A stretch of 61,046 nt of DNA. It comes from a virus. The notes under the pieces were generated by a model, which did not search any database, was not told the DNA's origin, and worked only from the letters and a program-made list of their open reading frames with translations. The position numbers and the translations under genes are program-made. Shown here piece after piece: positions 1 through 61,046 of the stretch. Each line of letters starts with the position of its first letter. Position 1 is the first letter of the stretch. The stretch is taken from positions 1 through 61,046 of the IMG/VR virus record IMGVR_UViG_3300042988_000595; one strand, written 5' to 3'.

Positions 1-227
1 ACCTCGTAGTCGAACACGCCGGCAAACTCTTGCGGGTTACGTGTCGCCAGCTCTTTGTTAACCTGCTCGGACACATCGTGAATCCACATGCAGAACTCGA
101 GGAAGCCCATGCCCTCTGAGTCCCATACCTGTTGCAGCGAGTTCCAGTTGTGGTTGATGTTCATGCCATCCATGATGTTCAGGGCGGTCACGGTCAGGTC
201 AACCGGTCTAATTTCGTACGTGCTCAT
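1..227 (-). CDS. small early phage protein, cut by the window edge
   Basis: The reading frame starts at an ATG that overlaps the stop of the upstream gene (ATGA) and is still open at base 1. The visible part is 75 residues, begins MSTYEIRPVD and is acidic with several Trp residues. If the two window ends are joined, the frame continues for a few codons (V-E-C-A) and stops at 61034-61036, giving 79 residues. It is the third of three adjacent small genes that begin MST and are translationally coupled. I recognise no domain. The operon position, downstream of a strong early-type promoter, suggests a host-takeover or accessory role, which is inference. Confidence 0.65.
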   Translation of the reverse strand, partial: MSTYEIRPVDLTVTALNIMDGMNINHNWNSLQQVWDSEGMGFLEFCMWIHDVSEQVNKELATRNPQEFAGVFDYE

Positions 228-403
228 TTTGAAACCTCCACAATCTCGATGTCGTCTCGGGTGTAGTCCATGTCTGCTTCTGCGGTGTCTTCGAGGAACT
301 CAGCGATGTCTTCCTCAGCCTCTTCCAACGAGTTGTAAATGATCTCCTCGTCGTCGATGTTCCAGAAGTCACAGTTGATCACTCTCACTTTGTACGTGCT
401 CAT
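224..403 (-). CDS. small acidic early protein, 59 aa
   Basis: The protein starts MSTYKVRVIN and is very acidic, with Glu/Asp-rich stretches throughout the second half. A longer frame upstream exists, but the ATG used here overlaps the stop codon of the NinX-like gene by ATGA, the coupling used throughout this operon, so I take the short version. Its stop overlaps the next start in the same way. No family recognised. Small acidic early proteins in phages often bind host enzymes or mimic nucleic acid, but nothing here proves that. Confidence 0.7.
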   Translation of the reverse strand: MSTYKVRVINCDFWNIDDEEIIYNSLEEAEEDIAEFLEDTAEADMDYTRDDIEIVEVSK

Positions 404-723
404 TTCAGTTCCTCCGGAATCTCGACGTTGTCGCCCAACATACTGGCGACATAGCACCGCATGGCGGCGATCAATGGGGTTGGGCCAACGCCATACACCT
501 GCAACTCGGCAAATGCCGACCAAGAATCGACTGGATCGGTCCTGTTATGAAGCTCGATCTTTACCCGCTCAATGATCGGGCCACCTTGTGACCAGTCGGT
601 TGAGAAGTTCATTCTACCCAACCTGTGGTGTGGGCCGAAAGAGTCCATAGACAGAATCCAAGACCCCTCGCACTTCGCCACGGCCCAATCAAGGGCTGGG
701 CCTGTCAGTTCGGACGTACTCAT
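400..723 (-). CDS. NinX-like protein (DUF2591)
   Basis: This 107-residue protein has the family pattern of phage NinX/DUF2591: an N-terminal LTGPALDWAVAKCEG segment, a central STDWSQGGPIIER segment and a C-terminal segment GPTPLIAAMRCYVASMLGD. Those three blocks in that order make the assignment fairly safe. The function of the family is unknown; lambda-like phages carry it in the nin region among recombination and accessory genes. The gene overlaps both neighbours by ATGA junctions, so it is co-translated with the 69-residue gene upstream and the acidic protein downstream. Confidence 0.85.
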   Translation of the reverse strand: MSTSELTGPALDWAVAKCEGSWILSMDSFGPHHRLGRMNFSTDWSQGGPIIERVKIELHNRTDPVDSWSAFAELQVYGVGPTPLIAAMRCYVASMLGDNVEIPEELK

Positions 724-929
724 TTCACACCACCTTTCATGACGAAGTCGGCATATGACTCGTTCCAGTTACGATACACCTTGTTGAGCCCGACGCTGTT
801 GACGTAGTCTTCAGCGCTGATGATGTTCGGGAACTCTTTACCCTTGAGGGTTGACCAGTACAGGCCGTACACCGTGCTAAGCTTGATCTCCCAGCAGCAC
901 TTCTGGGTGTTGAATGTGATTTTGTACAT
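720..929 (-). CDS. hypothetical early protein, 69 aa
   Basis: The protein begins MYKITFNTQKCCWE and is rich in aromatic residues (Trp, Tyr, Phe), suggesting a small folded beta-containing domain. A good ribosome site (AGGAG) lies about 8 bases before the ATG, and the stop overlaps the start of the NinX-like gene. It belongs to the operon driven by the promoter at 1324-1351. I do not recognise a family. Confidence 0.7.
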   Translation of the reverse strand: MYKITFNTQKCCWEIKLSTVYGLYWSTLKGKEFPNIISAEDYVNSVGLNKVYRNWNESYADFVMKGGVK

Positions 930-953
930 GATATTTCTCCTCTGTGCAGTGGG

Positions 954-1256
954 TTACAGGTGCTTGACGCGGACGTCGTAGAACGACGAGGTCTTGATGC
1001 AGTCAGCCATCTGGCCGGCAGTCAGGAAACTCTTAGCCTTAGCCTGATCCAGTACAGGACGCTCCGTCCACTTGACGCTGACCTGTACCGACGTCGTGGT
1101 GTGCAGCCCTTCGCCAAGCAGGTCGATCGCCTCGACCTTACACAGCTCCAGCTCGGTCTTGAGAGCGGCCATCTCAGACTGCAGACGGGCGTACTTGTTA
1201 ATGAGGGCGGTCTTCTTCTGGGAAGAGACATCTGCGAGTGATACGATTTGTGCCAT
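954..1256 (-). CDS. coiled-coil early protein, first gene of its operon
   Basis: This is a 100-residue protein. Residues about 13-48 are a Leu/Ala/Glu-rich helix likely to form a coiled coil. The C-terminal half contains LDQAKAKSFL and ends with a short beta-like segment. Its layout (helix followed by a compact C-terminal domain ending in KTSS-type residues) loosely resembles the product at 50106-50513, but I cannot show homology. A strong ribosome site, AAGGAG, precedes the ATG, and a consensus sigma70 promoter with an operator palindrome lies 70-95 bases upstream. It is therefore the first gene of the leftmost early transcript. Confidence 0.7.
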   Translation of the reverse strand: MAQIVSLADVSSQKKTALINKYARLQSEMAALKTELELCKVEAIDLLGEGLHTTTSVQVSVKWTERPVLDQAKAKSFLTAGQMADCIKTSSFYDVRVKHL

Positions 1257-1323
1257 TTTTACTACTCCTTACGTTAGCCATTAACTGGCGGGTGGTTGTT
1301 GTTACTGCTTGGTTGATGTGGTC

Positions 1324-1351
1324 ATTATAGACCTTTTACAAACTTTGTCAA
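1324..1351 (-). promoter_or_regulatory. strong early promoter overlapping an operator palindrome
   Basis: On the minus strand a perfect -35 box TTGACA (1346-1351) is followed after 16 bases by a perfect -10 box TATAAT (1324-1329). The -35 box and spacer overlap the palindrome TTTACAA-ACT-TTGTCAA at 1335-1351, a member of the operator family seen across this genome. A protein bound there would block the promoter. It reads into the gene at 954-1256. Confidence 0.85.
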
Positions 1352-1374
1352 TACTTATTTTAAAATATTTTAAG

Positions 1375-1557
1375 TTATTTTTCGTCGTTACTGCGGCGGT
1401 CGGACAGGTATACATCAAGCTGGGTGTCCACGTTTGTCCAGTACTCTGATGCCTCTTGTGCGTTAAGGTAGTGCTCGAGCTCCATGTCCATCTGCAGCTG
1501 TTGAGCGCGTGATGTGGGGTACTCTTCGTCAGTTCTGGTTTGGTCTTGGTGCGTCAT
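1375..1557 (-). CDS. hypothetical early protein, 60 aa
   Basis: A short hydrophilic protein beginning MTHQDQTRTDEE, rich in Asp, Glu, Gln and Ser, with a likely amphipathic helix in the middle (MDMELEHYLNAQEASEYW). A GGAG ribosome site sits about 8 bases before the ATG. It lies just downstream of the 204-residue gene and should be co-transcribed with it from the promoter at 2243-2271. An AT-rich stretch separates its stop from the next promoter. No family recognised. Confidence 0.6.
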   Translation of the reverse strand: MTHQDQTRTDEEYPTSRAQQLQMDMELEHYLNAQEASEYWTNVDTQLDVYLSDRRSNDEK

Positions 1558-1594
1558 GATGTGCTCCGGTGGTGTAAGGGAGAGAGGTGGTTGA

Positions 1595-2209
1595 TTAGAT
1601 GTATGGGACTAGCAGAGCCGTCACCTTAGGGCGCTGGATGATGGTTTGCTTCACGCCTTCACGGACGCCATGGTCTTTGATGGTGGCGGTCACCAGTGCC
1701 GTCTCGCCCTTGTTCGAGAAGTCACGTGATGTGCCCTTGTAGATGACAGTGTTGTTTGCTGCGTCGTCGCAGATGAATATGTAGCTTGTGCCATAGAATC
1801 CTTCGAGCTCCACGATGTGACGCACTGTTAAACGCATCTCCATACGCTTGCCGATCTCGCCAATGTGCTCTTTGGTGGCGTTCTCAGCTGCACGCTTGTC
1901 CGCCCACTCTGCACGCCGTGCGTCGTCTTTGGCCATGCATTTACGAACAGCCGCTACTTGATTTGGGGAGAGCTTGCCGTAGGTGTGCAGGGCGGATGCC
2001 AGAGAGCCAAAAAAATTGTCCATGTAGGTGAAATGGCCAAACTTGTCTTCGCCTTTGATGCCCTTACCCTGCACGTAGTCGATCAGCTGGATTGCGTCAG
2101 GGTAGGTGCGTTCAAACGTCGTGCGAGCATTCATAATGATCCGCATTTTTGTTGCACGGTCATATGCGTCAGGGTGCTCGATGGTGCTGCCACAGGTGTG
2201 GAATGTCAT
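1595..2209 (-). CDS. conserved phage protein with a possible OB-fold C-terminus
   Basis: This is a 204-residue protein. Residues about 50-110 contain a helical segment with the pattern FFGSLASALHTYGKLSPNQ followed by charged helices. Residues about 118-200 look like a small beta-barrel: a basic start MRLTVRHIVELEG, then YGTSYIFICDD, then VTATIKDHGVREGVKQT and a final short strand. That order matches a domain common in phage and plasmid proteins that I take to be OB-fold-like and possibly nucleic-acid binding. The fold is inference; I do not know the function. It is the first gene after an operator-promoter and has the same leader type as the gene at 2912-3820. Confidence 0.7.
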   Translation of the reverse strand: MTFHTCGSTIEHPDAYDRATKMRIIMNARTTFERTYPDAIQLIDYVQGKGIKGEDKFGHFTYMDNFFGSLASALHTYGKLSPNQVAAVRKCMAKDDARRAEWADKRAAENATKEHIGEIGKRMEMRLTVRHIVELEGFYGTSYIFICDDAANNTVIYKGTSRDFSNKGETALVTATIKDHGVREGVKQTIIQRPKVTALLVPYI

Positions 2210-2238
2210 GATGGTTACCTATAAGAGGATTGATGAGG
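2210..2238 (-). promoter_or_regulatory. conserved leader / ribosome site, copy 1
   Basis: The bases just before the ATG at 2209 read CAATCCTCTTATAGGTAACC then ATC-ATG on the minus strand. The leader of the gene at 2912-3820 is nearly the same over about 26 bases. TAGGTA probably serves as the ribosome site. The shared leader suggests recent duplication or a common translation signal. Confidence 0.6.
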
Positions 2239-2242
2239 CTTC

Positions 2243-2271
2243 ATTGTGAGCGATGTTGCAAGGTTTGTAAA
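2243..2271 (-). promoter_or_regulatory. early promoter with operator palindrome
   Basis: On the minus strand -35 TTTACA (2266-2271), a 17-base spacer and -10 CACAAT (2243-2248). The palindrome GTTGCAA-GGT-TTGTAAA at 2255-2271 covers the -35 box and part of the spacer, the same arrangement as at 1324-1351. It drives the 204-residue gene. Confidence 0.75.
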
Positions 2272-2682
2272 GTACTTTTTTGAGTATATTTTGAGGTGCG
2301 TATATGCCAGTCATCAGGAAAAATACATCATGCACTTATCAGAGCTTGTAAAATTATGCGTTTGGGATAATGGGTGATTTTAGTTAAAAATAGTTAAAAT
2401 CGCATATGCCTATTGATATTTAGATGTATTTTTCTGAAAAAACGAAAATTTGGGCAATTTTAGGCTTGCTTTTACAAAATTTACACTGACTGTCAAGGAA
2501 AAAGGCACATTTTAAGACTTTTTCCGAAAAATCACCAATACCAGATAATTGATATATATATATCTTTTAAAAAAGTAATAAATAATAGATAAAGGTATTT
2601 TTTCAGCTGAGCTGGCTTAGTTGTACCCATGGCCGGCCGGCATGATGGTCGAATGTATTTGTCATACGCACCTATGGACAAC
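2272..2682. other. AT-rich non-coding region, possible origin
   Basis: No convincing gene is present in this stretch. It is strongly AT-rich, with A and T runs, a direct repeat TAGTTAAAA (two copies near 2376-2396), a GATATATATATATC dyad near 2550 and operator-like half sites (TTGTAAAA near 2348, TTTACAAAATTTACA near 2473). A short plus-strand frame near 2621 is not supported by a ribosome site. An easily melted segment flanked by regulator half sites could be a replication origin, which is inference only. Confidence 0.4.
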
Positions 2683-2706
2683 AAAAAAGCCGGCACAATG
2701 GCCGGC
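2683..2706 (-). terminator. Rho-independent terminator
   Basis: Read on the minus strand, GCCGGC (2701-2706), loop CATTGT and GCCGGC (2689-2694) form a 6-bp GC stem followed directly by six T residues. It ends the transcript that starts at 3854-3881 and carries the GP88-like gene and the 55-residue gene. Confidence 0.8.
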
Positions 2707-2729
2707 CCATGGTTACGATCGATCGAGCG

Positions 2730-2897
2730 CTAATCGGGCACGATGGCACGCTGCACGGCGTCGAAAAACGCGTCATCCATGCAGAACATCAACGAGCGCA
2801 GATGTCCGCTAACCTTGCCCCATGTGACATAGATAATGGCGCCCTGATGGCACGCCGTGCCGGTAATACCTTTGTATTCGAACTGAGCTAATTTCAT
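2730..2897 (-). CDS. small hypothetical protein, 55 aa
   Basis: A short frame between the GP88-like gene and the terminator. The translation begins MKLAQFEYKGITGTACHQ and ends AIVPD. A GAGG ribosome site lies about 8 bases before the ATG, and spacing to the upstream stop is about 15 bases, so the two genes form one transcript. It contains two Cys and two His but no clear motif. It is too short to classify. Being the only companion of the GP88-like gene, it may work with it. Confidence 0.6.
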   Translation of the reverse strand: MKLAQFEYKGITGTACHQGAIIYVTWGKVSGHLRSLMFCMDDAFFDAVQRAIVPD

Positions 2898-2911
2898 GAT
2901 GTAGCCTCGTC

Positions 2912-3820
2912 TTAGTGAATGGCAATAATGATCGGGATATTGCGGAAAGCCTCAGAGCCGCACGCGTGCCCTTTGGTGGTACAGTCGCCGCACGTACCAT
3001 GGCAAGGAAAAGCTTTTTTACCGTAAGCGCTGCGCAGTGCGGCATTGACTTCTGGCGTGCCGTGTTCGTTACCTTTGACGAGGCGACCAATTGAGACAGC
3101 TACAAATTCACCTCGAGTGATTGGAAGCGCTTTGACATAGGAAACCCTGGCGTCGCTGGCATCATGGCCGGACGAGATATTCAAAAGGTAATTTGATGGC
3201 CAGCTGCAGTCAGGCATGACATTGTAAGCAAGCAAGATGGCGAACGATTTAGAGTAACCGTACGCTTTAACCTGTGGAAATTCCGACAGAAGCGCCATCC
3301 AGTTAGCTACATCCTGCACGCTGGAAAAATCCCCATCCACATATAGACGAAAATCGATCTGAGCTTGGCGCTTGCTGAGCTTGGTTACCATGGCATGGAA
3401 AGCTTGCCGGATTAGGTCAAAATTAAAGCGCATCAAAAAACAATTCGCGAACTGACGACCAAATGCAGAAGGGTAGCGCCATGCGCGGAACGAATAGCAA
3501 AATTTGAGACAGTCTCCGGCGCCGTCACAGGTTACCCCTGCCAGCGTGGAAAACGCGGCGAACGGTAACTTAGAGTTACCATCCAGTTTGATGATGCTAT
3601 AAGGCGACGCGGCCAGCTCGCCGCCCATGTGCTGACGTACCATGCGATGGAGGCGGAAAAATAACTTAACCCATGCAGGCTTTCCGGCAAAGATAGGGTT
3701 TGCAGCTGTGACGCGTACGGCTTTAAGTATTTCTTCCGGCGTGCCAGTCTGGCAGACAAGCGCTAACTCTTGCAGCAAAGAGAATACCGGAGCGTTTGAA
3801 AAGGTTTTCAGTTTGATCAT
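2912..3820 (-). CDS. GP88-like cysteine-cluster phage protein
   Basis: This 302-residue protein carries two cysteine groups. The first is C98-x5-C104-x3-C108 followed by a Tyr (CDGAGDCLKFCYS), the signature I associate with the phage GP88 family. The second is at the C-terminus: C273, C277, C280 and C287. Between them is a mixed alpha/beta core including FRLYVDGDFSSVQDVANW. Two cysteine clusters suggest bound metal or an iron-sulfur centre; some relatives resemble radical-SAM-like folds, but no reaction is known to me. The gene has its own operator-promoter and terminator, a two-gene unit at the edge of the switch region. Family assignment is moderate; function unknown. Confidence 0.65.
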   Translation of the reverse strand: MIKLKTFSNAPVFSLLQELALVCQTGTPEEILKAVRVTAANPIFAGKPAWVKLFFRLHRMVRQHMGGELAASPYSIIKLDGNSKLPFAAFSTLAGVTCDGAGDCLKFCYSFRAWRYPSAFGRQFANCFLMRFNFDLIRQAFHAMVTKLSKRQAQIDFRLYVDGDFSSVQDVANWMALLSEFPQVKAYGYSKSFAILLAYNVMPDCSWPSNYLLNISSGHDASDARVSYVKALPITRGEFVAVSIGRLVKGNEHGTPEVNAALRSAYGKKAFPCHGTCGDCTTKGHACGSEAFRNIPIIIAIH

Positions 3821-3849
3821 GATGGATACCTATAGAAGGATTGAGGAAC
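3821..3849 (-). promoter_or_regulatory. conserved leader / ribosome site, copy 2
   Basis: Minus-strand sequence CAATCCTTCTATAGGTATCC followed by ATC-ATG, nearly identical to the leader before the gene at 1595-2209. It includes the probable ribosome site TAGGTA. Confidence 0.6.
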
Positions 3850-3853
3850 GCTC

Positions 3854-3881
3854 AGGATACAGTATTTACAGGGTTTGTAAA
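3854..3881 (-). promoter_or_regulatory. early promoter with operator palindrome
   Basis: On the minus strand -35 TTTACA (3876-3881), 16-base spacer and -10 TATCCT (3854-3859). The operator palindrome TTTACAG-GGT-TTGTAAA covers 3865-3881. It drives the GP88-like gene. Confidence 0.75.
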
Positions 3882-4145
3882 GTGTTTTTTATACATTTGA
3901 TTTGTGCATGTAGTGTATAGCGCTGCAGTGTATGCAATACAGTAGGGTACGCCGTGCCATGCCAGCGCTGCAGCGTGCGAGCGATACAGTAGGCGACGAG
4001 CTGCGACAGGATGAGAGGTAGAGCCGGCCGGAGGCGACGCGAGACCCAACCCATGGCGATCGAGGTGGGCCCGACCCCCATTGCGAATTAATGATAACTT
4101 TACCGTGCACCTCCACATAACAACAAAATTCTGTACTAAACATAC
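3882..4145. other. non-coding switch region with GC-rich island
   Basis: I see no believable gene here. Overlapping minus-strand frames are low-complexity, lack ribosome sites and would cover the operators. Bases about 3920-4080 form a GC-rich island between AT-rich flanks, containing a degenerate direct repeat and restriction-like palindromes (GCCGGC, GGGCCC). The island lies just upstream of the terminase genes, so a packaging site is one possibility and part of an origin another. Confidence 0.4.
3919..3992. repeat. degenerate direct repeat, two copies
   Basis: AGCGCTGCAGTGTATGCA followed by ATACAGTAGG (3919-3946) recurs as AGCGCTGCAGCGTGCGAGCG followed by ATACAGTAGG overlapping its last bases (3964-3992), 45 bases apart. 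The ends are identical and the middles vary, a pattern expected of protein-binding sites rather than a recent duplication. Confidence 0.6.
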
Positions 4146-4162
4146 TTTACACACCTTGTAAA
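4146..4162. promoter_or_regulatory. operator palindrome 1 of the switch region
   Basis: TTTACAC-ACC-TTGTAAA, a 7-3-7 inverted repeat matching the genome-wide operator form. No convincing -10 box lies at the right distance on either strand, so it probably acts as a binding site rather than a promoter. Confidence 0.65.
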
Positions 4163-4195
4163 TATGTAATTTAAAAAATTTCGCTCTAAATGTAC

Positions 4196-4212
4196 TTGAC
4201 ATACCTTGTAAA
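4196..4212. promoter_or_regulatory. operator palindrome 2 of the switch region
   Basis: TTGACAT-ACC-TTGTAAA, placed exactly 50 bases after the previous site. It has an ACC centre like its neighbour and lacks a good -10 box on either strand. Confidence 0.65.
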
Positions 4213-4312
4213 TATACATCAACACACCACCCCCTACACCACATTTCACTTTTTCATCCTCAAATCACACCTGGCACCTCATAAAATTTCAAAATTTTTC
4301 ATAAAAATACAC

Positions 4313-4329
4313 TTTACAAACGTTGTAAA
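4313..4329. promoter_or_regulatory. perfect operator palindrome of the switch region
   Basis: TTTACAA-ACG-TTGTAAA is a perfect 7-bp inverted repeat that extends two more bases on each side (4311-4331). It is the best copy of the operator family in the window. On the minus strand TTTACA with a 17-base spacer leads to TTTTAT (4301-4306), a weak promoter possibility. Confidence 0.75.
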
Positions 4330-4389
4330 GTACTATCACCTCGGTCGGTCGCCACCTGCGCCGCTGAAAACCACGCCATCTACCTATAC

Positions 4390-4418
4390 TTGATAATTTT
4401 TAACATTTGTGGCATAAG
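4390..4418 (+). promoter_or_regulatory. promoter for the terminase operon
   Basis: -35 TTGATA (4390-4395), 17-base spacer, -10 CATAAG (4413-4418) preceded by TGG, giving an extended -10. It lies 30 bases before the start of the small terminase gene and about 60 bases after the perfect operator palindrome. Confidence 0.6.
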
Positions 4419-4447
4419 ACGACTCAATTACCACGGTAGGTACCGCT

Positions 4448-4954
4448 ATGAGTGACAAAACGAACATCCAAGCTGAGAAACTGGCGCTTTTGGCGCGTGA
4501 TCTGACGCTATTCCCTGAGAGTCGTGACTCCATCCTGGCTGAATACGGCCTGACGACGGACCATCTGACGACACTGGAAGAGAATCCGATCTTTCAAACC
4601 GCGACGAATCATGCCCTGCAGCAGCTTCAGGATGACCCTATTTACCCGCAACGTCTGAAAATCGCTGCCAAGACCTCTGTACTGGCGGAACGACTGCTCA
4701 ACGAGGCGATCTGTGGCACGATGGAGCACGGCAACAGCATCAAAGTGCTGGAGTTCTCTTCCAAGATCGCTAACATGGAGCCACCCAAGGTCACCCGAGC
4801 CCAGTTGACGTCAAACACCAGTATCACCTCTTCTGGTATCGACACATCACTGTTCCGTGAAGCCGCGAAGACCCTTTCAACCGAGGAGCTCACGACCCTT
4901 GACGCACTGGTGACCAAGATGAACGCTCAGCCGAGCGACACTGCAGAGGCGTAA
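4448..4954 (+). CDS. terS: terminase small subunit, putative
   Basis: This is a 168-residue, mainly helical protein immediately upstream of the large terminase, the usual place for the small subunit. Residues about 20-50 (LFPESRDSILAEYGLTTDHL) could form an N-terminal helix-turn-helix-like DNA-binding region. Residues 85-115 (KTSVLAERLLNEAICG) look like an oligomerisation helix. The small subunit recognises the packaging site and stimulates the motor. The call rests on position, size and helical character, as I do not see a family-specific motif. The start has only a weak ribosome site (GGTAGG). A promoter lies 30 bases upstream. Confidence 0.65.
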   Translation: MSDKTNIQAEKLALLARDLTLFPESRDSILAEYGLTTDHLTTLEENPIFQTATNHALQQLQDDPIYPQRLKIAAKTSVLAERLLNEAICGTMEHGNSIKVLEFSSKIANMEPPKVTRAQLTSNTSITSSGIDTSLFREAAKTLSTEELTTLDALVTKMNAQPSDTAEA

Positions 4955-5031
4955 CACTCCCGCCAACACAAACCTCATCAACCGCTGTCCGTCCCACCCA
5001 CGAGAAGGTGCTGTAGTAGCACCTGAGAGAT

Positions 5032-6678
5032 ATGGACCCAACGAAGATATACACACCATCATTTAAGCTCCCGAGCGGAGGGCAGAGGCGTCTGCATACC
5101 GCTAAGAACATCGACAAGGCGCACGCGCTCAAGACCATATCCGGCACAATCAAGTTCGAGCTGGAGAAGCGTCGGGCCGAGGCGTCGTTGTATGAGTTTG
5201 TGAAGCAAGCGTGGCACGTGGTGGAGCCAGGGGTGGAGTTCTCAGAAGGGTGGCACATCCATACCATCTGTGACCACTTGGAGGCGGTGTCCGAGCGACG
5301 GATCAAGAACCTCATCATCAACATCCCGCCGCGTCACTCTAAGTCAACCATCTGCTCCGTCATCTGGCCCGTCTGGGCGTGGCTCAAGCACCCTCAAGAA
5401 AAGTTCCTGACGGCCTCATACTCAGGCTCACTGTCTGTCCGAGATGCGGTTAAGTCCCGCCGGCTGCTCGAGTCCACCTGGTTCCAGGAGCGGTGGTCAC
5501 ATATATCCTTAAATCGCGACCAGAACACCAAGCAGCGTTACGAGAACAACGACACAGGATACCGCATCGCAGCATCCGTCGGAGGTACTACAACCGGCGA
5601 AGGCGGCTCGACACTCCTCATCGACGACGCGCACGGTGCACAGGACGCTCAGTCAGATACCATGCGGGGGTCAACCCTTGAGTGGCTCGACATGGTGTGG
5701 TCCAGCCGTAAGAACGACCCGAGGACATCATGTTCCGTCGTGATCATGCAGCGCCTGCACGCCATGGACGCCACGGGGCACCTGCTCAAGCAGGGCGGGT
5801 ACGAGCACCTCTGCCTGCCGGCTGAGTATGATGGGGTCAAGCGACGGACGAGCCTTGGTGAGTATGATCCGCGCACGGAGGTGGGTGAGCTACTGTGGCC
5901 CAACCGGTTCGGTAAGACCGAGCTCGATACCTTAAAGAAAGCACTCGGGGCGTACGGTGCGTCAGGTCAGCTGCAGCAGAACCCAGTCCCATCCGGTGGC
6001 GGCATACTTAAAATCGACCATGTCCAGTTGTGGCCATACACCGTTGAGCTTCCTGACTTCCAGTATATCGTCATCAGTCTCGACACGGCGTTCACCGAGA
6101 AGACCAGTGGCGACCCGACCGGCTGTATCGTGTTCGGGGTGTTCACCCACCGTAAGCAGCAGTGCGTCATGGTGCTGGACGCATGGACCGACCACCTCAG
6201 CTACCCAGACCTCAAAGAGCACGTCATGGACGACTGGCGCAGCAGCTACGGTGCCGTCGAGGGTAACCAGCTCAAGAAGGGGCGCAGGGCAGATACACTC
6301 CTCATCGAGGCTAAGGCGTCAGGTCAGTCGCTCCTGCAGGACATGCGGCTCAGTAACATACCGGCGATCAGTTATAACCCAGGTAAGGCCGACAAGGTGC
6401 AGCGTGCCCACATGACCGCCCCCATCCTCGAGTCAGACTGCGTGTACGTCATGGAGAGCAAGAAGCGTCCAGGCGAGCCGATCAGCTGGGCCAAACCGAT
6501 GCTCAAAGAGTGGGAGACGTTCCCTGTTGCCGAGCATGATGAGTATGTAGACTGCTTGACGCAGACCATCATATATCTCAAAGATAGCGGCTGGCTGGAG
6601 GTGCCTGTGCACGAGGACGACGAGCCTGATCGTTACACTGACGACGATCGCAGCAGATCAAACCCTTACGCCCAGTAA
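5032..6678 (+). CDS. terL: terminase large subunit (DNA packaging motor)
   Basis: This 548-residue protein has both terminase domains. The N-terminal ATPase has the Walker A-like segment NIPPRHSKST at residues 97-106 and Walker B LLIDDAHG at about 195-202 (D198, D199). The C-terminal RNase H-like nuclease has D351 in SLDTAF, E426 in LIEAKASG and D503/D507 in EHDEYVD. It drives ATP-dependent DNA translocation into the prohead through the portal and cuts the concatemer. The length is typical. It follows the small subunit by a 77-base gap and has a GAGA-type ribosome site. This is the most secure assignment in the window. Confidence 0.97.
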   Translation: MDPTKIYTPSFKLPSGGQRRLHTAKNIDKAHALKTISGTIKFELEKRRAEASLYEFVKQAWHVVEPGVEFSEGWHIHTICDHLEAVSERRIKNLIINIPPRHSKSTICSVIWPVWAWLKHPQEKFLTASYSGSLSVRDAVKSRRLLESTWFQERWSHISLNRDQNTKQRYENNDTGYRIAASVGGTTTGEGGSTLLIDDAHGAQDAQSDTMRGSTLEWLDMVWSSRKNDPRTSCSVVIMQRLHAMDATGHLLKQGGYEHLCLPAEYDGVKRRTSLGEYDPRTEVGELLWPNRFGKTELDTLKKALGAYGASGQLQQNPVPSGGGILKIDHVQLWPYTVELPDFQYIVISLDTAFTEKTSGDPTGCIVFGVFTHRKQQCVMVLDAWTDHLSYPDLKEHVMDDWRSSYGAVEGNQLKKGRRADTLLIEAKASGQSLLQDMRLSNIPAISYNPGKADKVQRAHMTAPILESDCVYVMESKKRPGEPISWAKPMLKEWETFPVAEHDEYVDCLTQTIIYLKDSGWLEVPVHEDDEPDRYTDDDRSRSNPYAQ

Positions 6679-6681
6679 AAA

Positions 6682-6692
6682 TCTGCTACAAT
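6682..6692 (+). promoter_or_regulatory. late promoter motif, copy 1
   Basis: TCTGCTACAAT, an extended -10 (TGC then TACAAT), 33 bases before the start of the DUF6973 protein. The same 11-mer occurs before the portal gene. No clear -35 box. A small TCACA/TGTGA hairpin follows at 6693-6709. Confidence 0.6.
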
Positions 6693-6724
6693 TCACAGTA
6701 ATTTTGTGATATGTAGGTGGGACC

Positions 6725-7477
6725 ATGGGACCGCTAGTTAAATTTGCATCTATGCTGGACCCGCGTCTAGGTAAGATATATGAAGACTCGATCGCCTTCG
6801 GTAAGCAGCTACCTAGACATAATCAAGATGGTCCAGGCGATGCTGCACGCCATGCATACGCATCAGCTAAAGTAGCTGACCTGTACGGTCCGACCGCATC
6901 AGACATTCTTGGGTGGTTACACGAAGCAACATCTTTTGGTCAGGACCGCCGTTCTGTTGACATGGACGACTACAACAATCGAGTTGGGCGCGACATGCGA
7001 GGTATGGACGACGCATCGCTGCGAGAGGCTATCATTGGTGCAATCAACGAAGGCGGACTGAAGACTTTACCAAAAGGTATCGATGCTCAAGGGTACGCCG
7101 GAGGCGGACTTGTCCCAATTGGTAACCAAGGTGTTGCTCCCTATGGAGGGCGCTACGGGAGCACGTCTCCAAAAGGTAAAGGATACTTTGGTCTACTGCC
7201 GGCCAAGCATGGACACTCTTCTGAGATATCGAGCGAAGATGAACTCGGGGAGTACCCACTGATGGTACCAACTCTGTCCAAAGAAGAGTTAGAGCTATTG
7301 TTGTCTGGTGAAGTACCAACTGGCGAAATCCAAGCCAAAGCTCAAGCTCACGCTAATATGCGCAGGGATCAAGGCAAGAATACGTTTGCCGAAGAGGAAG
7401 GTCTATACCATCCAAAGCCGACGTATCGCTCAGGCGGCTTAATTCAAATGAAACACTGCAATTGTGGAGGCCGCTAA
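6725..7477 (+). CDS. DUF6973-type protein fused to a virion-associated C-terminal domain
   Basis: This 250-residue protein has two parts. Residues about 30-95 contain GPGDAARHAYASAKVADLYG, then WLHEA, then DMDDYNNRVGRDM, the His/Glu/Asp/Asn order of the DUF6973 family, which looks like a metal-dependent hydrolase or toxin-like fold of unknown activity. Residues about 150-235 (KGKGYFGLLP, YPLMVPTLSKEEL, AKAQAHANMRRDQGK) match a domain I have seen repeatedly in phage structural loci. Short GGLV-type motifs (GYAGGGLVPI, YRSGGLIQM) link and end the domains. Its stop overlaps the next start (TAATG). An injected or head-associated enzyme is plausible but unproven. Confidence 0.65.
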   Translation: MGPLVKFASMLDPRLGKIYEDSIAFGKQLPRHNQDGPGDAARHAYASAKVADLYGPTASDILGWLHEATSFGQDRRSVDMDDYNNRVGRDMRGMDDASLREAIIGAINEGGLKTLPKGIDAQGYAGGGLVPIGNQGVAPYGGRYGSTSPKGKGYFGLLPAKHGHSSEISSEDELGEYPLMVPTLSKEELELLLSGEVPTGEIQAKAQAHANMRRDQGKNTFAEEEGLYHPKPTYRSGGLIQMKHCNCGGR

Positions 7478-9336
7478 TGGCTGATATTTCCCAATCCATC
7501 CTGCGTCGCCTTCGTGACCTGTATGACAACCCAAGAGCCAACTTGGAGATGCTGAATGACAACATCGACAACTTTAATAAGAACCGTGTTGCCGAGATCA
7601 GACCAGAAGGTGCAGGGTACCGCACACTGACGGATGAAGAACAAGTTCGACGGATCACCCGAGGTCTTCAAGACAATATCGGCGGCGGAGGTATGGGTGC
7701 ACTTGGCATCATCAAGGGTAAAGGTGGCAACTGGCTGACGGGTACGGTGGAAGGCGCGTTGGATAGGTTGAAGAAAAAAGGGATGATAAATAATGTAGAG
7801 CGTGCGTATGGGCCTGAATTTGAAGCGGCTGCTGCTGAGAGATTGAGTACGCCAAATCTACATCCTCGTATTGCAGAAGCTATCAAAGAGGGTTTATCTA
7901 ACAATACACGTCACGCTGCTATAAACAACTGGATTGACGGTTCTCTGACAAAGTACGTTAAGCAAGATATGGCCACTGCGGCTGACCCAGTACGATTGAG
8001 GGCTGAGCGTGTCGCTGCTGCCGCTGAAAAACGCAAAGATGGCGCATTGGCGTTGGCTGAGAAAGAGCGGCGCAGAGCGGAAGCTATTCGTCAAGCGGGT
8101 CCAAAACCGGATATGCCGCCTGGGGCTTGGGAAGGAGCTATCCAAAATGCTGAAGTTAAGGCGCGTAATATGGAGGCGGCGGCACATGACACCTACGAGT
8201 TGGACATTGCAAAGGCTTTGCATGTCAATCCGGAAACGATCAACCCTAATATCGCTGACTCAGCAAATCGCATGCGAGCTACGGCCGGTCCTAACGGAAC
8301 CGTTGTTTCCAAATCACCTCTGGCCAGGGCGTGGGAAGACTTCAGCGATAGCGCTGTAGGAACGCAACCTGTCGGAGTTCGGAAGAACTACGAGTTCCAG
8401 ATGGAAGGTAGTCCATGGATGGCCAATTTGCCGGATGACGCATTGGTTCATCATTTCAGTAATCCGACCGACTCACTCGGCTTTCCGCACATGGTGGACG
8501 AGCTAACCAACGCCTTGAACCCCAACTCAGGTCTTCCGCAGCACCTGCAGCTCACACCCGAACAGATGAAGCAGCTCGGTATGGAGAAGGCTGTTGATCA
8601 CGTTGCAAACATCAACGCTTGGCGTGCTGCACAGCAGGTTGAAGCTACTCGAGCGATGAACGCTCATCCTGCAGTTCGTTCAGTACGCGACTACGCGGAC
8701 AATAATCCGAAGGGTCTGCGTTGGGTTGAAATTAAACCCCAAGATGCTGATGCATGGGAAGCTGCAAACTCTCATTTAGGACCAAGAGAATTTGATGAAC
8801 AGGTAGCTAAGTTCCGTCAAGAACGTATGAAGAACTTGGCGGATCAACTTGAGTACGAGGGTAGTACGATGAACCACTGCGTCGGTGGTTACTGTAACGA
8901 CGTTGCGTCAGGTAGGTCACGTATCTTCTCCTTGCGTGATGCCAAGGGTGAGCCTCATGTGACAATTGAAGCCGCTCCTCGCAAGCAAGATTTCAAGTAT
9001 ACCCTAGAAGAGCTGTTCGACTTACCGAAGGTTACAGAAAGGATACCTGACGACATCGTCCAAATCAAAGGTAAGCAGAACCTCAGACCAAAAGACGAGT
9101 ATATTCCGTTCGTTCAAGACTTCATCCGCAATCACCCAGAGAGTGGTCGTTGGGGCAAGATCGGCGACTTGGATAACACAGGGCTTTATCCGCACAAAGG
9201 TGCGTACCTTACAAAGGAAGAGCTTGGCACATTGGTTGACAAAGCCGACCCAGCAGCGCTGGAAACATGGCAACAGTACATTGTCGACGGCGGATCACCT
9301 TTTGCAGAAGGCGGTCTCGTTGAACCACGCTACTAG
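7477..9336 (+). CDS. PcfJ-like domain protein, virion-associated
   Basis: This 619-residue protein is mostly helical and charged. Around residues 460-540 it has STMNHCVGGYCNDVASG, then RIFSLRDAKGEPHVTIEA, then VQIKGKQNLRP, the signature of the PcfJ-like family known from plasmid and phage proteins. The biochemical role of that domain is unclear. The C-terminus ends FAEGGLVEPRY, a short motif shared with other proteins of this locus. I use the ATG at 7477, which overlaps the previous stop, rather than an upstream codon. Its position between terminase and portal suggests a protein packaged with or ejected from the head, which is inference. Confidence 0.7.
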   Translation: MADISQSILRRLRDLYDNPRANLEMLNDNIDNFNKNRVAEIRPEGAGYRTLTDEEQVRRITRGLQDNIGGGGMGALGIIKGKGGNWLTGTVEGALDRLKKKGMINNVERAYGPEFEAAAAERLSTPNLHPRIAEAIKEGLSNNTRHAAINNWIDGSLTKYVKQDMATAADPVRLRAERVAAAAEKRKDGALALAEKERRRAEAIRQAGPKPDMPPGAWEGAIQNAEVKARNMEAAAHDTYELDIAKALHVNPETINPNIADSANRMRATAGPNGTVVSKSPLARAWEDFSDSAVGTQPVGVRKNYEFQMEGSPWMANLPDDALVHHFSNPTDSLGFPHMVDELTNALNPNSGLPQHLQLTPEQMKQLGMEKAVDHVANINAWRAAQQVEATRAMNAHPAVRSVRDYADNNPKGLRWVEIKPQDADAWEAANSHLGPREFDEQVAKFRQERMKNLADQLEYEGSTMNHCVGGYCNDVASGRSRIFSLRDAKGEPHVTIEAAPRKQDFKYTLEELFDLPKVTERIPDDIVQIKGKQNLRPKDEYIPFVQDFIRNHPESGRWGKIGDLDNTGLYPHKGAYLTKEELGTLVDKADPAALETWQQYIVDGGSPFAEGGLVEPRY

Positions 9337-9372
9337 CAACTTCGATTTCAACGCGTGGGAACCTGAGTAATT

Positions 9373-9383
9373 TCTGCTACAAT
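9373..9383 (+). promoter_or_regulatory. late promoter motif, copy 2
   Basis: TCTGCTACAAT, identical to the copy at 6682-6692, 63 bases before the portal start. Confidence 0.6.
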
Positions 9384-9445
9384 ACCGTTGACTTTAACCA
9401 AAATTATAGCTAAGACTAGCATCAGTCTTACTTTAGGGCCAAACA

Positions 9446-12196
9446 ATGAGCGATTTGAATCCTTTGTCACTTGGTGATACGCCAGAAGACTATATTGAGA
9501 ACGACGACGGTTCCGTAGAGATTCTCGATATGGAAGAGATTCCGACCGACAACAGCGACTTCTACTCGAATCTGGCGGAGACGATTGCCAAATCGACGCT
9601 TACGGACATCGCTCTTGAATACACGGAGCTGGTTGAGAAGGATAAGCGCTCACGCGACAAACGCGACAAGCAGTATGAAGAGGGTCTGCGTCGTACGGGT
9701 CTGGGTGATGATGCCCCAGGTGGTGCCCAGTTCGAAGGTGCGTCCCGTGTCGTTTCCCCCGTCCTGGCCGAAGGTTGTGTTGACTTTGCCGCACGTGCCA
9801 TCAAAGAGTTGTTCCCTGCTCAGGGTCCGGTTCGCACTTATGTCTTCGGTGACGCTGATGTAGACGCCATCGAGCGAGCTGAGCGTAAGCGCCAATACAT
9901 GAACTGGCAGTTGTCAGTTCAGATGCCTGAATATCGTTCTGAGCTTGAGCAGCTTCTGACTCAGTTGCCGCTGGGTGGTTCTCAGTATCAGAAGTTCTGG
10001 TATGACGAGCGCTGCGGCCGTCCGGTCAGTGAGTTCATCCCGATCGATGAAGTGTATCTTCCGTTCTCAGCATCATCCTTCTATACCGCTCAGCGCGTCA
10101 CCCATCGTCAACTGATTACCAAGTACGAGTTCAACCGGCGCACCAAGTCAGGTCTGTACAAAGAGATTGATCTGTCTGTCGATGAAGAGCTGCCGGATCG
10201 CAGCATGGCAGCGGTGGCCAACGACAAGATTGAAGGGCGTTCTGAGGATGCCTACAACGATGACGGCCTGCGTGCTGTGCTCGAGATTTACACTTGGCTC
10301 GACTTGGACGATGACGCAATCACTGGCGGAGAAGGTGCTCCGTATATCTTGACGATCGATGAATACACTGAGGAAGTTCTCGCTGTTTATCGCAACTGGG
10401 AAGAAGGCGACGAGACGTTCGAAAAGCTTGACTGGATTGTTGAGTGGAAATTCATCCCTTGGCGCGGTGCTTACGCAATCGGCCTCCCACATTTGATCGG
10501 TGGCTTGTCTGCAGCTGCTACGGGAGCTCTCCGTGCCCTGATGGACTCAGCACACATCAACAACGCCCCATCGATGTTGAAGTTGAAGACGGGACGTACG
10601 ATCGGCGGTAACACCTCCGTCAATATCACCGAAGTAACAGAAGTAGAAGCACCTCCAGGCTGTAGCGACATTCGTCAGATCGCGATGCCGATGCCGTTCA
10701 ACCAACCGAGCCCAGTGCTGTTCCAACTGCTAGGCTTCTTGACAGACTCTGCTAAGGGCGTCATTGCAACGGCCGATGAGAAACTGAACAGCGTTGGCGA
10801 CCGTACCCCAGTTGGCACCACGATGGCGCTGATTGAGCAAGGTAGCGTTACGTACTCTGCGATCCATGCGCGTCTGCATGAGAGTCAGAAGAAGGCACTC
10901 CAAATCCTTTCTCGCATCAACCGTCAGTGGTTGAGTGACCATGAAGAGATCGAAGACCTGGGCCGTCTGATTATCAGTAAGGATGACTTCCTGCGCTCAG
11001 GCGACATTATCCCTGTGTCCGACCCCGCAATCTTCTCTGAGTCTCAGCGTTTCGCGCAGTCACAATCCTTGATGCAGATGGCCGCTCAGGATGCACAGAA
11101 CCCAAACATTCATTGGAATCAGATTGAAGTTCGTCGTCGCATGCTCAAACAGATGCGAATCGAGGGTATCGATGAGCTGTTGCCGGCACCTAAGAAGCCG
11201 CTGACGTCCGACCCATTGAGTGAGAGTGACGCTGCGATGCAAGGCGTACCGCTTAAGGCGGCTGATCAGCAGGATCACATGGCTCACATCAATGCTCACC
11301 TGACGTTTATTTCGACCCCTTGGGTCATGCAAAACCCGCTTGTTCCACCGCCTGCGATTAGCGCGGTACTGGGTCACATTAACGAGCACATCCTGATGTA
11401 CCAGAAGCAAGTGGTAGCTCAAATGACGCAACAGGTGATGCAGCAGGCTATGATGATGGGTCAACCGTTGAACCCTGAACAAGCTACCGCGATGGCCATT
11501 GGTCAGTCTACCCAAGTGCTGGGTCAGCAGTTGCAGCCGATCATGCAGCAGATCGCTCAAGTTCAACAGACTGTACAACAGCGCACCCCGCCGGCACCGA
11601 TGCCTCCGGAAGTCCAGGCGTCTATCCAGATCGCTAAGATGGATATTGACCGCAAGGCTCAGTACGACCAAGCTACGCTGCAGAACAAGCAGGCAGAGCT
11701 GCAAGCCAAGCAGCAACTAGATGTCGCCACGTTCCAGGCTGAACAAGCCGCTGAGCAGTTCCGTCAGCAGCAGGAAACCACGCGACAGCAGTTCGAACAG
11801 TTTATGGCTGCTCAACAGCAACAAGCCGATGCTCGCGCTGATGAGATGAAGGGTCAGATTCAACTGCTGATCAATGAGCAGGATAACAAGCAGAAGCAGA
11901 TGACTGAGTTGTTAAAGAACCATGAGGACAACCAGACTAACCTGTTCATCGCTCAGATGAAGGAGCAGCTGGCCAGCTTCCAGCAACAGCCGGCCGTTGA
12001 ACCGAGCGGTCCTGACACCAGTGCGCAACTGCAGCAGGTTCAGACGATGCTCGAGCAATTGAGCAAGCAGCAAACCAACGACTCTTTATCTGCTATAATG
12101 CAGGGGCTTCAAGCAACTGTTGAGCACCTCGGTAAGCCGAAGATGATTGTGCGAGACGGTTCTGGTAAAGCGATCGGTGTACGTGCTGCAGAATGA
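9446..12196 (+). CDS. portal protein, SU10-like, with long Gln-rich tail
   Basis: This is a 916-residue protein. The N-terminal 550 residues have the portal pattern seen in SU10-like podoviruses: a charged helix, GGAQFEGASRVVSPVLAEG near residue 90, an aromatic mixed region and a long helix. The C-terminal part (about 640-900) is a Gln/Ala-rich helical barrel or coiled coil with many QQ pairs. The dodecameric portal forms the head-tail vertex and the channel for packaging and ejection. The length exceeds the usual 500-750 residues because of the Gln-rich tail, as in P22-type portals with a barrel. A late promoter motif lies upstream. Confidence 0.9.
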   Translation: MSDLNPLSLGDTPEDYIENDDGSVEILDMEEIPTDNSDFYSNLAETIAKSTLTDIALEYTELVEKDKRSRDKRDKQYEEGLRRTGLGDDAPGGAQFEGASRVVSPVLAEGCVDFAARAIKELFPAQGPVRTYVFGDADVDAIERAERKRQYMNWQLSVQMPEYRSELEQLLTQLPLGGSQYQKFWYDERCGRPVSEFIPIDEVYLPFSASSFYTAQRVTHRQLITKYEFNRRTKSGLYKEIDLSVDEELPDRSMAAVANDKIEGRSEDAYNDDGLRAVLEIYTWLDLDDDAITGGEGAPYILTIDEYTEEVLAVYRNWEEGDETFEKLDWIVEWKFIPWRGAYAIGLPHLIGGLSAAATGALRALMDSAHINNAPSMLKLKTGRTIGGNTSVNITEVTEVEAPPGCSDIRQIAMPMPFNQPSPVLFQLLGFLTDSAKGVIATADEKLNSVGDRTPVGTTMALIEQGSVTYSAIHARLHESQKKALQILSRINRQWLSDHEEIEDLGRLIISKDDFLRSGDIIPVSDPAIFSESQRFAQSQSLMQMAAQDAQNPNIHWNQIEVRRRMLKQMRIEGIDELLPAPKKPLTSDPLSESDAAMQGVPLKAADQQDHMAHINAHLTFISTPWVMQNPLVPPPAISAVLGHINEHILMYQKQVVAQMTQQVMQQAMMMGQPLNPEQATAMAIGQSTQVLGQQLQPIMQQIAQVQQTVQQRTPPAPMPPEVQASIQIAKMDIDRKAQYDQATLQNKQAELQAKQQLDVATFQAEQAAEQFRQQQETTRQQFEQFMAAQQQQADARADEMKGQIQLLINEQDNKQKQMTELLKNHEDNQTNLFIAQMKEQLASFQQQPAVEPSGPDTSAQLQQVQTMLEQLSKQQTNDSLSAIMQGLQATVEHLGKPKMIVRDGSGKAIGVRAAE
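12089..12099 (+). promoter_or_regulatory. late promoter motif, copy 3
   Basis: TCTGCTATAAT, with a perfect TATAAT preceded by TGC. It lies inside the end of the portal gene, 94 bases before the lysis block, and probably gives that block its own transcript. Confidence 0.6.
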
Positions 12197-12651
12197 AGTG
12201 GGACTTTATGACTAGACGAAACATACCGTCGCGCCTAGCGCACATCATGTGGCACTCAGACCTTGAGGCAACGCGCCTCGGTCTGGCTGTTGGTTCGCTG
12301 ATGTGGGCGGTATTCCTCTTCTGGCCAGGTGATCTTTTCACCCCGACGCGCACGACCTACACGGTAATGGCTGAGATCGCCCCCGAGGTGTGCTGGGGCT
12401 ACGCCTTTTTGGTTCAAGGTGTTGTGATGCTTTATTCCCTGCTGTGGGGCTACCGTTCCCAGCTATCCTTTGTTGCTGATGCTCTCTTGGGGTGTTTGTT
12501 ATGGACTACATCAACAGCGGCATGCTTCCTCGCACACTATCAGTCGCTGGCCACGTATCAGCCGCCAGCAGCCATGTCATACGAATTAGTCGGTGCCGTC
12601 CTGAGTTGGTGGTGCCTTGTCCGCTACAGCCTCGACAAGAAAGGCAAATGA
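12193..12651 (+). CDS. integral membrane protein, possible holin or antiholin
   Basis: This 152-residue protein has about four hydrophobic stretches (residues roughly 27-45, 57-80, 88-112 and 125-142) and basic ends. The start overlaps the portal stop (ATGA); an in-frame ATG five codons later is an alternative. It opens a tightly packed block that also encodes a coiled-coil membrane protein, an endolysin and a holin, so a role in lysis is likely. Four-segment membrane proteins of this kind could be a second holin, an antiholin or a host-envelope modifier. I recognise no family. Confidence 0.65.
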   Translation: MKWDFMTRRNIPSRLAHIMWHSDLEATRLGLAVGSLMWAVFLFWPGDLFTPTRTTYTVMAEIAPEVCWGYAFLVQGVVMLYSLLWGYRSQLSFVADALLGCLLWTTSTAACFLAHYQSLATYQPPAAMSYELVGAVLSWWCLVRYSLDKKGK

Positions 12652-13043
12652 TGGAAATCGGTAACACCGAAGCATTGGGAACAATTGCCGGCATTTTGAT
12701 CGCTGGCGCAGTCTGGGTTCGTAAACTGAAGCCAGGGTTTGCCGCCGACGACAAAGTTGCGGCTACCGCCAATGCAGATACCGGAATCATCAAGCGCCTT
12801 GAAGAACAGTGCGACCGTTTAGCAGACCAGAACAAGAAATTGGCGACTCAGGTGAACGAGTTCCAGATTCAAGTGGGCGAACTGTCCATGCAGGTTATCA
12901 CGCTGCGCACTGAGAACAACAAACTATCCATTGAGAACAACGCGCTGCGTGAAGAGAACCTGTCGTTGCGCGAAGAGATCATGGACCTGCGCAAAGAGAT
13001 TCAAGACCTCGGCAAAGCCGTGATGGAGATGGCCAAGAAATGA
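12648..13043 (+). CDS. membrane-anchored coiled-coil protein, possible inner spanin
   Basis: Starting at the ATG that overlaps the previous stop, the product has 131 residues: one N-terminal transmembrane segment (residues about 9-24, LGTIAGILIAGAVW) followed by about 90 residues of unbroken heptad-rich helix (RTENNKLSIENNALREENLS and similar). An N-terminal anchor plus periplasmic coiled coil is what an Rz-type inner spanin looks like, but I see no outer-membrane lipoprotein partner (no lipobox in the neighbours), so this is tentative. The stop overlaps the endolysin start. Confidence 0.6.
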   Translation: MMEIGNTEALGTIAGILIAGAVWVRKLKPGFAADDKVAATANADTGIIKRLEEQCDRLADQNKKLATQVNEFQIQVGELSMQVITLRTENNKLSIENNALREENLSLREEIMDLRKEIQDLGKAVMEMAKK

Positions 13044-13468
13044 TTTCTAAGTATTTCTCCCTCGAGGAGTTGATTGCTTCCGATACGGCTTCGCGCAAGC
13101 ACATCGACAACACACCGACTGCGGAACACTTGCAGAACCTGACCGAGATGGCACAGCAGGCTGATCGTGTCCGTGAGTTCCTCGGCCACCCCATGATCGT
13201 CACGTCCGGCTATCGCGGCCCGAAGCTGAATGCTGCCATTGGCGGCTCCAAGACCTCCAGCCACATGACCGGCCATGCGATGGACTTCCGTTGCCCCGGC
13301 TTTGGAACAGCGAAGGAAGTGTTTGAGGCGCTGAAGAAGTCTGACATCGAGTTCGACCAACTGATTCTGGAGTTCCCAGATTCCCCCGGAGCTTGGGTTC
13401 ACATCGGCTTCGCTCCGGAGTTCCGCCATCAATACCTCGTCTATGACGGCCAATACAGGATCGCCTAA
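13040..13468 (+). CDS. endolysin, peptidase M15 family
   Basis: This 142-residue zinc peptidase of the M15 type has the ligands H75 and D82 in SSHMTGHAMDF and H121 in WVHIGF, and the family opening FSLEELIASDTA. It should cut peptide cross-bridges in peptidoglycan at the end of infection. The length is normal for the catalytic domain alone, with no separate cell-wall binding domain and no signal peptide, so export depends on the holin encoded next. It overlaps both neighbours by a few bases. Confidence 0.92.
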   Translation: MISKYFSLEELIASDTASRKHIDNTPTAEHLQNLTEMAQQADRVREFLGHPMIVTSGYRGPKLNAAIGGSKTSSHMTGHAMDFRCPGFGTAKEVFEALKKSDIEFDQLILEFPDSPGAWVHIGFAPEFRHQYLVYDGQYRIA

Positions 13469-13995
13469 TGGAACCGATTTCAATCGCACTCGCACTCGCT
13501 GAGTACGCCCCTCAACTGATCAAGTGGGTGACTGGAAATGATAAGGCAGAGAAAGTCGCAGCAGTCGCAGTGGATGTGGCTAAAAAGGTTACAGGCGCAA
13601 CGACCGGAGACGGCGCTCTTGAACTCATCAAGGCCGATCCAAAGCTCGCAGCCGAGTTTGCCGACAAAGTTGCCGAACGCGAAGCCGACCTAGAGAAGGC
13701 TTACCTTGCCGATATGGACTCCGCTCGTCGTATGCAGATCGCTGCACTGGCCCAGTCTGACGTGTTCTCCAAGCGCTTCGTCTATTACTTCGCCTGCGCG
13801 TGGTCGGCATTCGCCATGCTGTACTTCTCGTTCGTAACGTTCGGCCATGTTTCCCAGTCTGGGCAGCGTATGGCTGACACGATCCTCGGTGTGCTGATCG
13901 GCACGGTGATCACGGGCTTCTTCAACTTCTTCTACGGCTCATCTGCACGCAGCCGCGAGAAGGACGACACCATCAAACAACTGAGCAAGCAATGA
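13468..13995 (+). CDS. holin, GTA-type 3TM family
   Basis: This 175-residue protein has an N-terminal amphipathic or weakly hydrophobic helix, a charged alpha-helical middle (residues 55-95) and two strong membrane segments near 103-126 (YYFACAWSAFAMLYFSF) and 138-155, followed by NFFYGSSARSREKDD, a C-terminal signature of the holin family used by gene transfer agents and many phages. It would permeabilise the inner membrane and release the M15 endolysin. Its start overlaps the endolysin stop and its stop overlaps the secreted HNH gene. Confidence 0.88.
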   Translation: MEPISIALALAEYAPQLIKWVTGNDKAEKVAAVAVDVAKKVTGATTGDGALELIKADPKLAAEFADKVAEREADLEKAYLADMDSARRMQIAALAQSDVFSKRFVYYFACAWSAFAMLYFSFVTFGHVSQSGQRMADTILGVLIGTVITGFFNFFYGSSARSREKDDTIKQLSKQ

Positions 13996-14342
13996 AGAAA
14001 CTCGCGCTCCTCCTACTCCTGCCGACGCTGGCATTTGCACAACTGGTCGATCCGCGCTACTGCGGCGCTGAAGTCAAGCGCGAAGCTGACGGCACGATCA
14101 CGCGCAGCCGACTGGTGCTGAAGCATTACCAAATCCTCCACCCATGTCCATCGACGGGACTAAAGACCGGCGCATGTCCCGGCTGGGCACTGGATCACGT
14201 TATTCCGCTGGCCTGTGGTGGTTGCGACGAGATTGGAAACCTTCAGTGGCTAAAGAACACCATCAAGTCGTGCGCTGGCACGGAATGTAAAGACCGTTGG
14301 GAACGCAAGATCAACTGCGAACCCGTTCAAATTGTAAAGTAA
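13992..14342 (+). CDS. secreted HNH-like nuclease in the lysis cassette
   Basis: This 116-residue protein starts with a clear signal peptide (residues 1-16, MKKLALLLLLPTLAFA, with an AFA cleavage site). The mature part contains the HNH core ALDHVIPLACGGCDEIGNLQ (D68, H69, N83) and about eight cysteines that may form disulfides in the periplasm. Similar small secreted HNH proteins sit beside holin genes in several proteobacterial phages. An exported nuclease could degrade released or incoming DNA; its real target is unknown. It is coupled to the holin by an ATGA overlap. Confidence 0.8.
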   Translation: MKKLALLLLLPTLAFAQLVDPRYCGAEVKREADGTITRSRLVLKHYQILHPCPSTGLKTGACPGWALDHVIPLACGGCDEIGNLQWLKNTIKSCAGTECKDRWERKINCEPVQIVK

Positions 14343-14351
14343 GGAGCCAGC

Positions 14352-14558
14352 ATGAACGTAGCACAAGGCAATCTCGTCCTGATCGGACTGCACACCAAGA
14401 CGCCGCAAGTGTTCTGGAATGGGCAACTGGTCGAAGGAATCCGAGCCATCAAGGTGAATAACGACAGCCTGATTTCCAAGGTGCAACTGACACTTGGCGC
14501 AACTGGCGCACTGGCTGAAATGGCCGCTGCCGGTATCGAAATCAAAGTAGGAGCCTGA
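14352..14558 (+). CDS. small hypothetical protein, 68 aa
   Basis: The protein begins MNVAQGNLVLIGLHTKT and appears to be a small beta-sheet domain (VFWNGQLVEGIRAIKVNND). An AAGGAG ribosome site lies upstream. It stands between the lysis genes and the large fibre-like gene, with the next small gene two bases downstream. A fibre-assembly or virion role fits the context, but nothing specific can be said. Confidence 0.65.
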   Translation: MNVAQGNLVLIGLHTKTPQVFWNGQLVEGIRAIKVNNDSLISKVQLTLGATGALAEMAAAGIEIKVGA

Positions 14559-14559
14559 T

Positions 14560-14763
14560 ATGAGTGATTTCCTTTTCATCGTTCCTGCAGGCTGGACGCA
14601 GATTTCCCAAGACATCATCGACCAGATCGGCGCCAATCAGATTCTTGGCTGGGTGCAGACAAGCGACTACGGCACGTTGGGTATTGCTCTGCGAGAAGCG
14701 GGTGGCCCTGAGTCTATCTCTGAGGCTGTCTTCTTCAACAGTGAGATTCTGGCAGTCCGATAA
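14560..14763 (+). CDS. small hypothetical protein, 67 aa
   Basis: The protein begins MSDFLFIVPAGWTQIS, with a helical middle (DIIDQIGANQI) and a short beta C-terminus. Its GGAG ribosome site lies within the end of the previous gene, and the following gene starts directly after its stop. It is probably co-translated with the large fibre-like protein. No family recognised. Confidence 0.65.
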   Translation: MSDFLFIVPAGWTQISQDIIDQIGANQILGWVQTSDYGTLGIALREAGGPESISEAVFFNSEILAVR

Positions 14764-17355
14764 ATGACAGCCTTTGTCGCCAATAACGGTGCGGTCAATT
14801 ACTTTGACGGCTACAGCGGTGGATCAGTCAATGCCACGCTGGATACCTACACGATCTCAGCCGGTTCGACGCTGACCGTTCGCACCGATAGCTACTGCTG
14901 CCCGAACCATTCGACGGCCTTTGGCTCGCTCGATACGGTGACGTTCAGCGGGCAGGGCGGCACGCTTAATTTTGATCCGACTTACGTTCGTGTGATTTCC
15001 TACACGGGCGGCTCTGGTAATTCCCCAGCTTACGGCACGACGATCTCCCAAGGTGGCGTGTCCGGTGTGTTCTTGGGTTGCTGGACAAACTGGCTGTCAG
15101 AGCCGATTGCTGCCGGTGCTGCGATTGGTGCAACGGGCTTTATGAAGATTGGCGGCGTCACGGGCGGAAACTTCGCTGCCGGCGCACTGACGGGTATCAC
15201 GGCAACTTGCTCTGGCGCGGATGTTCAAGGCTGGATGGAAGTTCGCGGCGATACCACGGCAACCATCACGGTGCCGCGTATTGGCAAGGTGACATCCACC
15301 GAAGCATGGTTTGAGATCGGCACAACGAACGGCACACGCGGCCAAGTAATCCCATGCCCGACATGCGCAACCAATGCGGGTGTTTTCCCTGCGGTGTGGA
15401 TTGAAACGGCTGTCGGTTCTGGCGTGTATGAGCCGTATGTCAGCGTAGGCTCTCAGGTTGCTTTGGCAACGACAAGAACGACTGCCGAAATGAAAGTCTT
15501 TTGGCAGACGACGGGCGGCATTCGTATCGGTAACGACGGCACAAACGGCGTTGGTTATTTGCCGGTAACTGGCCTCAAGGTTCGCATTCCCGCTGTCATC
15601 CTGACCAACAGCACGCGGACGGTATCGGGTACCGGCCCTCGCGTTCTACCGAATGCCACGATTGCTACACGGCAAGAAATGATTACCACGGGTGCAGGTT
15701 ACTTCGACCTGCGCGGTTGCGTGATTCAGTGGTACATGAACCTGACCCAGCCGTTCTACGTCAAGTACAAGTCCTGCGCGATCAACGACGCAATGATCTT
15801 GTCGGAAGTGGCATCCCCGCTCGATGTAAGTGACTGTGTGGTTGCTCCGACCCAAGCGCAGATCAACGTGGCATTGCAGGTGGTTTCTTGTTTCGCTGGC
15901 GGCACGATCTCAAATAGCCGGTTCTGGTCGTTCTCCCTCGCTGCGTCTGGCCGGTACGTCACAACGCTGAATTACGTCACTGGCGTCACGTTCTCAGGCA
16001 ACACTTACGGCTCATTTACGCTGCGAGCGAATGCCACGACGGGCGTTCATAACAGCACGCAAGCGGTGAATTGCACATTCACTGACGACAAGTTGATTGG
16101 TGGTCGCGGTCTGTTCATCGGTGCACAAAGCTGCACGTTCAACAATCTGTCTTACTACGACCACACGATCACGACGACCACGACATCGACCAACCCGATG
16201 GCCGGCCTTGAATTCACCACGGGCGGCAATGGGAATACGGTCAATGGCTTCTCGCTACCGCTGCCGAATAATGGACCATACAACGCGCTCGTTACGCTGA
16301 CAGCCTGCTACAACACGCTGGTCAAGAATATCGGCACAAGCACGGTTGCTCCGCTGGCAATGACCAGCACCGTCACTGGTCTGGGCGTCAATGCGACAGG
16401 TAACAACGACGGCATCACCATCAAGCGCATGTTCCTGTCAGGTACGCGCACCGGCCCCTACGTCTTCGTCAATTCGGACACGAACATCCTGATCGAAAAC
16501 TGCATGGGCGACTATGCCGATACGACGGTCATGGCTGGGCTGAATGCCATCGAGAAGAATGTCGGGATCACTTCCGCCACTACGGGACAGGTGTCGGTCT
16601 ATGGATCGCACTGGAAGACGCGCTTTACCTCAACGACGGCTGGTTTCACTGAGATTACTTGCAATGAGCCGACTGCAGCGAGTGCCGCTCAGTGCGCAGC
16701 GACAGGCGGAACGCCGCAGTTCAACTCTTCTGGCTCGGTGCTGCTGACCAAAGCAGGCGACCAAGTAACGTGGGAAATGCCGTTCTTCGCGCTGGGCTAC
16801 ACGGCTTTCACAAACACGAACTGCACGGTCACCGGAACGAACGTCACTTACTCATCTGGTTCATCTTGGGGCAACCACACGCTTGAGTACCAGATCGACA
16901 CCGGCTCGGGCTACAACGGCACATGGCTGGCGCTGAACAACACCAACCTGATCACGCACACGATCACTGCGACGACGGGGTTCAAGCTGAAGATTCGCGC
17001 CACGACGCTTACCGTCAATGCTGGCAACGTCCTGACGAACATTCGCATACCGATGACGACGACTTCGGCGGCGCAGCAGACAAACCTGTATCCGCTGTCT
17101 GTGAATACCGTCATCGTTGATGGACTGGTTACAGGCTCTCGCGTCAAGGCCACAAAGGTTTCAGACGGTACTGTTCTGGCGAATCAAGCAGAAGTCGGCG
17201 GCACGGTGACTTTCACAACGGACTACACAGGTGCGGTAGCCATCGAGGCGCGTAAGGCTAGCGGATCGCCTTACTACATCCCGTGGAATACGCAGATCAC
17301 AACCATTTCAGGTTCAACCGTGTCGGCAACGGCACTTCAGCAATTAGACGAGTAA
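14764..17355 (+). CDS. large beta-rich tail fibre or tailspike protein
   Basis: This 863-residue protein is rich in Thr, Gly, Asn, Ser and Val, with short repeating turns (TATITVPRIG, NGNTVNGFSLP, GVNATGNNDG) that suggest a right-handed beta-helix in the middle (roughly residues 300-620) and an immunoglobulin-like or jelly-roll C-terminus. Such proteins bind or cut surface polysaccharides of the host. No catalytic residues can be picked out by eye. It belongs to a block placed between portal and capsid genes, away from the tail genes at 29-37 kb, which hints at separate acquisition. Confidence 0.65.
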   Translation: MTAFVANNGAVNYFDGYSGGSVNATLDTYTISAGSTLTVRTDSYCCPNHSTAFGSLDTVTFSGQGGTLNFDPTYVRVISYTGGSGNSPAYGTTISQGGVSGVFLGCWTNWLSEPIAAGAAIGATGFMKIGGVTGGNFAAGALTGITATCSGADVQGWMEVRGDTTATITVPRIGKVTSTEAWFEIGTTNGTRGQVIPCPTCATNAGVFPAVWIETAVGSGVYEPYVSVGSQVALATTRTTAEMKVFWQTTGGIRIGNDGTNGVGYLPVTGLKVRIPAVILTNSTRTVSGTGPRVLPNATIATRQEMITTGAGYFDLRGCVIQWYMNLTQPFYVKYKSCAINDAMILSEVASPLDVSDCVVAPTQAQINVALQVVSCFAGGTISNSRFWSFSLAASGRYVTTLNYVTGVTFSGNTYGSFTLRANATTGVHNSTQAVNCTFTDDKLIGGRGLFIGAQSCTFNNLSYYDHTITTTTTSTNPMAGLEFTTGGNGNTVNGFSLPLPNNGPYNALVTLTACYNTLVKNIGTSTVAPLAMTSTVTGLGVNATGNNDGITIKRMFLSGTRTGPYVFVNSDTNILIENCMGDYADTTVMAGLNAIEKNVGITSATTGQVSVYGSHWKTRFTSTTAGFTEITCNEPTAASAAQCAATGGTPQFNSSGSVLLTKAGDQVTWEMPFFALGYTAFTNTNCTVTGTNVTYSSGSSWGNHTLEYQIDTGSGYNGTWLALNNTNLITHTITATTGFKLKIRATTLTVNAGNVLTNIRIPMTTTSAAQQTNLYPLSVNTVIVDGLVTGSRVKATKVSDGTVLANQAEVGGTVTFTTDYTGAVAIEARKASGSPYYIPWNTQITTISGSTVSATALQQLDE

Positions 17356-17365
17356 GGAGCCACAC

Positions 17366-18814
17366 ATGGCGATTGCATCAGACTTTACAATTAGCGCAGG
17401 CGGCAACATCCGCCACGTTTCAGGCACCACCGTCTATACGGTTCTCGACCTGCACCAATGGCTTCAGGACTTGGCTGACGACGGCAGTATCTCTGTCTCA
17501 GGCGATGATGTTTCCATCCTGTCGGCCAACCCGTCTAAGCTGGACGGCCCACGTTCAGCCATCAAGCCGATGCTGCTTAACCTGCTCAACGGGTTCAACA
17601 TCGACGACGACGCAGCTAAGTACATCAACTTCGGCTCGATCCAACAAGACGGCACGAACGTCCTCTACACCGGCCTGAAGTCAATCGGTTCTCCGCTGGT
17701 TGCTGGCTCTCCAATGTACGTCGTGCAAAACAACGCCAAGCTGACAAGCTACTGGCCTGCCGGTCACATTCAGATCATGGTCAAGTGTAAGACCGCTGGC
17801 GCACTGATCGACAACGGCGACGTTCGTGTTTATTCTCGCAAGTACGGCCAGACTTACGGCGACTTCGCGGCAAACCTTGTGGCCGGTGGTGAGCAGCCAG
17901 CCGCTATCTCGACTGCCGTGACCGACTGGACTCCGCTGAATCTGGCGTCCGCGCTGGCGCTGAATACGAAGGTTGCAATCACCACGGGTTCGCACTTCAA
18001 GGACACGGGCGACGGTAACGGCAGCAAGGAATACAAAGGTACGATCACCCTGTCTGGCGGATGCACGATTGCCGAAGCTGCTCAGTATTGCCAAGCGATC
18101 TGCGACGAGTCTTCAACGACTACGGTTGATGGTGTTCTTGGCTGGAAATTCCGCTCACTTGGCGACGGTGCGTATGGCTACACCCCGAACGGTGCTGCTC
18201 CTTTTGGTACGGTGGCCGGTGGTAAGTGGTTCGTTGCGCAGGGTTGGTATATCGCTGGCGCACTGGCTGGCGATCTTCAGAAGTACCAGATGGTTTCCCA
18301 TGACGGCACCACGATCACCAACCCAGTGGTTGCGGGTATCACCATCGGCGGCTTGACGGTCGGTGCGCGTGTTCTTGTTGGTCGCAGTGCAGCGACGGCC
18401 TCTGGCTTCCTCGATAACGAGTACACGCTGAACGGCGCGACGACTTCGGGCGGCAACACCTGCGTTGTCAATGAGGCGATCAAGGCCGACACCCCGCCGA
18501 CAGGTTATCTGCGTGTCAATGGCGTGCCGTACAGCTACACCTCAGTCAATGCAGGTACAAAGACCTTCACCATCAGCGGCACTTGGGGCCAAGTTCACGC
18601 CAACGCTTCGCCTGCATGGGTTCCGTTCATCGACAAGGTTGCGGCAAGTACCAGCGAATCCAGCACGAACTACACCTACGCATCTGACTTTACGGCGCGT
18701 CTGAAGGTTCGCAAAGGCACAGCCGGCTCTTCGCTTCAGCCGTTTGAAACCACATTCACTGCGAGTTCCAGTGCAACCAACGGAACGAACAGTATAGCCA
18801 CGCCGGATGAATGA
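17366..18814 (+). CDS. virion surface or fibre protein
   Basis: This 482-residue protein begins MAIASDFTISAGGNIRHVSG and is predicted beta-rich with Gly/Thr/Ala turns. A helical insert lies around residues 25-60 (VLDLHQWLQDLADDG). It looks like a phage structural protein that sits beside a fibre, but I cannot name the family. A GGAG ribosome site precedes the start. The end of the gene forms the left arm of a hairpin that covers the start of the downstream homing endonuclease gene. Confidence 0.6.
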   Translation: MAIASDFTISAGGNIRHVSGTTVYTVLDLHQWLQDLADDGSISVSGDDVSILSANPSKLDGPRSAIKPMLLNLLNGFNIDDDAAKYINFGSIQQDGTNVLYTGLKSIGSPLVAGSPMYVVQNNAKLTSYWPAGHIQIMVKCKTAGALIDNGDVRVYSRKYGQTYGDFAANLVAGGEQPAAISTAVTDWTPLNLASALALNTKVAITTGSHFKDTGDGNGSKEYKGTITLSGGCTIAEAAQYCQAICDESSTTTVDGVLGWKFRSLGDGAYGYTPNGAAPFGTVAGGKWFVAQGWYIAGALAGDLQKYQMVSHDGTTITNPVVAGITIGGLTVGARVLVGRSAATASGFLDNEYTLNGATTSGGNTCVVNEAIKADTPPTGYLRVNGVPYSYTSVNAGTKTFTISGTWGQVHANASPAWVPFIDKVAASTSESSTNYTYASDFTARLKVRKGTAGSSLQPFETTFTASSSATNGTNSIATPDE

Positions 18815-18846
18815 CATTAGAATATGTCCATGCTTAGCTCATCCGG
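18803..18846 (+). promoter_or_regulatory. nested hairpin over a homing endonuclease start codon
   Basis: CCGGATGA (18803-18810) pairs with TCATCCGG (18839-18846). Inside, GACAT (18813-18817) pairs with ATGTC (18824-18828), and the ATG of the GIY-YIG gene is part of that inner stem. In mRNA read through from upstream the start codon would be buried. Confidence 0.6.
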
Positions 18847-19567
18847 TATCTATGTGATAACAAATCTAGTGAACGGTAAGCGCTATTACGGTAGCGCTGC
18901 CAAGTTCAGCACTAGGTTTTCTGTTCACAAGTATTACTTAAACAAAGGGACTAGCCGATCTACTAAGCTGCAAAACGCTTGGAATAAATACGGTGAGTCA
19001 TCGTTTGAATTCACTCCAATGTTTGTATGCGCCAAGAGCGACTTGCTTATGTATGAGCAGCGTGTTCTCGATGCGTTTGATGCAGTTAATACTGGGTACA
19101 ACATATGCTCAACGGCTGGTAGTGCGCTTGGAGTTAAGCGTCGTCCTGAGTCGATTGCAAAAACGCGAGCTGCACACATAGGTAGGAAGTACCCTGAAGA
19201 TGTACGCAAGAGAATGGGTGCTGCTAATCTTGGGAAGAAACTGTCTGAAGATCATGTCGCAAAAGTTGTTGCGCGAACGAAGGGCTTGAAACGTGATGAT
19301 GAGTTTCGTCGCAAGCTATCAGAGCGCAGCAAAGGTAAGCGGCACTCTGATGAAACAAAGGAAAAGCAGCGTCAAGCGGCGTTAAACAGAGACTCAGCTA
19401 GAGGCGAAAAAAATGTGAACGCAAAAATGAATCCTGATCGCGTAAGACACATTCGTGATTTGCATTCAAAAGGAGTCGCATTGACAGAAATCGGTCGAGA
19501 GGTCGGTCTACATCCGTCAACGGTTGCTGATATTGCATACCGCAAAACTTGGAGGCATGTGGTATGA
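18824..19567 (+). CDS. GIY-YIG homing endonuclease with NUMOD motifs
   Basis: This 247-residue protein has the N-terminal GIY-YIG nuclease motif SGIYVITNLVNGKRYYGSA (residues about 7-25), helical linkers with NUMOD3-like repeats (RPESIAKTRAAHIGRKYPED, RKLSERSKGKRHSDETKEKQ) and a C-terminal helix-turn-helix (GVALTEIGREVGLHPSTVAD) for DNA recognition. It is a free-standing mobile gene that cuts phage DNA lacking it. It sits between two fibre-region genes without disrupting them, and the following gene overlaps its stop. Its start lies in a hairpin, which should limit early translation. Confidence 0.92.
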   Translation: MSMLSSSGIYVITNLVNGKRYYGSAAKFSTRFSVHKYYLNKGTSRSTKLQNAWNKYGESSFEFTPMFVCAKSDLLMYEQRVLDAFDAVNTGYNICSTAGSALGVKRRPESIAKTRAAHIGRKYPEDVRKRMGAANLGKKLSEDHVAKVVARTKGLKRDDEFRRKLSERSKGKRHSDETKEKQRQAALNRDSARGEKNVNAKMNPDRVRHIRDLHSKGVALTEIGREVGLHPSTVADIAYRKTWRHVV

Positions 19568-20058
19568 CCATCTCAATCGACTGGCAAAATAAGCTAGTCC
19601 TCTCCACGGCCAGCATCACCGACATCGTTGCCCACCACGACACCCTACGGGAGTTTGAGGACGACGCTGTTGGGATGCTGTACCCGCCGATCATCTCCTA
19701 CAAGGTGCTTGATCTCGGCGGCGGGGCGTTCTTTTACGGTTTGGACTACATCAATGGATACCAACTGAAGTTCCCGAATCCGGGCAACTACACGGTCATC
19801 GGCAACATTGGTGCGACGATTGTTCCTGTAGATGGCGTGTTTGTTGACAGAACAAAGTCCGCTGCGTTTGCTACGGTTGCCGGTTCTGGCGGTTCTACCG
19901 GACCAACAGCAGAAGAGATTGCCGCTGCCATCCTAGCCGCTGCACAGATCACGCCTATTCATGCTAATGTGCAGAAAATGAACTCTTACGGTGTAATTGG
20001 TACGGGCCAGGCTGGTGATGACTGGAGGGCTGAGGGTGTTCCTCCGAACGTCATTTAG
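19564..20058 (+). CDS. virion-associated protein, 164 aa
   Basis: I use the ATG that overlaps the stop of the homing endonuclease; it begins MTISIDWQNKLVLSTASIT. The protein has a beta-rich N-terminal domain (FEDDAVGMLYPPIISYKVLD, FYGLDYINGYQL), a Gly/Ser linker and a helical segment EEIAAAILAAAQITP near the end. This layout is seen in phage structural proteins next to fibres. Because it abuts the endonuclease, it was probably directly downstream of the fibre-like genes before the homing gene arrived. Function unknown. Confidence 0.65.
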   Translation: MTISIDWQNKLVLSTASITDIVAHHDTLREFEDDAVGMLYPPIISYKVLDLGGGAFFYGLDYINGYQLKFPNPGNYTVIGNIGATIVPVDGVFVDRTKSAAFATVAGSGGSTGPTAEEIAAAILAAAQITPIHANVQKMNSYGVIGTGQAGDDWRAEGVPPNVI

Positions 20059-20488
20059 TCCGATATCATTTAGCGCCATCTCTTTCAACGGAGCATCTAC
20101 GCAGCCGGAGAAGCAAGACGGCCGTTCTGGCTACTGGCGCTTGTTCTTCCAGCAGTTACAGGAAGAGGCTGACAAGCCTAAGACCACTGAGCCGACCGAG
20201 GTTGTGACAGAAGTTGTTGCTGTCAAAACTAAGACTGCAGCTAAGCCTGTCAAGGCTAAAAAACCAGTTAAGGTTATACCGGAAGAGGTGGAGGTTGTAC
20301 CACCATTCCGACCGCTACCGATGTATGAGCGTAAGGTTGACGAGCCGACATACCTTCAAGAGATGTGGAATATCACCGCAGAACTGCGGATAATGATAAA
20401 GTCTTTGTCGGTAATCAATGATGAATTTGATATTAAGCGTCAACAGCAAGACGAAGATGATGTAGAATTATTGTTATTAATCTCATAA
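20036..20488 (+). CDS. virion-associated protein with Lys/Pro/Val-rich middle
   Basis: I choose the GTG at 20036 because GGAGG stands 7 bases before it; an ATG at 20018 is an alternative. The product (about 150 residues) opens with FLRTSFSPISFSAISFNG, a pattern I have seen at the start of small phage structural proteins. A low-complexity stretch (EVVTEVVAVKTKTAAKPVKA) and a helical acidic C-terminus follow. The first 23 bases overlap the upstream gene. The low-complexity middle is likely disordered. Function unknown. Confidence 0.55.
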   Translation: MFLRTSFSPISFSAISFNGASTQPEKQDGRSGYWRLFFQQLQEEADKPKTTEPTEVVTEVVAVKTKTAAKPVKAKKPVKVIPEEVEVVPPFRPLPMYERKVDEPTYLQEMWNITAELRIMIKSLSVINDEFDIKRQQQDEDDVELLLLIS

Positions 20489-20499
20489 ACAGGTGATGT

Positions 20500-20679
20500 A
20501 TGGGCAAACTGGCACAACAACTTGGTGGCCAAAGTCAAGTTAAGGTATTCGCCAAAGGCGGATTGGTGGAGAAGAATGAGCCGAAGCGCGAAGAGCGTCG
20601 TGAAGCCAAGCTGTCTCCGAAGGCTCGTGCCAAGGTGGAACGGGTGGAAAAACACAAATGTGGCGGAAAGGTTAAGTAA
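20500..20679 (+). CDS. small basic protein with a GGLV motif, 59 aa
   Basis: The short frame translates as MGKLAQQLGGQSQVKVFAKG, then GLVEKNEPKREERREAK and a lysine-rich end KHKCGGKVK. The FAKGGLV segment matches FAEGGLV at the end of the PcfJ-like protein. The high Lys/Arg content suggests binding to DNA or to acidic structural proteins. An AGGTG ribosome site precedes the start. It opens a run of three short genes before the GroES-like gene. Confidence 0.65.
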   Translation: MGKLAQQLGGQSQVKVFAKGGLVEKNEPKREERREAKLSPKARAKVERVEKHKCGGKVK

Positions 20680-20681
20680 GC

Positions 20682-20867
20682 ATGGCACAACTCAAAGTAA
20701 CGTGGAATGACGGTTCTAAAGAGGAACTGATCGAATCGATCGATATGTCGGCCGACGAGTACAAGACGATGCGTTTTGGTACGCCAGCATCTGAAGTGAC
20801 GGTTGTTGAAGTCGTCACCAAGAAATCTTCCAAGAAGGCTGCTGCGGAAGAACCTGCTGCTGAATGA
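20682..20867 (+). CDS. small acidic protein, 61 aa
   Basis: The protein begins MAQLKVTWNDGSKEELIESI, has a small beta/alpha N-terminal part and ends in a Lys/Ala/Glu-rich tail. It starts three bases after the previous stop and its own stop overlaps the next start (ATGA). Similar short proteins accompany head genes in other podoviruses; no defined function. Confidence 0.65.
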   Translation: MAQLKVTWNDGSKEELIESIDMSADEYKTMRFGTPASEVTVVEVVTKKSSKKAAAEEPAAE

Positions 20868-21040
20868 TTGCTCAAGTAATCAAACTCATTAAGGATGAAC
20901 AGCGCCGAGTTGCTGACGCTTCGGTGGCCTATCGACCACTATCGCACGATGAATATATCGAGCAGGTTGGTAAGTACCGTGGTCTGCAGGAAGCGCTGGA
21001 CATCATTGATGAAGTCCTCAAAGGAAACGAAGAGGATTAA
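20864..21040 (+). CDS. small helical protein, 58 aa
   Basis: The frame translates as MIAQVIKLIKDEQRRVADAS and ends IIDEVLKGNEED. It is almost entirely helical and charged, like small phage proteins that bridge or chaperone virion parts. It overlaps the upstream stop by ATGA and ends eight bases before the structured RNA element at 21048-21103. Confidence 0.65.
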   Translation: MIAQVIKLIKDEQRRVADASVAYRPLSHDEYIEQVGKYRGLQEALDIIDEVLKGNEED

Positions 21041-21047
21041 GATTTAG

Positions 21048-21103
21048 CCGTCCCACTCTCCGACGGGGGAGGAAGTTTGCCTCAGACTTCACGGGACGGT
21101 TTT
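21048..21103 (+). ncRNA. three-way-junction RNA element, terminator-like
   Basis: CCGTCCC (21048-21054) pairs with GGGACGG (21093-21099), followed by TTTT. Inside the closing stem are two hairpins: CTCTCC with GGGGAG around a GACG loop, and GAAGT with ACTTC around a nine-base loop. The three helices fill nearly the whole element. It lies between the 58-residue gene and the GroES-like gene, so it could be a terminator or attenuator, a processed small RNA or a protein-binding leader. Confidence 0.6.
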
Positions 21104-21128
21104 CCAGAGGCTACATTAGGAGAATCGT

Positions 21129-21536
21129 ATGATTCCTGCTTCAACGCTACAGGATGCATTTCCTGAAGTGTCCCCAGGTGTGTACCCCATGGGTGCTCGC
21201 GTTCTCGTTCAGTTACGCACTGTTCGAGAGAAGACTGCCAGCGGTATCGTGCTAGTCGAAGACACCAAGGTCTTCAATAAATCCACCACGCAGATGGCCA
21301 AAGTTGTTTGGCTGGGTCCGATCGCCTATCGCAATCGCGATAACGGTAATCAGTGGCCAGAGGGTGTGTGGTGCCGCCCAGGTGAGTACGTTCGTATCCC
21401 TAAGTTTGGCGGGGACCGTTTCGAGCGGAAAATCCCAGGGACCGAAGATACCGCTGTATTTTGTATTTTCTCAGACCACGAGATCATCGCTAAGGTTGAC
21501 CCTGACGCGTATGAAGAACTCGATGAAATTCTTTAA
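21129..21536 (+). CDS. GroES-like co-chaperonin
   Basis: This 135-residue protein matches the Cpn10/GroES pattern: GARVLVQLRTVREKTASGIV at residues about 22-41 (strand, mobile-loop region with the T-x-S-G-I-V motif), then a barrel with PGEYVRIPKFGG and a C-terminal strand with FSDHEIIAKV. Phage co-chaperonins such as T4 gp31 work with host GroEL to fold the major capsid protein. Its position directly before scaffold and capsid genes supports that job. AGGAGAA is a good ribosome site, and a structured RNA element lies 25 bases upstream. Confidence 0.88.
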   Translation: MIPASTLQDAFPEVSPGVYPMGARVLVQLRTVREKTASGIVLVEDTKVFNKSTTQMAKVVWLGPIAYRNRDNGNQWPEGVWCRPGEYVRIPKFGGDRFERKIPGTEDTAVFCIFSDHEIIAKVDPDAYEELDEIL

Positions 21537-21547
21537 GGAGAGCAACG

Positions 21548-22519
21548 ATGGCAGAACAAGACATTGAAGTCGATTTGGAGTCCGGCGAAGAGATTAAATC
21601 TCAAGCACCCGAGGCGGATCACGAGGACGCCGAAGATCACGGGTCCGAGCAAGATTACCAAGAGGGTGATACTTCTGATGAAGACGAGCGTGCCGCAAAG
21701 TCTTCCGATGACTCCGAACTCGATGATGCTGAAGATGACAATGAACGTGAAGCAATTCGCGAACGTCGTCGTAAAGATCGCATCCGCAAGAAGCAGGCTC
21801 AGAAAGAGCGCGAAGACACCATGCGCCGAGAGTTGGCTGCACGGGACTCCGTCATCAATGAGCTCCGCGCCAAGATGGATGCGATTGAGCGCCGTAACTC
21901 CGGTTCAGAAGTAGCCCAGCTGGAGAACGCCAAGAAGCAGACCGCCCAAGCCTACGCACATTTCAAGGATCAAATCCGTATTGCCACCGAAGCTGGTAAC
22001 GGTATGGCTGTCGCCGATGCGACCGAAAAAATGATGCAGGCTCAGCGGAAGTTTGACGAGCTCACCTCTTATGAGAAGGCGATCAAGCAGCGTCAGGCTC
22101 AACCGCAACCGCTCGACCCTCGTCTGGTCAACCATGCACAACAGTGGATGGAGCGCAATAAGTGGTATGACCCGTCAGGTAAGGACGAAGATTCCCACAT
22201 TACGTTGACCATGGACCAGCGTCTTGCTCAAGAGGGTTGGGACCCGACGACGCCTGAATATTGGGAAGAATTGCAAAACCGTGTTAAAAAATACTTGCCA
22301 CATCGTGTAGTTAGTGGTAATGTCAAAAGTACCAAACCGAAGTCTGTTGTATCGGGGTCTGGGCGCGAGTCTGGGTCAGGTGCTAGTAGTACGGCGTCTT
22401 ACAAACTTTCATCCGAACGAGTGCAAGCTCTCAAAGATGCAGGAATCTGGGATGACCCGAAACAACGTGCCGACGCAGTTAAGCGTTTCCGCGATTACGA
22501 TAAACAAAACCAAGGTTAA
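21548..22519 (+). CDS. capsid scaffolding protein, putative
   Basis: This 323-residue protein has a very acidic N-terminus (residues 1-75, rich in Asp, Glu and Ser), a long basic coiled coil (about 75-180, RRRKDRIRKKQAQKEREDTM and onward), a globular QQWMERNKWYDPSGKDEDSH segment and a Ser/Gly-rich linker before a helical C-terminus (SERVQALKDAGIWDDPKQRA). Acidic head, coiled-coil middle and small basic C-terminal capsid-binding helix are typical of scaffolds, as is its place two genes before the decoration and capsid proteins. It should direct procapsid assembly and leave before or during packaging. Confidence 0.8.
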   Translation: MAEQDIEVDLESGEEIKSQAPEADHEDAEDHGSEQDYQEGDTSDEDERAAKSSDDSELDDAEDDNEREAIRERRRKDRIRKKQAQKEREDTMRRELAARDSVINELRAKMDAIERRNSGSEVAQLENAKKQTAQAYAHFKDQIRIATEAGNGMAVADATEKMMQAQRKFDELTSYEKAIKQRQAQPQPLDPRLVNHAQQWMERNKWYDPSGKDEDSHITLTMDQRLAQEGWDPTTPEYWEELQNRVKKYLPHRVVSGNVKSTKPKSVVSGSGRESGSGASSTASYKLSSERVQALKDAGIWDDPKQRADAVKRFRDYDKQNQG

Positions 22520-22534
22520 TAGGAGCGATCTGTT

Positions 22535-23089
22535 ATGAGTGAAGGTAAATTTTCCGGTGCTGATGAGCGACTGAAGAAGTCTGCTGGTGCACAATCCCGC
22601 GAAGATCGCGCAACGGCTGACGCCGATCGTAAACTTAAAGATGGTACCTCTCTGACGATTGAAGAGCGCCGCCGCATGATGCGCTCTGAGTGGAATCAAG
22701 AAGTACTGCCTACACCTCCTGCTACCCCAGGCTGGCACTATTGCTGGCTCTCTACGACTAGCAGCGCTGACCCAATTTACAAGCGCGTGCAGAAGGGTTA
22801 TGAACCCGTTAAAGTCTCCGAGATTCCAGGTTTTGCTCAGTACAGTGTGACGCAAGGGGAATTTGAAGGTTGCATCGCTTGCAACGAAATGGTGCTTTTC
22901 AAGCTGCCGGAAGAACTGTATCAGGACTATATGTCGTACCTGCATCACGAGCTGCCGAATGATGAAGAGACCATGTTGAAGGCAAATGCAGCTGTTCAAG
23001 GACAAGACAGCGATGGGCGCGAGCTGGGTCAGACTGAAGGTTTCGACAGTTTGGCACGCAAGACCCGTCAACCACATTTCGCTTCATAA
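22535..23089 (+). CDS. head-region structural protein, 184 aa
   Basis: The protein begins MSEGKFSGADERLKKSAGAQ. Residues 40-50 are an arginine-rich helix (IEERRRMMRSEW), then PTPPATPGWHYCWLST, a compact domain around GYEPVKVSEIP and FEGCIACNEMVLFKLPEELY, and a polar C-terminus. It resembles conserved proteins next to the scaffold in SU10-like phages, but I know of no defined activity. Its AGGAGCG ribosome site and 15-base spacing place it in the head operon. Confidence 0.65.
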   Translation: MSEGKFSGADERLKKSAGAQSREDRATADADRKLKDGTSLTIEERRRMMRSEWNQEVLPTPPATPGWHYCWLSTTSSADPIYKRVQKGYEPVKVSEIPGFAQYSVTQGEFEGCIACNEMVLFKLPEELYQDYMSYLHHELPNDEETMLKANAAVQGQDSDGRELGQTEGFDSLARKTRQPHFAS

Positions 23090-23100
23090 GGAATTAACAA

Positions 23101-23670
23101 ATGGCTCTTACCGCCTCTCCTTCTGGCCTGGTACTGCGTAACAACGCCACCGGTCAGTCCCGCGCCAATCAGTACACGATTGGTTCTGGTTACGCCTCCG
23201 CTATCGGTTACGGTGATGCAGTTCTGCTGAACACCGATGGTACCCTCAACATCGCTACCGCTGGTGCAGACATCCTCGGCGTTTTCGCCGGTTGTGAATA
23301 CATCGACGCTTCTGGTAAGCCGACTGTTTCCAAGAACTGGGTTGCTGGCACCGTTGCCACGCAAGTCAAAGCCTACGTCTATGACGACGCTGACAACCTG
23401 TTCGAAGTTCAAGTTGGTGCCACCGGTACCGGCTACGTTCAGACCGCCATCGGCGCTCAGGCTAACCTCGTGTTCGCTGCTCCGAATTCTGCTACTGGCC
23501 AGTCTACCAGCTACCTGAATGCCACCCTGATCGCTGCTGCCTCTCAAGGTCAGTTCCGTATCGTGGGCTTCGGCGCTGATGGTTTCTACGATGCCACGAA
23601 CAACCCGTTCCCGACTGTTTTGGTGAAGATTGCTCAACACCAGTTCATCGCTAACAAAGTAGCCATCTAA
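23101..23670 (+). CDS. head decoration-like protein, putative
   Basis: This 189-residue protein is Ala/Gly/Thr-rich and beta-rich. It begins MALTASPSGLVLRNNATGQS and contains YVYDDADNLFEVQVGA and an IAQHQF C-terminal part. Small beta-rich proteins immediately before the major capsid gene are often capsid cement or decoration proteins. An AAGGAA ribosome site precedes the ATG, and the capsid gene follows 13 bases after the stop. Confidence 0.65.
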   Translation: MALTASPSGLVLRNNATGQSRANQYTIGSGYASAIGYGDAVLLNTDGTLNIATAGADILGVFAGCEYIDASGKPTVSKNWVAGTVATQVKAYVYDDADNLFEVQVGATGTGYVQTAIGAQANLVFAAPNSATGQSTSYLNATLIAAASQGQFRIVGFGADGFYDATNNPFPTVLVKIAQHQFIANKVAI

Positions 23671-23683
23671 GGAGTAATGTAAA

Positions 23684-24589
23684 ATGGCCGGTGCAATTCT
23701 TCGCAGTACCCAGTTCCGCTCGATCGTCGAGCCGATCCTCAACCAGTCCTTCGATGGTGTTTACGACCAGCGCAAAGACGAATACAAGGCTATCTTCTCG
23801 GAAGAGAACGGTACGCCGCGTGCTTACCATGAAGAAGTCGTCCTGCACGGTTTCGGTGCTGCTCCGGTTCTGCCGGACGGTCAGGCCGTTACGTATGACG
23901 AAGGTGGTCAGCTGTACGTCAAGCGTTACACCTACGACGTCTACGGTCTGGCTTTCGCCCTGACCAAAGTGTTGGTTGAAGACGGTGACCATATCCGTAT
24001 CGGTTCCACCTTCTCCAAGCACCTCGCTCAGTCTATGACCGAGACGCTGGAAACCGTTTGTGCTAACCACATGAACCGTGCTTTCAACAGCAACTACAAG
24101 GGTGGTGACGCAGTTGAACTGATCTCCAACGCTCACCCTGTCGTCGGTGGCACCCAGTCCAACCTTCTGACCTCTGCTGCTCTGTCGCAGACCTCTCTGG
24201 AACAAGCTGTTACCCAGATTCGTCAAGCCCAGGACGCTCGCGGTAAGAAGATTCGCCTGACGCCGCAGAAGCTGGTCGTTCACCCAGGTAACATGATTCA
24301 GTCCGAAGTTCTGTTGAAGTCCGTCCTCCGTGCCGGTACCAACAACAACGACCTGAACGTGTTGAAGAACCTGAACCTTGAGCCGGTTGTTCTGTCTCGT
24401 TTGACCTCTGCTAACGCATGGTTCATCCAGACTGATGCACGCGACGGTATGAAGGTTCTCTGGCGTCGTAAGCTGGAAAAGGCTATGGAAGGCGACTTCG
24501 AGACCGATTCCGTCCGCTACAAGTCCACCATGCGTTTCGGCTCCGGCTGGACCGAATGGCGCAACATGTTTGGCAATTCTGGAAACTGA
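23684..24589 (+). CDS. major capsid protein
   Basis: This 301-residue protein follows the HK97-type layout: an N-terminal arm, an E-loop region with residues about 40-90 (YHEEVVLHGFGAAPVLPDGQ and after), a long spine helix around 115-135 (LAQSMTETLETVCANHMNRA), the P-domain with RLTPQKLVVHPGNM at about 195-208, and a C-terminal A-domain strand series (SANAWFIQTDARDGMKVLWR). It assembles the head shell around the scaffold. The AAGGAG ribosome site is strong and the codons are those of a highly expressed gene. A terminator lies 36 bases after the stop. Confidence 0.92.
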   Translation: MAGAILRSTQFRSIVEPILNQSFDGVYDQRKDEYKAIFSEENGTPRAYHEEVVLHGFGAAPVLPDGQAVTYDEGGQLYVKRYTYDVYGLAFALTKVLVEDGDHIRIGSTFSKHLAQSMTETLETVCANHMNRAFNSNYKGGDAVELISNAHPVVGGTQSNLLTSAALSQTSLEQAVTQIRQAQDARGKKIRLTPQKLVVHPGNMIQSEVLLKSVLRAGTNNNDLNVLKNLNLEPVVLSRLTSANAWFIQTDARDGMKVLWRRKLEKAMEGDFETDSVRYKSTMRFGSGWTEWRNMFGNSGN

Positions 24590-24624
24590 AATTACTAGAC
24601 ATTCTGTCCAGTAAGTGATAGAGT

Positions 24625-24655
24625 CCCCTTCACGTTAACTCTGAAGGGGATTTTT
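24625..24655 (+). terminator. terminator that also hides the next ribosome site
   Basis: CCCCTTCA (24625-24632) pairs with TGAAGGGG (24642-24649) around a nine-base loop, followed by A and five T residues. It ends the capsid transcript. The right arm AAGGGGA is also the only plausible ribosome site of the HNH gene that starts at 24657. Confidence 0.85.
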
Positions 24656-24656
24656 A

Positions 24657-25367
24657 ATGTCCAACATACCTGTCGGTAAAAAATGCTGCATTCATAATTG
24701 CACCAAGATTGCAGTATCAAAAGGTTTGTGCGATACACATCGAAAACGCGTCCAAAGGCACGGTAGTGCTGATGATTCTTTCGGACTTCAAAAGATAGCG
24801 GGTTATGCAAAAATAACGTCTCACCCGTTATACCAGTCATGGAGAAATATGGAGCGCACAGATTCTGGTGCGGCGTTATCTGAACGGTGGAAGAAATTTT
24901 CAAATTTTGTAGAAGATATTGGTTCGAAGCCTGATGGAGATTTCAATCTCGCACGGGTTGATACCACCAAACCTTTTTCTGCAGACAACTGTTATTGGAA
25001 ACCCATTACTCGTGGTACACCAGGGGCTGAACACAAAAAAGTTTATATGCGAGAATGGCAGCGCAATGCGAGATTAAATAACCCTGACTATCATAGAAAC
25101 TCGAATTTGAAGAAGACATACGGTATCACCTTAGATGATTACAACCGTATGCTATCCGAGCAAAATGGGTTGTGCAAAATATGTGGTAGACCAGAGAGAC
25201 GGGTTACAAGGGACGGCAAAGTTATGAATCTACACGTAGACCACTGCCATTCTTCAAACAAAGTGCGCGGCCTTCTGTGTCACCATTGCAATGTAGCACT
25301 TGGATCATTCGACGACTCGATTGAACTTTTACAGTCTGCCATCGATTACTTGAACAAAAACACCTAG
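24657..25367 (+). CDS. homing endonuclease, recombination endonuclease VII-like HNH
   Basis: This 236-residue protein has an N-terminal zinc-finger-like segment (CCIHNCTKIAVSKGLCDTH, residues about 9-27), a middle helical part and a C-terminal endonuclease VII/HNH core from about residue 160: YGITLDDYNRMLSEQNGLCK, ICGRPERR, then HVDHCHSSNKVRGLLC, HHCNVALG. The four cysteines bind zinc, and DHCH with the Asn makes the active site. It is inserted between capsid and the next structural gene as a free-standing mobile gene. Codon use is AT-richer than its neighbours, consistent with transfer. Its ribosome site lies in the terminator stem. Confidence 0.9.
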   Translation: MSNIPVGKKCCIHNCTKIAVSKGLCDTHRKRVQRHGSADDSFGLQKIAGYAKITSHPLYQSWRNMERTDSGAALSERWKKFSNFVEDIGSKPDGDFNLARVDTTKPFSADNCYWKPITRGTPGAEHKKVYMREWQRNARLNNPDYHRNSNLKKTYGITLDDYNRMLSEQNGLCKICGRPERRVTRDGKVMNLHVDHCHSSNKVRGLLCHHCNVALGSFDDSIELLQSAIDYLNKNT

Positions 25368-25379
25368 TTGTGGTAGGAT
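25350..25379 (+). promoter_or_regulatory. promoter after the HNH gene
   Basis: -35-like TTGAAC (25350-25355), 18-base spacer and -10 TAGGAT (25374-25379) preceded by TGG. It would restart transcription for the structural genes after the capsid terminator. Confidence 0.45.
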
Positions 25380-25419
25380 CAAGATGCGCATCATTTTAAT
25401 CTCATAAGGAGTGCAGTAT

Positions 25420-25854
25420 ATGGCAACGTATTTTCAAGGCGCAGTAAAGTCCGGCGACAATTTCTCTGAATTGCCGTCTGGCGTCGGTGTTGGTACCGCT
25501 GTATTTACCCAGACCGTAACCCTGCAAGCTGCTACCGCAGCGAACGTGGATGCTTCTTTCCTGATCCCGAAGGGTGCTCGCATTCTCGGTTTCAACGCTG
25601 ATTCCAGCGTTGCATGGACGGCAACCACTGCTTCTCTGACTGTCGGTCAGTCTGCTGGTGGTACTGAGTATGTCACCGGTTTCGACGTCAAGACGATTAC
25701 CCGTGGCCCGACGGCTGCTTACACTGCGGCTCAGTTGGGTGCGATGGACAACGTTGGTGCAAACACCACGGTTTATGTCCGCGTGGCTTCTACCGGTGCT
25801 AACGCTACCGGTACGACGAAGGTGACCATCCAGTACACTGGTGGTTCGTTCTAA
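25420..25854 (+). CDS. small beta-rich virion protein, 144 aa
   Basis: I use the ATG at 25420 with a ribosome site AAGGAG ten bases upstream. The product begins MATYFQGAVKSGDNFSELPS and is rich in Ala, Thr, Gly and Val, with a segment SFLIPKGARILGFNADSSV, like small decoration or spike-associated proteins. The high expression signals and the terminator after it suggest an abundant structural protein. No specific family recognised. Confidence 0.65.
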   Translation: MATYFQGAVKSGDNFSELPSGVGVGTAVFTQTVTLQAATAANVDASFLIPKGARILGFNADSSVAWTATTASLTVGQSAGGTEYVTGFDVKTITRGPTAAYTAAQLGAMDNVGANTTVYVRVASTGANATGTTKVTIQYTGGSF

Positions 25855-25867
25855 GTTGTAATACAAG

Positions 25868-25889
25868 CGGGGGCTTCGGCCCCTGTTTT
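25868..25889 (+). terminator. Rho-independent terminator with TTCG loop
   Basis: CGGGGGC pairs with GCCCCTG (with one G-T pair) around a TTCG tetraloop, followed by TTTT. It separates the 144-residue virion protein from the spike genes. Confidence 0.85.
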
Positions 25890-25906
25890 AGCTTGAGGTT
25901 TCAAAA

Positions 25907-26164
25907 ATGGCATATCGTCAAGTAGATGCAACAATTTCAGCTTCCAAAGGGAAGGCTGTTACGAATTCCGACGCCACCGTGATCGAATGTACGCGTGGTC
26001 TTTATACCGGCTCTGGCGGTGACATCAAGGTCACCTTCGCCCTTCAAACCGATGCTGAAGCCGTGGTATTATCTGGTGTCGCTGGTGGTATCGTTCTGCC
26101 GGTCCAGGTTACTAAAGTTTGGGCAACAGGTACTGTTGCTACGGGTATCGTCGCGTTTTACTGA
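25907..26164 (+). CDS. spike base protein, RCAP_Rcc01079-like
   Basis: This 85-residue beta-rich protein has the pattern VTNSDATVIECTRGLYTGSG, then DIKVTFALQTDAEAVVL and a C-terminal VLPVQVTKVWATGTVATG. The RGLYxGxxGDIKV and LPVxVxxVWATGT blocks match the small spike base family first seen in gene transfer agents. It would form the base to which head or tail spikes attach. The large fibre-like gene follows. Confidence 0.75.
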   Translation: MAYRQVDATISASKGKAVTNSDATVIECTRGLYTGSGGDIKVTFALQTDAEAVVLSGVAGGIVLPVQVTKVWATGTVATGIVAFY

Positions 26165-26179
26165 TTCAGGAGTACCGCT

Positions 26180-28153
26180 ATGCAAATCGGCATGTCAATG
26201 TCTATCCCCAGTGTTGTCCGAACATTGCCGATGGCGGTCCGCTCCATCCTCGCCAAATACCCCGCAGGTGACGCGCACCTCTACCTCCCCGCAGCGCAGA
26301 CGCCTGTGCTTGGGCCGGAGCTTGTGGTTAATGGGGATGGGTCGAGTACAACGGGTTGGCTAAGTAGCGGCACGTTTGCTTCCGTTGGCGGCGAATTGCA
26401 AGTTACCACAACAGGTGGTTTTGGCTGGATGCGTCAGGTTGTTCCGGCAACGGTTGGCAAGACATACCGTGTCTCGTTTGATTTTCGTCGAGTTACTGGA
26501 TCGTCTGGCTATGTCAATGTGCGTGATAGTTCAAATGCTATTAGCTACGGGCAACAATTAAGCACCGGAACATTTAATCAACTTGTCACGCTAACCGCTG
26601 GCACTGGTATCTGGATACAGACGGAAAACTACACCAACGGCGATGTGATGGGGTTGGACAACATCTCCGTCCGCGAAATCCTCTCATACTCCGACACCAT
26701 CTCAGGCTTTCACACAGGCAATTACCTAGACAGCGCAGGCACTACTCCGGCGACTGTCGATAATCCTGTTGGTCTTGTGCTGGATGGCGCGGGGAGTGTT
26801 GGGAGTGAGTTAAAGGATACGTTCTCCGCTGGTAGTGGCGTCACTAAAGTTGGTGATACCTATAGCGGCACATCTGTTGGCACGTTCGACACAATTGCAG
26901 TGAAGAGTTCCGGCCTCGCTATCGGCAAGACTTACAAAATCACTTACACGGTTAATTCTATAAGTGGTGGAAGCATTCGCTGGATGGACACGGGTGGCAC
27001 AGGGCACACGGCTGGTTCCGTTGGAACATACACATTCCACTACACAATCGGCATTGCCAATCTGACGCTGCAAACAATGGCAATCGGTGTTGCGTTCAAT
27101 GTCACCGTAACGTCCGTCCGCGAAGTCACCGGCATCCACGCATCTCAATCGACAGCAGGTTTCAAGCCTGTCGAGCGCAGGGGGATTGTGAATCTGCTGA
27201 CGTATAGCAATGATCTTACGAATGCAAGCTGGACAAAGTTCGGAACGGCATCTGTAACTGGTTCTGTTGTTAGCCTTCCTGCGCTTGCTGATCGTGTTTA
27301 TAAGATTCAATCAGGGTGCGTGTCTGGCTCTACTTACACTGTCGGCTATGTCCTATCAGGAAGCGGAACAGTAAAGATCGGGGCAAACAATTCCGTTGCT
27401 GATGAAACTGTAGAAATCACGCTGACTGCCACGCCTACGCTTTACGTTAAGTCTTACACAGCGCAGGGAACGACTACTTATCCGTATGCTGTTTATCGTG
27501 ATGGAACAACTGCAACCAGCGTAACAGTTGAATCTGTCGGACTCTTCCAAGGCACCCTAACAGCCTCTCAAATCCTCTCCTACGGCGGCATCCCACTGAC
27601 CACCACGGCAGCAGCGAGTAGCAGCGGGGGGAATTACTTCTGGCAGTTCGATGGGACGGATGATCGTATCAGCTTGGGTGCGCCTCTGTTCCAGATGAGT
27701 GATGACCATTGCGTTGTGGCTGGCGTGACGGGAACTGCCGCTTCATCTGGCCGACCTATTTTTGCAGGGTGGAATACTGGCGGTGTGAGTGCGTTTATCA
27801 ATCTTTACCACAATGCAGGGAATTACTATGCAGCGTGGAAAGATGATGCGTCCGCATATTACGCTATTTCGTATGCCGTTCCAGTGGGTACTCCTGTCGT
27901 TCCAACACTACGAAAAGTTGGTAACAACAAGTCTCTGCGTATAAACGGAAGTCAGGTGGCAATTAACACCGCCGCTATTGGAACGGGAACGATTGCTCAA
28001 GCTGCTATTGGTCAATGGCAGTATGGTGCGTCAAGTTATGACTACTTCCAAGGGAATATTGGCCCAATGGTCATTATTAAGGGAACCGTCAGTGACGCAG
28101 ACCTGCTTGTACTGGAACGCTTCGTTGCTTCCTTGTCAGGCGTAACCCTATGA
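26180..28153 (+). CDS. large carbohydrate-binding-like virion protein
   Basis: This 657-residue protein is probably a surface-binding spike or fibre. Residues about 45-165 look like a carbohydrate-binding jelly roll (ELVVNGDGSSTTGWLSSG, then VSFDFRRVTGSSGYVNVRDS). A second similar domain spans about 210-320, and the last 180 residues (FDGTDDRISLGAPLFQM, then LRKVGNNKSLRINGSQ and GPMVIIKG) resemble a LamG/concanavalin-like domain. Such lectin modules attach virions to polysaccharide. It follows the spike base gene, supporting an exposed location. Confidence 0.65.
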   Translation: MQIGMSMSIPSVVRTLPMAVRSILAKYPAGDAHLYLPAAQTPVLGPELVVNGDGSSTTGWLSSGTFASVGGELQVTTTGGFGWMRQVVPATVGKTYRVSFDFRRVTGSSGYVNVRDSSNAISYGQQLSTGTFNQLVTLTAGTGIWIQTENYTNGDVMGLDNISVREILSYSDTISGFHTGNYLDSAGTTPATVDNPVGLVLDGAGSVGSELKDTFSAGSGVTKVGDTYSGTSVGTFDTIAVKSSGLAIGKTYKITYTVNSISGGSIRWMDTGGTGHTAGSVGTYTFHYTIGIANLTLQTMAIGVAFNVTVTSVREVTGIHASQSTAGFKPVERRGIVNLLTYSNDLTNASWTKFGTASVTGSVVSLPALADRVYKIQSGCVSGSTYTVGYVLSGSGTVKIGANNSVADETVEITLTATPTLYVKSYTAQGTTTYPYAVYRDGTTATSVTVESVGLFQGTLTASQILSYGGIPLTTTAAASSSGGNYFWQFDGTDDRISLGAPLFQMSDDHCVVAGVTGTAASSGRPIFAGWNTGGVSAFINLYHNAGNYYAAWKDDASAYYAISYAVPVGTPVVPTLRKVGNNKSLRINGSQVAINTAAIGTGTIAQAAIGQWQYGASSYDYFQGNIGPMVIIKGTVSDADLLVLERFVASLSGVTL

Positions 28154-28284
28154 CCTACCTAAACCACATCATAGACACTCACGCCTTCTGGTGCTTAGTC
28201 GGATTCGCCGCTGGCTTCTTCGTATGCGCTTGGGTGGTGCAAATGGTGCGCTGTGATAACTGTTGCTGGAGGGAGAAAGAATGA
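28150..28284 (+). CDS. small single-pass membrane protein, 44 aa
   Basis: The frame reads MTYLNHIIDTHAFWCLVGFA, then AGFFVCAWVVQMVRCDNCCW and a charged end. Residues about 12-31 form one transmembrane helix, and four Cys lie near or after it. Its start overlaps the spike gene stop (ATGA), and its stop overlaps the next gene. Short cysteine-containing membrane peptides like this occur among phage accessory genes; function unknown. Confidence 0.55.
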   Translation: MTYLNHIIDTHAFWCLVGFAAGFFVCAWVVQMVRCDNCCWREKE

Positions 28285-28538
28285 CAAACGAACAGATTAT
28301 TGAGGCGGCGCTTGAATGTGGTTTTTCTGTCGAACCCGCAACAGGGATGATCTACGCAGAAGATGGATTCACAAAGGTTTCGTGCAAGCACGGCCTTACT
28401 GAATTAGCCAAACACTTCTACCGCCAAGGCTTGCTGGATGGGGCTGCTGAGTTTGATAGGCGTGATGATGGAAATGGGTTTTACGATCCACATGAACCAG
28501 CCGAGATACTCCGAAAGATGGCAGAGGTAACACAATGA
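28281..28538 (+). CDS. accessory protein, related to the product at 59528-59833
   Basis: Starting at the overlapping ATG, the protein has 85 residues and begins MTNEQIIEAALECGFSVEPA. It contains YRQGLLDGAAEFDRRDD and ends with AEILRKMAEVTQ. The gene at 59528-59833 on the other strand has NDQIIEAALEC, YRQGLLDGAARVERD and AELRQMADEV, so the two are paralogs or separate copies of one accessory family. GGAGGG is the ribosome site. The role is unknown; it looks like a moron gene set among late structural genes. Confidence 0.7.
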   Translation: MTNEQIIEAALECGFSVEPATGMIYAEDGFTKVSCKHGLTELAKHFYRQGLLDGAAEFDRRDDGNGFYDPHEPAEILRKMAEVTQ

Positions 28539-28903
28539 ACTACGACCACACCATCACACTGATCGTGCCGCTTGACGCACTGGATATTGCCAAGCGTGTT
28601 AGCCGTGCGCTCGATCCAGATGTCGGCGGGTATGATGCTTTTCAGTCTCGCGTGACGAAGGCCGGTGTCGAGTTCGCAAGCTATTCGACTTCATGCGTTG
28701 CATCGTTCGCCCAGAACGCGGCCATGCTGCTGGCTATCCCCGAAGAACTTTACGCGATGGTGTCAGCAGACTACGCAAGCCGCTGGCCTGATCTGGAATG
28801 CCCAACGCTGGAAGAATGCACGGCGCTTTGTTCCGTCATCGAGTGTTACGTCGATTGCCAAGCTGAAGGTTATGAGCAAGTGGTGCCCGTTACCTCGATG
28901 TAA
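28535..28903 (+). CDS. accessory protein, 122 aa
   Basis: The protein begins MNYDHTITLIVPLDALDIAK and has a ferredoxin-like pattern of alternating strands and helices, with several Cys in the C-terminal half (LECPTLEECTALCSVIECYV). It is coupled to the upstream accessory gene by an ATGA overlap. It is probably a host-interaction gene carried along with its two neighbours. No family recognised. Confidence 0.6.
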   Translation: MNYDHTITLIVPLDALDIAKRVSRALDPDVGGYDAFQSRVTKAGVEFASYSTSCVASFAQNAAMLLAIPEELYAMVSADYASRWPDLECPTLEECTALCSVIECYVDCQAEGYEQVVPVTSM

Positions 28904-28917
28904 CTTTATGGTATAAT
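28890..28917 (+). promoter_or_regulatory. promoter for the tail adaptor genes
   Basis: -35-like TTACCT (28890-28895), 16-base spacer and a perfect -10 TATAAT (28912-28917) preceded by TGG, 25 bases before the next start. It overlaps the end of the accessory gene. Confidence 0.6.
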
Positions 28918-28941
28918 CAGTAAAAATCAAGGACTAAGCTC

Positions 28942-29916
28942 ATGGCGACTTCTGGAACAATCGGTTCAACTACCATCAAGACCTCGAACCTGTTGGAAAA
29001 GGCTGTTCGTCGCTGTGGCTTGCTCCCTGCTACGCTGACCCCTGAGTCTGTAGATACTGCCACCGAGAGCTTGTTTATGCTCTTGATGAGCTTGTCCAAC
29101 CGAGGTTTGAACCTTTGGTGTGTAGACAAGAAGCTCATGGCGTTGGAAGTGGCCAAGGCGACCTATCAGTTGCCGATCGGCACCCAAGTGGTCCTCAACC
29201 TGCTTCATGCCACGCCGACCCTCGTTACGGGTACGGACACTTCTGATGCAAATAACTACACCACCACTCTGACGACAGCCTCTCCCGTGGTCCGCTTCGG
29301 TGTAAAGTTTAGCGTTTCGCCCACTTCGTTCACCTTTGAATCGTCCGCCGACGGCGTTACTTGGACCATTGCTGAGACGTTCACAGAAGTAGCTGCTTCG
29401 GGCACCCTCGGTTGGTACGACGTTGACCCTTCCGTCACTGCGGCTTACTTCCGCGTGCATAGTGCGACCGGTATTACCGTGACCCAGTTCACGCTGGTGA
29501 CAGAAGTCAAAGAAGTCATGGTGGCCAAGTTCAACCGCGACGACTATGCCAACCAACCGAACAAGACGCAACAGTCCAACACAGTCACCAACTATTACTT
29601 CGAGAAGCTGATCACCCCTCAGCTAACCGTGTGGCCAGTGCCGTCCGATGCTACCCGTCACTTGGTGCTGTTCCGCTACCGCCAGATTCAAGACGTCGGT
29701 ACGCTGACTCAAGAGTTGGAAATCCCTGCCCGTTGGTATGAAGCAATCTGCTGGCATTTGGCACTGCGCCTAGCATTCGAGCTGCCTGGGGTTGACCCCG
29801 CACGCCGTCAAGAGGTTAAGGGTATGGCTGACGCTATGACAATTGAAGTTGAGCGTGACGAAAGTGATGATGCACCTATTTATTACAGCCCTGCGATAGG
29901 TGTATATACCCGATGA
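28942..29916 (+). CDS. virion adaptor or head-completion protein, putative
   Basis: This 324-residue protein opens with a helical bundle (TIKTSNLLEKAVRRCGLLPA, DTATESLFMLLMSLSNRGLN). It then has a beta-rich insert of about 110 residues (roughly 85-190, with SSADGVTWTIAETF, resembling a discoidin- or fibronectin-like domain) and ends with helices (PARWYEAICWHLALRLAFEL). The split helical scaffold is like the head-tail adaptor of SU10- or P22-like podoviruses. Its position before a second adaptor and the hub supports that. The exact ring position is unknown. Confidence 0.65.
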   Translation: MATSGTIGSTTIKTSNLLEKAVRRCGLLPATLTPESVDTATESLFMLLMSLSNRGLNLWCVDKKLMALEVAKATYQLPIGTQVVLNLLHATPTLVTGTDTSDANNYTTTLTTASPVVRFGVKFSVSPTSFTFESSADGVTWTIAETFTEVAASGTLGWYDVDPSVTAAYFRVHSATGITVTQFTLVTEVKEVMVAKFNRDDYANQPNKTQQSNTVTNYYFEKLITPQLTVWPVPSDATRHLVLFRYRQIQDVGTLTQELEIPARWYEAICWHLALRLAFELPGVDPARRQEVKGMADAMTIEVERDESDDAPIYYSPAIGVYTR

Positions 29917-30596
29917 ACCACGTGTATATTGATTTTAAGCCTAACGGTACCCCATTTTATGTGGGGATCGGTTCTGCACGTAGAGTCAAAGTTGCCCGTA
30001 GAAACCGTCATCACTCCAATGTTTGCAAGAAATACAAAGACTGGTACAGGGTGGTTGTGGAGTCCACAGAAGACTATGATCTTTGCAAAGAGTTTGAAAT
30101 ATTTCTTATTTCAGAAATAGGTCGTAAAGATTTACACGATGGTCCATTGGTGAATTACACCGACGGAGGTGACGGCGTTAAAGGTTTGGTGTTCTCTGAA
30201 GAGTCTCGTGCGAAGCTGTCCAAAGCTCGTCTCGGCAATACACACCTGCTTGGTTATGTCCCTACACAGGAGACTCGTCGCAAAATCAGCAGAGCGAACA
30301 TGGGTCGCAAGCATACGCCTGAGGCCAAGGTGAACATGAGTAATGCCCAACGCGGAGAAAATCACCCGATGTATGGTAAAACTCATAAAGATTCATCCAA
30401 GTTGAAGACTTCGCAAAGTACCAAAGGTAAGGTGTGGATTACTAATGGAGAAACAGAGTCTCTTATCCGTTTAGTGTGTGGTGTACCACTTGGATGGGAA
30501 CTTGGTAGAATTAATGGTAAGTCGAGAAAGGCTGACCGCTCTCCGGAAGCAACAGCACGTCGATCCGAGGCTGCAAAGCGGGGTGCTAAAAAATGA
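29913..30596 (+). CDS. GIY-YIG-like homing endonuclease with NUMOD3 repeats
   Basis: This 227-residue protein starts MNHVYIDFKPNGTPFYVGIG, a GIY-YIG variant (VYID ... FYVGIG). It is followed by basic helices and several NUMOD3-like repeats (SEESRAKLSKARLGN, TQETRRKISRANMGRKHTPE, NMSNAQRGENHPMYGKTH). It overlaps the adaptor stop at its start (ATGA) and the zinc-ribbon gene at its stop, so it was inserted without damaging either. The ribosome site AGGTG lies in a weak hairpin. It is the third mobile nuclease in the late region. Confidence 0.85.
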   Translation: MNHVYIDFKPNGTPFYVGIGSARRVKVARRNRHHSNVCKKYKDWYRVVVESTEDYDLCKEFEIFLISEIGRKDLHDGPLVNYTDGGDGVKGLVFSEESRAKLSKARLGNTHLLGYVPTQETRRKISRANMGRKHTPEAKVNMSNAQRGENHPMYGKTHKDSSKLKTSQSTKGKVWITNGETESLIRLVCGVPLGWELGRINGKSRKADRSPEATARRSEAAKRGAKK

Positions 30597-30817
30597 GCTT
30601 GTACCATCCAGTATCCACTAAAGGTACGGCTGCGATTGCGGTGTGCGACCGCTGCAAGCTCAAAATGAGCTACGATGAATTACGCCCAGATGGTAACTCT
30701 CCTGGGCTGCGTGTCTGCAAGGACTGCTGGGATGTTAAAGACCCATGGCGCTTGCCGGCTCGCAAGACTGAGAACATTACACTGCGCTATCCGCGCCCAG
30801 ACGAGAATTTGGAGTAA
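30593..30817 (+). CDS. zinc-ribbon protein, 74 aa
   Basis: The protein begins MSLYHPVSTKGTAAIAVCDR and contains two Cys pairs, C-x2-C at about 18-21 and C-x2-C at about 42-45 (VCKDCWDV), making a zinc ribbon. Small zinc-ribbon proteins stand between adaptor genes in related podoviruses and are probably structural or assembly factors. It overlaps the stop of the homing endonuclease by ATGA and lies four bases before the next gene. Confidence 0.7.
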   Translation: MSLYHPVSTKGTAAIAVCDRCKLKMSYDELRPDGNSPGLRVCKDCWDVKDPWRLPARKTENITLRYPRPDENLE

Positions 30818-30820
30818 CCG

Positions 30821-31444
30821 ATGGCTGAAGCACTTACGTATGACAGCTTAGTTCAAGATATCAAGGATTATTCTGAGCGATCGGACGAACCGTTTTTGAA
30901 TCAGATTCCGCGTCTGATCATGATGGCTGAAAATCGCATTGCTTCCGAGTCTAAGCCGTTCGGCTTTGTTCGCACCGTGACCGGTACGCTTAACGGGAAC
31001 ACGCTTGAGAAACCGACCCGTTGGCGCAAGACGAAAAGTTTTAGCCTCCTCGACGGTACCACGAGACGTTATCTTTACAGCCGAGAATATGAGTATTGCC
31101 GTAGTTTTTGGCCAAATGCGGCGCTGACGGCACTGCCTAAGTATTATGCAGATTATGACTACGAGCACTTCTTTCTGGCAGCAACTCCGGACCAAGCGTA
31201 CCCGTTTGAACTACAATATTACGAACGGCCGATTCCGCTCAGTGCTGAGAACCAGACAAATTGGACTACCCAATACGCACCACAGTTGTTACTCTACGCA
31301 ACCATGATGGAAGCGATGCCGTTCTTGAAGACTTCAGAGCGTATTCCTGAGTTTCAAGGTTTGTACGATCGCGCCATGGCTGCGATTACGAAAGAAGATG
31401 AATCTCGCGTTATGGATAGCGCAGTTGTAAGGAGTCAGCCTTAA
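30821..31444 (+). CDS. head-tail adaptor protein, SU10-like
   Basis: This 207-residue helical protein has the pattern MAEALTYDSLVQDIKDYSER, FLNQIPRLIMMAENRIASE, then a beta hairpin with FSLLDGTTRRYLYSREYEYC and a C-terminal helix QLLLYATMMEAMPFLKTSER. These blocks match the SU10-type adaptor family (similar to P22 gp4-like rings) that joins portal to tail. Its place after the other adaptor and before fibres and hub fits. The stop overlaps the next start (TAATG). Confidence 0.78.
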   Translation: MAEALTYDSLVQDIKDYSERSDEPFLNQIPRLIMMAENRIASESKPFGFVRTVTGTLNGNTLEKPTRWRKTKSFSLLDGTTRRYLYSREYEYCRSFWPNAALTALPKYYADYDYEHFFLAATPDQAYPFELQYYERPIPLSAENQTNWTTQYAPQLLLYATMMEAMPFLKTSERIPEFQGLYDRAMAAITKEDESRVMDSAVVRSQP

Positions 31445-33345
31445 TGAGTTATGTAGACGTTTTTGGAGCCAATACGCTCCCACCCAGTGAGTTAGGTTAC
31501 CATGCGCTGACGATCACGACAGATACTACGGTTGTCTGGCCGTACAATGCGGACTCCACATCGACAACCCTGGCCAAGATTAACAACGTCTCTTGCGATG
31601 CAGGTAATGCGCTTACGCTCCCTGATGCGACACAAGTGTCTACCGGTGAGGACTTCCTGATCCGCAACGTTGGTGCTAATGCCCTTACGGTTAAGAGTGC
31701 CGGTGGGGTCACGGTTGCAACGGTAGCATCCGGTGCCGCTTCGTACTTTTACTTGACCGACAATACGACCTCTGCTGGTGTGTTCGGAGTTATCGGTTTC
31801 GGCGTAGGGACATCGACCGCAGATGCAGCAAGCCTTGTCGGTTATGGTGTAAAAGCGATCGGTAACACGCTGAACCAATCCCACCCTGTCGTCCCAACGG
31901 CGTCGGGCATTACGATTGGTTCCACCTACCGTTCAAAACTGGTTGTATTCACTGGCGGCTCAGCTACATTCAATCTGACAGCTGCCTCCACGTTGGGTGA
32001 TGATTTCTTTGTCTTGATCCGCAACGACGGTACCGGTACGCTGACGATTGACCCGTCAACTACGGAAACGATTGATGGCCTGTCCACGTTGCAAGTGCAA
32101 CCGTCTGAGTCCTTGATCCTTCTGTGCACGGGCACGTTGTGGTACTCGGTTGGTTACGGCCGCTCGGTTCTTTACCAGTTTACCCAGCTCACCAAGGATG
32201 TCAGTGCCGGCGGTACGATCACGCTGACTGCAGCAGAGGCGTCTAACAAGCTGATCACTTTCATCGGCAACCCTGCTGGCGCTGTAACGGTCATCGCCCC
32301 TTCTGTGGTGGCGGTTTATTACACCTATTCGAACATCTCGACCGCACAGACGATCACCTTGAAGACACTTGCCGGCTCAGGCGTTGGTATCAGCCAGGGT
32401 GCTCGCATTATCGCAATTTGTGATGGTACGAATGTGTTGTCCGCACAATCTGCTGTGGCCAATAGCTCACTGAGTTTGACCGATGGTACGGTGTCCGCCC
32501 CATCCCTGTATTTCGCTACGCAGACGAACAGCGGTCTTTATAAGGTCGGAACGAACGGCGTCGGCGTGACGGTCAATGGCAGCAATGCAGGTAGCTTTAC
32601 AACGAGCGGCACTACGCTGACCAGCTTGCAAAATACACCCATCGGCTCCACGACGCCGAGCACGGGGGCATTCACCTCAATTTCACTGACGACCGATTTG
32701 GCAGTAGCTGACGGTGGAACCGGTGTATCTACTTTGACAGGTATTGTTAAGGGCAACGGTACATCCGCGTTTAGTGCAGCAACAGCTGGTACTGACTACC
32801 TTGCCCCGCCGAGCGGGACGTCGATTTTGAAAGCTAATTCTGGCGGAGCCCTGGCCAACGCTGTAGCAGGTACAGACTATCAAGCGCCGATCGGTACAAT
32901 CTCTGGCATTGCCAAGGGTAACGGTGCTAACGCACTGACAGCTGCTGTAGCGGGTACTGACTACCTTGCTCCGGCTGCGATTGGTTCAACCGTCCAAGCC
33001 TATGACGCTCAACTGTTCTCCAACATTCCGCAGAACTCGCAAAGCACGGCATACACGCTCGTAGCGACTGACGCACAGAAGCATATCCTCCACCCGTCTG
33101 CTGACACGACTGCGCGGACTTTCACGATTCCGGCGAATGCTTCCGTAGCTTATCCAATCGGCACGGCTTTGACGTTCATCAACCAGAATGGTGCTGGCGT
33201 TGTAACTATCTCTATTAACTCTGACACGCTTCGCCTCGCAGGTGCAGGCACTACTGGTTCTAGGACTCTTGCTGCTAACGGCCTAGCTACTGCGATCAAG
33301 GTTACATCGACAGAGTGGATTATTTCTGGAACGGGGCTTACCTAA
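31444..33345 (+). CDS. tail fibre-like protein with repeated beta modules
   Basis: This 633-residue protein has at least three similar modules with ITLTAAEASNKLITFIGNPA, LTLPDATQVSTGEDFLIRNV and FTIPANASVAYPIGTALTFI cores, typical of phage fibre shafts where a small beta-barrel is repeated. Around residues 330-540 are triple-helix-like stretches (GNGTSAFSAATAGTDYLAPP, seen three times with variation). It is rich in Thr, Ala, Gly and Ser and has no Cys-rich parts. It likely forms a trimeric fibre or spike stalk. Confidence 0.7.
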   Translation: MSYVDVFGANTLPPSELGYHALTITTDTTVVWPYNADSTSTTLAKINNVSCDAGNALTLPDATQVSTGEDFLIRNVGANALTVKSAGGVTVATVASGAASYFYLTDNTTSAGVFGVIGFGVGTSTADAASLVGYGVKAIGNTLNQSHPVVPTASGITIGSTYRSKLVVFTGGSATFNLTAASTLGDDFFVLIRNDGTGTLTIDPSTTETIDGLSTLQVQPSESLILLCTGTLWYSVGYGRSVLYQFTQLTKDVSAGGTITLTAAEASNKLITFIGNPAGAVTVIAPSVVAVYYTYSNISTAQTITLKTLAGSGVGISQGARIIAICDGTNVLSAQSAVANSSLSLTDGTVSAPSLYFATQTNSGLYKVGTNGVGVTVNGSNAGSFTTSGTTLTSLQNTPIGSTTPSTGAFTSISLTTDLAVADGGTGVSTLTGIVKGNGTSAFSAATAGTDYLAPPSGTSILKANSGGALANAVAGTDYQAPIGTISGIAKGNGANALTAAVAGTDYLAPAAIGSTVQAYDAQLFSNIPQNSQSTAYTLVATDAQKHILHPSADTTARTFTIPANASVAYPIGTALTFINQNGAGVVTISINSDTLRLAGAGTTGSRTLAANGLATAIKVTSTEWIISGTGLT

Positions 33346-33346
33346 C

Positions 33347-34168
33347 ATGAGCGCGATCATGCAGGTTATTGCGTCTATCGGTGCAGCTAAGATTTCTGCA
33401 ACTGGTGGAACGATCACTACGGCAGGCTCTTACAAGATTCACACATTCACCTCTAGCGGCACATTTGAGATTACTGGCGGCTCTGGTGACGTTGAGTATC
33501 TTGTAGTGGCTGGCGGTGGTGGCGGTGGCTCCATTCAGGCCGGTGGTGGTGGTGCTGGCGGTGTATTGACGGGAACGCTCACTAATAAGTCGGTTGGAAG
33601 TTACTCGGTAACTGTAGGCGGCGGTGGTGCTGGTTCTGAAATCAGAACAGCTAAAGGATCAAACGGTACTAATTCCACGTTTGACACGATCACAGCTACA
33701 GGTGGTGGTGGCGGTGGTTCAATGAATAACGGCTCCGCTCCAATCTACAACGGTGCAAACGGTGGCTCTGGTGGCGGCGGTGCTATTGCTCCAGGAGCCG
33801 TAGGTGGTACTGGTGTTGCAGGTCAAGGTTATGCCGGTGGTGACTGCGGTGTTATTTACTACGGCGCAGGCGGCGGCGGTGCTGGCGGTGTTGGTGGCAA
33901 CTCTTCTGGAACGTCATCAGGTAACGGTGGTGCAGGTGTAACCGTGTTCGGACTGAACGTCGGTGGTGGCGGTGGTGGCTCTGACTATTCAGCAGGTTCC
34001 GGTGGTACTGCTTCTTACGGTGGCGGTGCAGGCTCTCACTCTGCCGGTGCTGGCGGTGCTAGTGGTACTGCTAACACAGGCGGTGGTGGCGGCGGTGGTC
34101 ACGAAGGAACAGGCATTGGTGGTGGGTCCGGTGGCTCTGGAATCGTTGTCGTGAGGTACTTAATCTAA
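33347..34168 (+). CDS. glycine-rich tail fibre tip or domain protein
   Basis: This 273-residue protein has a short beta N-terminus (SYKIHTFTSSGTFEITGGSG, then VEYLVVAGGGGGGSIQAGGG), and the remaining 200 residues are Gly-rich repeats (GGGGG runs separated by Ser, Ala, Asn and Thr). This is the layout of the Gly-rich domain in phage fibre tips, which forms a polyglycine-II-like helix bundle for receptor binding. It directly follows the fibre-like gene and overlaps the next start. The DNA is repetitive GGTGGT, so sequencing errors are possible. Confidence 0.75.
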   Translation: MSAIMQVIASIGAAKISATGGTITTAGSYKIHTFTSSGTFEITGGSGDVEYLVVAGGGGGGSIQAGGGGAGGVLTGTLTNKSVGSYSVTVGGGGAGSEIRTAKGSNGTNSTFDTITATGGGGGGSMNNGSAPIYNGANGGSGGGGAIAPGAVGGTGVAGQGYAGGDCGVIYYGAGGGGAGGVGGNSSGTSSGNGGAGVTVFGLNVGGGGGGSDYSAGSGGTASYGGGAGSHSAGAGGASGTANTGGGGGGGHEGTGIGGGSGGSGIVVVRYLI

Positions 34169-34428
34169 TGGCACACTTCGCAGAAATTGACCAAAACAAC
34201 ATTGTTCTTCGCGTTCTGGTAGTCGGTGACGATCAGGAACATCGTGGGCATGACTTCCTAGCCAACGATCTAGGTCTTGGTGGAACGTGGATTCAGTGCA
34301 GCTATAACGCAAAGATTCGTGGCTGCTATCCGGCACAAGGATTTATCTACGATCCGGTAGCTGATGTGTTTGTTGATCCGGCTCCACCTATTCCTGAAGA
34401 TTCGCCTCCGCTTTGGATGCCAGAATGA
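34168..34428 (+). CDS. small fibre-associated protein, 86 aa
   Basis: The protein begins MAHFAEIDQNNIVLRVLVVG. It has a C-terminal part with GLGGTWIQCSYNAKIRGCYP and FIYDPVADVFVDP, the well-known pattern of small phage proteins encoded next to fibres in marine and freshwater podoviruses and myoviruses. The role is unknown, possibly fibre assembly. It overlaps both neighbours by a few bases. Confidence 0.7.
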   Translation: MAHFAEIDQNNIVLRVLVVGDDQEHRGHDFLANDLGLGGTWIQCSYNAKIRGCYPAQGFIYDPVADVFVDPAPPIPEDSPPLWMPE

Positions 34429-34790
34429 ACGTCACTTGTAGATACCGCAACGACTACGATCGACCGTTAAGCGATCCTCTGCCTGAACTCGGTGGCCGTC
34501 GTTTTATCTTCCGTCTGTACTCTGGTCAGATCAATGATCCGGTGCAGATAGGAGGCAACTGGTTCACGCCACCATATCCTACGAAAGTGTGGAAGAAGTA
34601 CGTCAGCCTTCCTATTCTTCCGTTCATTGCATGGCGTTGGCCGTTCTCTAATCGTGGCGGTTACATCGGATTCAAGCTGTACGGTGTAGATTCAGAAGCC
34701 TACAAGAACTGGATGGACCCCAACGATGTCTACGAAGGCTCACAGGCGCTGTGCCTGTCCTGCCGACCGTTTGCTAACTTGGCAAAATGA
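34425..34790 (+). CDS. DUF7338-like tail-region protein
   Basis: This 121-residue protein starts at the ATG that overlaps the upstream stop. It contains GGRRFIFRLYSGQINDPVQI, a basic aromatic segment WKKYVSLPILPFIAWRWPF, then GFKLYGVDSEAYKNWM, and ends with a Cys pair CLSCRP. I associate this pattern with a conserved phage family of unknown function (DUF7338-like). It lies in the fibre/hub gene group and overlaps its neighbours. Confidence 0.55.
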   Translation: MNVTCRYRNDYDRPLSDPLPELGGRRFIFRLYSGQINDPVQIGGNWFTPPYPTKVWKKYVSLPILPFIAWRWPFSNRGGYIGFKLYGVDSEAYKNWMDPNDVYEGSQALCLSCRPFANLAK

Positions 34791-35167
34791 ATCCACAAGA
34801 CGACTTCTCTCTTGTGCAAGGTGGTGATTGCTTTAGCCACTGGCACTCGTCCGACCGGCAACCCACCCAGGACTTCTTACATGGTCTTCAAGGTGTCACC
34901 CGTGTCGAGTATCGAGCAGCGGACTTTACCGTAGACTTGTCAGTTGATTACTACATCGTGACTACACCTGCCGCAGTGACGGCGACGCTGCCGTTAGCCA
35001 GAGGTAATAGAGTCATTGTGCTTCTACGAGACGGCGGGGCGCATAATTTGTCCATCTATCCGTCGGGTGGTGAAACCATCAACGGCACAACGCATATCGA
35101 CATCACCTCTTCTTATTCACCTGTTAGACTTCTTGCTCTAAAAGGTGTTGGATACGTACAGGTTTAA
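34787..35167 (+). CDS. small beta-rich tail protein, 126 aa
   Basis: The protein begins MNPQDDFSLVQGGDCFSHWH and then has a beta-barrel-like domain with FTVDLSVDYYIVTTPAAVTA, TLPLARGNRVIVLLRD and NLSIYPSGGETINGT. This domain resembles the repeated modules in the fibre protein at 31444-33345, so it may be a single-module fibre connector or chaperone. It overlaps the upstream gene by four bases and lies just before the hub gene. Confidence 0.65.
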   Translation: MNPQDDFSLVQGGDCFSHWHSSDRQPTQDFLHGLQGVTRVEYRAADFTVDLSVDYYIVTTPAAVTATLPLARGNRVIVLLRDGGAHNLSIYPSGGETINGTTHIDITSSYSPVRLLALKGVGYVQV

Positions 35168-35168
35168 T

Positions 35169-36914
35169 ATGGCTGAAATCAAAGAAGTCTTCCAGATTAC
35201 CACCCTTCCAGGGGTAAAGCGTGACGGCACCAACTTGGATGGTGACAACTTCGTGGATGCTCAGTGGTGTCGATTCATTCGTAAAGAAGGTCGCCCGAAG
35301 AAAATGGGCGGGTACCAAGAGATCAACACGCCTCTGGCAGGCCCGATTCGAGCGCTTCAGGTGTGGACTCGCGGTGACCTGAACGAAGTCATTGCCGCTT
35401 CTAAGTACGGCATCACTCAAGCCAACATTGACAAGAACGGTGGGGCTGGTCCAAGCTATGATCGCACACCTGCCGGCATGCCAACCTTCGATGGTGTGTG
35501 GACGCTGGAGACCATGTACGATGACGCCGTTGGTAGCCAGAACACAATCCTGATCGCGCATCGCGCATCCTCTCTGTCTAACATTGACGACCCAAATACC
35601 TCACAAGTGTACTACGGCGTTATTAGCGACACCACGGCGCTTGTACCTATCTCAGGCTTGTCAGTGTCCGGTGGTGTATGTGCGGTTGGTCCGTACCTTG
35701 TTTATTACGGCTCCGACGGCCTAGTCGGTTGGTCTGATGTAAATCAGCCGCAAACGCTCACTGGCGGTGATGCCGGCTCCGACCGAGTCACGGGTGCAAA
35801 AGTAGTCAAGGCGCTGCCGCTCCGCTCAGGCTCCGGTCCTGCCGCGCTATTGTGGTCACTGGATACCCTGTTGCGTATGGATTACGTCGGCGGTGCGGCC
35901 ATCTTCAAATTCTCAGTCGTGTCGGCCCAGACCAGTATCCTGTCTCAAAACTCAGTCATCGAGTATGACGGCGACTACATGTGGATTGGCGTTGACCGAT
36001 TCATGGCATATACCGGCGGCAAAGTGATTGAGTTGCCAAACGAGTTGAACAAAAACTGGTTCTTTGACAACGTGAATTTCGAACACCGCCAGAAGATTTG
36101 GGCGACGAAAGTACCTCGTTTCGGCGAGATCATTTGGTTCTTCCCGTTCGGAGATTCCACGGAGTGCAACCGAGCTATCGTCTTCAATATCAATCTCAAG
36201 ACGTGGTACGACTTCGAGCTGTCCCGCACGGCCGGCTACTACTCTCAGGTGTTCCATTATCCAGTTTGGTCTGGTGACTCATCCAATGCACTGACACGGG
36301 TTGCACTTACTGGCGTAACGGGTTCGTTTCAAAGTGGCGACATCTGCACAGGCAACAACACCAACACGGTTTGCGAGGTACACACAGTCGAAAGTGCCAC
36401 ATCGTTGCTTGTCAAAACACCCCTGTCCCCAGGGCGCACAGCACTGCTTGGCGTAGGTGAGACGCTGGTGAACAACTCCAGATCGGGTACAGGCGTTATT
36501 AGCGCAACGACCGAGGTTCACTCAAGCTACATCCATGAGAAGGGCAAGAATGCTGTGACGGTTGGCAACGAGCTGGCCATCCCTGCACACTTCGAAACTT
36601 CAGACTTTGGATACCCTACCGGTGGTTCGCAGCAGAACAACATTAAAGGTATAAACCGCTGGACCCGATTGATTCGAATTGAGCCGGACTTTATCCAGAA
36701 CGGTGACATGACCGTTGAGGTGGCTGGTCGAGAGTTTGCACAGCAGGATGACACGTACAGCGAACCATTTACTTTTGGGTATAGAACGGGTAAAATCGAT
36801 TTACGTGAACAAAGAAGGCAGATACGACTTCGGTTCTCTAGCAACACAATCAACGGGGATTTTGAGATGGGTCGTGTAATTCTTCACACCGAGCCCGGAG
36901 ATGTTCGGAGTTAA
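35169..36914 (+). CDS. tail hub or nozzle protein, P22 gp10-like
   Basis: From the ATG at 35169 the product has 581 residues. The opening VFQITTLPGVKRDGTNLDGD followed by FVDAQWCRFIRKEGRPKKMG is the signature of podovirus hub/nozzle proteins (P22 gp10-like), with a beta-propeller in the middle (repeated GDYMWIGVDRFMAYTGGKVI-like blades) and a C-terminal beta domain. It closes the tail tube below the adaptors. Its position after the adaptor and fibre genes fits. An upstream in-frame codon exists, but the chosen ATG follows the previous stop directly. Confidence 0.8.
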   Translation: MAEIKEVFQITTLPGVKRDGTNLDGDNFVDAQWCRFIRKEGRPKKMGGYQEINTPLAGPIRALQVWTRGDLNEVIAASKYGITQANIDKNGGAGPSYDRTPAGMPTFDGVWTLETMYDDAVGSQNTILIAHRASSLSNIDDPNTSQVYYGVISDTTALVPISGLSVSGGVCAVGPYLVYYGSDGLVGWSDVNQPQTLTGGDAGSDRVTGAKVVKALPLRSGSGPAALLWSLDTLLRMDYVGGAAIFKFSVVSAQTSILSQNSVIEYDGDYMWIGVDRFMAYTGGKVIELPNELNKNWFFDNVNFEHRQKIWATKVPRFGEIIWFFPFGDSTECNRAIVFNINLKTWYDFELSRTAGYYSQVFHYPVWSGDSSNALTRVALTGVTGSFQSGDICTGNNTNTVCEVHTVESATSLLVKTPLSPGRTALLGVGETLVNNSRSGTGVISATTEVHSSYIHEKGKNAVTVGNELAIPAHFETSDFGYPTGGSQQNNIKGINRWTRLIRIEPDFIQNGDMTVEVAGREFAQQDDTYSEPFTFGYRTGKIDLREQRRQIRLRFSSNTINGDFEMGRVILHTEPGDVRS

Positions 36915-36917
36915 TTG

Positions 36918-38621
36918 ATGAATTCGTATCAGGGAACCAACTCATTCGTAACACCCAATCCGACCAGCGTAACCACGCCTGTGTCTGGAATTCAGACGTA
37001 CACAAACACGTCTCTTGGTGGGGCCGTACCGCTTCTGTCCGACCTGTTGACGGCCAAACCGACCGCGAATAGCTTTCAGCAGCAAACTTATACCGGTGAT
37101 TCTCAGGTGATTTCCGATCGTTTGAAGCAGTACAGCGTCTATAACACGTCCAGTCTGGGTGATCTGGCAAACTATCTCGCACCTAAAGCCGCGTTAAATG
37201 CCAACGGTAACCTGTTCTTCAAGCCTGAAGACTTCAAGTCGGCCACATCGAACTTCACTACACTTGACACCCTTGGGTTGACCAACACGCCGCTGTCAGA
37301 GGATACCAAGTCACTCGGTAAAATGGGTGGCAAAGATATTTATGATCTGACGTCACTCCAAGATGAACTGAGTGCTCGCGATACGCCGATTTTCGACTCA
37401 CTCCTTCAGCAATATGGCTTAAGTCCGTCTGATTTGGCGAAATACGGCACCACGTACAGTACGCCGAACGTCAAGGTGAACTCTTACGGCGACCCCGTTT
37501 ATGAAACATACACCAACAACTACGGCGAGCAGTCAACAAAATATGATGCTAACGGTAATCCAGTTCTGGATATGTCTGGCACGCCGTCTTACACAAAAGC
37601 GGGTCTGCTTCAAAGCACCCTCGGTGGTCAACATTTAAATTGGCAAGATGTCGTCTCACTGCTGCCGCAGTCCAACGAGATTATCCCGCACAACCCCGCA
37701 TACAGCCAACTCCTGGGGCAATACGACTCGTTATATACCTCTAAGCCGGTGCAACAGGTATTTGAGAATACGGCAAAGTCGCTCGGACTAACCAACGACG
37801 AGATGACAAAACTGGCTGGGATTACTGCGGGTAACCTATATAACAAGAGCTTCCAGTCGGGCACCGCGCCTTACAGTATGGGTTACTATGACGCTGTCCC
37901 TCAGTACATGGACACGTTGTCTAACTTCTACAAACAAGCGTACGGTAAAGACCTACCGACCAATGTCACAGATTATCTGACTAACGCCGGTAAGGACATC
38001 GACTCTCAGTTCACCTCGGCCCGTCAGATTCAGTCGCATAGTGGTGGCTTCTTCAGCGACATCTTACCGATGGTCAGCACGGTATTGAAGTTCACCCCGC
38101 TTGCTCCGGTAGCGTACGCATACGATGCTTACAACGCAATCAAATCCGGTAGCCCCCTGGCCATGGCGGGTGCAGCACTTGGTGCATACGGTGCATACAC
38201 GGGCACGGACATTGCCGGATCGGTCGGAGGGGCGATCAACGACTTCACCGGATTAGGTCTCAGTCCAGAGATGATCAAGGCGCTCGGCAACACCACGCTA
38301 GGTACCGGCATGGGTGTACTGGGTGGCCAAGACTTCGGTACTGCTCTGGCTGGCGGCTTAGGTAGCGGCGCTGGTGGTTACCTTGGTGGTAATCTGGCCG
38401 GATCACTCGACCTGTCTCCAGCAATGACAAAAGCTCTGGCAGGTATCGGCTCAGGCATCGGTGGCGCAGCCTTAACTGGGAATGATGTCGGAATGGGTGC
38501 ACTGAGCGGCGGTTTGAATGCAATGTCGTCGTACGGTGGAAACACTTTGAATCCAATTAATGGTGTATCAACCATTGCACAGCAACTTTTGAAGAACAAA
38601 CGCCGTCAACTCGGCAAGTAA
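36918..38621 (+). CDS. internal virion / DNA ejection protein
   Basis: This 567-residue protein has a polar Asn/Ser/Thr/Tyr-rich N-terminal two thirds (many short turns, YGDPVYETYTNNYGEQSTKY). The C-terminal third has several Gly/Ala/Leu-rich segments (about 405-560, LAMAGAALGAYGAYTG, TALAGGLGSGAGGYLGG) that look membrane-active, like ejection proteins that build a trans-envelope channel. It ends with a basic tail NKRRQLGK. It is the first of four large genes after the hub. The assignment is by composition and position, not by family. Confidence 0.65.
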   Translation: MNSYQGTNSFVTPNPTSVTTPVSGIQTYTNTSLGGAVPLLSDLLTAKPTANSFQQQTYTGDSQVISDRLKQYSVYNTSSLGDLANYLAPKAALNANGNLFFKPEDFKSATSNFTTLDTLGLTNTPLSEDTKSLGKMGGKDIYDLTSLQDELSARDTPIFDSLLQQYGLSPSDLAKYGTTYSTPNVKVNSYGDPVYETYTNNYGEQSTKYDANGNPVLDMSGTPSYTKAGLLQSTLGGQHLNWQDVVSLLPQSNEIIPHNPAYSQLLGQYDSLYTSKPVQQVFENTAKSLGLTNDEMTKLAGITAGNLYNKSFQSGTAPYSMGYYDAVPQYMDTLSNFYKQAYGKDLPTNVTDYLTNAGKDIDSQFTSARQIQSHSGGFFSDILPMVSTVLKFTPLAPVAYAYDAYNAIKSGSPLAMAGAALGAYGAYTGTDIAGSVGGAINDFTGLGLSPEMIKALGNTTLGTGMGVLGGQDFGTALAGGLGSGAGGYLGGNLAGSLDLSPAMTKALAGIGSGIGGAALTGNDVGMGALSGGLNAMSSYGGNTLNPINGVSTIAQQLLKNKRRQLGK

Positions 38622-38632
38622 AGGATTGAATT

Positions 38633-39898
38633 ATGGGTTGGGAAGATAACAGCTACGACTGGAATGTACCGGACACCTCTTACTACCCGTCTGGGGATGG
38701 TCTGGACTTTACCAATTATTACGATGCCGGCCAGTTCGACCCCAGTTCTTTCCAGCTGGATATGCCGTCGTTCGATTGGAATGACTCAGACATTCTGTCA
38801 TCCCTTGGTATCTCCTCGTATGATGTTCCGACGCCAGAGTCTCTGATGTTCCAATCTCAGTCCCCGATGGGTCTGGCTGACCAACTGGCGATCGAACAGT
38901 ACCAATCTCAAATTCCTCCTGACGTCGCGTCTATCTTGACTGCGAAGGGTATTGACCCTGCCACCAGTCGGATCAGCGAGAATGGCTACATTTCCACTCC
39001 GCGAGGTGAGTTCACTCCGGAAGAACTTCAGTCCATGAACGTTGGCGGTGTCAAGTCGGAAGACGAGCAGCTCGCTCCGATCTCTATTGATAGTCAACCA
39101 TCGGCCTCAAACATTTACTCTTCTGGCATCTATGGTGACATGAAGCTACCGGAAGGCGAAGTCGTTAACCCGCTCTGGAAGCAATCTGCCACTGAACAAG
39201 GTTTGATTGACAATATCAGCGCTCGCGACGATCTGTCCACGCCCGAAAAGATTAAGATGTTGCAGGACATGAAGCTCCTTGGTGGCTTCGTAGAGCCGGA
39301 CGCCTACAACAAAGAATCAGCCGTTGCATCCCCCGATGAATACCGTGCGGACAACCGTAGCGTTGGTCAAAAGTTGCTTCAAGGTGCTCTGAACATGATG
39401 AAACCTGGCACTAATGGCGCAAAGACATACCGTCGTAACGCCGACGGCTCGGTGACCGAAACGCAGGCACGAGAGTCTTCCATCCTTGAAAAGGCGCTAC
39501 AAGCGTACGGTATTCTCGCGGGTGGCGGAGGTAAGGCTCCGGATGCTATCGGCGATCGTGGTGCTCAGGCTTGGTCTGTCGGTCGTAAAGCTGGATCAGG
39601 TCGCAAGATGGCTACGGGTGGCGCGGTGGGTGGCTCCGGCACCAAAAAGGGAGCACTTGGCCTTCTGCAAGGTGCTTCGACCGGTCAATCCGACAAGGTG
39701 GATGCCAAATTGTCTCACGGTGAATATGTAGTGGATGCGGACGTCGTGTCTGCTCTGGGTGACGGTAACACTGAAGCTGGTGCTGATAAGCTTGATCAAA
39801 TGCGTCAAGCCGTTCGCTCTCACAAACGTTCCGCACCTTCTGGTAAAATTCCTCCTGCGGCTAAGTCGCCGCTGCAGTACATGAAAGGGGCCGCATAA
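38633..39898 (+). CDS. internal virion protein with VVDADVVSALG motif
   Basis: This 421-residue protein has a Trp/Tyr/Asp-rich N-terminus (MGWEDNSYDWNVPDTSYYPS), a long polar middle and a C-terminal segment KLSHGEYVVDADVVSALGDG, then LDQMRQAVRSHKR, a motif known from internal proteins of many podoviruses. It also contains KMATGGAVGGSGTKKG, one of the GG(L/A)V motifs of this genome. It should be packaged in the head and ejected with DNA. Its stop overlaps the next start (TAATG), and a late promoter motif lies near its end. Confidence 0.75.
   Translation: MGWEDNSYDWNVPDTSYYPSGDGLDFTNYYDAGQFDPSSFQLDMPSFDWNDSDILSSLGISSYDVPTPESLMFQSQSPMGLADQLAIEQYQSQIPPDVASILTAKGIDPATSRISENGYISTPRGEFTPEELQSMNVGGVKSEDEQLAPISIDSQPSASNIYSSGIYGDMKLPEGEVVNPLWKQSATEQGLIDNISARDDLSTPEKIKMLQDMKLLGGFVEPDAYNKESAVASPDEYRADNRSVGQKLLQGALNMMKPGTNGAKTYRRNADGSVTETQARESSILEKALQAYGILAGGGGKAPDAIGDRGAQAWSVGRKAGSGRKMATGGAVGGSGTKKGALGLLQGASTGQSDKVDAKLSHGEYVVDADVVSALGDGNTEAGADKLDQMRQAVRSHKRSAPSGKIPPAAKSPLQYMKGAA
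39839..39849 (+). promoter_or_regulatory. late promoter motif, copy 4
   Basis: TCTGGTAAAAT, the same form as the motifs before the portal and lysis genes, about 50 bases before the gene at 39898. Confidence 0.45.
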
Positions 39899-40623
39899 TG
39901 GCTGACGCACTCCCCACCGCTGGTCAAACTGTAAGCTACCAGCAACCAGAATATTACTCATCGACCGGCTCGCAGTTTGCGGGTGGCGTACAAGACCTCC
40001 TTGGTCAGAATGGCTATATCAACGATATTGCCAACAATTGGTACGACACCACCCCTGGCCAAGGTGCTCTGGGTCAATTTGCGCAATACGATCCGAACAA
40101 GCAGCAGCAGTTCATGAACCCGTATACCCAAAACGTGGTCAATGCGAACACTCAGCAGTCCAATCAGAACTTGTTCGAGAACGTCATCCCGCAGCTCAAC
40201 TCTACGTTTACGGGCGCGGGTCAGTTCGGTTCCAGTCGAAATGCAGATTTCATGAATCGCGCTATTCGCGATCAGCAGCAGAATCTGATGAACACCAACG
40301 CAAATACCTTAATGGGTGCTCAGAACCAAGCGGCTACGCAATACCAAAACTGGCAGAACATGGGTAACACGGCCGCACAGCAAGATTTCACCAACTGGCA
40401 GACTCAGGCCAACTACCCGCTGTCCGCTCTGTCTCAGGTCGGCACTATGTTCCAAAACATGCGTTCTGGTCAACCGCTGGCTGTGTCCACCTCGTCGGCT
40501 GCGCCTACCACCACTGAGAAACTTGGTTCTGTGTTGAGTTTGCTTGGCCAAGGGTTGAATGATACGACGACGCAACAACTGCTTGACTGGGCTGGTCTTA
40601 ACTTTACAAGCCCAACGGCTTAA
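39898..40623 (+). CDS. Gln/Asn-rich internal virion protein
   Basis: This 241-residue protein is extremely rich in Gln and Asn (TQNVVNANTQQSNQNLFENV, NADFMNRAIRDQQQNLMNTN), with long helices and no strong hydrophobic segment. Such proteins appear among podovirus ejection proteins and may form an extended assembly during DNA delivery. It starts within the previous stop and lies nine bases before the next gene. Function by context only. Confidence 0.65.
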   Translation: MADALPTAGQTVSYQQPEYYSSTGSQFAGGVQDLLGQNGYINDIANNWYDTTPGQGALGQFAQYDPNKQQQFMNPYTQNVVNANTQQSNQNLFENVIPQLNSTFTGAGQFGSSRNADFMNRAIRDQQQNLMNTNANTLMGAQNQAATQYQNWQNMGNTAAQQDFTNWQTQANYPLSALSQVGTMFQNMRSGQPLAVSTSSAAPTTTEKLGSVLSLLGQGLNDTTTQQLLDWAGLNFTSPTA

Positions 40624-40631
40624 GGATAGAT

Positions 40632-42395
40632 ATGGCATACGAAGATCAACAAGCGCCTGTTGGTGGACTGAGTCAAGCCGCCACTGCGCAGAATCCGGCT
40701 CAGAAGATTCAAGAGTTATTGTTGAGTCGCATCCATACGCCGGACGAGATGAAGGCGCTTGAAGCGCAACGTCAGGGGGCACTTGAGCAGTTGCAGGGTG
40801 CGGTTCGTGCTGATCCAACCGGCGGTTACATGCCGTCCCAGCGCAGCTTCGATGCTTGGATTGAAAACATCGGTAAGACCGGTCCTGCCATGGCTGCGAT
40901 TCGCGGTGTGGCTGAAGGTAACAAGTTGATGCAGCAGCGCATGCAATCGGTTCGCGATAACGAGGTTACTGCGTCTCAGCTGGGCTACAAGGATATTGCC
41001 GACCGTTCGAAGTTGGACATGCAAGAGTTGTCTGCCATTAAAGGTATGGGTAAAGGTGCGACGATTACACCAGAAAAACTGGCTCAACTTCGTCAGTCTA
41101 GCCTTGTCGCTGCTCGAAACGAGTTTGATCCAAAGGTTACGCCTAATATGACACCGGAAGAGCGTGCTCAGAAGATTAACCAGCGTTCCCAAGAGCTGTT
41201 TTTGAACAGCGTCAACGATCTGCGAGAGGCCGGTTCATTCATGCCGAACGCCGATGCGGTCGCAAATGCATTGCCTACAACCCAGCCTCCTGCGACAAAG
41301 CCGGTTGACGCTACCACCTCTGTCAAAGTTGAACCTGGGTATGATAACGCTGCTCCGGACATCAACTCTGTTGAAGGTAAATCCGCATTGCGATCTGAGT
41401 ATGAGGCTGCAAAACAACGCGCAAATGCTGCCGGTGTTGGTACTCCGATTTACGAGCGCGAGACAGCGAATATGATTGCGCTTCGGAAGCAAGGTCAGGC
41501 TTGGGGCTATGATCCCGCTACCAATAAATCCACACCTAAGACCGAATTTGAAGCTAAGCCAGGGCAGACTGCATCTGAAGCCGGTATTACTCCTGTCAAG
41601 TTTGATCAAGTAAAGGAAAGTCCGTTTGCACCAGCTCTGGACTTGAAGCCTGTTTTGACCGCAAGCCTACCTCAGATGCAGGAAAAGGCAATCAAAGCCG
41701 ACCGCGAAGCGTACCTTAAGAGCGATGAGTTTACAGGTCTGAACACCCAAGCAGCGGGTGCAAAAGAGCTGATGAAGTTCGTCGAAGCGGCGATCGAGAG
41801 TCCTGCCAAGACGAACTCTTTGAGTGGTCTGAACCAGATGTTGAATTCATATGCATCTGCTGCCGGCATCCCATTGGATCAAAAGACCAAAGATCAAATG
41901 CTTGAGTTTGTCAAATTGAACCAGACGGCTAACGCCATGGGTCTGGTCGGACAGCTGATGCAACGTGGTGTTCAGACTGACAAGGACTTTGTGCGAATTA
42001 TGCAAGCCGCCTTTGACACCAGTCTTACACCCGAGCAGCGTCGTGCTTCCATGCGTCAGTATGCAGATAACCTCAACGCTACGATCACCAAACAGCGCTA
42101 CGCTGAGCAGTATATGAACCACCCGTACTCTTATGGTAACGAGCGCAACTGGGAATCAGAATACTCTAAACTGAAGCAGGCTGGTGCTCCGGAATCCGTG
42201 TTCATGCCGAATAAGAAGGTGCTTCCGTATGACGAAGCTGCCAAGACGTTCTGGGGTACCGAGCAGGGCTCCAAATACAAGCCTTCTAAGGATGACTCTC
42301 CGGAAGAAGCTAAACGGAAGCAGACGCTAACAATCAAGGCGCTTAACGCATATAATACTCGCATGAGAGAAAAGCTTAAGACCGGAGCAGAATAA
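40632..42395 (+). CDS. internal virion / ejection protein, 587 aa
   Basis: A largely helical protein beginning MAYEDQQAPVGGLSQAATAQ, with long Gln/Ala/Glu coiled-coil stretches (MKALEAQRQGALEQLQGAVR), a Pro/Thr-rich disordered region around residues 205-240 and a C-terminal helical domain (NYNERNWESEY-like region, YSKLKQAGAPE). Its stop overlaps the next start. It is the third large gene after the hub, and its helical character fits an ejectosome component. A TATAAT box at 42351-42356 near its end may start transcription of the next gene. Confidence 0.65.
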   Translation: MAYEDQQAPVGGLSQAATAQNPAQKIQELLLSRIHTPDEMKALEAQRQGALEQLQGAVRADPTGGYMPSQRSFDAWIENIGKTGPAMAAIRGVAEGNKLMQQRMQSVRDNEVTASQLGYKDIADRSKLDMQELSAIKGMGKGATITPEKLAQLRQSSLVAARNEFDPKVTPNMTPEERAQKINQRSQELFLNSVNDLREAGSFMPNADAVANALPTTQPPATKPVDATTSVKVEPGYDNAAPDINSVEGKSALRSEYEAAKQRANAAGVGTPIYERETANMIALRKQGQAWGYDPATNKSTPKTEFEAKPGQTASEAGITPVKFDQVKESPFAPALDLKPVLTASLPQMQEKAIKADREAYLKSDEFTGLNTQAAGAKELMKFVEAAIESPAKTNSLSGLNQMLNSYASAAGIPLDQKTKDQMLEFVKLNQTANAMGLVGQLMQRGVQTDKDFVRIMQAAFDTSLTPEQRRASMRQYADNLNATITKQRYAEQYMNHPYSYGNERNWESEYSKLKQAGAPESVFMPNKKVLPYDEAAKTFWGTEQGSKYKPSKDDSPEEAKRKQTLTIKALNAYNTRMREKLKTGAE

Positions 42396-44974
42396 TGGGT
42401 GATCCAGTTAGCACACAAACGTTGAGTGATTTGGTTACGGGTAAGAAGTCTCGCCCCTGGGGCCAAGGGGCGCTAACGGCCGTCAATAAAGCTTTGATTG
42501 GCACACCGATGTTCCCGTGGGAGCTCAGTAAAAAAGCAGTTTCCATGATCCCTGGCCTGCCGTCATACGAGTTTGGTAGTGATACGGAACATGCATATGA
42601 CTTAGCTCGAAAGTACCATATCTTAAATGACCAAGGTATGGCCCCTGCTACCGGCTGGCAAAAGACGTTTGAAGACACTGTTGGTGCGGCCACATCGGGT
42701 GGTACATTCGGCACAATGGCTCGTCTGCCGCAGCTAATCAATGCCGCCAAAACGAGTGTTCCTGCGCTGAATAACGTGATTCGCCAGATTGGAACCTATG
42801 ATGTAGGTCTGCCTGCATCGGTCGAACCGTTTGCGTCCGGATTGGATCAAGGTAATAACTCTGGGGCTGCAACGGCGGCTCGGGTTGTTTTGCCTATCCT
42901 CGGTGGCCACATGATGCCTCGTGGCGACGTCGGTGTTAAAGAGGGTGCGCTGCGATCCGTTCAGAACCGACTGGGTACCGCTACTGGGTTCCGATCTAGC
43001 CCTGGGCAAGAAGGTCTACGGATGCCCCTGCAAGATATGGCTCCACCGTCTGGTAACACGCTGCGTAGCACGGCAAACGATGCTTACCGTAATGCGGGTG
43101 CTACAAAAGCGATGTTGGCCAGTCCGACCGGCGCAAGAACGGCACTCGAGAACCGTGCGGCTAATGTGCGTACCGTTGAAGGTATGCCCGTCGAAGGTGT
43201 TAATCTTCAGCAGGTGTCCACTGATGCCACCAGTGTAGCTCGATCGGCTGCTGAAGATTTGTTGTCTAGGCTCCCAGGGAGTGGTAGCGGCTTCAGAAAT
43301 ATGGCTGATCGCATCATGGACTTGATGTTCACCGAGCGCCAGCTGAAGAATGATTTGTATGCCAATCTAGGTGATGCAACCAAGCTCGGCGCAGTTGACG
43401 CTACGCCGCTGCACAAAGCATGGCAGGACATCCTGCGAGACAAGAAAGCCTCTGCCGCACTCAACGGTGGTCTGGGTGAAACCTTCAAGTCGATCCGTGC
43501 GGAAATGGACCGTGTACTCGGTGCTAATCTGGATGCCACCGCAGCCGCTCAGCAGGGTGCAAACGACGCCGTTAACGCTCAGCTGTTGGCCAAGTACCAG
43601 CAGGATGTGGCGCATGCACGTTCGATGCGTATTCCTGAACCTCCGATGCCACCAGAACTCACTGCTCCGTCGGTCGGTGCGGTCAACGTACCGAATCGAA
43701 TCGCTGTTGGTGACTTGATGGAGCAGTCTAAATACCTAAACAGTATGTACGAGTCGCTCACCCCGACCGGCCGTTGGCTGCTGGGTAAACTCCAAAAGGC
43801 TATTGACGACACCATCGAGCAAAATCCATACGTCAAGCAACAACTGGATGTTGCAAAAGAACAAAATATCGTTTGGCGCACATTGTCCGACCCATCCAGC
43901 CCGTACGGTAAAGCGATGGAGATTCGCGACGCAGACAAAGCTCGTCAGTTCCTGACAGATCACATCAAAAAGGTATTCACTGGTCAAAACCAAGGTGAGC
44001 ATGCCGATGAGTTGGCCGACCTGTTTAGCCGTAATAGCTCCCCTGATGAACTGAGAACTCTCTTCACTGATGCACTCGGTGACGCCATCGCTGATAAAGC
44101 TTGGAAGGCTGGAGCTAAGCCGGAAGAGGTTGTTCGTAACGTAGCCGCCGCTCGTGCAGAGGTGACCGCAGCAACTCGCTTTGCCGAGCGCATTGGTATT
44201 CCACGTAACGACATCGATCAGATCGCCTCAACCATCACTCGCGATGTGGAAGCCGCATCTCCTAGGGTACAAGAGCTCACCAAGCTCAAAGATAATCCGT
44301 CTGCATACATCAAACGTGCAGTCACCGGTACTCCGGAAGAGCAGGCGCTCGTTCGATCTACATTGGACGACGTGTCTCAGGTTAACCCGAATGCAGGTGC
44401 AGTCATCGAAGGTAATCTTGCTCAAACGGAAGCTGCTCGACGCGCCTTGGCAGAATCAGATGTTAACTTGACGCGAGCTGCCGCAGACCAGAAGTTGAAC
44501 CTTGACTTCAGTAATGGAGAATTGGCCAACGTCGGTGCTCTGGGTGGTGCGGCTGCGGGTGTGAATCCATTCTTGATGGGTCGTGCTACGCGTTTGGGTG
44601 AGCATATCGCTGACTTCGTGCGTCACAACCCTGCTCGCGAGAACTTGTACGGTGAGTACCTGGCCAACCCAAGTAAGTATTACGGCGATCTGATGGCCAA
44701 CCCGTTTGCACACTCTGGCAGCTCTTCACAGCGCATGCTTCCGACCATCGTTAATTCGATCGATCAAGTGTACACAACGCGTCGTCAGGAGCCGAAGGAG
44801 CCCTCTGCAGAAGCTACCTCTCCGGTGGTCGATGATTGGGTGCTGCCGAGCGAAGAAGAGTTACTTGCCGCTCCGGTCGGACCTACTGGTAAGAATAAAG
44901 ATGAAGATTGGTCTTTCGAAGCAGATGATCAATCCGAAAAGCCATTGTCACTTACGATTGGCACAGGGCGCTAA
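42395..44974 (+). CDS. largest internal virion protein, 859 aa
   Basis: This 859-residue protein is mainly alpha-helical with repeated Ala/Asp/Arg-rich helices (RNAGATKAMLASPTGARTAL, VARSAAEDLLSRLPGSG). A Gly/Ala patch lies near residues 705-725 (NVGALGGAAAGVNPFLMG), and the C-terminus is Glu/Pro-rich. I see no lytic transglycosylase motif. It is the last late gene and probably the largest ejected protein, forming the core or channel. It converges with the minus-strand LigA-related gene, and their ends overlap by 23 bases. Confidence 0.65.
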   Translation: MGDPVSTQTLSDLVTGKKSRPWGQGALTAVNKALIGTPMFPWELSKKAVSMIPGLPSYEFGSDTEHAYDLARKYHILNDQGMAPATGWQKTFEDTVGAATSGGTFGTMARLPQLINAAKTSVPALNNVIRQIGTYDVGLPASVEPFASGLDQGNNSGAATAARVVLPILGGHMMPRGDVGVKEGALRSVQNRLGTATGFRSSPGQEGLRMPLQDMAPPSGNTLRSTANDAYRNAGATKAMLASPTGARTALENRAANVRTVEGMPVEGVNLQQVSTDATSVARSAAEDLLSRLPGSGSGFRNMADRIMDLMFTERQLKNDLYANLGDATKLGAVDATPLHKAWQDILRDKKASAALNGGLGETFKSIRAEMDRVLGANLDATAAAQQGANDAVNAQLLAKYQQDVAHARSMRIPEPPMPPELTAPSVGAVNVPNRIAVGDLMEQSKYLNSMYESLTPTGRWLLGKLQKAIDDTIEQNPYVKQQLDVAKEQNIVWRTLSDPSSPYGKAMEIRDADKARQFLTDHIKKVFTGQNQGEHADELADLFSRNSSPDELRTLFTDALGDAIADKAWKAGAKPEEVVRNVAAARAEVTAATRFAERIGIPRNDIDQIASTITRDVEAASPRVQELTKLKDNPSAYIKRAVTGTPEEQALVRSTLDDVSQVNPNAGAVIEGNLAQTEAARRALAESDVNLTRAAADQKLNLDFSNGELANVGALGGAAAGVNPFLMGRATRLGEHIADFVRHNPARENLYGEYLANPSKYYGDLMANPFAHSGSSSQRMLPTIVNSIDQVYTTRRQEPKEPSAEATSPVVDDWVLPSEEELLAAPVGPTGKNKDEDWSFEADDQSEKPLSLTIGTGR

Positions 44975-45239
44975 GCCACTTTTCAGCGCCAAACTTAACT
45001 CGAAGCGGGTATTCAACCTCTGGTAATGCGTAGAGCGTACCCGCTTCTAAATCTTCTTTTGTGACCAAGTGTTTATGGATATGTTCGAATTCTTCCCAGT
45101 ACTTCAACAGCAGTTTGCAGATATTATCGTACTCTTCGTCTGGCATTACTGACTTGTGCAGTTGGTAGTAGGCGTAAGAAGCCATCAGCATCTTCTGCAA
45201 TAGCTTCCCGCAAGCTTCACCGATTGGGCTATTTGGCAT
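44952..45239 (-). CDS. LigA-related small phage protein
   Basis: The ATG at 45239 overlaps the primase-helicase stop by 11 bases. The 95-residue product begins MPNSPIGEACGKLLQKMLMA and contains SYAYYQLHKSVMPDEEYDNI, then KYWEEFEHIHKHLVTKEDLE and VEYPLRVKFGAEKWL. The Y-Y-x-x-x-x-S-x-M-x-D-x-E-Y-D pattern is like the N-terminal Ia domain of NAD-dependent DNA ligases, but the nucleotidyltransferase domain is missing. It is a stand-alone phage protein of unknown function linked to replication genes. Confidence 0.7.
   Translation of the reverse strand: MPNSPIGEACGKLLQKMLMASYAYYQLHKSVMPDEEYDNICKLLLKYWEEFEHIHKHLVTKEDLEAGTLYALPEVEYPLRVKFGAEKWLSALCQS
44967..44990. terminator. candidate two-way hairpin between converging operons
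   Basis: GGCGCT (44967-44972) pairs with AGCGCC (44985-44990) around 12 bases, and the stop codon of the last late gene lies in the left arm. There is no T-run on either strand, so it may be a weak or Rho-assisted terminator. Confidence 0.35.
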
Positions 45240-48200
45240 CCGCAATCTCACTGATAAGCGCCCCGCCACCTAACTTGCTGGCCACAATCCTGTAGCACGG
45301 GACAATCATCGGTGGAGCTCCGTTCACCCCTTGCATCAAGTTCACACGGTCCGTCTGACGTTCCATGATATTGCTGGTGGTTAGCCGACCGACGATGAAG
45401 TCCACGTTCAGGTGCTTCGATGTGATCCACTTCTCCAGTGCCGACTTGTGGATGTACAGTCGATCGAGGAATTGTTCATAGCGCCCCACCGCAGCAACGC
45501 GAGGTGTTGTTGACTCGAGCACGGTGTACACCCCGTTCACACATTTGGTCGCCGTGATGATCTTACCGGTATGTTCTGCCAAGAATGACCCCATCGTCTC
45601 GATGGGATCGCAGGTACCGTTGCGAAGCTTGAACGCGTTGTCCTTGAGGTATTGGATCAACCACACGATGACGGGCTCGAGGTCGAACTTGATCAGTCCC
45701 AACTGCTTGGCGATGATGCCTCCGACGACAGCCGATGCTGCAGCACCGATCCAGAAACGACCTTCGCGTGGCACACCCGACGCAGCCGACAGTTGCTCTT
45801 TCATCTGCTTAACCTTTTCCTGAACCAGCTCCTCATTGTTCAGAACCCAGGTCATGAATACTTCGCCGGCCAGACCGTAGTCGCTTTCAAAAAGGTCGGA
45901 CAGCACTTCGCCGCAGAAGTCTTGCCACACGTGGTTCTTCTCGATGCGGAACTCCATGATGCGTGCGGCGAGAGGGGAATTGTCAGCCTTGAACGCCTTG
46001 GTCTTCTCCAACAGAGAAGTGTTGGTTGTGAAGATGCCGATCATCGCGTGACGAATGCGGTCCACATTAGCACTGGTGGCGTCAGACTTCAGGCGGGATT
46101 TGTCCTTACCGTTGGAGAAGTCGTAGATGAAGTGGCTGATCTCTTCTGGGACAGCGTCGGTACATTCGTCAATCAAGACGGGGATATTCTTGTACTTCGA
46201 TACGTGAGCTCGAAGCGAATTCTTTGTGTCAGTCCAGTTGCGCAACATGTCTTTCGGGTAGCCCCAAATAGAGGCGGCAAAACTGCCGACCGACGTTTTC
46301 CCCGCACCCGTCTCGCCAAGCAGAGAGATCGCTGTGGCGCTGGCCATACCTTGGTAACGCATGAATGGCGATCCGAAGCCGCACATCAGGACAAACGCCT
46401 GCATCTCGAAGCCTGGGCGAGCCAGCATCTCGGTTGCACTAACCCACCGGTCGAGGCTACCACGCGAGTGGCACTCTTTCGACTCAACCTTAATTCGAGA
46501 GGAGATACCTGCCTCAGTTACACCGTTCTTGGTGGCCAGTCGGTTACCGATGACGAAACCGGCGACATCCTGCTCACGACCTTCGACGTCTCGTGAGATT
46601 GCCCAACCCATGGATGCATGGAGTGGTATCGTTTTTACGTTCTGATTCATATCGCGAATCATGGCTTGCAGAAATGTCGTCATAGCTTTCGCATGTTCCG
46701 GATTGATGAAGATACCCTGATCGTACAACCACGTCAGCGTTGACTTCGGGTCGGCCATGATGCTGCACTTGATCTGGGTCTCGCGTATGTCGCCATGCGG
46801 GTCACGGTAGCACACGTTGGTTATAAGGACATCGTTCTGCAGGTCGCGAGCATTGCGGCTCACCCAGACATCGTAGTCACAAATGGTGATCGGTGCCGGC
46901 AGATTGTCGTCAACGACTTGAATACCCTTCACCGTACGGCGGAAGCTCCCGATCTGCAGTGGCGGCTTGTAAATCGACTGTTCCATCGACACAACGATGT
47001 CGCCGATCGGCTTGATATTGATGTCCGGAGTCTCGGGTAGAAGCTCATCGGCCTCTGCACCCAGCTGCAATGGGAAAGCGACTTTACCTTTGAACTTGCA
47101 ACCGGTACAGCCGCTCGGATTTTTAGACTCGAACGCGGCACACGACGATGGACCCGTGGTGCGGTCCTTCCACTGGATGATCTTCTCAGATGTAGCGGCA
47201 GCGCTGTATTGTGGATGGCCAGATGACCATTCTTGAAAGAACGCTTCGCCGTTGATGCAGTGGCCAACCGTGCCGGCCATCAGATACCAAACAGGCTCAT
47301 CGACGTTACCGCGCACCTTGCGGAAGTGGTTTACCTGCAGACACTTGGATGCAACAAGCTCGGCGTTCGCCGGAGGAAACTCAGATGGGCGCAGAATGGC
47401 TGCGGCAACACCGGTCGGGGCGGCACGCTCCTGAGACTTAAGAACGGCCGTCGGATTAGCATTGCGCAGGCACTCAGTGACGGTCGCCTCAAACTCACCA
47501 TAGGTGTAGTCGCGATCAACCTCTTCGATCACCTTAACTTCGAGCGGCTCACCCTTACGGTGCCAAGTGCCGCAAAGGCGCATGAGTGACGCTGCGTCGG
47601 CCGTACGCATTGGGTCGGCCTTCAGTCCGAGCGACTGAGTCAAAGACTTGAACTTATCAGCGACAGAGCGCCATGCATTGGCCGTCAGAGACTCGTTGAG
47701 CTTCCAGTAGGCGTGTACCCCACGGCCGGACGATAGAACCAGTGTGGGCTGCAGCTTGGTTGCGTGAACGAAGCTATTGAGACCTTTGCGAGCTGACTCT
47801 TGTGAGTCATATTTGTCCAACTCTTTCAGGTACTCGTTGATCTCTACCTGCAGCTCCGGAGCCAACTGGCTGATCACGTCCTGGCGATTGGGTAAAACGG
47901 CGAGCTGACGTACGTATTGATCCAAATTCTCAGGGATAGGCTTGGCAACGTCGAGGTCCACCCAAAACGAACCGACACCGACGACGTTCTTGGTTGAACG
48001 GCTGGGGTTACCATACTTGTTTAGCGTGGGCTCTTCCGTGTAAGACGCAGTGGCGTACCAGATACCCTTCGTAGCATTAACTACCGACGCATGGATGGCA
48101 TACGTGCAAGCGCCCTCTGCTGTACGAAACCAATGATGTCTTGGAGCAACGTCGCCATCACGCTGTGTGGCAATACAATACACACCACCGGCTGGGGTGG

Positions 48201-48348
48201 TCGTCATCAGCTGCTTATAGGCTGCACGGATTGCAGTCGTGGCCTCGAACGGTGCTCCGCTCGGATCAACAGTAACGCTTGTCAACTCTGACCATAGCTG
48301 CGCAGTCAGAGCGTCATCAGTTTTAATATTCTGTAACAAGGGTGCCAT
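45229..48348 (-). CDS. AEP primase fused to a DUF927-type helicase
   Basis: This protein of about 1,039 residues begins MAPLLQNIKTDDALT. The N-terminal half looks like an archaeo-eukaryotic primase: WVDLDV at 129-134 supplies the D-x-D metal site, and SSGRGVHAYW at 206-215 the catalytic His. A Cys group (C403, C414, C417) probably binds zinc. The C-terminal half is a DUF927-like ATPase with GETGAGKTS (678-686) and VLIDEC (724-729). It should prime and unwind DNA at the fork. A TTG three codons later, in the shared start element, is an alternative start, and an upstream in-frame TTG also exists. A structured leader precedes it. Confidence 0.85.
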   Translation of the reverse strand: MAPLLQNIKTDDALTAQLWSELTSVTVDPSGAPFEATTAIRAAYKQLMTTTPAGGVYCIATQRDGDVAPRHHWFRTAEGACTYAIHASVVNATKGIWYATASYTEEPTLNKYGNPSRSTKNVVGVGSFWVDLDVAKPIPENLDQYVRQLAVLPNRQDVISQLAPELQVEINEYLKELDKYDSQESARKGLNSFVHATKLQPTLVLSSGRGVHAYWKLNESLTANAWRSVADKFKSLTQSLGLKADPMRTADAASLMRLCGTWHRKGEPLEVKVIEEVDRDYTYGEFEATVTECLRNANPTAVLKSQERAAPTGVAAAILRPSEFPPANAELVASKCLQVNHFRKVRGNVDEPVWYLMAGTVGHCINGEAFFQEWSSGHPQYSAAATSEKIIQWKDRTTGPSSCAAFESKNPSGCTGCKFKGKVAFPLQLGAEADELLPETPDINIKPIGDIVVSMEQSIYKPPLQIGSFRRTVKGIQVVDDNLPAPITICDYDVWVSRNARDLQNDVLITNVCYRDPHGDIRETQIKCSIMADPKSTLTWLYDQGIFINPEHAKAMTTFLQAMIRDMNQNVKTIPLHASMGWAISRDVEGREQDVAGFVIGNRLATKNGVTEAGISSRIKVESKECHSRGSLDRWVSATEMLARPGFEMQAFVLMCGFGSPFMRYQGMASATAISLLGETGAGKTSVGSFAASIWGYPKDMLRNWTDTKNSLRAHVSKYKNIPVLIDECTDAVPEEISHFIYDFSNGKDKSRLKSDATSANVDRIRHAMIGIFTTNTSLLEKTKAFKADNSPLAARIMEFRIEKNHVWQDFCGEVLSDLFESDYGLAGEVFMTWVLNNEELVQEKVKQMKEQLSAASGVPREGRFWIGAAASAVVGGIIAKQLGLIKFDLEPVIVWLIQYLKDNAFKLRNGTCDPIETMGSFLAEHTGKIITATKCVNGVYTVLESTTPRVAAVGRYEQFLDRLYIHKSALEKWITSKHLNVDFIVGRLTTSNIMERQTDRVNLMQGVNGAPPMIVPCYRIVASKLGGGALISEIADAK

Positions 48349-48375
48349 CCTTTGTTTGCCATCCAATTATAAGGT

Positions 48376-48452
48376 GCCGCAGGGACAGAGGGAGAGAGGG
48401 GATGGCGGTCCGTTGTCCTCTTGGGTTGGGAGACAAACCCAGTCCCTGCGGC
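48376..48452 (-). promoter_or_regulatory. structured 5' leader of the primase-helicase gene
   Basis: On the minus strand GCCGCAGGGAC (revcomp of 48442-48452) can pair with GTCCCTGCGGC (revcomp of 48376-48386), an 11-bp outer stem enclosing 55 bases. An inner hairpin pairs TGGGTT with AACCCA (48422-48441). It occupies most of the leader between promoter and start codon, so control of translation or mRNA stability is likely. Confidence 0.6.
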
Positions 48453-48460
48453 GAAAACGC

Positions 48461-48489
48461 ATTCTATAGAGAACCTTAACGTTAATCAA
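48461..48489 (-). promoter_or_regulatory. promoter for the primase-helicase gene, with its own inverted repeat
   Basis: Minus-strand -35 TTGATT (48484-48489), 17-base spacer, -10 TAGAAT (48461-48466). An inverted repeat GAACCTT (48471-48477) and AAGGTTC (48488-48494) with a TTAACGTTAA dyad in between covers the -35 box and spacer. This dyad differs from the 17-bp operator family. Confidence 0.65.
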
Positions 48490-48507
48490 GGTTCTGGAAC
48501 AATACGC

Positions 48508-48969
48508 TTAGAGTGAGACGTTCACGCCAAGGGCACTGAGAAGATCGGTCGGCAAGGGGGCCGGAGCAGCTTGGCCACCAATCACGGGTGCAGCAACCAG
48601 TGGTTCTGCGGATGGGTTGGATGAAACACCTGGCATCTGGAAGTTGAAGTTAGGGACACCAGCAGGGGGCGCCTCAACAACATGTGCCGGCGCAAGAACT
48701 TCGACTTCGGAAGGTTGCACCTCGATCACCACCGGTTCAGAAGCCTGCTTTTCAGCCTCAATCTCCTGCTTGGTGCGACGCTTGCGCTTGGTCGTTTCGA
48801 CTTCCTGAGTTTCTGCGGCCGGCTCTACAACAACTTCACCTGCTTTAGCATCAAACTGATGAGTGCTATCTGACTTAACAGCAGAAACACCAGCGCCAGC
48901 CAGTTCTGCAATGATTTTTTTGAATTCTTCAATTGAATCCACCTCGATACTGAAATTAATCTTTGCCAT
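48508..48969 (-). CDS. hypothetical protein with AT-hook-like basic patch
   Basis: This 153-residue protein begins MAKINFSIEVDSIEEFKKII with a small alpha/beta N-terminal domain. It then has a basic stretch TTKRKRRTKQEIEAEK (residues about 58-73) and a long Pro/Ala/Val-rich disordered tail ending LSALGVNVSL. It lies 43 bases after the possible ssDNA-binding gene with a GC hairpin in the gap, so they are co-transcribed. The basic patch and acidic/Pro tail suggest interaction with DNA or replication proteins. No family recognised. Confidence 0.65.
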   Translation of the reverse strand: MAKINFSIEVDSIEEFKKIIAELAGAGVSAVKSDSTHQFDAKAGEVVVEPAAETQEVETTKRKRRTKQEIEAEKQASEPVVIEVQPSEVEVLAPAHVVEAPPAGVPNFNFQMPGVSSNPSAEPLVAAPVIGGQAAPAPLPTDLLSALGVNVSL

Positions 48970-48987
48970 TTTCTTATCCTTTTTGAT

Positions 48988-49005
48988 GGAGGGGCGAACC
49001 CCTCC
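48988..49005 (-). other. intergenic GC hairpin with UUCG loop
   Basis: GGAGGGG and CCCCTCC pair around a TTCG loop (minus-strand reading). It is not followed by T residues on the minus strand. It probably stabilises or punctuates the mRNA between two co-transcribed genes, or acts as a weak terminator. Confidence 0.55.
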
Positions 49006-49012
49006 GTTTACA

Positions 49013-50035
49013 TTAACCCATCACACCTTGCAGGGCGTTCAACAATGCAGCCGGTGCTGCGCTAATTGCCGGTGCCGGTTGAGTGGTAGGAGCCGGAGCT
49101 ACTGCAGGTTGAACCACAGGGGATGTGGCTGGGGCAGCAACACCGAATCCAAACTGAGGCACCGCGATTGATGGCCCAGCATCCAACTGAGTCGGAACCG
49201 GCGGGACTTGAACTTGCTGCACAGGGGCAGGCGCAGCGACTTGTACTTGCGGGACAACCGCCGGAGCTTGAGCAACCTGGACGTTCTCCATCGGACGGAT
49301 GTTCGCACCTACCAACTCCTTCAGTTTGTCGGTATTACCGTCGATGTAATCGGCGATATAAACCATGGCTTGCTCGGGCAACTGAGCGTTGAAGATGAAG
49401 TTCAGACGCTGGCCATCAGCCGATTCGTCAAACGTCAAGCGGGTCAGTACGATTTCGACCGGAAGACCTTTGGACGACAGGGTCTTGACGTACGCACCCA
49501 GATTCTTCAGCGAACCGGCAGGGATAGACAGACCGAATGCTTTCGGCTTGCCATCGGTCATGAAGAAGTTGTTGGTGCTCGGGTCGATCGGCAGGAACGC
49601 CATGCGCTGTGAGTCGCCACACGCCTTAACCTTCTTGCCAGACTGGCTGATCTTGCTGCCCCAGATGGCTTGTGGGCAGGTTGCACAACGCTGAGACTGC
49701 GGGTTCTTCACACCGACGTCCGGACCGATACCATTGGATGATGCGCAATCCGGAGACTTGTCTTCGGCATCCTTATCGTATGCCTTGGTGTAGAAGGACT
49801 TGCTCAGGTTCGGGTTGGCGAATACGAACACGCCGTCGATGTGCAACTGCTGCAGAACAACTTCATCCATACCAGCTTGGTTGATACGGAAGCGACCGCC
49901 ACGGATGCTGATACGATCCAGCTCTACGCCGCCACCAAGGTTGGCCAGAACGGACGCAGTGTTGAAGGATGCCAGACGAGCCTGAAGGGCTGCTGGGAGG
50001 TTTGATGCTTGGAAAGCTACGATTTGATTGGACAT
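49013..50035 (-). CDS. conserved phage replication-region protein, possible ssDNA-binding
   Basis: From the ATG at 50035 (preceded by AGGAGAT) the product has 340 residues. The N-terminal half contains a Cys-rich segment, SPDCASSNGIGPDVGVKNPQ then RCATCPQAIWGSK and VKACGDSQ, likely a zinc site. A conserved block follows with IPAGSLKNLGAYVKTLSSKG and EIVLTRLTFDESADG. The last 100 residues are Pro/Gln/Val-rich and disordered, as in ssDNA-binding proteins that recruit partners. I know the family as conserved in phage replication loci; ssDNA binding is a guess. It has its own promoter. Confidence 0.65.
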   Translation of the reverse strand: MSNQIVAFQASNLPAALQARLASFNTASVLANLGGGVELDRISIRGGRFRINQAGMDEVVLQQLHIDGVFVFANPNLSKSFYTKAYDKDAEDKSPDCASSNGIGPDVGVKNPQSQRCATCPQAIWGSKISQSGKKVKACGDSQRMAFLPIDPSTNNFFMTDGKPKAFGLSIPAGSLKNLGAYVKTLSSKGLPVEIVLTRLTFDESADGQRLNFIFNAQLPEQAMVYIADYIDGNTDKLKELVGANIRPMENVQVAQAPAVVPQVQVAAPAPVQQVQVPPVPTQLDAGPSIAVPQFGFGVAAPATSPVVQPAVAPAPTTQPAPAISAAPAALLNALQGVMG

Positions 50036-50052
50036 TGCCATCTCCTAAATAA

Positions 50053-50066
50053 GAGTCAGGTGACTC
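50053..50066 (-). promoter_or_regulatory. 5'-end hairpin of the possible ssDNA-binding gene
   Basis: GAGTCA and TGACTC flank two bases, directly at the expected transcript start and about 20 bases before the ATG. A terminal hairpin like this protects mRNA from decay or serves as a protein-binding site. Confidence 0.5.
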
Positions 50067-50073
50067 AAAACGA

Positions 50074-50102
50074 ATACTACAGTACTTTCATTACAGTGTA
50101 AA
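50074..50102 (-). promoter_or_regulatory. promoter for the possible ssDNA-binding gene
   Basis: Minus-strand -35 TTTACA (50097-50102), 17-base spacer, -10 TAGTAT (50074-50079). Only one arm of the operator palindrome (GTGTAAA) is well preserved. Confidence 0.7.
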
Positions 50103-50105
50103 GAA

Positions 50106-50513
50106 TTATTTGCTCTTTCCACGGCGGATTTGAACTTCTTTTACAGCGGTATAGTTCAGACCTGGGGGCAGGTGACCGGTGTTTTCCTTGTACTCAAGGC
50201 AGTGAGTCTTTGATGCCGAGACCGTCAGGAAGTTGAGATCGTCCTGCTGCTTAACGAACTCCACAAACGTAGACTTGTCTGCCACTTTGAGATACTCAGA
50301 AGTCTTGATGAATGCTGTACCAGCGCTGGTGCTAAACGACGTTTCGCCCTTCTGCACCATGTCAGACAGAAGGTAATTTTCAATGACGCCCTGGCGCTCT
50401 TTCAGTTTTGCAATCTCAGCCTTGTGCGCAGCTTCCTTTGCATCAATCTCATCTCGCAGCTCCACAAACTTCGCCACAATCTGGTCTCGGGTAAATACAA
50501 CTTGTTCACTCAT
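50106..50513 (-). CDS. helical phage protein, 135 aa
   Basis: I start at the ATG at 50513 (MSEQVVFTRDQIVAKFVELR), preceded by AAGGATGGCAACC, the start element shared by replication genes; longer in-frame codons run into the promoter. Residues 10-55 form a charged coiled coil (LRDEIDAKEAAHKAEIAKLK). The second half has beta-like segments (GTAFIKTSEYLKVADKSTF, TVSASKTHCLEYKENTG) and a basic end. The pattern is like the early protein at 954-1256. Function unknown. Confidence 0.65.
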   Translation of the reverse strand: MSEQVVFTRDQIVAKFVELRDEIDAKEAAHKAEIAKLKERQGVIENYLLSDMVQKGETSFSTSAGTAFIKTSEYLKVADKSTFVEFVKQQDDLNFLTVSASKTHCLEYKENTGHLPPGLNYTAVKEVQIRRGKSK

Positions 50514-50545
50514 GGTTGCCATCCTTACGGGTTGTTGATGTGAAT

Positions 50546-50573
50546 ATTCTATCTTGTTTACAAACCTTGTCAA
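50546..50573 (-). promoter_or_regulatory. promoter with near-perfect operator
   Basis: Minus-strand -35 TTGACA (50568-50573), 16-base spacer, -10 TAGAAT (50546-50551). The palindrome TTTACAA-ACC-TTGTCAA (50557-50573) overlaps -35 and spacer exactly as at 1324-1351. It starts directly after the SNF2-like gene stop. Confidence 0.85.
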
Positions 50574-52151
50574 CTATTTCTGAACATATTTTTTACTGTC
50601 CTCAGCGACAATTTCCAAGAAGGAACCTTGCATTTTACCCTTGTGTTCGAGTTTTTCATACATAACTTCTTCGCACGGGCTACCTACAATGTGGCACACC
50701 ACGGTGCGGTCTTTTGAGTCCAGTCGTTGGTTACGGGCCAAGGCTTGTTCGTAGATTTCTGCATCGTACAAAGGTGTTGCCCAGATCATCGTGCTGGCGG
50801 CGTTCAGGGTCAAACCATGGGATACCGTGTTCGGGTGACACAGCAGAATATGAGGGTCTTTCTGGTTCTCGAAATTGTTGAATATGTCTCGGCGAGCGTT
50901 GACCGACGTGCGGCCGTCAACCACAGACACTGTATATTTCCGCTTGGTGAGCTCGTCAGCCAGTCGGTCAATCAGGGCGGTCAGTCCGGCGAAGATGATA
51001 ACTTTGCGTTCAGACTCCTCAATCACCTCAAGGATAGCCTCAAGGCGTGGTCCAAACGGGAGTAGGGTAGCCTTACCTTCTTCGTCGTACGCCACACCGG
51101 CTGCAATCTGGGCGAGCTTAAGAATCTTCACACCTTCATTGACGGCCGTCACCTGCTGCGCCTGATACTCTGCGGTCAGGTGCTTACGCATCGCTTCATA
51201 GGCCACATGCTGCTCTTTGGTCATCTGCACGGTGCGCGTCTCGAAAATCCGATCGGGCAGCTCTCGGCAGTCGGCCAGACTGAAACGGATACTCGGCTGC
51301 ATGAAGTTGATGACAGTTTGCTCTGCACCCGCTTTCGGGATGTCGATGAACTGGTTCACCGTGTTGCACACCGCCTGCTTGAACGTGGTGAAGTATGGAT
51401 ATTTGTTTTTTGTCCACACTGGGCGCAGAAGTTTTACTTGGCCATAGGCAGCTACCGGCGAGTTGGCAATCGGCGTGCCAGTCATACCGATCAACCAAGC
51501 GTGTTCACGATGTGCGTTCATCACCGCATTCAGTGACGCCCAGCGGCCGGACTTGTGGTTCTTTGCACAGGTTAACTCATCTACGTTGATGCAACAGAAC
51601 TTACGGGTGTCACACAGCGCCTTTTCAATAGTCTTGATACCGTCAGGGTTGATCACATACACATCTGCCGGTAGCTCCAGAAGTTTCTCACGACGCGACT
51701 TCGAACCATGCAGAACTGTCACTTTAAGGTGTGGGAAACCAAGGAAGAATGTCTTAGCCCATGTGGCATCCAGCGTGCTCAACGGGGCAACAATCAGCAC
51801 CGGCCGCTTCGTTTCTTTGATCATGATGTCCATAGCCCAGGCCGAGCTGAGCGTCTTCCCTGTACCTTGGCTAGACAGAACAAAGGATTCTCGGTTGGAC
51901 AAGATGAAATTGGTCGTTGCCACCTGATGTGAGTAAGGCTTCTTACCACCATGCCACTCGTAGTCAGGGGCAACCGGAGGAATACCCATCACTACTGCGT
52001 TATTGATGCTGTGCGGGATAAACAGGTAGTTCTGATTGGCATGAGCGAACGCTTTTACATCCGTCAAACCCGCAGGAATCTCCTGTACATACGGGTGAAT
52101 GTAACCTTTGTATTGTGCTGCATAAGTCAGGTTTGACGTAGTAAATGTCAT
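50574..52151 (-). CDS. SNF2-like superfamily 2 helicase
   Basis: Starting at the ATG that overlaps the VRR-NUC stop, this protein has 525 residues. Motif I SQGTGKT is at 94-100, motif II is the DEAH-like VDELT at 190-194, motif III TGTPIAN at 224-230, and a C-terminal helicase domain contains IFAGLTALIDRLADEL and motif VI ARNQRLDSKDRTVV. Such phage helicases remodel protein-DNA complexes or recombination intermediates. It is followed by VRR-NUC and other nucleases, a common recombination-repair set. Confidence 0.9.
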   Translation of the reverse strand: MTFTTSNLTYAAQYKGYIHPYVQEIPAGLTDVKAFAHANQNYLFIPHSINNAVVMGIPPVAPDYEWHGGKKPYSHQVATTNFILSNRESFVLSSQGTGKTLSSAWAMDIMIKETKRPVLIVAPLSTLDATWAKTFFLGFPHLKVTVLHGSKSRREKLLELPADVYVINPDGIKTIEKALCDTRKFCCINVDELTCAKNHKSGRWASLNAVMNAHREHAWLIGMTGTPIANSPVAAYGQVKLLRPVWTKNKYPYFTTFKQAVCNTVNQFIDIPKAGAEQTVINFMQPSIRFSLADCRELPDRIFETRTVQMTKEQHVAYEAMRKHLTAEYQAQQVTAVNEGVKILKLAQIAAGVAYDEEGKATLLPFGPRLEAILEVIEESERKVIIFAGLTALIDRLADELTKRKYTVSVVDGRTSVNARRDIFNNFENQKDPHILLCHPNTVSHGLTLNAASTMIWATPLYDAEIYEQALARNQRLDSKDRTVVCHIVGSPCEEVMYEKLEHKGKMQGSFLEIVAEDSKKYVQK

Positions 52152-52519
52152 TTCTTCTTCCAATAGTTCAACGTTAAAGTGTTATAGCCTTCGTATTCTT
52201 CAGGTGAATCCAACACGCCCTTCAAAGCAGCAACGTCATCGTCTTCGCCGTCGAACACCAGTGCGATCCCGCTGAACCGACTCACGCCGTTCAAGAACTT
52301 CGCTTGCAGTGCGGAACACCCTCGATTGGCCTCACCGCGACGCCCTGGTCGCTTAACTTCAATGGCGATGAACATGCCGTTCTTCAAACCCAGTCGGTCG
52401 GAGATACCCGACACGCCCATACCGCCGGCAGGGATTGGGAAGTTCATCACCCCGAGCTCATCAAGAAGGGCTTTCAGCTTCTTTTTGGCCCAGTTCTCAT
52501 CGTAGGTCTTAGTGGTCAT
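52148..52519 (-). CDS. VRR-NUC domain nuclease
   Basis: This 123-residue protein has the VRR-NUC fold: an N-terminal helix, the loop GVSGISDRLGL with D41, then IAIEVKRPGRRG with E54 and K56, and Q72 in SALQAKFL. These are the metal-binding residues of the PD-(D/E)XK superfamily. Stand-alone VRR-NUC enzymes resolve branched DNA such as Holliday junctions or flaps and are often next to SNF2-like helicases in phages, as here. It overlaps both neighbours. Confidence 0.9.
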   Translation of the reverse strand: MTTKTYDENWAKKKLKALLDELGVMNFPIPAGGMGVSGISDRLGLKNGMFIAIEVKRPGRRGEANRGCSALQAKFLNGVSRFSGIALVFDGEDDDVAALKGVLDSPEEYEGYNTLTLNYWKKK

Positions 52520-53036
52520 TTTGTTTTGCCTCAGCCTTCAGTGCAGCATATGCAATGCAATCTTCTGCGGAATCTTGGTGATAGCCTGGTCGTTGCCACA
52601 AGCGGACGTCCTTCAGAATTTGAAGAAGTAACCATCCTTCTGCCTCTGTGAGGTTTTTCTCAGTGATAACGTTGAAGGCGGCGACACATTTACCCATGCT
52701 TCGCTCACCTTCCGGCTTATCGTATTGCTTTCCGCGCTCATCCATCAGTTGAGCAGCCTTCTTCAACAACTCCGATGCCTTTGTGGCCGTCGAGCGATTT
52801 TCTGAGCTGACCACATCGTTCACACCGATCGACACAATCCGGTAGCTCATGGCGTAGCTCCAATTGATGTCTTTTGCCTTTGCGGAATCCAGCATGTTTC
52901 TGTAGCGAGTTTGAACTACGTACTCAGGGTCCACAGGGCACGATCCACCGGACCACTTGATCCAGCCGGCACTATCCATTTTCATCGCGTTATCCTTTTC
53001 TCTATGTTGTCGAACCAAATCCATAATCGTACTCAT
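52509..53036 (-). CDS. DUF6378 domain protein
   Basis: This 175-residue protein begins MSTIMDLVRQHREKDNAMKM. The second half is the DUF6378 pattern: ELLKKAAQLMDERGKQYDKP, GERSMGKCVAAFNVI, LTEAEGWLLLQILKDVRL, then GYHQDSAEDCIAYAALKAEA. The conserved H-x-D-S-x-E-D and helical layout recall all-alpha NTP pyrophosphohydrolase-like folds, but no activity is established to my knowledge. It overlaps VRR-NUC at its end and the Cas4/AddB-like nuclease at its start. Confidence 0.85.
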   Translation of the reverse strand: MSTIMDLVRQHREKDNAMKMDSAGWIKWSGGSCPVDPEYVVQTRYRNMLDSAKAKDINWSYAMSYRIVSIGVNDVVSSENRSTATKASELLKKAAQLMDERGKQYDKPEGERSMGKCVAAFNVITEKNLTEAEGWLLLQILKDVRLWQRPGYHQDSAEDCIAYAALKAEAKQNDH

Positions 53037-53761
53037 TTTGCTCGGTAACCCCCTTTGGCATACTCACAAAGACCTGCGAAATTGGCGCTGCACCAACCAC
53101 ATAGCCCAGTTGGTTTGGCTTGCCACACGTCGGTCTCGTGAGCTTTCTTGATGCGTTCGTAGCGTTCGACCCGTGCGTCCCAGATGCGCTTCATATCTTT
53201 GTCGCGAGTCAGCGTGCGGAAACTAATGAACTGAACAGGATCACGTTCTTTAAGCCACATGTAGCCGGCCGTAACCTCTTTGACGTCAGGAAAGCGCATC
53301 CAGATTGTTAAGGCGTAGAGCTCCACCTGTTCAAACTTGGAATGCCGCTTGCCCGTCTTGTAGTCCACGACCCATGCTTTCGGGCCTTTGACTGCTTCAA
53401 AGTCGGTGTACCCCCGTAGAAACACGTCCGGACTCTTAAAGTCACACATCTGAGCTTGGTGGTTGAACGCCCACTCGGTTTCAACGTTGCGGTAGTCACA
53501 GTCGAATGTACGCATGTGCTCCAACGCCGGTCGGAAGTCATCCAGCATCACCGTGGTCAGCGTGTCCGATTCACCCTTTACGAACTCTTCGCAGGCAGTG
53601 TGAACTGTTGTCCCCCAACGAGTAGCTTCCGTCTCCAAATACGGTGCATCATTAGCAACATACCGGTGGAAGTACTGTCGAGGGCAGCTCTCAAATGTAT
53701 CCATTGAAGAGTGACTTTGCGGTGGAACCTGAGTCACAGAACCAACCCCGTGGTTTTGCAA
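53033..53761 (-). CDS. RecB/Cas4-like PD-(D/E)XK nuclease with four-cysteine cluster
   Basis: This 242-residue protein has a RecB-family nuclease core: RWGTTVHTACEEF (about 48-60), GYTD with D120, VVDYKTGK with D133 and K135, then EQVELYA with Q145. One Cys near the N-terminus (C26, ESCPRQY) and three near the C-terminus (C221, C224, C232) form the 1+3 arrangement of an iron-sulfur cluster as in Cas4 and AddB. It should be a DNA exonuclease or end-processing enzyme in phage recombination. It overlaps the DEDD exonuclease gene. Confidence 0.9.
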   Translation of the reverse strand: MQNHGVGSVTQVPPQSHSSMDTFESCPRQYFHRYVANDAPYLETEATRWGTTVHTACEEFVKGESDTLTTVMLDDFRPALEHMRTFDCDYRNVETEWAFNHQAQMCDFKSPDVFLRGYTDFEAVKGPKAWVVDYKTGKRHSKFEQVELYALTIWMRFPDVKEVTAGYMWLKERDPVQFISFRTLTRDKDMKRIWDARVERYERIKKAHETDVWQAKPTGLCGWCSANFAGLCEYAKGGYRAK

Positions 53762-54270
53762 ATCTTGATCAGATGCATTGCTTGCTTGATCGCATCATCC
53801 AAGCCATTGTGGGCGACACCGTATTCATCCGGCGGGATTTGCTTCAGCAGCTGCTTGAACGTGCGGTAACAACGATCTTGCCAGAACATCCAAGGTTGAG
53901 GTTTACCGGCACGCTTGTAGGCATTACCGACGATGACGTTGTCGAATGTGGCACCGTTGCCCCACACACCTGACTCCTTGGTCATATTGCGCTTGCAGAA
54001 CTCGGAGAAACCATCGAGTGCCGCTTGGATAGAAATCTGTGGGCCTTTATCAAACTCAGCTCGAGCTGCATCCGACTGCTTCAGCCACCAGAGGACAGTT
54101 GACACGTCCATGGTCAAGCCGATTTCTTGGCACGATTCAGGGTTGATTCGCATGTGGTACTGATCCACGATACCTTGTTCAACATTGAACGCCACAGCGC
54201 CGATCTGGGTGATGACTGCGTTACTACTGTTACCCAGCGTCTCAATGTCCATCATGATTTCAAGCTTCAC
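53734..54270 (-). CDS. DEDD-type 3'-5' exonuclease
   Basis: This 178-residue protein has Exo I MMDIETLG (D8, E10), Exo II GVWGNGATFDN in the middle (about 101-111) and Exo III AHNGLDDAIKQAMH near the C-terminus, the D-E-D-D acidic set with a His. It is like small phage and exonuclease-VIII-type 3'-5' exonucleases that act on DNA or RNA ends. It overlaps genes on both sides, which ties it to the Cas4/AddB-like nuclease and the HTH regulator. Confidence 0.88.
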   Translation of the reverse strand: MKLEIMMDIETLGNSSNAVITQIGAVAFNVEQGIVDQYHMRINPESCQEIGLTMDVSTVLWWLKQSDAARAEFDKGPQISIQAALDGFSEFCKRNMTKESGVWGNGATFDNVIVGNAYKRAGKPQPWMFWQDRCYRTFKQLLKQIPPDEYGVAHNGLDDAIKQAMHLIKICKTTGLVL

Positions 54271-54506
54271 TTTTCGATCTCCTCGTAGCGCATCGGTGTG
54301 ATTACAAGTTTGATACCCATCAGTGGGTGCAGTGCCTCTGGAATGTGACGTTTGCCGCTCAACAACAGGCTCATGTAGGACTCACTGATACCGAACTTCT
54401 CGCGAAATTCACGACGTCCACCGACACTTCCGACTAATGCTGAAAAACGGTCGAGCACCCAATTTGGGACTTCGACGTATTTGAGATGATACTTTTTGCG
54501 ATCCAT
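54267..54506 (-). CDS. small helix-turn-helix regulator
   Basis: This 79-residue protein begins MDRKKYHLKYVEVPNWVLDR. Residues about 31-58 (REFREKFGISESYMSLLLSG and KRHIPEALHPLMGI) form a Cro/C1-type helix-turn-helix, with the second helix SESYMSLLLSG as the likely recognition helix. It is the best candidate to bind the 17-bp palindromes, because its size suits a Cro-like dimer and a TTGTAAA half site lies directly in front of its ribosome site (54527-54533), suggesting self-control. AAAGGAGG is a strong ribosome site. That it binds these sites is inference. Confidence 0.8.
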   Translation of the reverse strand: MDRKKYHLKYVEVPNWVLDRFSALVGSVGGRREFREKFGISESYMSLLLSGKRHIPEALHPLMGIKLVITPMRYEEIEK

Positions 54507-54516
54507 GACTACCTCC

Positions 54517-54533
54517 TTTATTCACATTGTAAA
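54517..54533 (-). promoter_or_regulatory. degenerate operator at the HTH regulator
   Basis: TTTATTC-ACA-TTGTAAA in plus-strand reading; one arm matches the operator consensus fully and the other only in part. It covers the region just upstream of the ribosome site of the HTH gene. Confidence 0.45.
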
Positions 54534-54545
54534 GTAAACTAATGC

Positions 54546-55088
54546 TTACTTCAAACCTTTTCCGGCCATGACAGTCTTGTCGCCGTTGTACTGCCCACGT
54601 GATGCATAGCTACGGTCGGCCGGTACTTCTTCATGCTCAAAGAAGACCATCTGTCCACACTTCTGGCCAGGGATGATTCGTACACAATGGAATCGATTAT
54701 GGTTAGTCAGTTCAAGCGTAAGCACTGAGCCGTTCCAGCCAGCGTCAGCCCAGCCTGCGTTGAAGTGATCGATGAAATTGCGAGCCATGGTTGACTTCAG
54801 TTTGTACTCTGCTGAAATATGGGCCGGCAGGTTGAACACCTCTGCTGTTTCGGCAAGAATAGACTCGCCTGGCTGCAGAACGTAGCCCGAGTCGTCCATC
54901 ACGATGCGAGACAGGTGCGACCCTGACTTATCCAGCATGTTGATGATACCGTCACGCTGGTTCTCAACCATGATGTTCTTGCCGAGCACCAAGTCGATGC
55001 TGGCCGAGTTGATATTCTCGTAACAAGAATTCTCGATCACACCTTGTTCAATCAGCTTACACAGCCCGTTATGGGAAATTACACTCAT
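54546..55088 (-). CDS. dcd: dCTP deaminase
   Basis: This 180-residue protein has the family hallmarks: early SASIDLVLG, LQPGESILAETAEVFNLP, KSTMARNFIDHFNAGWADAG (residues 98-117) and GSVLTLELTN with the catalytic glutamate E126. It converts dCTP to dUTP on the path to dTTP, feeding phage DNA synthesis. I see no dUTPase or thymidylate synthase here, so it would rely on the host, unless it also hydrolyses dUTP as bifunctional archaeal forms do. AAGGAGG is a strong ribosome site, 15 bases after the polymerase stop. Confidence 0.93.
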   Translation of the reverse strand: MSVISHNGLCKLIEQGVIENSCYENINSASIDLVLGKNIMVENQRDGIINMLDKSGSHLSRIVMDDSGYVLQPGESILAETAEVFNLPAHISAEYKLKSTMARNFIDHFNAGWADAGWNGSVLTLELTNHNRFHCVRIIPGQKCGQMVFFEHEEVPADRSYASRGQYNGDKTVMAGKGLK

Positions 55089-55103
55089 ACATCCTCCTTT
55101 TAG

Positions 55104-56984
55104 TTAATCATCACTTTCGTCATCAAACTGTCCACCGCTCAGCAGTGCGCTACGTAGCTTGTTCGCTCGATCGACATACCAACTGACGTTGATTGGTGTG
55201 TTCGGCGGGTTGTCCAAGTCTTGGACCAGCACTGCGTTATCTGTCAGTGCCACACGTCCACCTTTTGGCGTGTAGATGTTCGATCCGGACTCGCCGATGT
55301 ACCAGCGTACAACGCGGCCGATGTTGTCGCCACCTAAAAACACGTCAAACGGCTTCGGTCGGCTGACCCGAGTCATCTTCTTGCCCGTGGATGGAGATAT
55401 CCACTTCCTGTCGCCGTTGGGCACCCAGTCGTCACACAGACCGAACTTGCAGTTGACCCTAGCCCCACCATTCACCGTGCGGACGGATAAGAATTTCTCA
55501 AAGTAGATCGGATTGTGTGACGCCTTCCAGATGTAGGTCTGCACATCAACGGCCTCGATCTCACCGGTTCTACCGACACCGAATGACGCCATCACGGCTT
55601 CGTAGATAATCTCGAACGCAGGCGACTTACGCACGGATGCCGGCTCAAAGATACCTTTGGTCTTAACCGGCTTCTTCTTGGAATCGATCAACATGAAGTA
55701 GTTATTGACGTCGCGTCGGGCTACAAACAGCGTCTCTTCTTCCTCCATCACCATCTTGGTACGCACCTCCCACGCCTTATAAATGGCACGGAATCCCTCG
55801 ATGGACGACCGAGGCATCAACGTTTCGATACCGTCAGTGTTCGCCGATAGAACTTTGATGTTCAAACCAGAGTTTGCGAAGTCAGATATGAGTTGGAGCA
55901 GTTGAATCTGACCGAGCAGTGTGATCGAGAGCATGGCCACAGGGTTGTAGATTGGGGAGTATTTGCTGCCGAACTTACCAAAGCTGCCGTTCAAAACAAT
56001 CTTCAGTGTGGCGTCTAGCTGTTTGTCGCCGGTCGCCTTGGCGTGCAGACGCATCGCCTTTGTACGTTTGTAAATATCAAGCTGATCCTGATCCAGCACG
56101 TGACTCAGCGACTCAACGATCATTGACGGGTAGTAGGACGCAACGTCGATACCAATGCTCACCATATCCTTGTTACCGCGCAGATCAACGACGGATGCAC
56201 CATCGACGGAGTGCAGACCACCCAACCCGATCTGGTACGTTACGCCATCGATGACGCGCACTGGAAATCCTGGGTCGATCGGGGAACCGTTTCCTGGGTG
56301 TATCTCGAACTTGTGGCCAAACACCTCCACTTGGCTGGGAACAGACACCCGCCCCTTCGGTCGATTAGGAACGAGTGCTCGCTCTGCCATCTGAGCATCG
56401 GATAGGTTCTTCTGATGCCACTCTCGTACGTCCAGCGCCTCCTTACGGTCATCGAACAGTTGACGGGTGATCACCAAGTCGTGCAAACAGTACTTAATCA
56501 CATTAACCTGCTGTTCAAGCGTCAGCTCGCTCGCATGATGGTATGGTAAGTCTTGAATCGATCGACAGCCGATGCGTGCAGCAAGAAGCTTCAAACTGGT
56601 GAACGGTGGGCATACGCCAACCAAGTCGATGTGTCTGACGAAATCAGGCAGACCGAGGCGCTCATGAAAACCATTGGACTCGTCAATGATCTGGTTTGCG
56701 AAACGCTTCACCTCGAGCAGGATGTCCAGACGTGTAGCCTCGTCCTTGATCGGGTTAACAAAGAATTTGTAAGCGTGCTGCATGACTGGGAAGTCGAAGC
56801 CCAGGCCGTTGTAGGTGACCAGTGTGCAGCGATTACCTTGGTTGTACTCTTTCCACAGGTGATCAAGTAAGTCTTGCGGTGTGAAGAATACCTGATGTGG
56901 ATTGTCGAGTGCGATAACGAAGAGGTTAGGATAAACCTCAATGTCCAGTACGCGTACCGTACCGTAGTCTAATTTGTCTTGCAT
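55104..56984 (-). CDS. family B DNA polymerase with 3'-5' exonuclease
   Basis: The start is placed at the ATG after the shared element AGGGATGGCACCC (MQDKLDYGTVRVLDIEVYPN), giving 626 residues. Exo motifs: LDIEVYP (D14, E16), YNGLGFD (58-64) and YCLHD (Y165, D169). Polymerase motif A is DVASYYPSMI (from D280), motif B KIVLNGSFGKFG (328-339) and motif C NTDG (382-385, where the usual DTD first Asp is Asn). It is shorter than most family B enzymes and appears to lack a long N-terminal domain. It replicates the phage genome. A hairpin leader and strong promoter lie upstream. Confidence 0.92.
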   Translation of the reverse strand: MQDKLDYGTVRVLDIEVYPNLFVIALDNPHQVFFTPQDLLDHLWKEYNQGNRCTLVTYNGLGFDFPVMQHAYKFFVNPIKDEATRLDILLEVKRFANQIIDESNGFHERLGLPDFVRHIDLVGVCPPFTSLKLLAARIGCRSIQDLPYHHASELTLEQQVNVIKYCLHDLVITRQLFDDRKEALDVREWHQKNLSDAQMAERALVPNRPKGRVSVPSQVEVFGHKFEIHPGNGSPIDPGFPVRVIDGVTYQIGLGGLHSVDGASVVDLRGNKDMVSIGIDVASYYPSMIVESLSHVLDQDQLDIYKRTKAMRLHAKATGDKQLDATLKIVLNGSFGKFGSKYSPIYNPVAMLSITLLGQIQLLQLISDFANSGLNIKVLSANTDGIETLMPRSSIEGFRAIYKAWEVRTKMVMEEEETLFVARRDVNNYFMLIDSKKKPVKTKGIFEPASVRKSPAFEIIYEAVMASFGVGRTGEIEAVDVQTYIWKASHNPIYFEKFLSVRTVNGGARVNCKFGLCDDWVPNGDRKWISPSTGKKMTRVSRPKPFDVFLGGDNIGRVVRWYIGESGSNIYTPKGGRVALTDNAVLVQDLDNPPNTPINVSWYVDRANKLRSALLSGGQFDDESDD

Positions 56985-57006
56985 GGGTGCCATCCCTAGA
57001 ATTGGT

Positions 57007-57031
57007 CCTCCGGTCTTCTAACCTCCGGAGG
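57007..57031 (-). promoter_or_regulatory. hairpin in the DNA polymerase leader
   Basis: CCTCCGG (57007-57013) pairs with CCGGAGG (57025-57031) around 11 bases; the right arm alone is also palindromic (CCTCCGGAGG). It lies 22 bases before the start codon, where a polymerase could bind its own mRNA, as known for T4 gp43. Confidence 0.55.
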
Positions 57032-57052
57032 TAGGTTTGCTGCAGTTGACGA

Positions 57053-57081
57053 ATTATGCCCTACTTATCTAACTTTGTCAA
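57053..57081 (-). promoter_or_regulatory. promoter for the DNA polymerase gene
   Basis: Minus-strand -35 TTGACA (57076-57081), 17-base spacer, -10 CATAAT (57053-57058). One operator arm TTGTCAA is preserved at 57075-57081. The promoter lies inside the end of the upstream winged-helix-like gene. Confidence 0.8.
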
Positions 57082-57414
57082 TTTCCAAGTGAACTGAGGG
57101 CGACCGTTCAAAGACTCGCTGGCAACCTCACCAACAAACTCCACGATTGGGTTGACCTCGTCGGCCATCGTCTTGAGCGTCGTGCCCATCCCTGACGGGT
57201 TGTACCCAAGGTAGTGTGCAACCTGCTTTGACGTGAGCACTGGGCCGTACTTCTCGAACACTGCGGTATATCGAGCGTTACGCTTCGCACGCAAGGTCTG
57301 ACGTCGTAGGTCGATCGCCTCACTCTGCCGCTCGGACGGCTCCCAGCTGGAGCTACGGTGCTTCTTTCGCGTCTTTGCGTTGACTGCCGCATTGAGCATG
57401 CTTGCGAAGTTCAT
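57061..57414 (-). CDS. winged-helix-like protein, paralog 1
   Basis: This 117-residue protein begins MNFASMLNAAVNAKTRKKHR, then a charged helix (RQSEAIDLRRQTLRAKRNAR) and a C-terminal winged-helix-like domain (PVLTSKQVAHYLGYNPSGMG, then a wing SLNGRPQFTWKLTK). The opening MNxAxxL and the C-terminal layout recur in the two genes at 57940-58290 and 58287-58547. It probably binds DNA or RNA. It overlaps the next upstream gene by ATGA, and its end holds the polymerase promoter. Confidence 0.7.
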   Translation of the reverse strand: MNFASMLNAAVNAKTRKKHRSSSWEPSERQSEAIDLRRQTLRAKRNARYTAVFEKYGPVLTSKQVAHYLGYNPSGMGTTLKTMADEVNPIVEFVGEVASESLNGRPQFTWKLTKLDK

Positions 57415-57686
57415 AAGTGGCGCTCCGCACGCAGCGTACCCTGGACGATTTCATCAACCGTGTGATCTTCGAGCTCATAACCAACTTCAAATGTCGCAAA
57501 GTCGTCACTCTTGTGCTCAACGTACGGCAGTTCACATTTATCGCACCAATAACCATCTGGCCAATAATAAATTTTACGCATTGGGGTCTCCTTCTTGGGT
57601 CCGAAAATTACATCGTATTGATCTCTGTACGCCTGACTGTTGGCTTTGGATACCAACCTGTCTCCGGTGATGTCGTTTGTGCTCAT
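57411..57686 (-). CDS. phage protein with Cys pair and an internal start
   Basis: This 91-residue protein starts MSTNDITGDRLVSKANSQAY, a short region typical of small phage proteins with a TGDxLVSK opening, then FGPKKETP and MRKIYYWPDGYWCDKCELPY with a C-x2-C pair, and an acidic end. AGGAGG precedes the first ATG. A second strong site, AAGGAG, lies 8 bases before the internal ATG of MRKIYYW, so a 56-residue product may also be made. Function unknown. Confidence 0.65.
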   Translation of the reverse strand: MSTNDITGDRLVSKANSQAYRDQYDVIFGPKKETPMRKIYYWPDGYWCDKCELPYVEHKSDDFATFEVGYELEDHTVDEIVQGTLRAERHL

Positions 57687-57943
57687 TCTGCATACCTCCT
57701 GTCGATAAACACGGGTGTACCTTCCCCCATGTACGAACCCGCAACGTTGAACTCAAAATACTCTTCTGCTTCGTCACGATCCATATCCATACGCATCAGA
57801 ACCTCGATGCACACCTGACGATCGTACGCCACAACTGCTTGCATGCCAGCTGACTCGGCAATACCAAGAATCGCTTCGTCAAACATAGCCGGCTCGAGGA
57901 ACAACGTGTCGTCCTCGACGTAGCTCATAATTTTAGCTCTCAT
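57683..57943 (-). CDS. conserved small phage protein, 86 aa
   Basis: I start at the ATG that overlaps the upstream stop (MRAKIMSYVEDDTLFLEPAM). The pattern VEDDTLFLEPAMFDEAILGI, then VVAYDRQVCIEVLMRMDMDR and DEAEEYFEFNVAGSYMGEGT, PVFID is one I recognise as a widespread conserved phage protein with no known role. The acidic helical body suggests a protein-protein contact. It overlaps genes on both sides. Confidence 0.75.
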   Translation of the reverse strand: MRAKIMSYVEDDTLFLEPAMFDEAILGIAESAGMQAVVAYDRQVCIEVLMRMDMDRDEAEEYFEFNVAGSYMGEGTPVFIDRRYAE

Positions 57944-58290
57944 TTTGTCAACCACTCATAGATAAATGCAGGTTTACGGCGGGTGCCTGCCGTCTTACCA
58001 ACGATCCTGGCGTACCCGAATTTTACAAACTTGGCGCACATTGCTGACGCCTGAGATGAGTTGTAGTCAAACGCCATTCGAAGATCAATCGCTTGAAATT
58101 GCGCAAACGTAACCGCCTTCACTTTATTCGACAGTTCATCCCAAGTCTTCTGCCGGTGAGCATTGAGTTCTTCCGTTTCAACACGCGCTTTCTTAATTGC
58201 AACGGGTGCCACCCTGGCCTTCTCAACCTCAGCCGAATAATAGGCATTCAGTGTCTTAACCGGTGTTGCCAAATAGGCTGCGAGGTTCAT
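57940..58290 (-). CDS. winged-helix-like protein, paralog 2
   Basis: From the ATG overlapping the previous stop (MNLAAYLATPVKTLNAYYSA), the product has 116 residues: N-terminal MNLAAYL, a charged helix (IKKARVETEELNAHRQKTWD) and a C-terminal domain AVTFAQFQAIDLRMAFDYNS followed by a wing (GTRRKPAFIYEWLTK). It matches the layout of the genes at 57061-57414 and 58287-58547. Probably a DNA-binding regulator. Confidence 0.65.
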   Translation of the reverse strand: MNLAAYLATPVKTLNAYYSAEVEKARVAPVAIKKARVETEELNAHRQKTWDELSNKVKAVTFAQFQAIDLRMAFDYNSSQASAMCAKFVKFGYARIVGKTAGTRRKPAFIYEWLTK

Positions 58291-58547
58291 TCTTTCCATC
58301 TCCATAGTGCGGCTTTTCCTTTGGTCTCTACGCGCTCAACACGACCTTGCTTGAGCATCTCATACAACATGCTTGGGTACTTGATACCGATCGCCTTAAT
58401 TGCGTCTCGAGTGGACAGCGTACGGCCGGCGAAGGCAGTCTGATACCGAAGGTTGTTTTCATCAATCCGCTGTTGAGCATGTAGCTGATTGCCATTAAGT
58501 TTCTTAGGCGTAGAGTGTACCGCCTGAAGCATCTGAGCGAAGTTCAT
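58287..58547 (-). CDS. winged-helix-like protein, paralog 3
   Basis: The ATG at 58547 gives an 86-residue protein beginning MNFAQMLQAVHSTPKKLNGN, then a helix (QQRIDENNLRYQTAFAG) and a compact C-terminal domain RTLSTRDAIKAIGIKYPSML with a wing ending KAALWRWKE. The MNFAxML start is the same as in the paralog at 57061-57414. A longer upstream frame is possible, but the paralog comparison supports this start. The gene lies at the right end of this three-copy family. Confidence 0.65.
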   Translation of the reverse strand: MNFAQMLQAVHSTPKKLNGNQLHAQQRIDENNLRYQTAFAGRTLSTRDAIKAIGIKYPSMLYEMLKQGRVERVETKGKAALWRWKE

Positions 58548-58650
58548 TTGCGATCCCAAGGAAAAGTTAAAGTGGTTCGCCAAGCGCGAATCCATCGGTT
58601 ATAGCGGCGTTGTTGGCTTTTTGGATAAAGCCATCGGAGAATTGTTGGCG

Positions 58651-58860
58651 TCATTTGCAAAACGCCTTTATCAATCGGTTAATCGAATCGTGCGCCTGAA
58701 TCAATTTCTCTTGTAAATCGTTGTTGCGCTTTACAACTTCAGCGTACTCGACGTTGTACGTCATTCGACCAGCAGCCATTCCTGCTTCGTAAGCCTCATA
58801 AACATCTGTAACTAACGCTCCGCATGCCATCTTTGCACCGATTTCATTGCCCATGTTCAT
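58651..58860 (-). CDS. small helical accessory protein, 69 aa
   Basis: The protein begins MNMGNEIGAKMACGALVTDV and ends with a charged coiled coil (EVVKRNNDLQEKLIQAHDSI). It overlaps the zinc-finger gene upstream by 17 bases. About 100 bases without a gene separate it from the winged-helix group. Typical of short phage accessory genes; function unknown. Confidence 0.6.
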   Translation of the reverse strand: MNMGNEIGAKMACGALVTDVYEAYEAGMAAGRMTYNVEYAEVVKRNNDLQEKLIQAHDSINRLIKAFCK

Positions 58861-59092
58861 ACTCCTTCATTAGTTCTTTCGCTTGTGGGTGGCGCATCCA
58901 GTACAGGACAATCGTGTTCAGTTCAACGTCACACGGCCCGCAGATAGGGCGGTAGTTATTTCCATCGGCGCAGATTTGCCACTGATACTCAGCAGGATTT
59001 CCGCAGCGGATACAACGCAGACGACGGATGCCTTTCTGTGTGTAAGGTCTGGTGCGATGGACTGACCATTGGTTGAGTGTCTTTTGTTTCAT
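58844..59092 (-). CDS. zinc-finger accessory protein, 82 aa
   Basis: The protein begins MKQKTLNQWSVHRTRPYTQK and contains LRCIRCGNPAEYQWQICADG then RPICGPCDVELN, giving two C-x2-C pairs (C27/C30 and C51/C54) for one zinc, with a helical C-terminus (NTIVLYWMRHPQAKELMKEY). This pattern occurs in conserved small phage proteins. It overlaps neighbours at both ends and is probably nucleic-acid binding. Confidence 0.7.
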   Translation of the reverse strand: MKQKTLNQWSVHRTRPYTQKGIRRLRCIRCGNPAEYQWQICADGNNYRPICGPCDVELNTIVLYWMRHPQAKELMKEYEHGQ

Positions 59093-59316
59093 TTCACCTC
59101 CGGTATTGCGTAGCAGGGGATCGTGTATGTAGATTTCTCAAGACCTGTATCTGGCTTATGAAGCACTCCACCATGCGGGTTCATCCACGCCACCGGATCA
59201 CCGATCTTCTGCATGATGGCCGCTTCGATTGCTCTGGCGAAGTCGTTAGCTATACCAGCTTGACCTGCTGGAAGTGATAGCCACATTGCAGAGATTTCAT
59301 CATCTGTCAGGATCAT
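59089..59316 (-). CDS. accessory protein, 75 aa
   Basis: The protein begins MILTDDEISAMWLSLPAGQA and then FARAIEAAIMQKIGDPVAWM, followed by NPHGGVLHKPDTG. The LTDDEI ... FARAIEAA ... KIGDPVAWM pattern occurs in many short accessory proteins of proteobacterial phages and prophages. No known function. Its stop overlaps the next start. Confidence 0.65.
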   Translation of the reverse strand: MILTDDEISAMWLSLPAGQAGIANDFARAIEAAIMQKIGDPVAWMNPHGGVLHKPDTGLEKSTYTIPCYAIPEVK

Positions 59317-59531
59317 TTCACCACCTCCACGCCATTAACATAGCCCTTGGCAACTTTGCCGTCGAAGGTGACGAACTGATGGTCCCAGCCACCCTCGTGT
59401 GTTTTGACCCATCGCTCTGCACTGATACCTCCTGCATCAGCATGAACTAATATGTCACGCGAAAGATAAACGCCTCTGCCGGTGAAGAGATTCTTGACAG
59501 CGGCCCACAGTATTTTGAATCTTGTGATCAA
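59313..59531 (-). CDS. small accessory protein, 72 aa
   Basis: The protein begins MITRFKILWAAVKNLFTGRG, with a basic amphipathic N-terminal helix and a beta-rich C-terminal part (HQFVTFDGKVAKGYVNGVEV). Overlaps on both sides show co-translation with its neighbours. No family recognised. Confidence 0.6.
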   Translation of the reverse strand: MITRFKILWAAVKNLFTGRGVYLSRDILVHADAGGISAERWVKTHEGGWDHQFVTFDGKVAKGYVNGVEVVK

Positions 59532-59833
59532 TTCCCCACCTCGTCAGCCATTTGTCTGAGTTCTGCTGCTGCGTGATTAAATCCATCTGTATAGGACATG
59601 CTATCTAAGTCACCATCCCAGTCTCTTTCAACTCTCGCGGCCCCATCCAGCAAGCCTTGGCGGTATGCGATTAGGTAAAGCCGTTTAGTTTCATCTGACA
59701 TCTCAGCCATGATTTCTTTGACAAGTTCTTCCTCAAGATCAAGGTCAATAACACCTTTGCGTCCTTCAAGGTTGAATACGATTTTTTCGGCGCACTCAAG
59801 CGCCGCTTCAATAATCTGGTCGTTGGTGATCAT
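59528..59833 (-). CDS. accessory protein, paralog of the product at 28281-28538
   Basis: From the ATG at 59833 the product has 101 residues: MITNDQIIEAALECAEKIVF, YRQGLLDGAARVERDWDGDL and a C-terminal HAAAELRQMADEVGN. It shares three blocks with the protein at 28281-28538 on the other strand. GAAGGAGAAG is a good ribosome site. Two copies in different transcripts suggest either early and late versions of one function or independent gain. Confidence 0.7.
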   Translation of the reverse strand: MITNDQIIEAALECAEKIVFNLEGRKGVIDLDLEEELVKEIMAEMSDETKRLYLIAYRQGLLDGAARVERDWDGDLDSMSYTDGFNHAAAELRQMADEVGN

Positions 59834-60087
59834 TTCTTCTCCTTCATGGCTGCGTCGATATAAACGCGACAATCATCTATGTCACCCACCCCACCAACGC
59901 TTAGAACGTGCTGCGTGAATCCGTTACTGTGCTTTGTCGTGTGCATCCAATTCATTGCCCACACCAATCTTTCAGCATCTTTGTTTGCTTCGGCTAGTTC
60001 AGCGCGTAGTTCTCCGATCCTCTTGAACATTGAATGGTTGCAGTTGCTACAGAACGGTGTTCGTATTTGTGGTGTGCAGAAACACAT
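59830..60087 (-). CDS. cysteine-containing accessory protein, 85 aa
   Basis: I start at the ATG at 60087 (MCFCTPQIRTPFCSNCNHSM). The first 17 residues hold four Cys and a His, possibly a zinc knuckle. A helical part (RIGELRAELAEANKDAERLV) and an aromatic C-terminus follow. It overlaps neighbours on both sides with AGGAG ribosome signals. No family recognised. Confidence 0.65.
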   Translation of the reverse strand: MCFCTPQIRTPFCSNCNHSMFKRIGELRAELAEANKDAERLVWAMNWMHTTKHSNGFTQHVLSVGGVGDIDDCRVYIDAAMKEKK

Positions 60088-60527
60088 TATTTCTTCTCCT
60101 TCATGGCTCGGATTGCCGCTGCAATATCTTCCCAATACATGTGATCACTAAAAGGCTTTCCTTCGTTGATGTGCTTGTGCTGTTTGACAACTTCAGACTC
60201 TGCAACCTTCGCAGCTTCCTCCAGCACCTCGCTGCGGTACACAATCAGATGATCGGTTGGTGCGGGGATGGAGAGGGCTGAATCAACAACTTCCGGTTCT
60301 GGCCCTGACCACAGACTTTCAAATGAATCGTATGGCTCAAACGAATCCAAAGCCTCCCGCATCGTCTTGATGGTGGCTTCGTGTGCTGCGAGTTGCTCAA
60401 GCACATAGTTACCTGCGCTAATCTTTCGCTCGACTTCAGCTTCCAACTGCTCGATGCGGTCAGCGGCTTCGTTAATCGTATCTCGATGCAGATACCCCTT
60501 GTTTCTCAACCGTTCAACTAAGTTCAT
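60087..60527 (-). CDS. helical accessory protein, 146 aa
   Basis: The protein begins MNLVERLRNKGYLHRDTINE, then a coiled coil (AADRIEQLEAEVERKISAGN). A disordered acidic middle with FEPYDSFESLWSGPEPE follows, and a C-terminal helix EVLEEAAKVAESEVVKQHK ends in AIRAMKEKK. The N-terminal VERLR ... EAADRIEQLEAE pattern is common in small accessory proteins of proteobacterial phages and prophages. It starts at the overlap with the C2H2 peptide gene. Confidence 0.65.
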   Translation of the reverse strand: MNLVERLRNKGYLHRDTINEAADRIEQLEAEVERKISAGNYVLEQLAAHEATIKTMREALDSFEPYDSFESLWSGPEPEVVDSALSIPAPTDHLIVYRSEVLEEAAKVAESEVVKQHKHINEGKPFSDHMYWEDIAAAIRAMKEKK

Positions 60528-60640
60528 TTCGCTCTCCTTGGTGCTTTACCCTTCTTGTAACCATGAGCATCAAGTTCGTGACGAGTTCGCTGACCATTCT
60601 TATCAAACTCTTTTCCACATACTCTGCATCGGATAATCAT
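60524..60640 (-). CDS. C2H2-like zinc-finger peptide, 38 aa
   Basis: The frame translates as MIIRCRVCGKEFDKNGQRTR, HELDAHGYKKGKAPRRAK. Two Cys (C5, C8) and two His (H21, H26) with the spacing C-x2-C-x12-H-x4-H form a classic zinc finger followed by a basic tail. It overlaps the genes on both sides by ATGA, which supports translation. Single-finger peptides of this size may bind DNA or host proteins. Confidence 0.65.
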   Translation of the reverse strand: MIIRCRVCGKEFDKNGQRTRHELDAHGYKKGKAPRRAK

Positions 60641-60984
60641 TTCTTCCACTCCTCGTAACAACGCATGGCTTTAAATGCCCACTGAGGTATATAGCCCTGC
60701 TGTTCTTTGTTTCGTTTATTCCATGTACTCAAAGCATCTGCCAAAGTCTCAATCAGCGCGGCTTGCTCATTTCTTTGCTCGATGTAATCTGTGCAAATAC
60801 CACGCTCAAATTCAAGTTGAGACTTCTGCTCCGCAATAACGGACTTGGCTTGCGCCAGTTCGCGTTCAAGGTTCTCGATGCGCTGCTTGTTGAATACGTC
60901 ACCAACGTGAGCGCCGTGTTCTGATGGGCTGAACTCCTTCTTGGCGAGCACTTCACGGATCGGGTCACGAACGTGGTACGGCAT
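60637..60984 (-). CDS. coiled-coil accessory protein near the window edge
   Basis: From the ATG at 60984 the product has 115 residues: MPYHVRDPIREVLAKKEFSP, a central coiled coil (RIENLERELAQAKSVIAEQK) and YIPQWAFKAMRCYEEWKK. AAGGCG is the nearest ribosome-like site. The same frame stays open upstream to base 61046, reading ALEHALEHALIWDQARRYI just before MPYHV, so the real start may lie beyond the window end. The overlap at its stop shows coupling with the zinc-finger peptide. Confidence 0.6.
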   Translation of the reverse strand: MPYHVRDPIREVLAKKEFSPSEHGAHVGDVFNKQRIENLERELAQAKSVIAEQKSQLEFERGICTDYIEQRNEQAALIETLADALSTWNKRNKEQQGYIPQWAFKAMRCYEEWKK

Positions 60985-61013
60985 GATGTAACGCCTTGCC
61001 TGATCCCAAATCA

Positions 61014-61042
61014 GCGCATGCTCAAGCGCATGCTCAAGCGCA
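61014..61042. repeat. 12-base tandem repeat at the window end
   Basis: GCGCATGCTCAA occurs twice in tandem (61014-61025, 61026-61037) plus a partial copy GCGCA. On the minus strand it encodes Ala-Leu-Glu-His repeats in frame with the adjacent gene. It may be a real coding repeat or related to the genome end or assembly join. Confidence 0.7.
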
Positions 61043-61046
61043 CTCT

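Follow-up and report, generated by a model that had tools for sequence, protein, structure and literature searches.

Genomic Context and Secondary Structure

The window, i.e., the complete stretch of 61,046 nucleotides that was analyzed (IMG/VR record IMGVR_UViG_3300042988_000595, positions 1 to 61,046), stems from an uncultured virus and carries terminase and portal genes as well as major head genes. A small open reading frame ending at position 21040 is followed by a gene for a GroES-like co-chaperonin starting at position 21129, and a structured element is located between the two. The major capsid gene lies 2.6 kb downstream of the element, while the terminase gene (5032-6678) is found at a distance of about 14 kb. 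The segment from groES to the capsid gene is flanked by GIY-YIG and endonuclease VII-like genes (18824-19567 and 24657-25367), and the related contig L001 likewise carries an endonuclease-like open reading frame (8991-9686) after its capsid gene.

The earlier note had proposed a three-way-junction RNA at positions 21048-21103, and the plus strand of this segment folds exactly as described (-29.8 kcal/mol, z -4.4), with none of 200 dinucleotide shuffles reaching an equal energy and 91% of the ensemble adopting the same three-way-junction structure. The fold of the opposite strand is far weaker (z -1.8). When both strands of the 61-kb record were scanned in 60-nt windows with 15-nt steps, complemented by two windows positioned on the element itself, the lowest free energy in the record (-32.3) was obtained at this place; lower z-scores occurred at a few other places in the same scan. 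A very stable hairpin (z -7.5) is located at 2056-2115 on the plus strand, antisense to an open reading frame on the minus strand (1595-2209).

The folded core consists of a 7-bp stem (CCGTCCC/GGGACGG) and the hairpins CTCTCC-GACG-GGGGAG and GAAGTTTG-CCT-CAGACTTC. The 7-bp closing stem noted earlier thus forms, but the full stem P1 comprises nine pairs including an outer G-U and an A-U pair (21046-21054 with 21093-21101). The T-run reported to follow the stem is present as TTTT only; its first two residues are part of the extended P1, and the run is neither conserved nor part of the conserved element. Absent from the structure in the earlier note is a pseudoknot in which the P3 loop (21079-21083) pairs with a downstream segment (21107-21111). 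The features of the locus are:

21046-21054, plus strand: P1 5' strand AGCCGTCCC, from the fold; partner 21093-21101, six of nine pairs covary
21055, plus strand: J1/2, a single A, identical in 9/9 homologues
21056-21071, plus strand: P2 hairpin CTCTCC-GACG-GGGGAG, from fold and covariation; GACG loop in 7/9 homologues
21072-21090, plus strand: P3 hairpin GAAGTT ... GACTTC with a 7-nt loop containing a pseudoknot strand, from the covariation alignment
21079-21083, plus strand: pseudoknot 5' strand GCCTC in the P3 loop; double-sided changes in 6/6 aligned pseudoknot pairs
21091-21092, plus strand: J3/1, AC in 7/9 homologues, AT in one and GG in one
21093-21101, plus strand: P1 3' strand GGGACGGTT, from fold and covariation
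21107-21111, plus strand: pseudoknot 3' strand GAGGC just 5' of the Shine-Dalgarno sequence, from complementarity and covariation
21112-21118, plus strand: A/U-rich spacer from pseudoknot to Shine-Dalgarno sequence, 7 nt here and 2-7 nt in homologues
21119-21136, plus strand: Shine-Dalgarno sequence GGAG (from 21119) and start region GGAGAATCGTATGATTCC; GGAGAATCG identical in 9/9 homologues
21129-21536, plus strand: GroES-like co-chaperonin gene (Pfam Cpn10, PF00166, E 1.4e-8)

Homologues and Covariation

Related contigs were collected with GroES and major-capsid queries. In L001, whose GroES is 76% identical, the same junction is present with six of 22 pairs altered on both sides. A first covariance model built from these two sequences, the window and L001, matched L074, L059/L060, L063, L061 and L068 with E values from 1e-15 to 4e-8, and further junction matches were obtained in L157 and L164 (E 2e-4 for the latter, which a second model recovered as well). 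In total, nine distinct homologues were found, all on metagenomic contigs from one group of related uncultured phages, with one copy per record searched and none elsewhere in those records. The second covariance model, built on all nine, revealed no further homologues among the relatives tested, and neither model found the element in more distant GroES relatives. It is absent from the groES leaders of Caulobacter phage RW and MW202545, and a distant blastn comparison with cultured phages yielded no DNA relatives.

Covariation was assessed on a hand-built structural alignment in which gaps were entered as N and whose columns, those of the P3 loop and the linkers aside, are mostly gap-free. In this alignment, which was fitted to the structure and thereby favors it, 97.9% of the cells are paired and 20 of 27 pairs show double-sided changes (P1 6/9, P2 4/6, P3 4/6, pseudoknot 6/6). 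The covariation score amounts to 0.781 as compared to 0.223 in shuffles, none of 500 reaching the observed value, and does not exceed 0.13 once the partners are slid. The compensatory changes that the earlier note had named as a check are found in abundance in the relatives, and its view that the structure is more than a simple terminator holds with regard to the highly ordered fold, the extensive covariation and the absence of a U-run from relatives. With the outermost, optional pair excluded, exceptions to Watson-Crick pairing consist of 11 G-U pairs versus a single A-C mismatch, as would be expected if selection acts on the groES-sense RNA. A DNA-only reading as a hairpin DNA site is disfavored by the G-U pairs on the groES strand.

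While the helix sequences vary freely across the homologues, the unpaired positions are mostly variable too; conserved among them are the J1/2 A and the first G of the P2 loop (each 9/9) as well as the AC of J3/1 (7/9). On the GroES tree, in which many forks are unresolved, presence and absence of the element require three changes versus a mean of 7.3 for shuffled states, so that judged by these sequences its distribution is clustered, yet not a clean clade. Relatives whose GroES is 68-74% identical do not have the element, which is thus dispensable at that distance. Taken together, the comparisons provide good support for a new structured RNA motif conserved in one group of related phages, for which any function is put forward as a proposal only.

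A Pseudoknot Next to the Shine-Dalgarno Sequence

The pseudoknot was recognized by reading the homologues side by side, as the P3 loop complements the segment between P1 and the Shine-Dalgarno sequence. The respective loop and downstream strands are GCCTC/GAGGC in the window, GTCTCC/GGAGAC in L001, L074 and L157, GTCTTC/GGAGAC in L063, GCTCCA/TGGAGC in L059, TGCCCC/GGGGCA in L061, GTCTGG/CCAGAC in L068 and CCCAGA/TCTGGG in L164. Complementarity is present in every homologue, and the eight tested surpass shuffled downstream segments with p values from 0.0002 to 0.05. The combined value of about 1e-14 for these eight, derived from mononucleotide shuffles, is indicative because the sequences are related and kinship was left uncorrected. 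On average, the pairs of loop and downstream strands from the same homologue outscore cross-pairs between homologues. The geometry of the pseudoknot is sound: the loop strand leads directly into the 3' strand of P3, and 0-3 nt lie between it and the 5' strand of this hairpin, a layout typical of H-type pseudoknots with coaxial stems. The possibility that the P3 loop pairs with the Shine-Dalgarno sequence instead was considered and rejected, as this match is not kept in L061 and L068. In L068, the downstream strand CCAGAC occurs as a tandem duplicate (3458-3470), making two alternative pseudoknot pairings possible.

In the window, P1 starts 5 nt past the stop codon of the preceding open reading frame; in the homologues, it follows 0-5 nt after the preceding gene. 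Every homologue has the element directly upstream of groES, just before its Shine-Dalgarno sequence. Spacers differ little in length, the linker measuring 4-8 nt and the A/U-rich stretch from the pseudoknot to the Shine-Dalgarno sequence 2-7 nt. A change of the preceding gene leaves this position unmoved: in L157, a tRNA-Thr (TGT) gene at 10069-10144 replaces the usual upstream open reading frame and ends 5 nt before P1. GGAGAATCG, shared by the nine homologues and by L160, can pair with ATGATTCC of the start to give a small hairpin whose loop holds the start codon; L068 retains a hairpin despite an altered codon. As the predicted accessibility of the groES Shine-Dalgarno sequence is ordinary among the genes of this phage, assignment of this predicted start-site hairpin to the element is suggestive only.

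In relatives without the junction, different structures occupy the same groES start. L160, L161, L178 and L179 feature one long hairpin, GGCTGCGGCGA...TCGTCGCAGCC, instead (around 2930-3000). Its loop GGTCCCG partly complements CGGGCC further downstream, ahead of a start site with the same GGAGAATCG, and the two may form a simpler pseudoknot. L002-L012, L078 and L080 do not have the junction either, and most of them contain a short hairpin (e.g., AACTCT...AGAGTT) enclosing the groES Shine-Dalgarno sequence, which is possibly temperature- or coupling-dependent.

Comparison With Established RNA Families

At gathering thresholds, no Rfam family matched in the window. None of the aptamer models reached its curated cut-off (fluoride, 8.5 bits versus 34), and xrRNA families gave no match at E<=10 in either the window or L001. 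EGFOA RNA (RF02955) was rejected with 15.4 bits in the window versus a cut-off of 37.7 and no match in L001. A role in packaging, raised in the earlier note, is not borne out, with the terminase gene about 14 kb distant and no Rfam match to a phi29-type packaging RNA, whereas the regulatory role suggested there fits the placement directly before the groES start.

As in flavivirus-type xrRNAs, a P1-P2-P3 three-way junction is combined with pairing of the P3 loop downstream of P1. On the other hand, the flanks inspected contain no conserved upstream complement of the J3/1 AC, and since pairing of the 5' end is not conserved, we do not file the element as an xrRNA. In common with the T4 gene 32-type operator, the start site is preceded by a pseudoknot, and the sequence between the two is A/U-rich. 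The intrinsic terminator was dismissed: the T-run is not conserved, the U-run is missing in relatives and the site was not chosen by the terminator scan. That scan picked, on the minus strand, terminator-like inverted repeats right after the major capsid gene (24592-24652), a region that also gave weak covariance-model matches on both strands.

Possible Functions

Because of its fixed placement relative to the groES start, we favor the element as a cis-acting translation-initiation element of groES, a reading whose chances appear evenly balanced. As shown by comparison of the homologues, the phage mRNA folds as a P1/P2/P3 junction locked by the P3-loop pseudoknot 2-7 nt before the Shine-Dalgarno sequence. 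This knot would set translation initiation of groES by giving the sequence ahead of the start site a defined fold and by keeping groES apart from the translation of the gene before it, and the A/U-rich spacer together with the weak start-site hairpin would be left as a controlled entry point. Control could be exerted by the ribosome or, similar to the T4 gene 32 operator, by a phage or host protein on the knot. Against initiation control stand the unexceptional accessibility of the groES Shine-Dalgarno sequence and the restriction of the element to one phage group; moreover, an element that merely filled the intercistronic gap would likewise end up adjacent to the start site.

The same position next to the preceding gene, whichever gene that is, could mark a boundary of mRNA stability or processing, where the knot blocks 5' or 3' nucleases and the segment from GroES to the major capsid gene outlives the upstream mRNA. 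Such a boundary is the main alternative, though clearly the less probable reading. It is in line with the capsid protein gene 2.6 kb downstream and with L157, where tRNA processing would put the element near a fresh 5' end, and has a precedent in the T4 gene 32 mRNA, the most stable T4 mRNA, which combines a leader pseudoknot with an RNase E cut at -71 (PMC3014915); yet a distance of 2-7 nt to the Shine-Dalgarno sequence is not required of a stability element. A mechanical block of a 5'-3' exonuclease such as RNase J, of the sort imposed by flavivirus xrRNAs, appears improbable: the connectivity of three-way junction and P3 loop to downstream segment is the same (L3-S4), and RNase J1 from bacteria can be halted in vitro by a flavivirus xrRNA (PMC5760640), but inspection of the flanks shows no consistent upstream GU with which the J3/1 AC could pair, and the Rfam xrRNA models fail to match the window and L001 at E<=10. 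The related idea of a DNA-phage counterpart of exonuclease-resistant RNAs, independent of those of flaviviruses and placed at the border between weakly and strongly expressed head genes, is an equally slim prospect; if nuclease blocking were true, the xrRNA design would not be limited to RNA viruses.

Location of a pseudoknot beside the Shine-Dalgarno sequence is a common design of translational riboswitches and is likewise found here. A ligand-binding riboswitch regulating groES is nevertheless quite improbable, given that only the J1/2 A and the first G of the P2 loop are invariant among the unpaired positions, too few for a conserved ligand-binding core, and that Rfam offers no match. The compact fold and the neighboring tRNA in L157 would suit a small RNA that is released from the mRNA and acts on its own, an option we consider highly unlikely as the pseudoknot strand and the position tie the element to the groES start, each record holds one copy, and the element fills the intercistronic gap, so that a promoter of its own would not fit. 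Although a GC-rich stem followed by TTTT is present in the window, an intrinsic terminator or a chance structure is extremely unlikely in view of the relatives without U-run, the terminator scan that missed the site and the extensive covariation, by which a chance structure can be regarded as already refuted. Most likely, we are dealing with a previously uncatalogued RNA element that controls translation of groES or keeps its message intact.

Relation to Known Systems

To our knowledge, mRNA leaders that contain a pseudoknot and show a clear covariation signature have seldom been reported for tailed phages. The leader of rpsB, encoding ribosomal protein S2, contains a three-stem junction with a pseudoknot to a 3' extension past P1, before the gene start (PMC2704228). 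It precedes a different gene, and its pseudoknot uses the J2-3 junction, whereas the P3 hairpin loop is used in the phage element. EGFOA aligns weakly over its full length with the window, through a hairpin and a long-range helix after it; the CCGTC common to both is not conserved among the homologues of the element. Pseudomon-groES (RF01721), a candidate RNA named for groES (PMC2864571), belongs to Pseudomonas and did not match the window in Rfam scans. In flavivirus xrRNAs, a three-way junction is accompanied by pairing of the L3 loop with the downstream S4 and of the 5' end with the junction (PMC5760640). The phage element differs in that it stems from a DNA phage, is intercistronic, lies beside a start site and does not have conserved 5'-end pairing, and any nuclease block is putative.

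The closest functional model is the leader of T4 gene 32, which shares the arrangement of intercistronic pseudoknot, A/U-rich segment and start site. There, a pseudoknot starting at about -67 with A/U-rich sequence on its 3' side serves as autogenous translational operator (PMC3014915, PMC535899), while P1 of the element described here starts at -83. The T4 structure, about 28 nt long, is a simple H-type pseudoknot, whereas the phage knot bears a three-way junction, is located much nearer to the Shine-Dalgarno sequence and precedes a gene for a GroES-like co-chaperonin. The element therefore adds a differently built pseudoknotted leader, situated before a chaperonin gene in the head module and available with nine homologues and exact coordinates.
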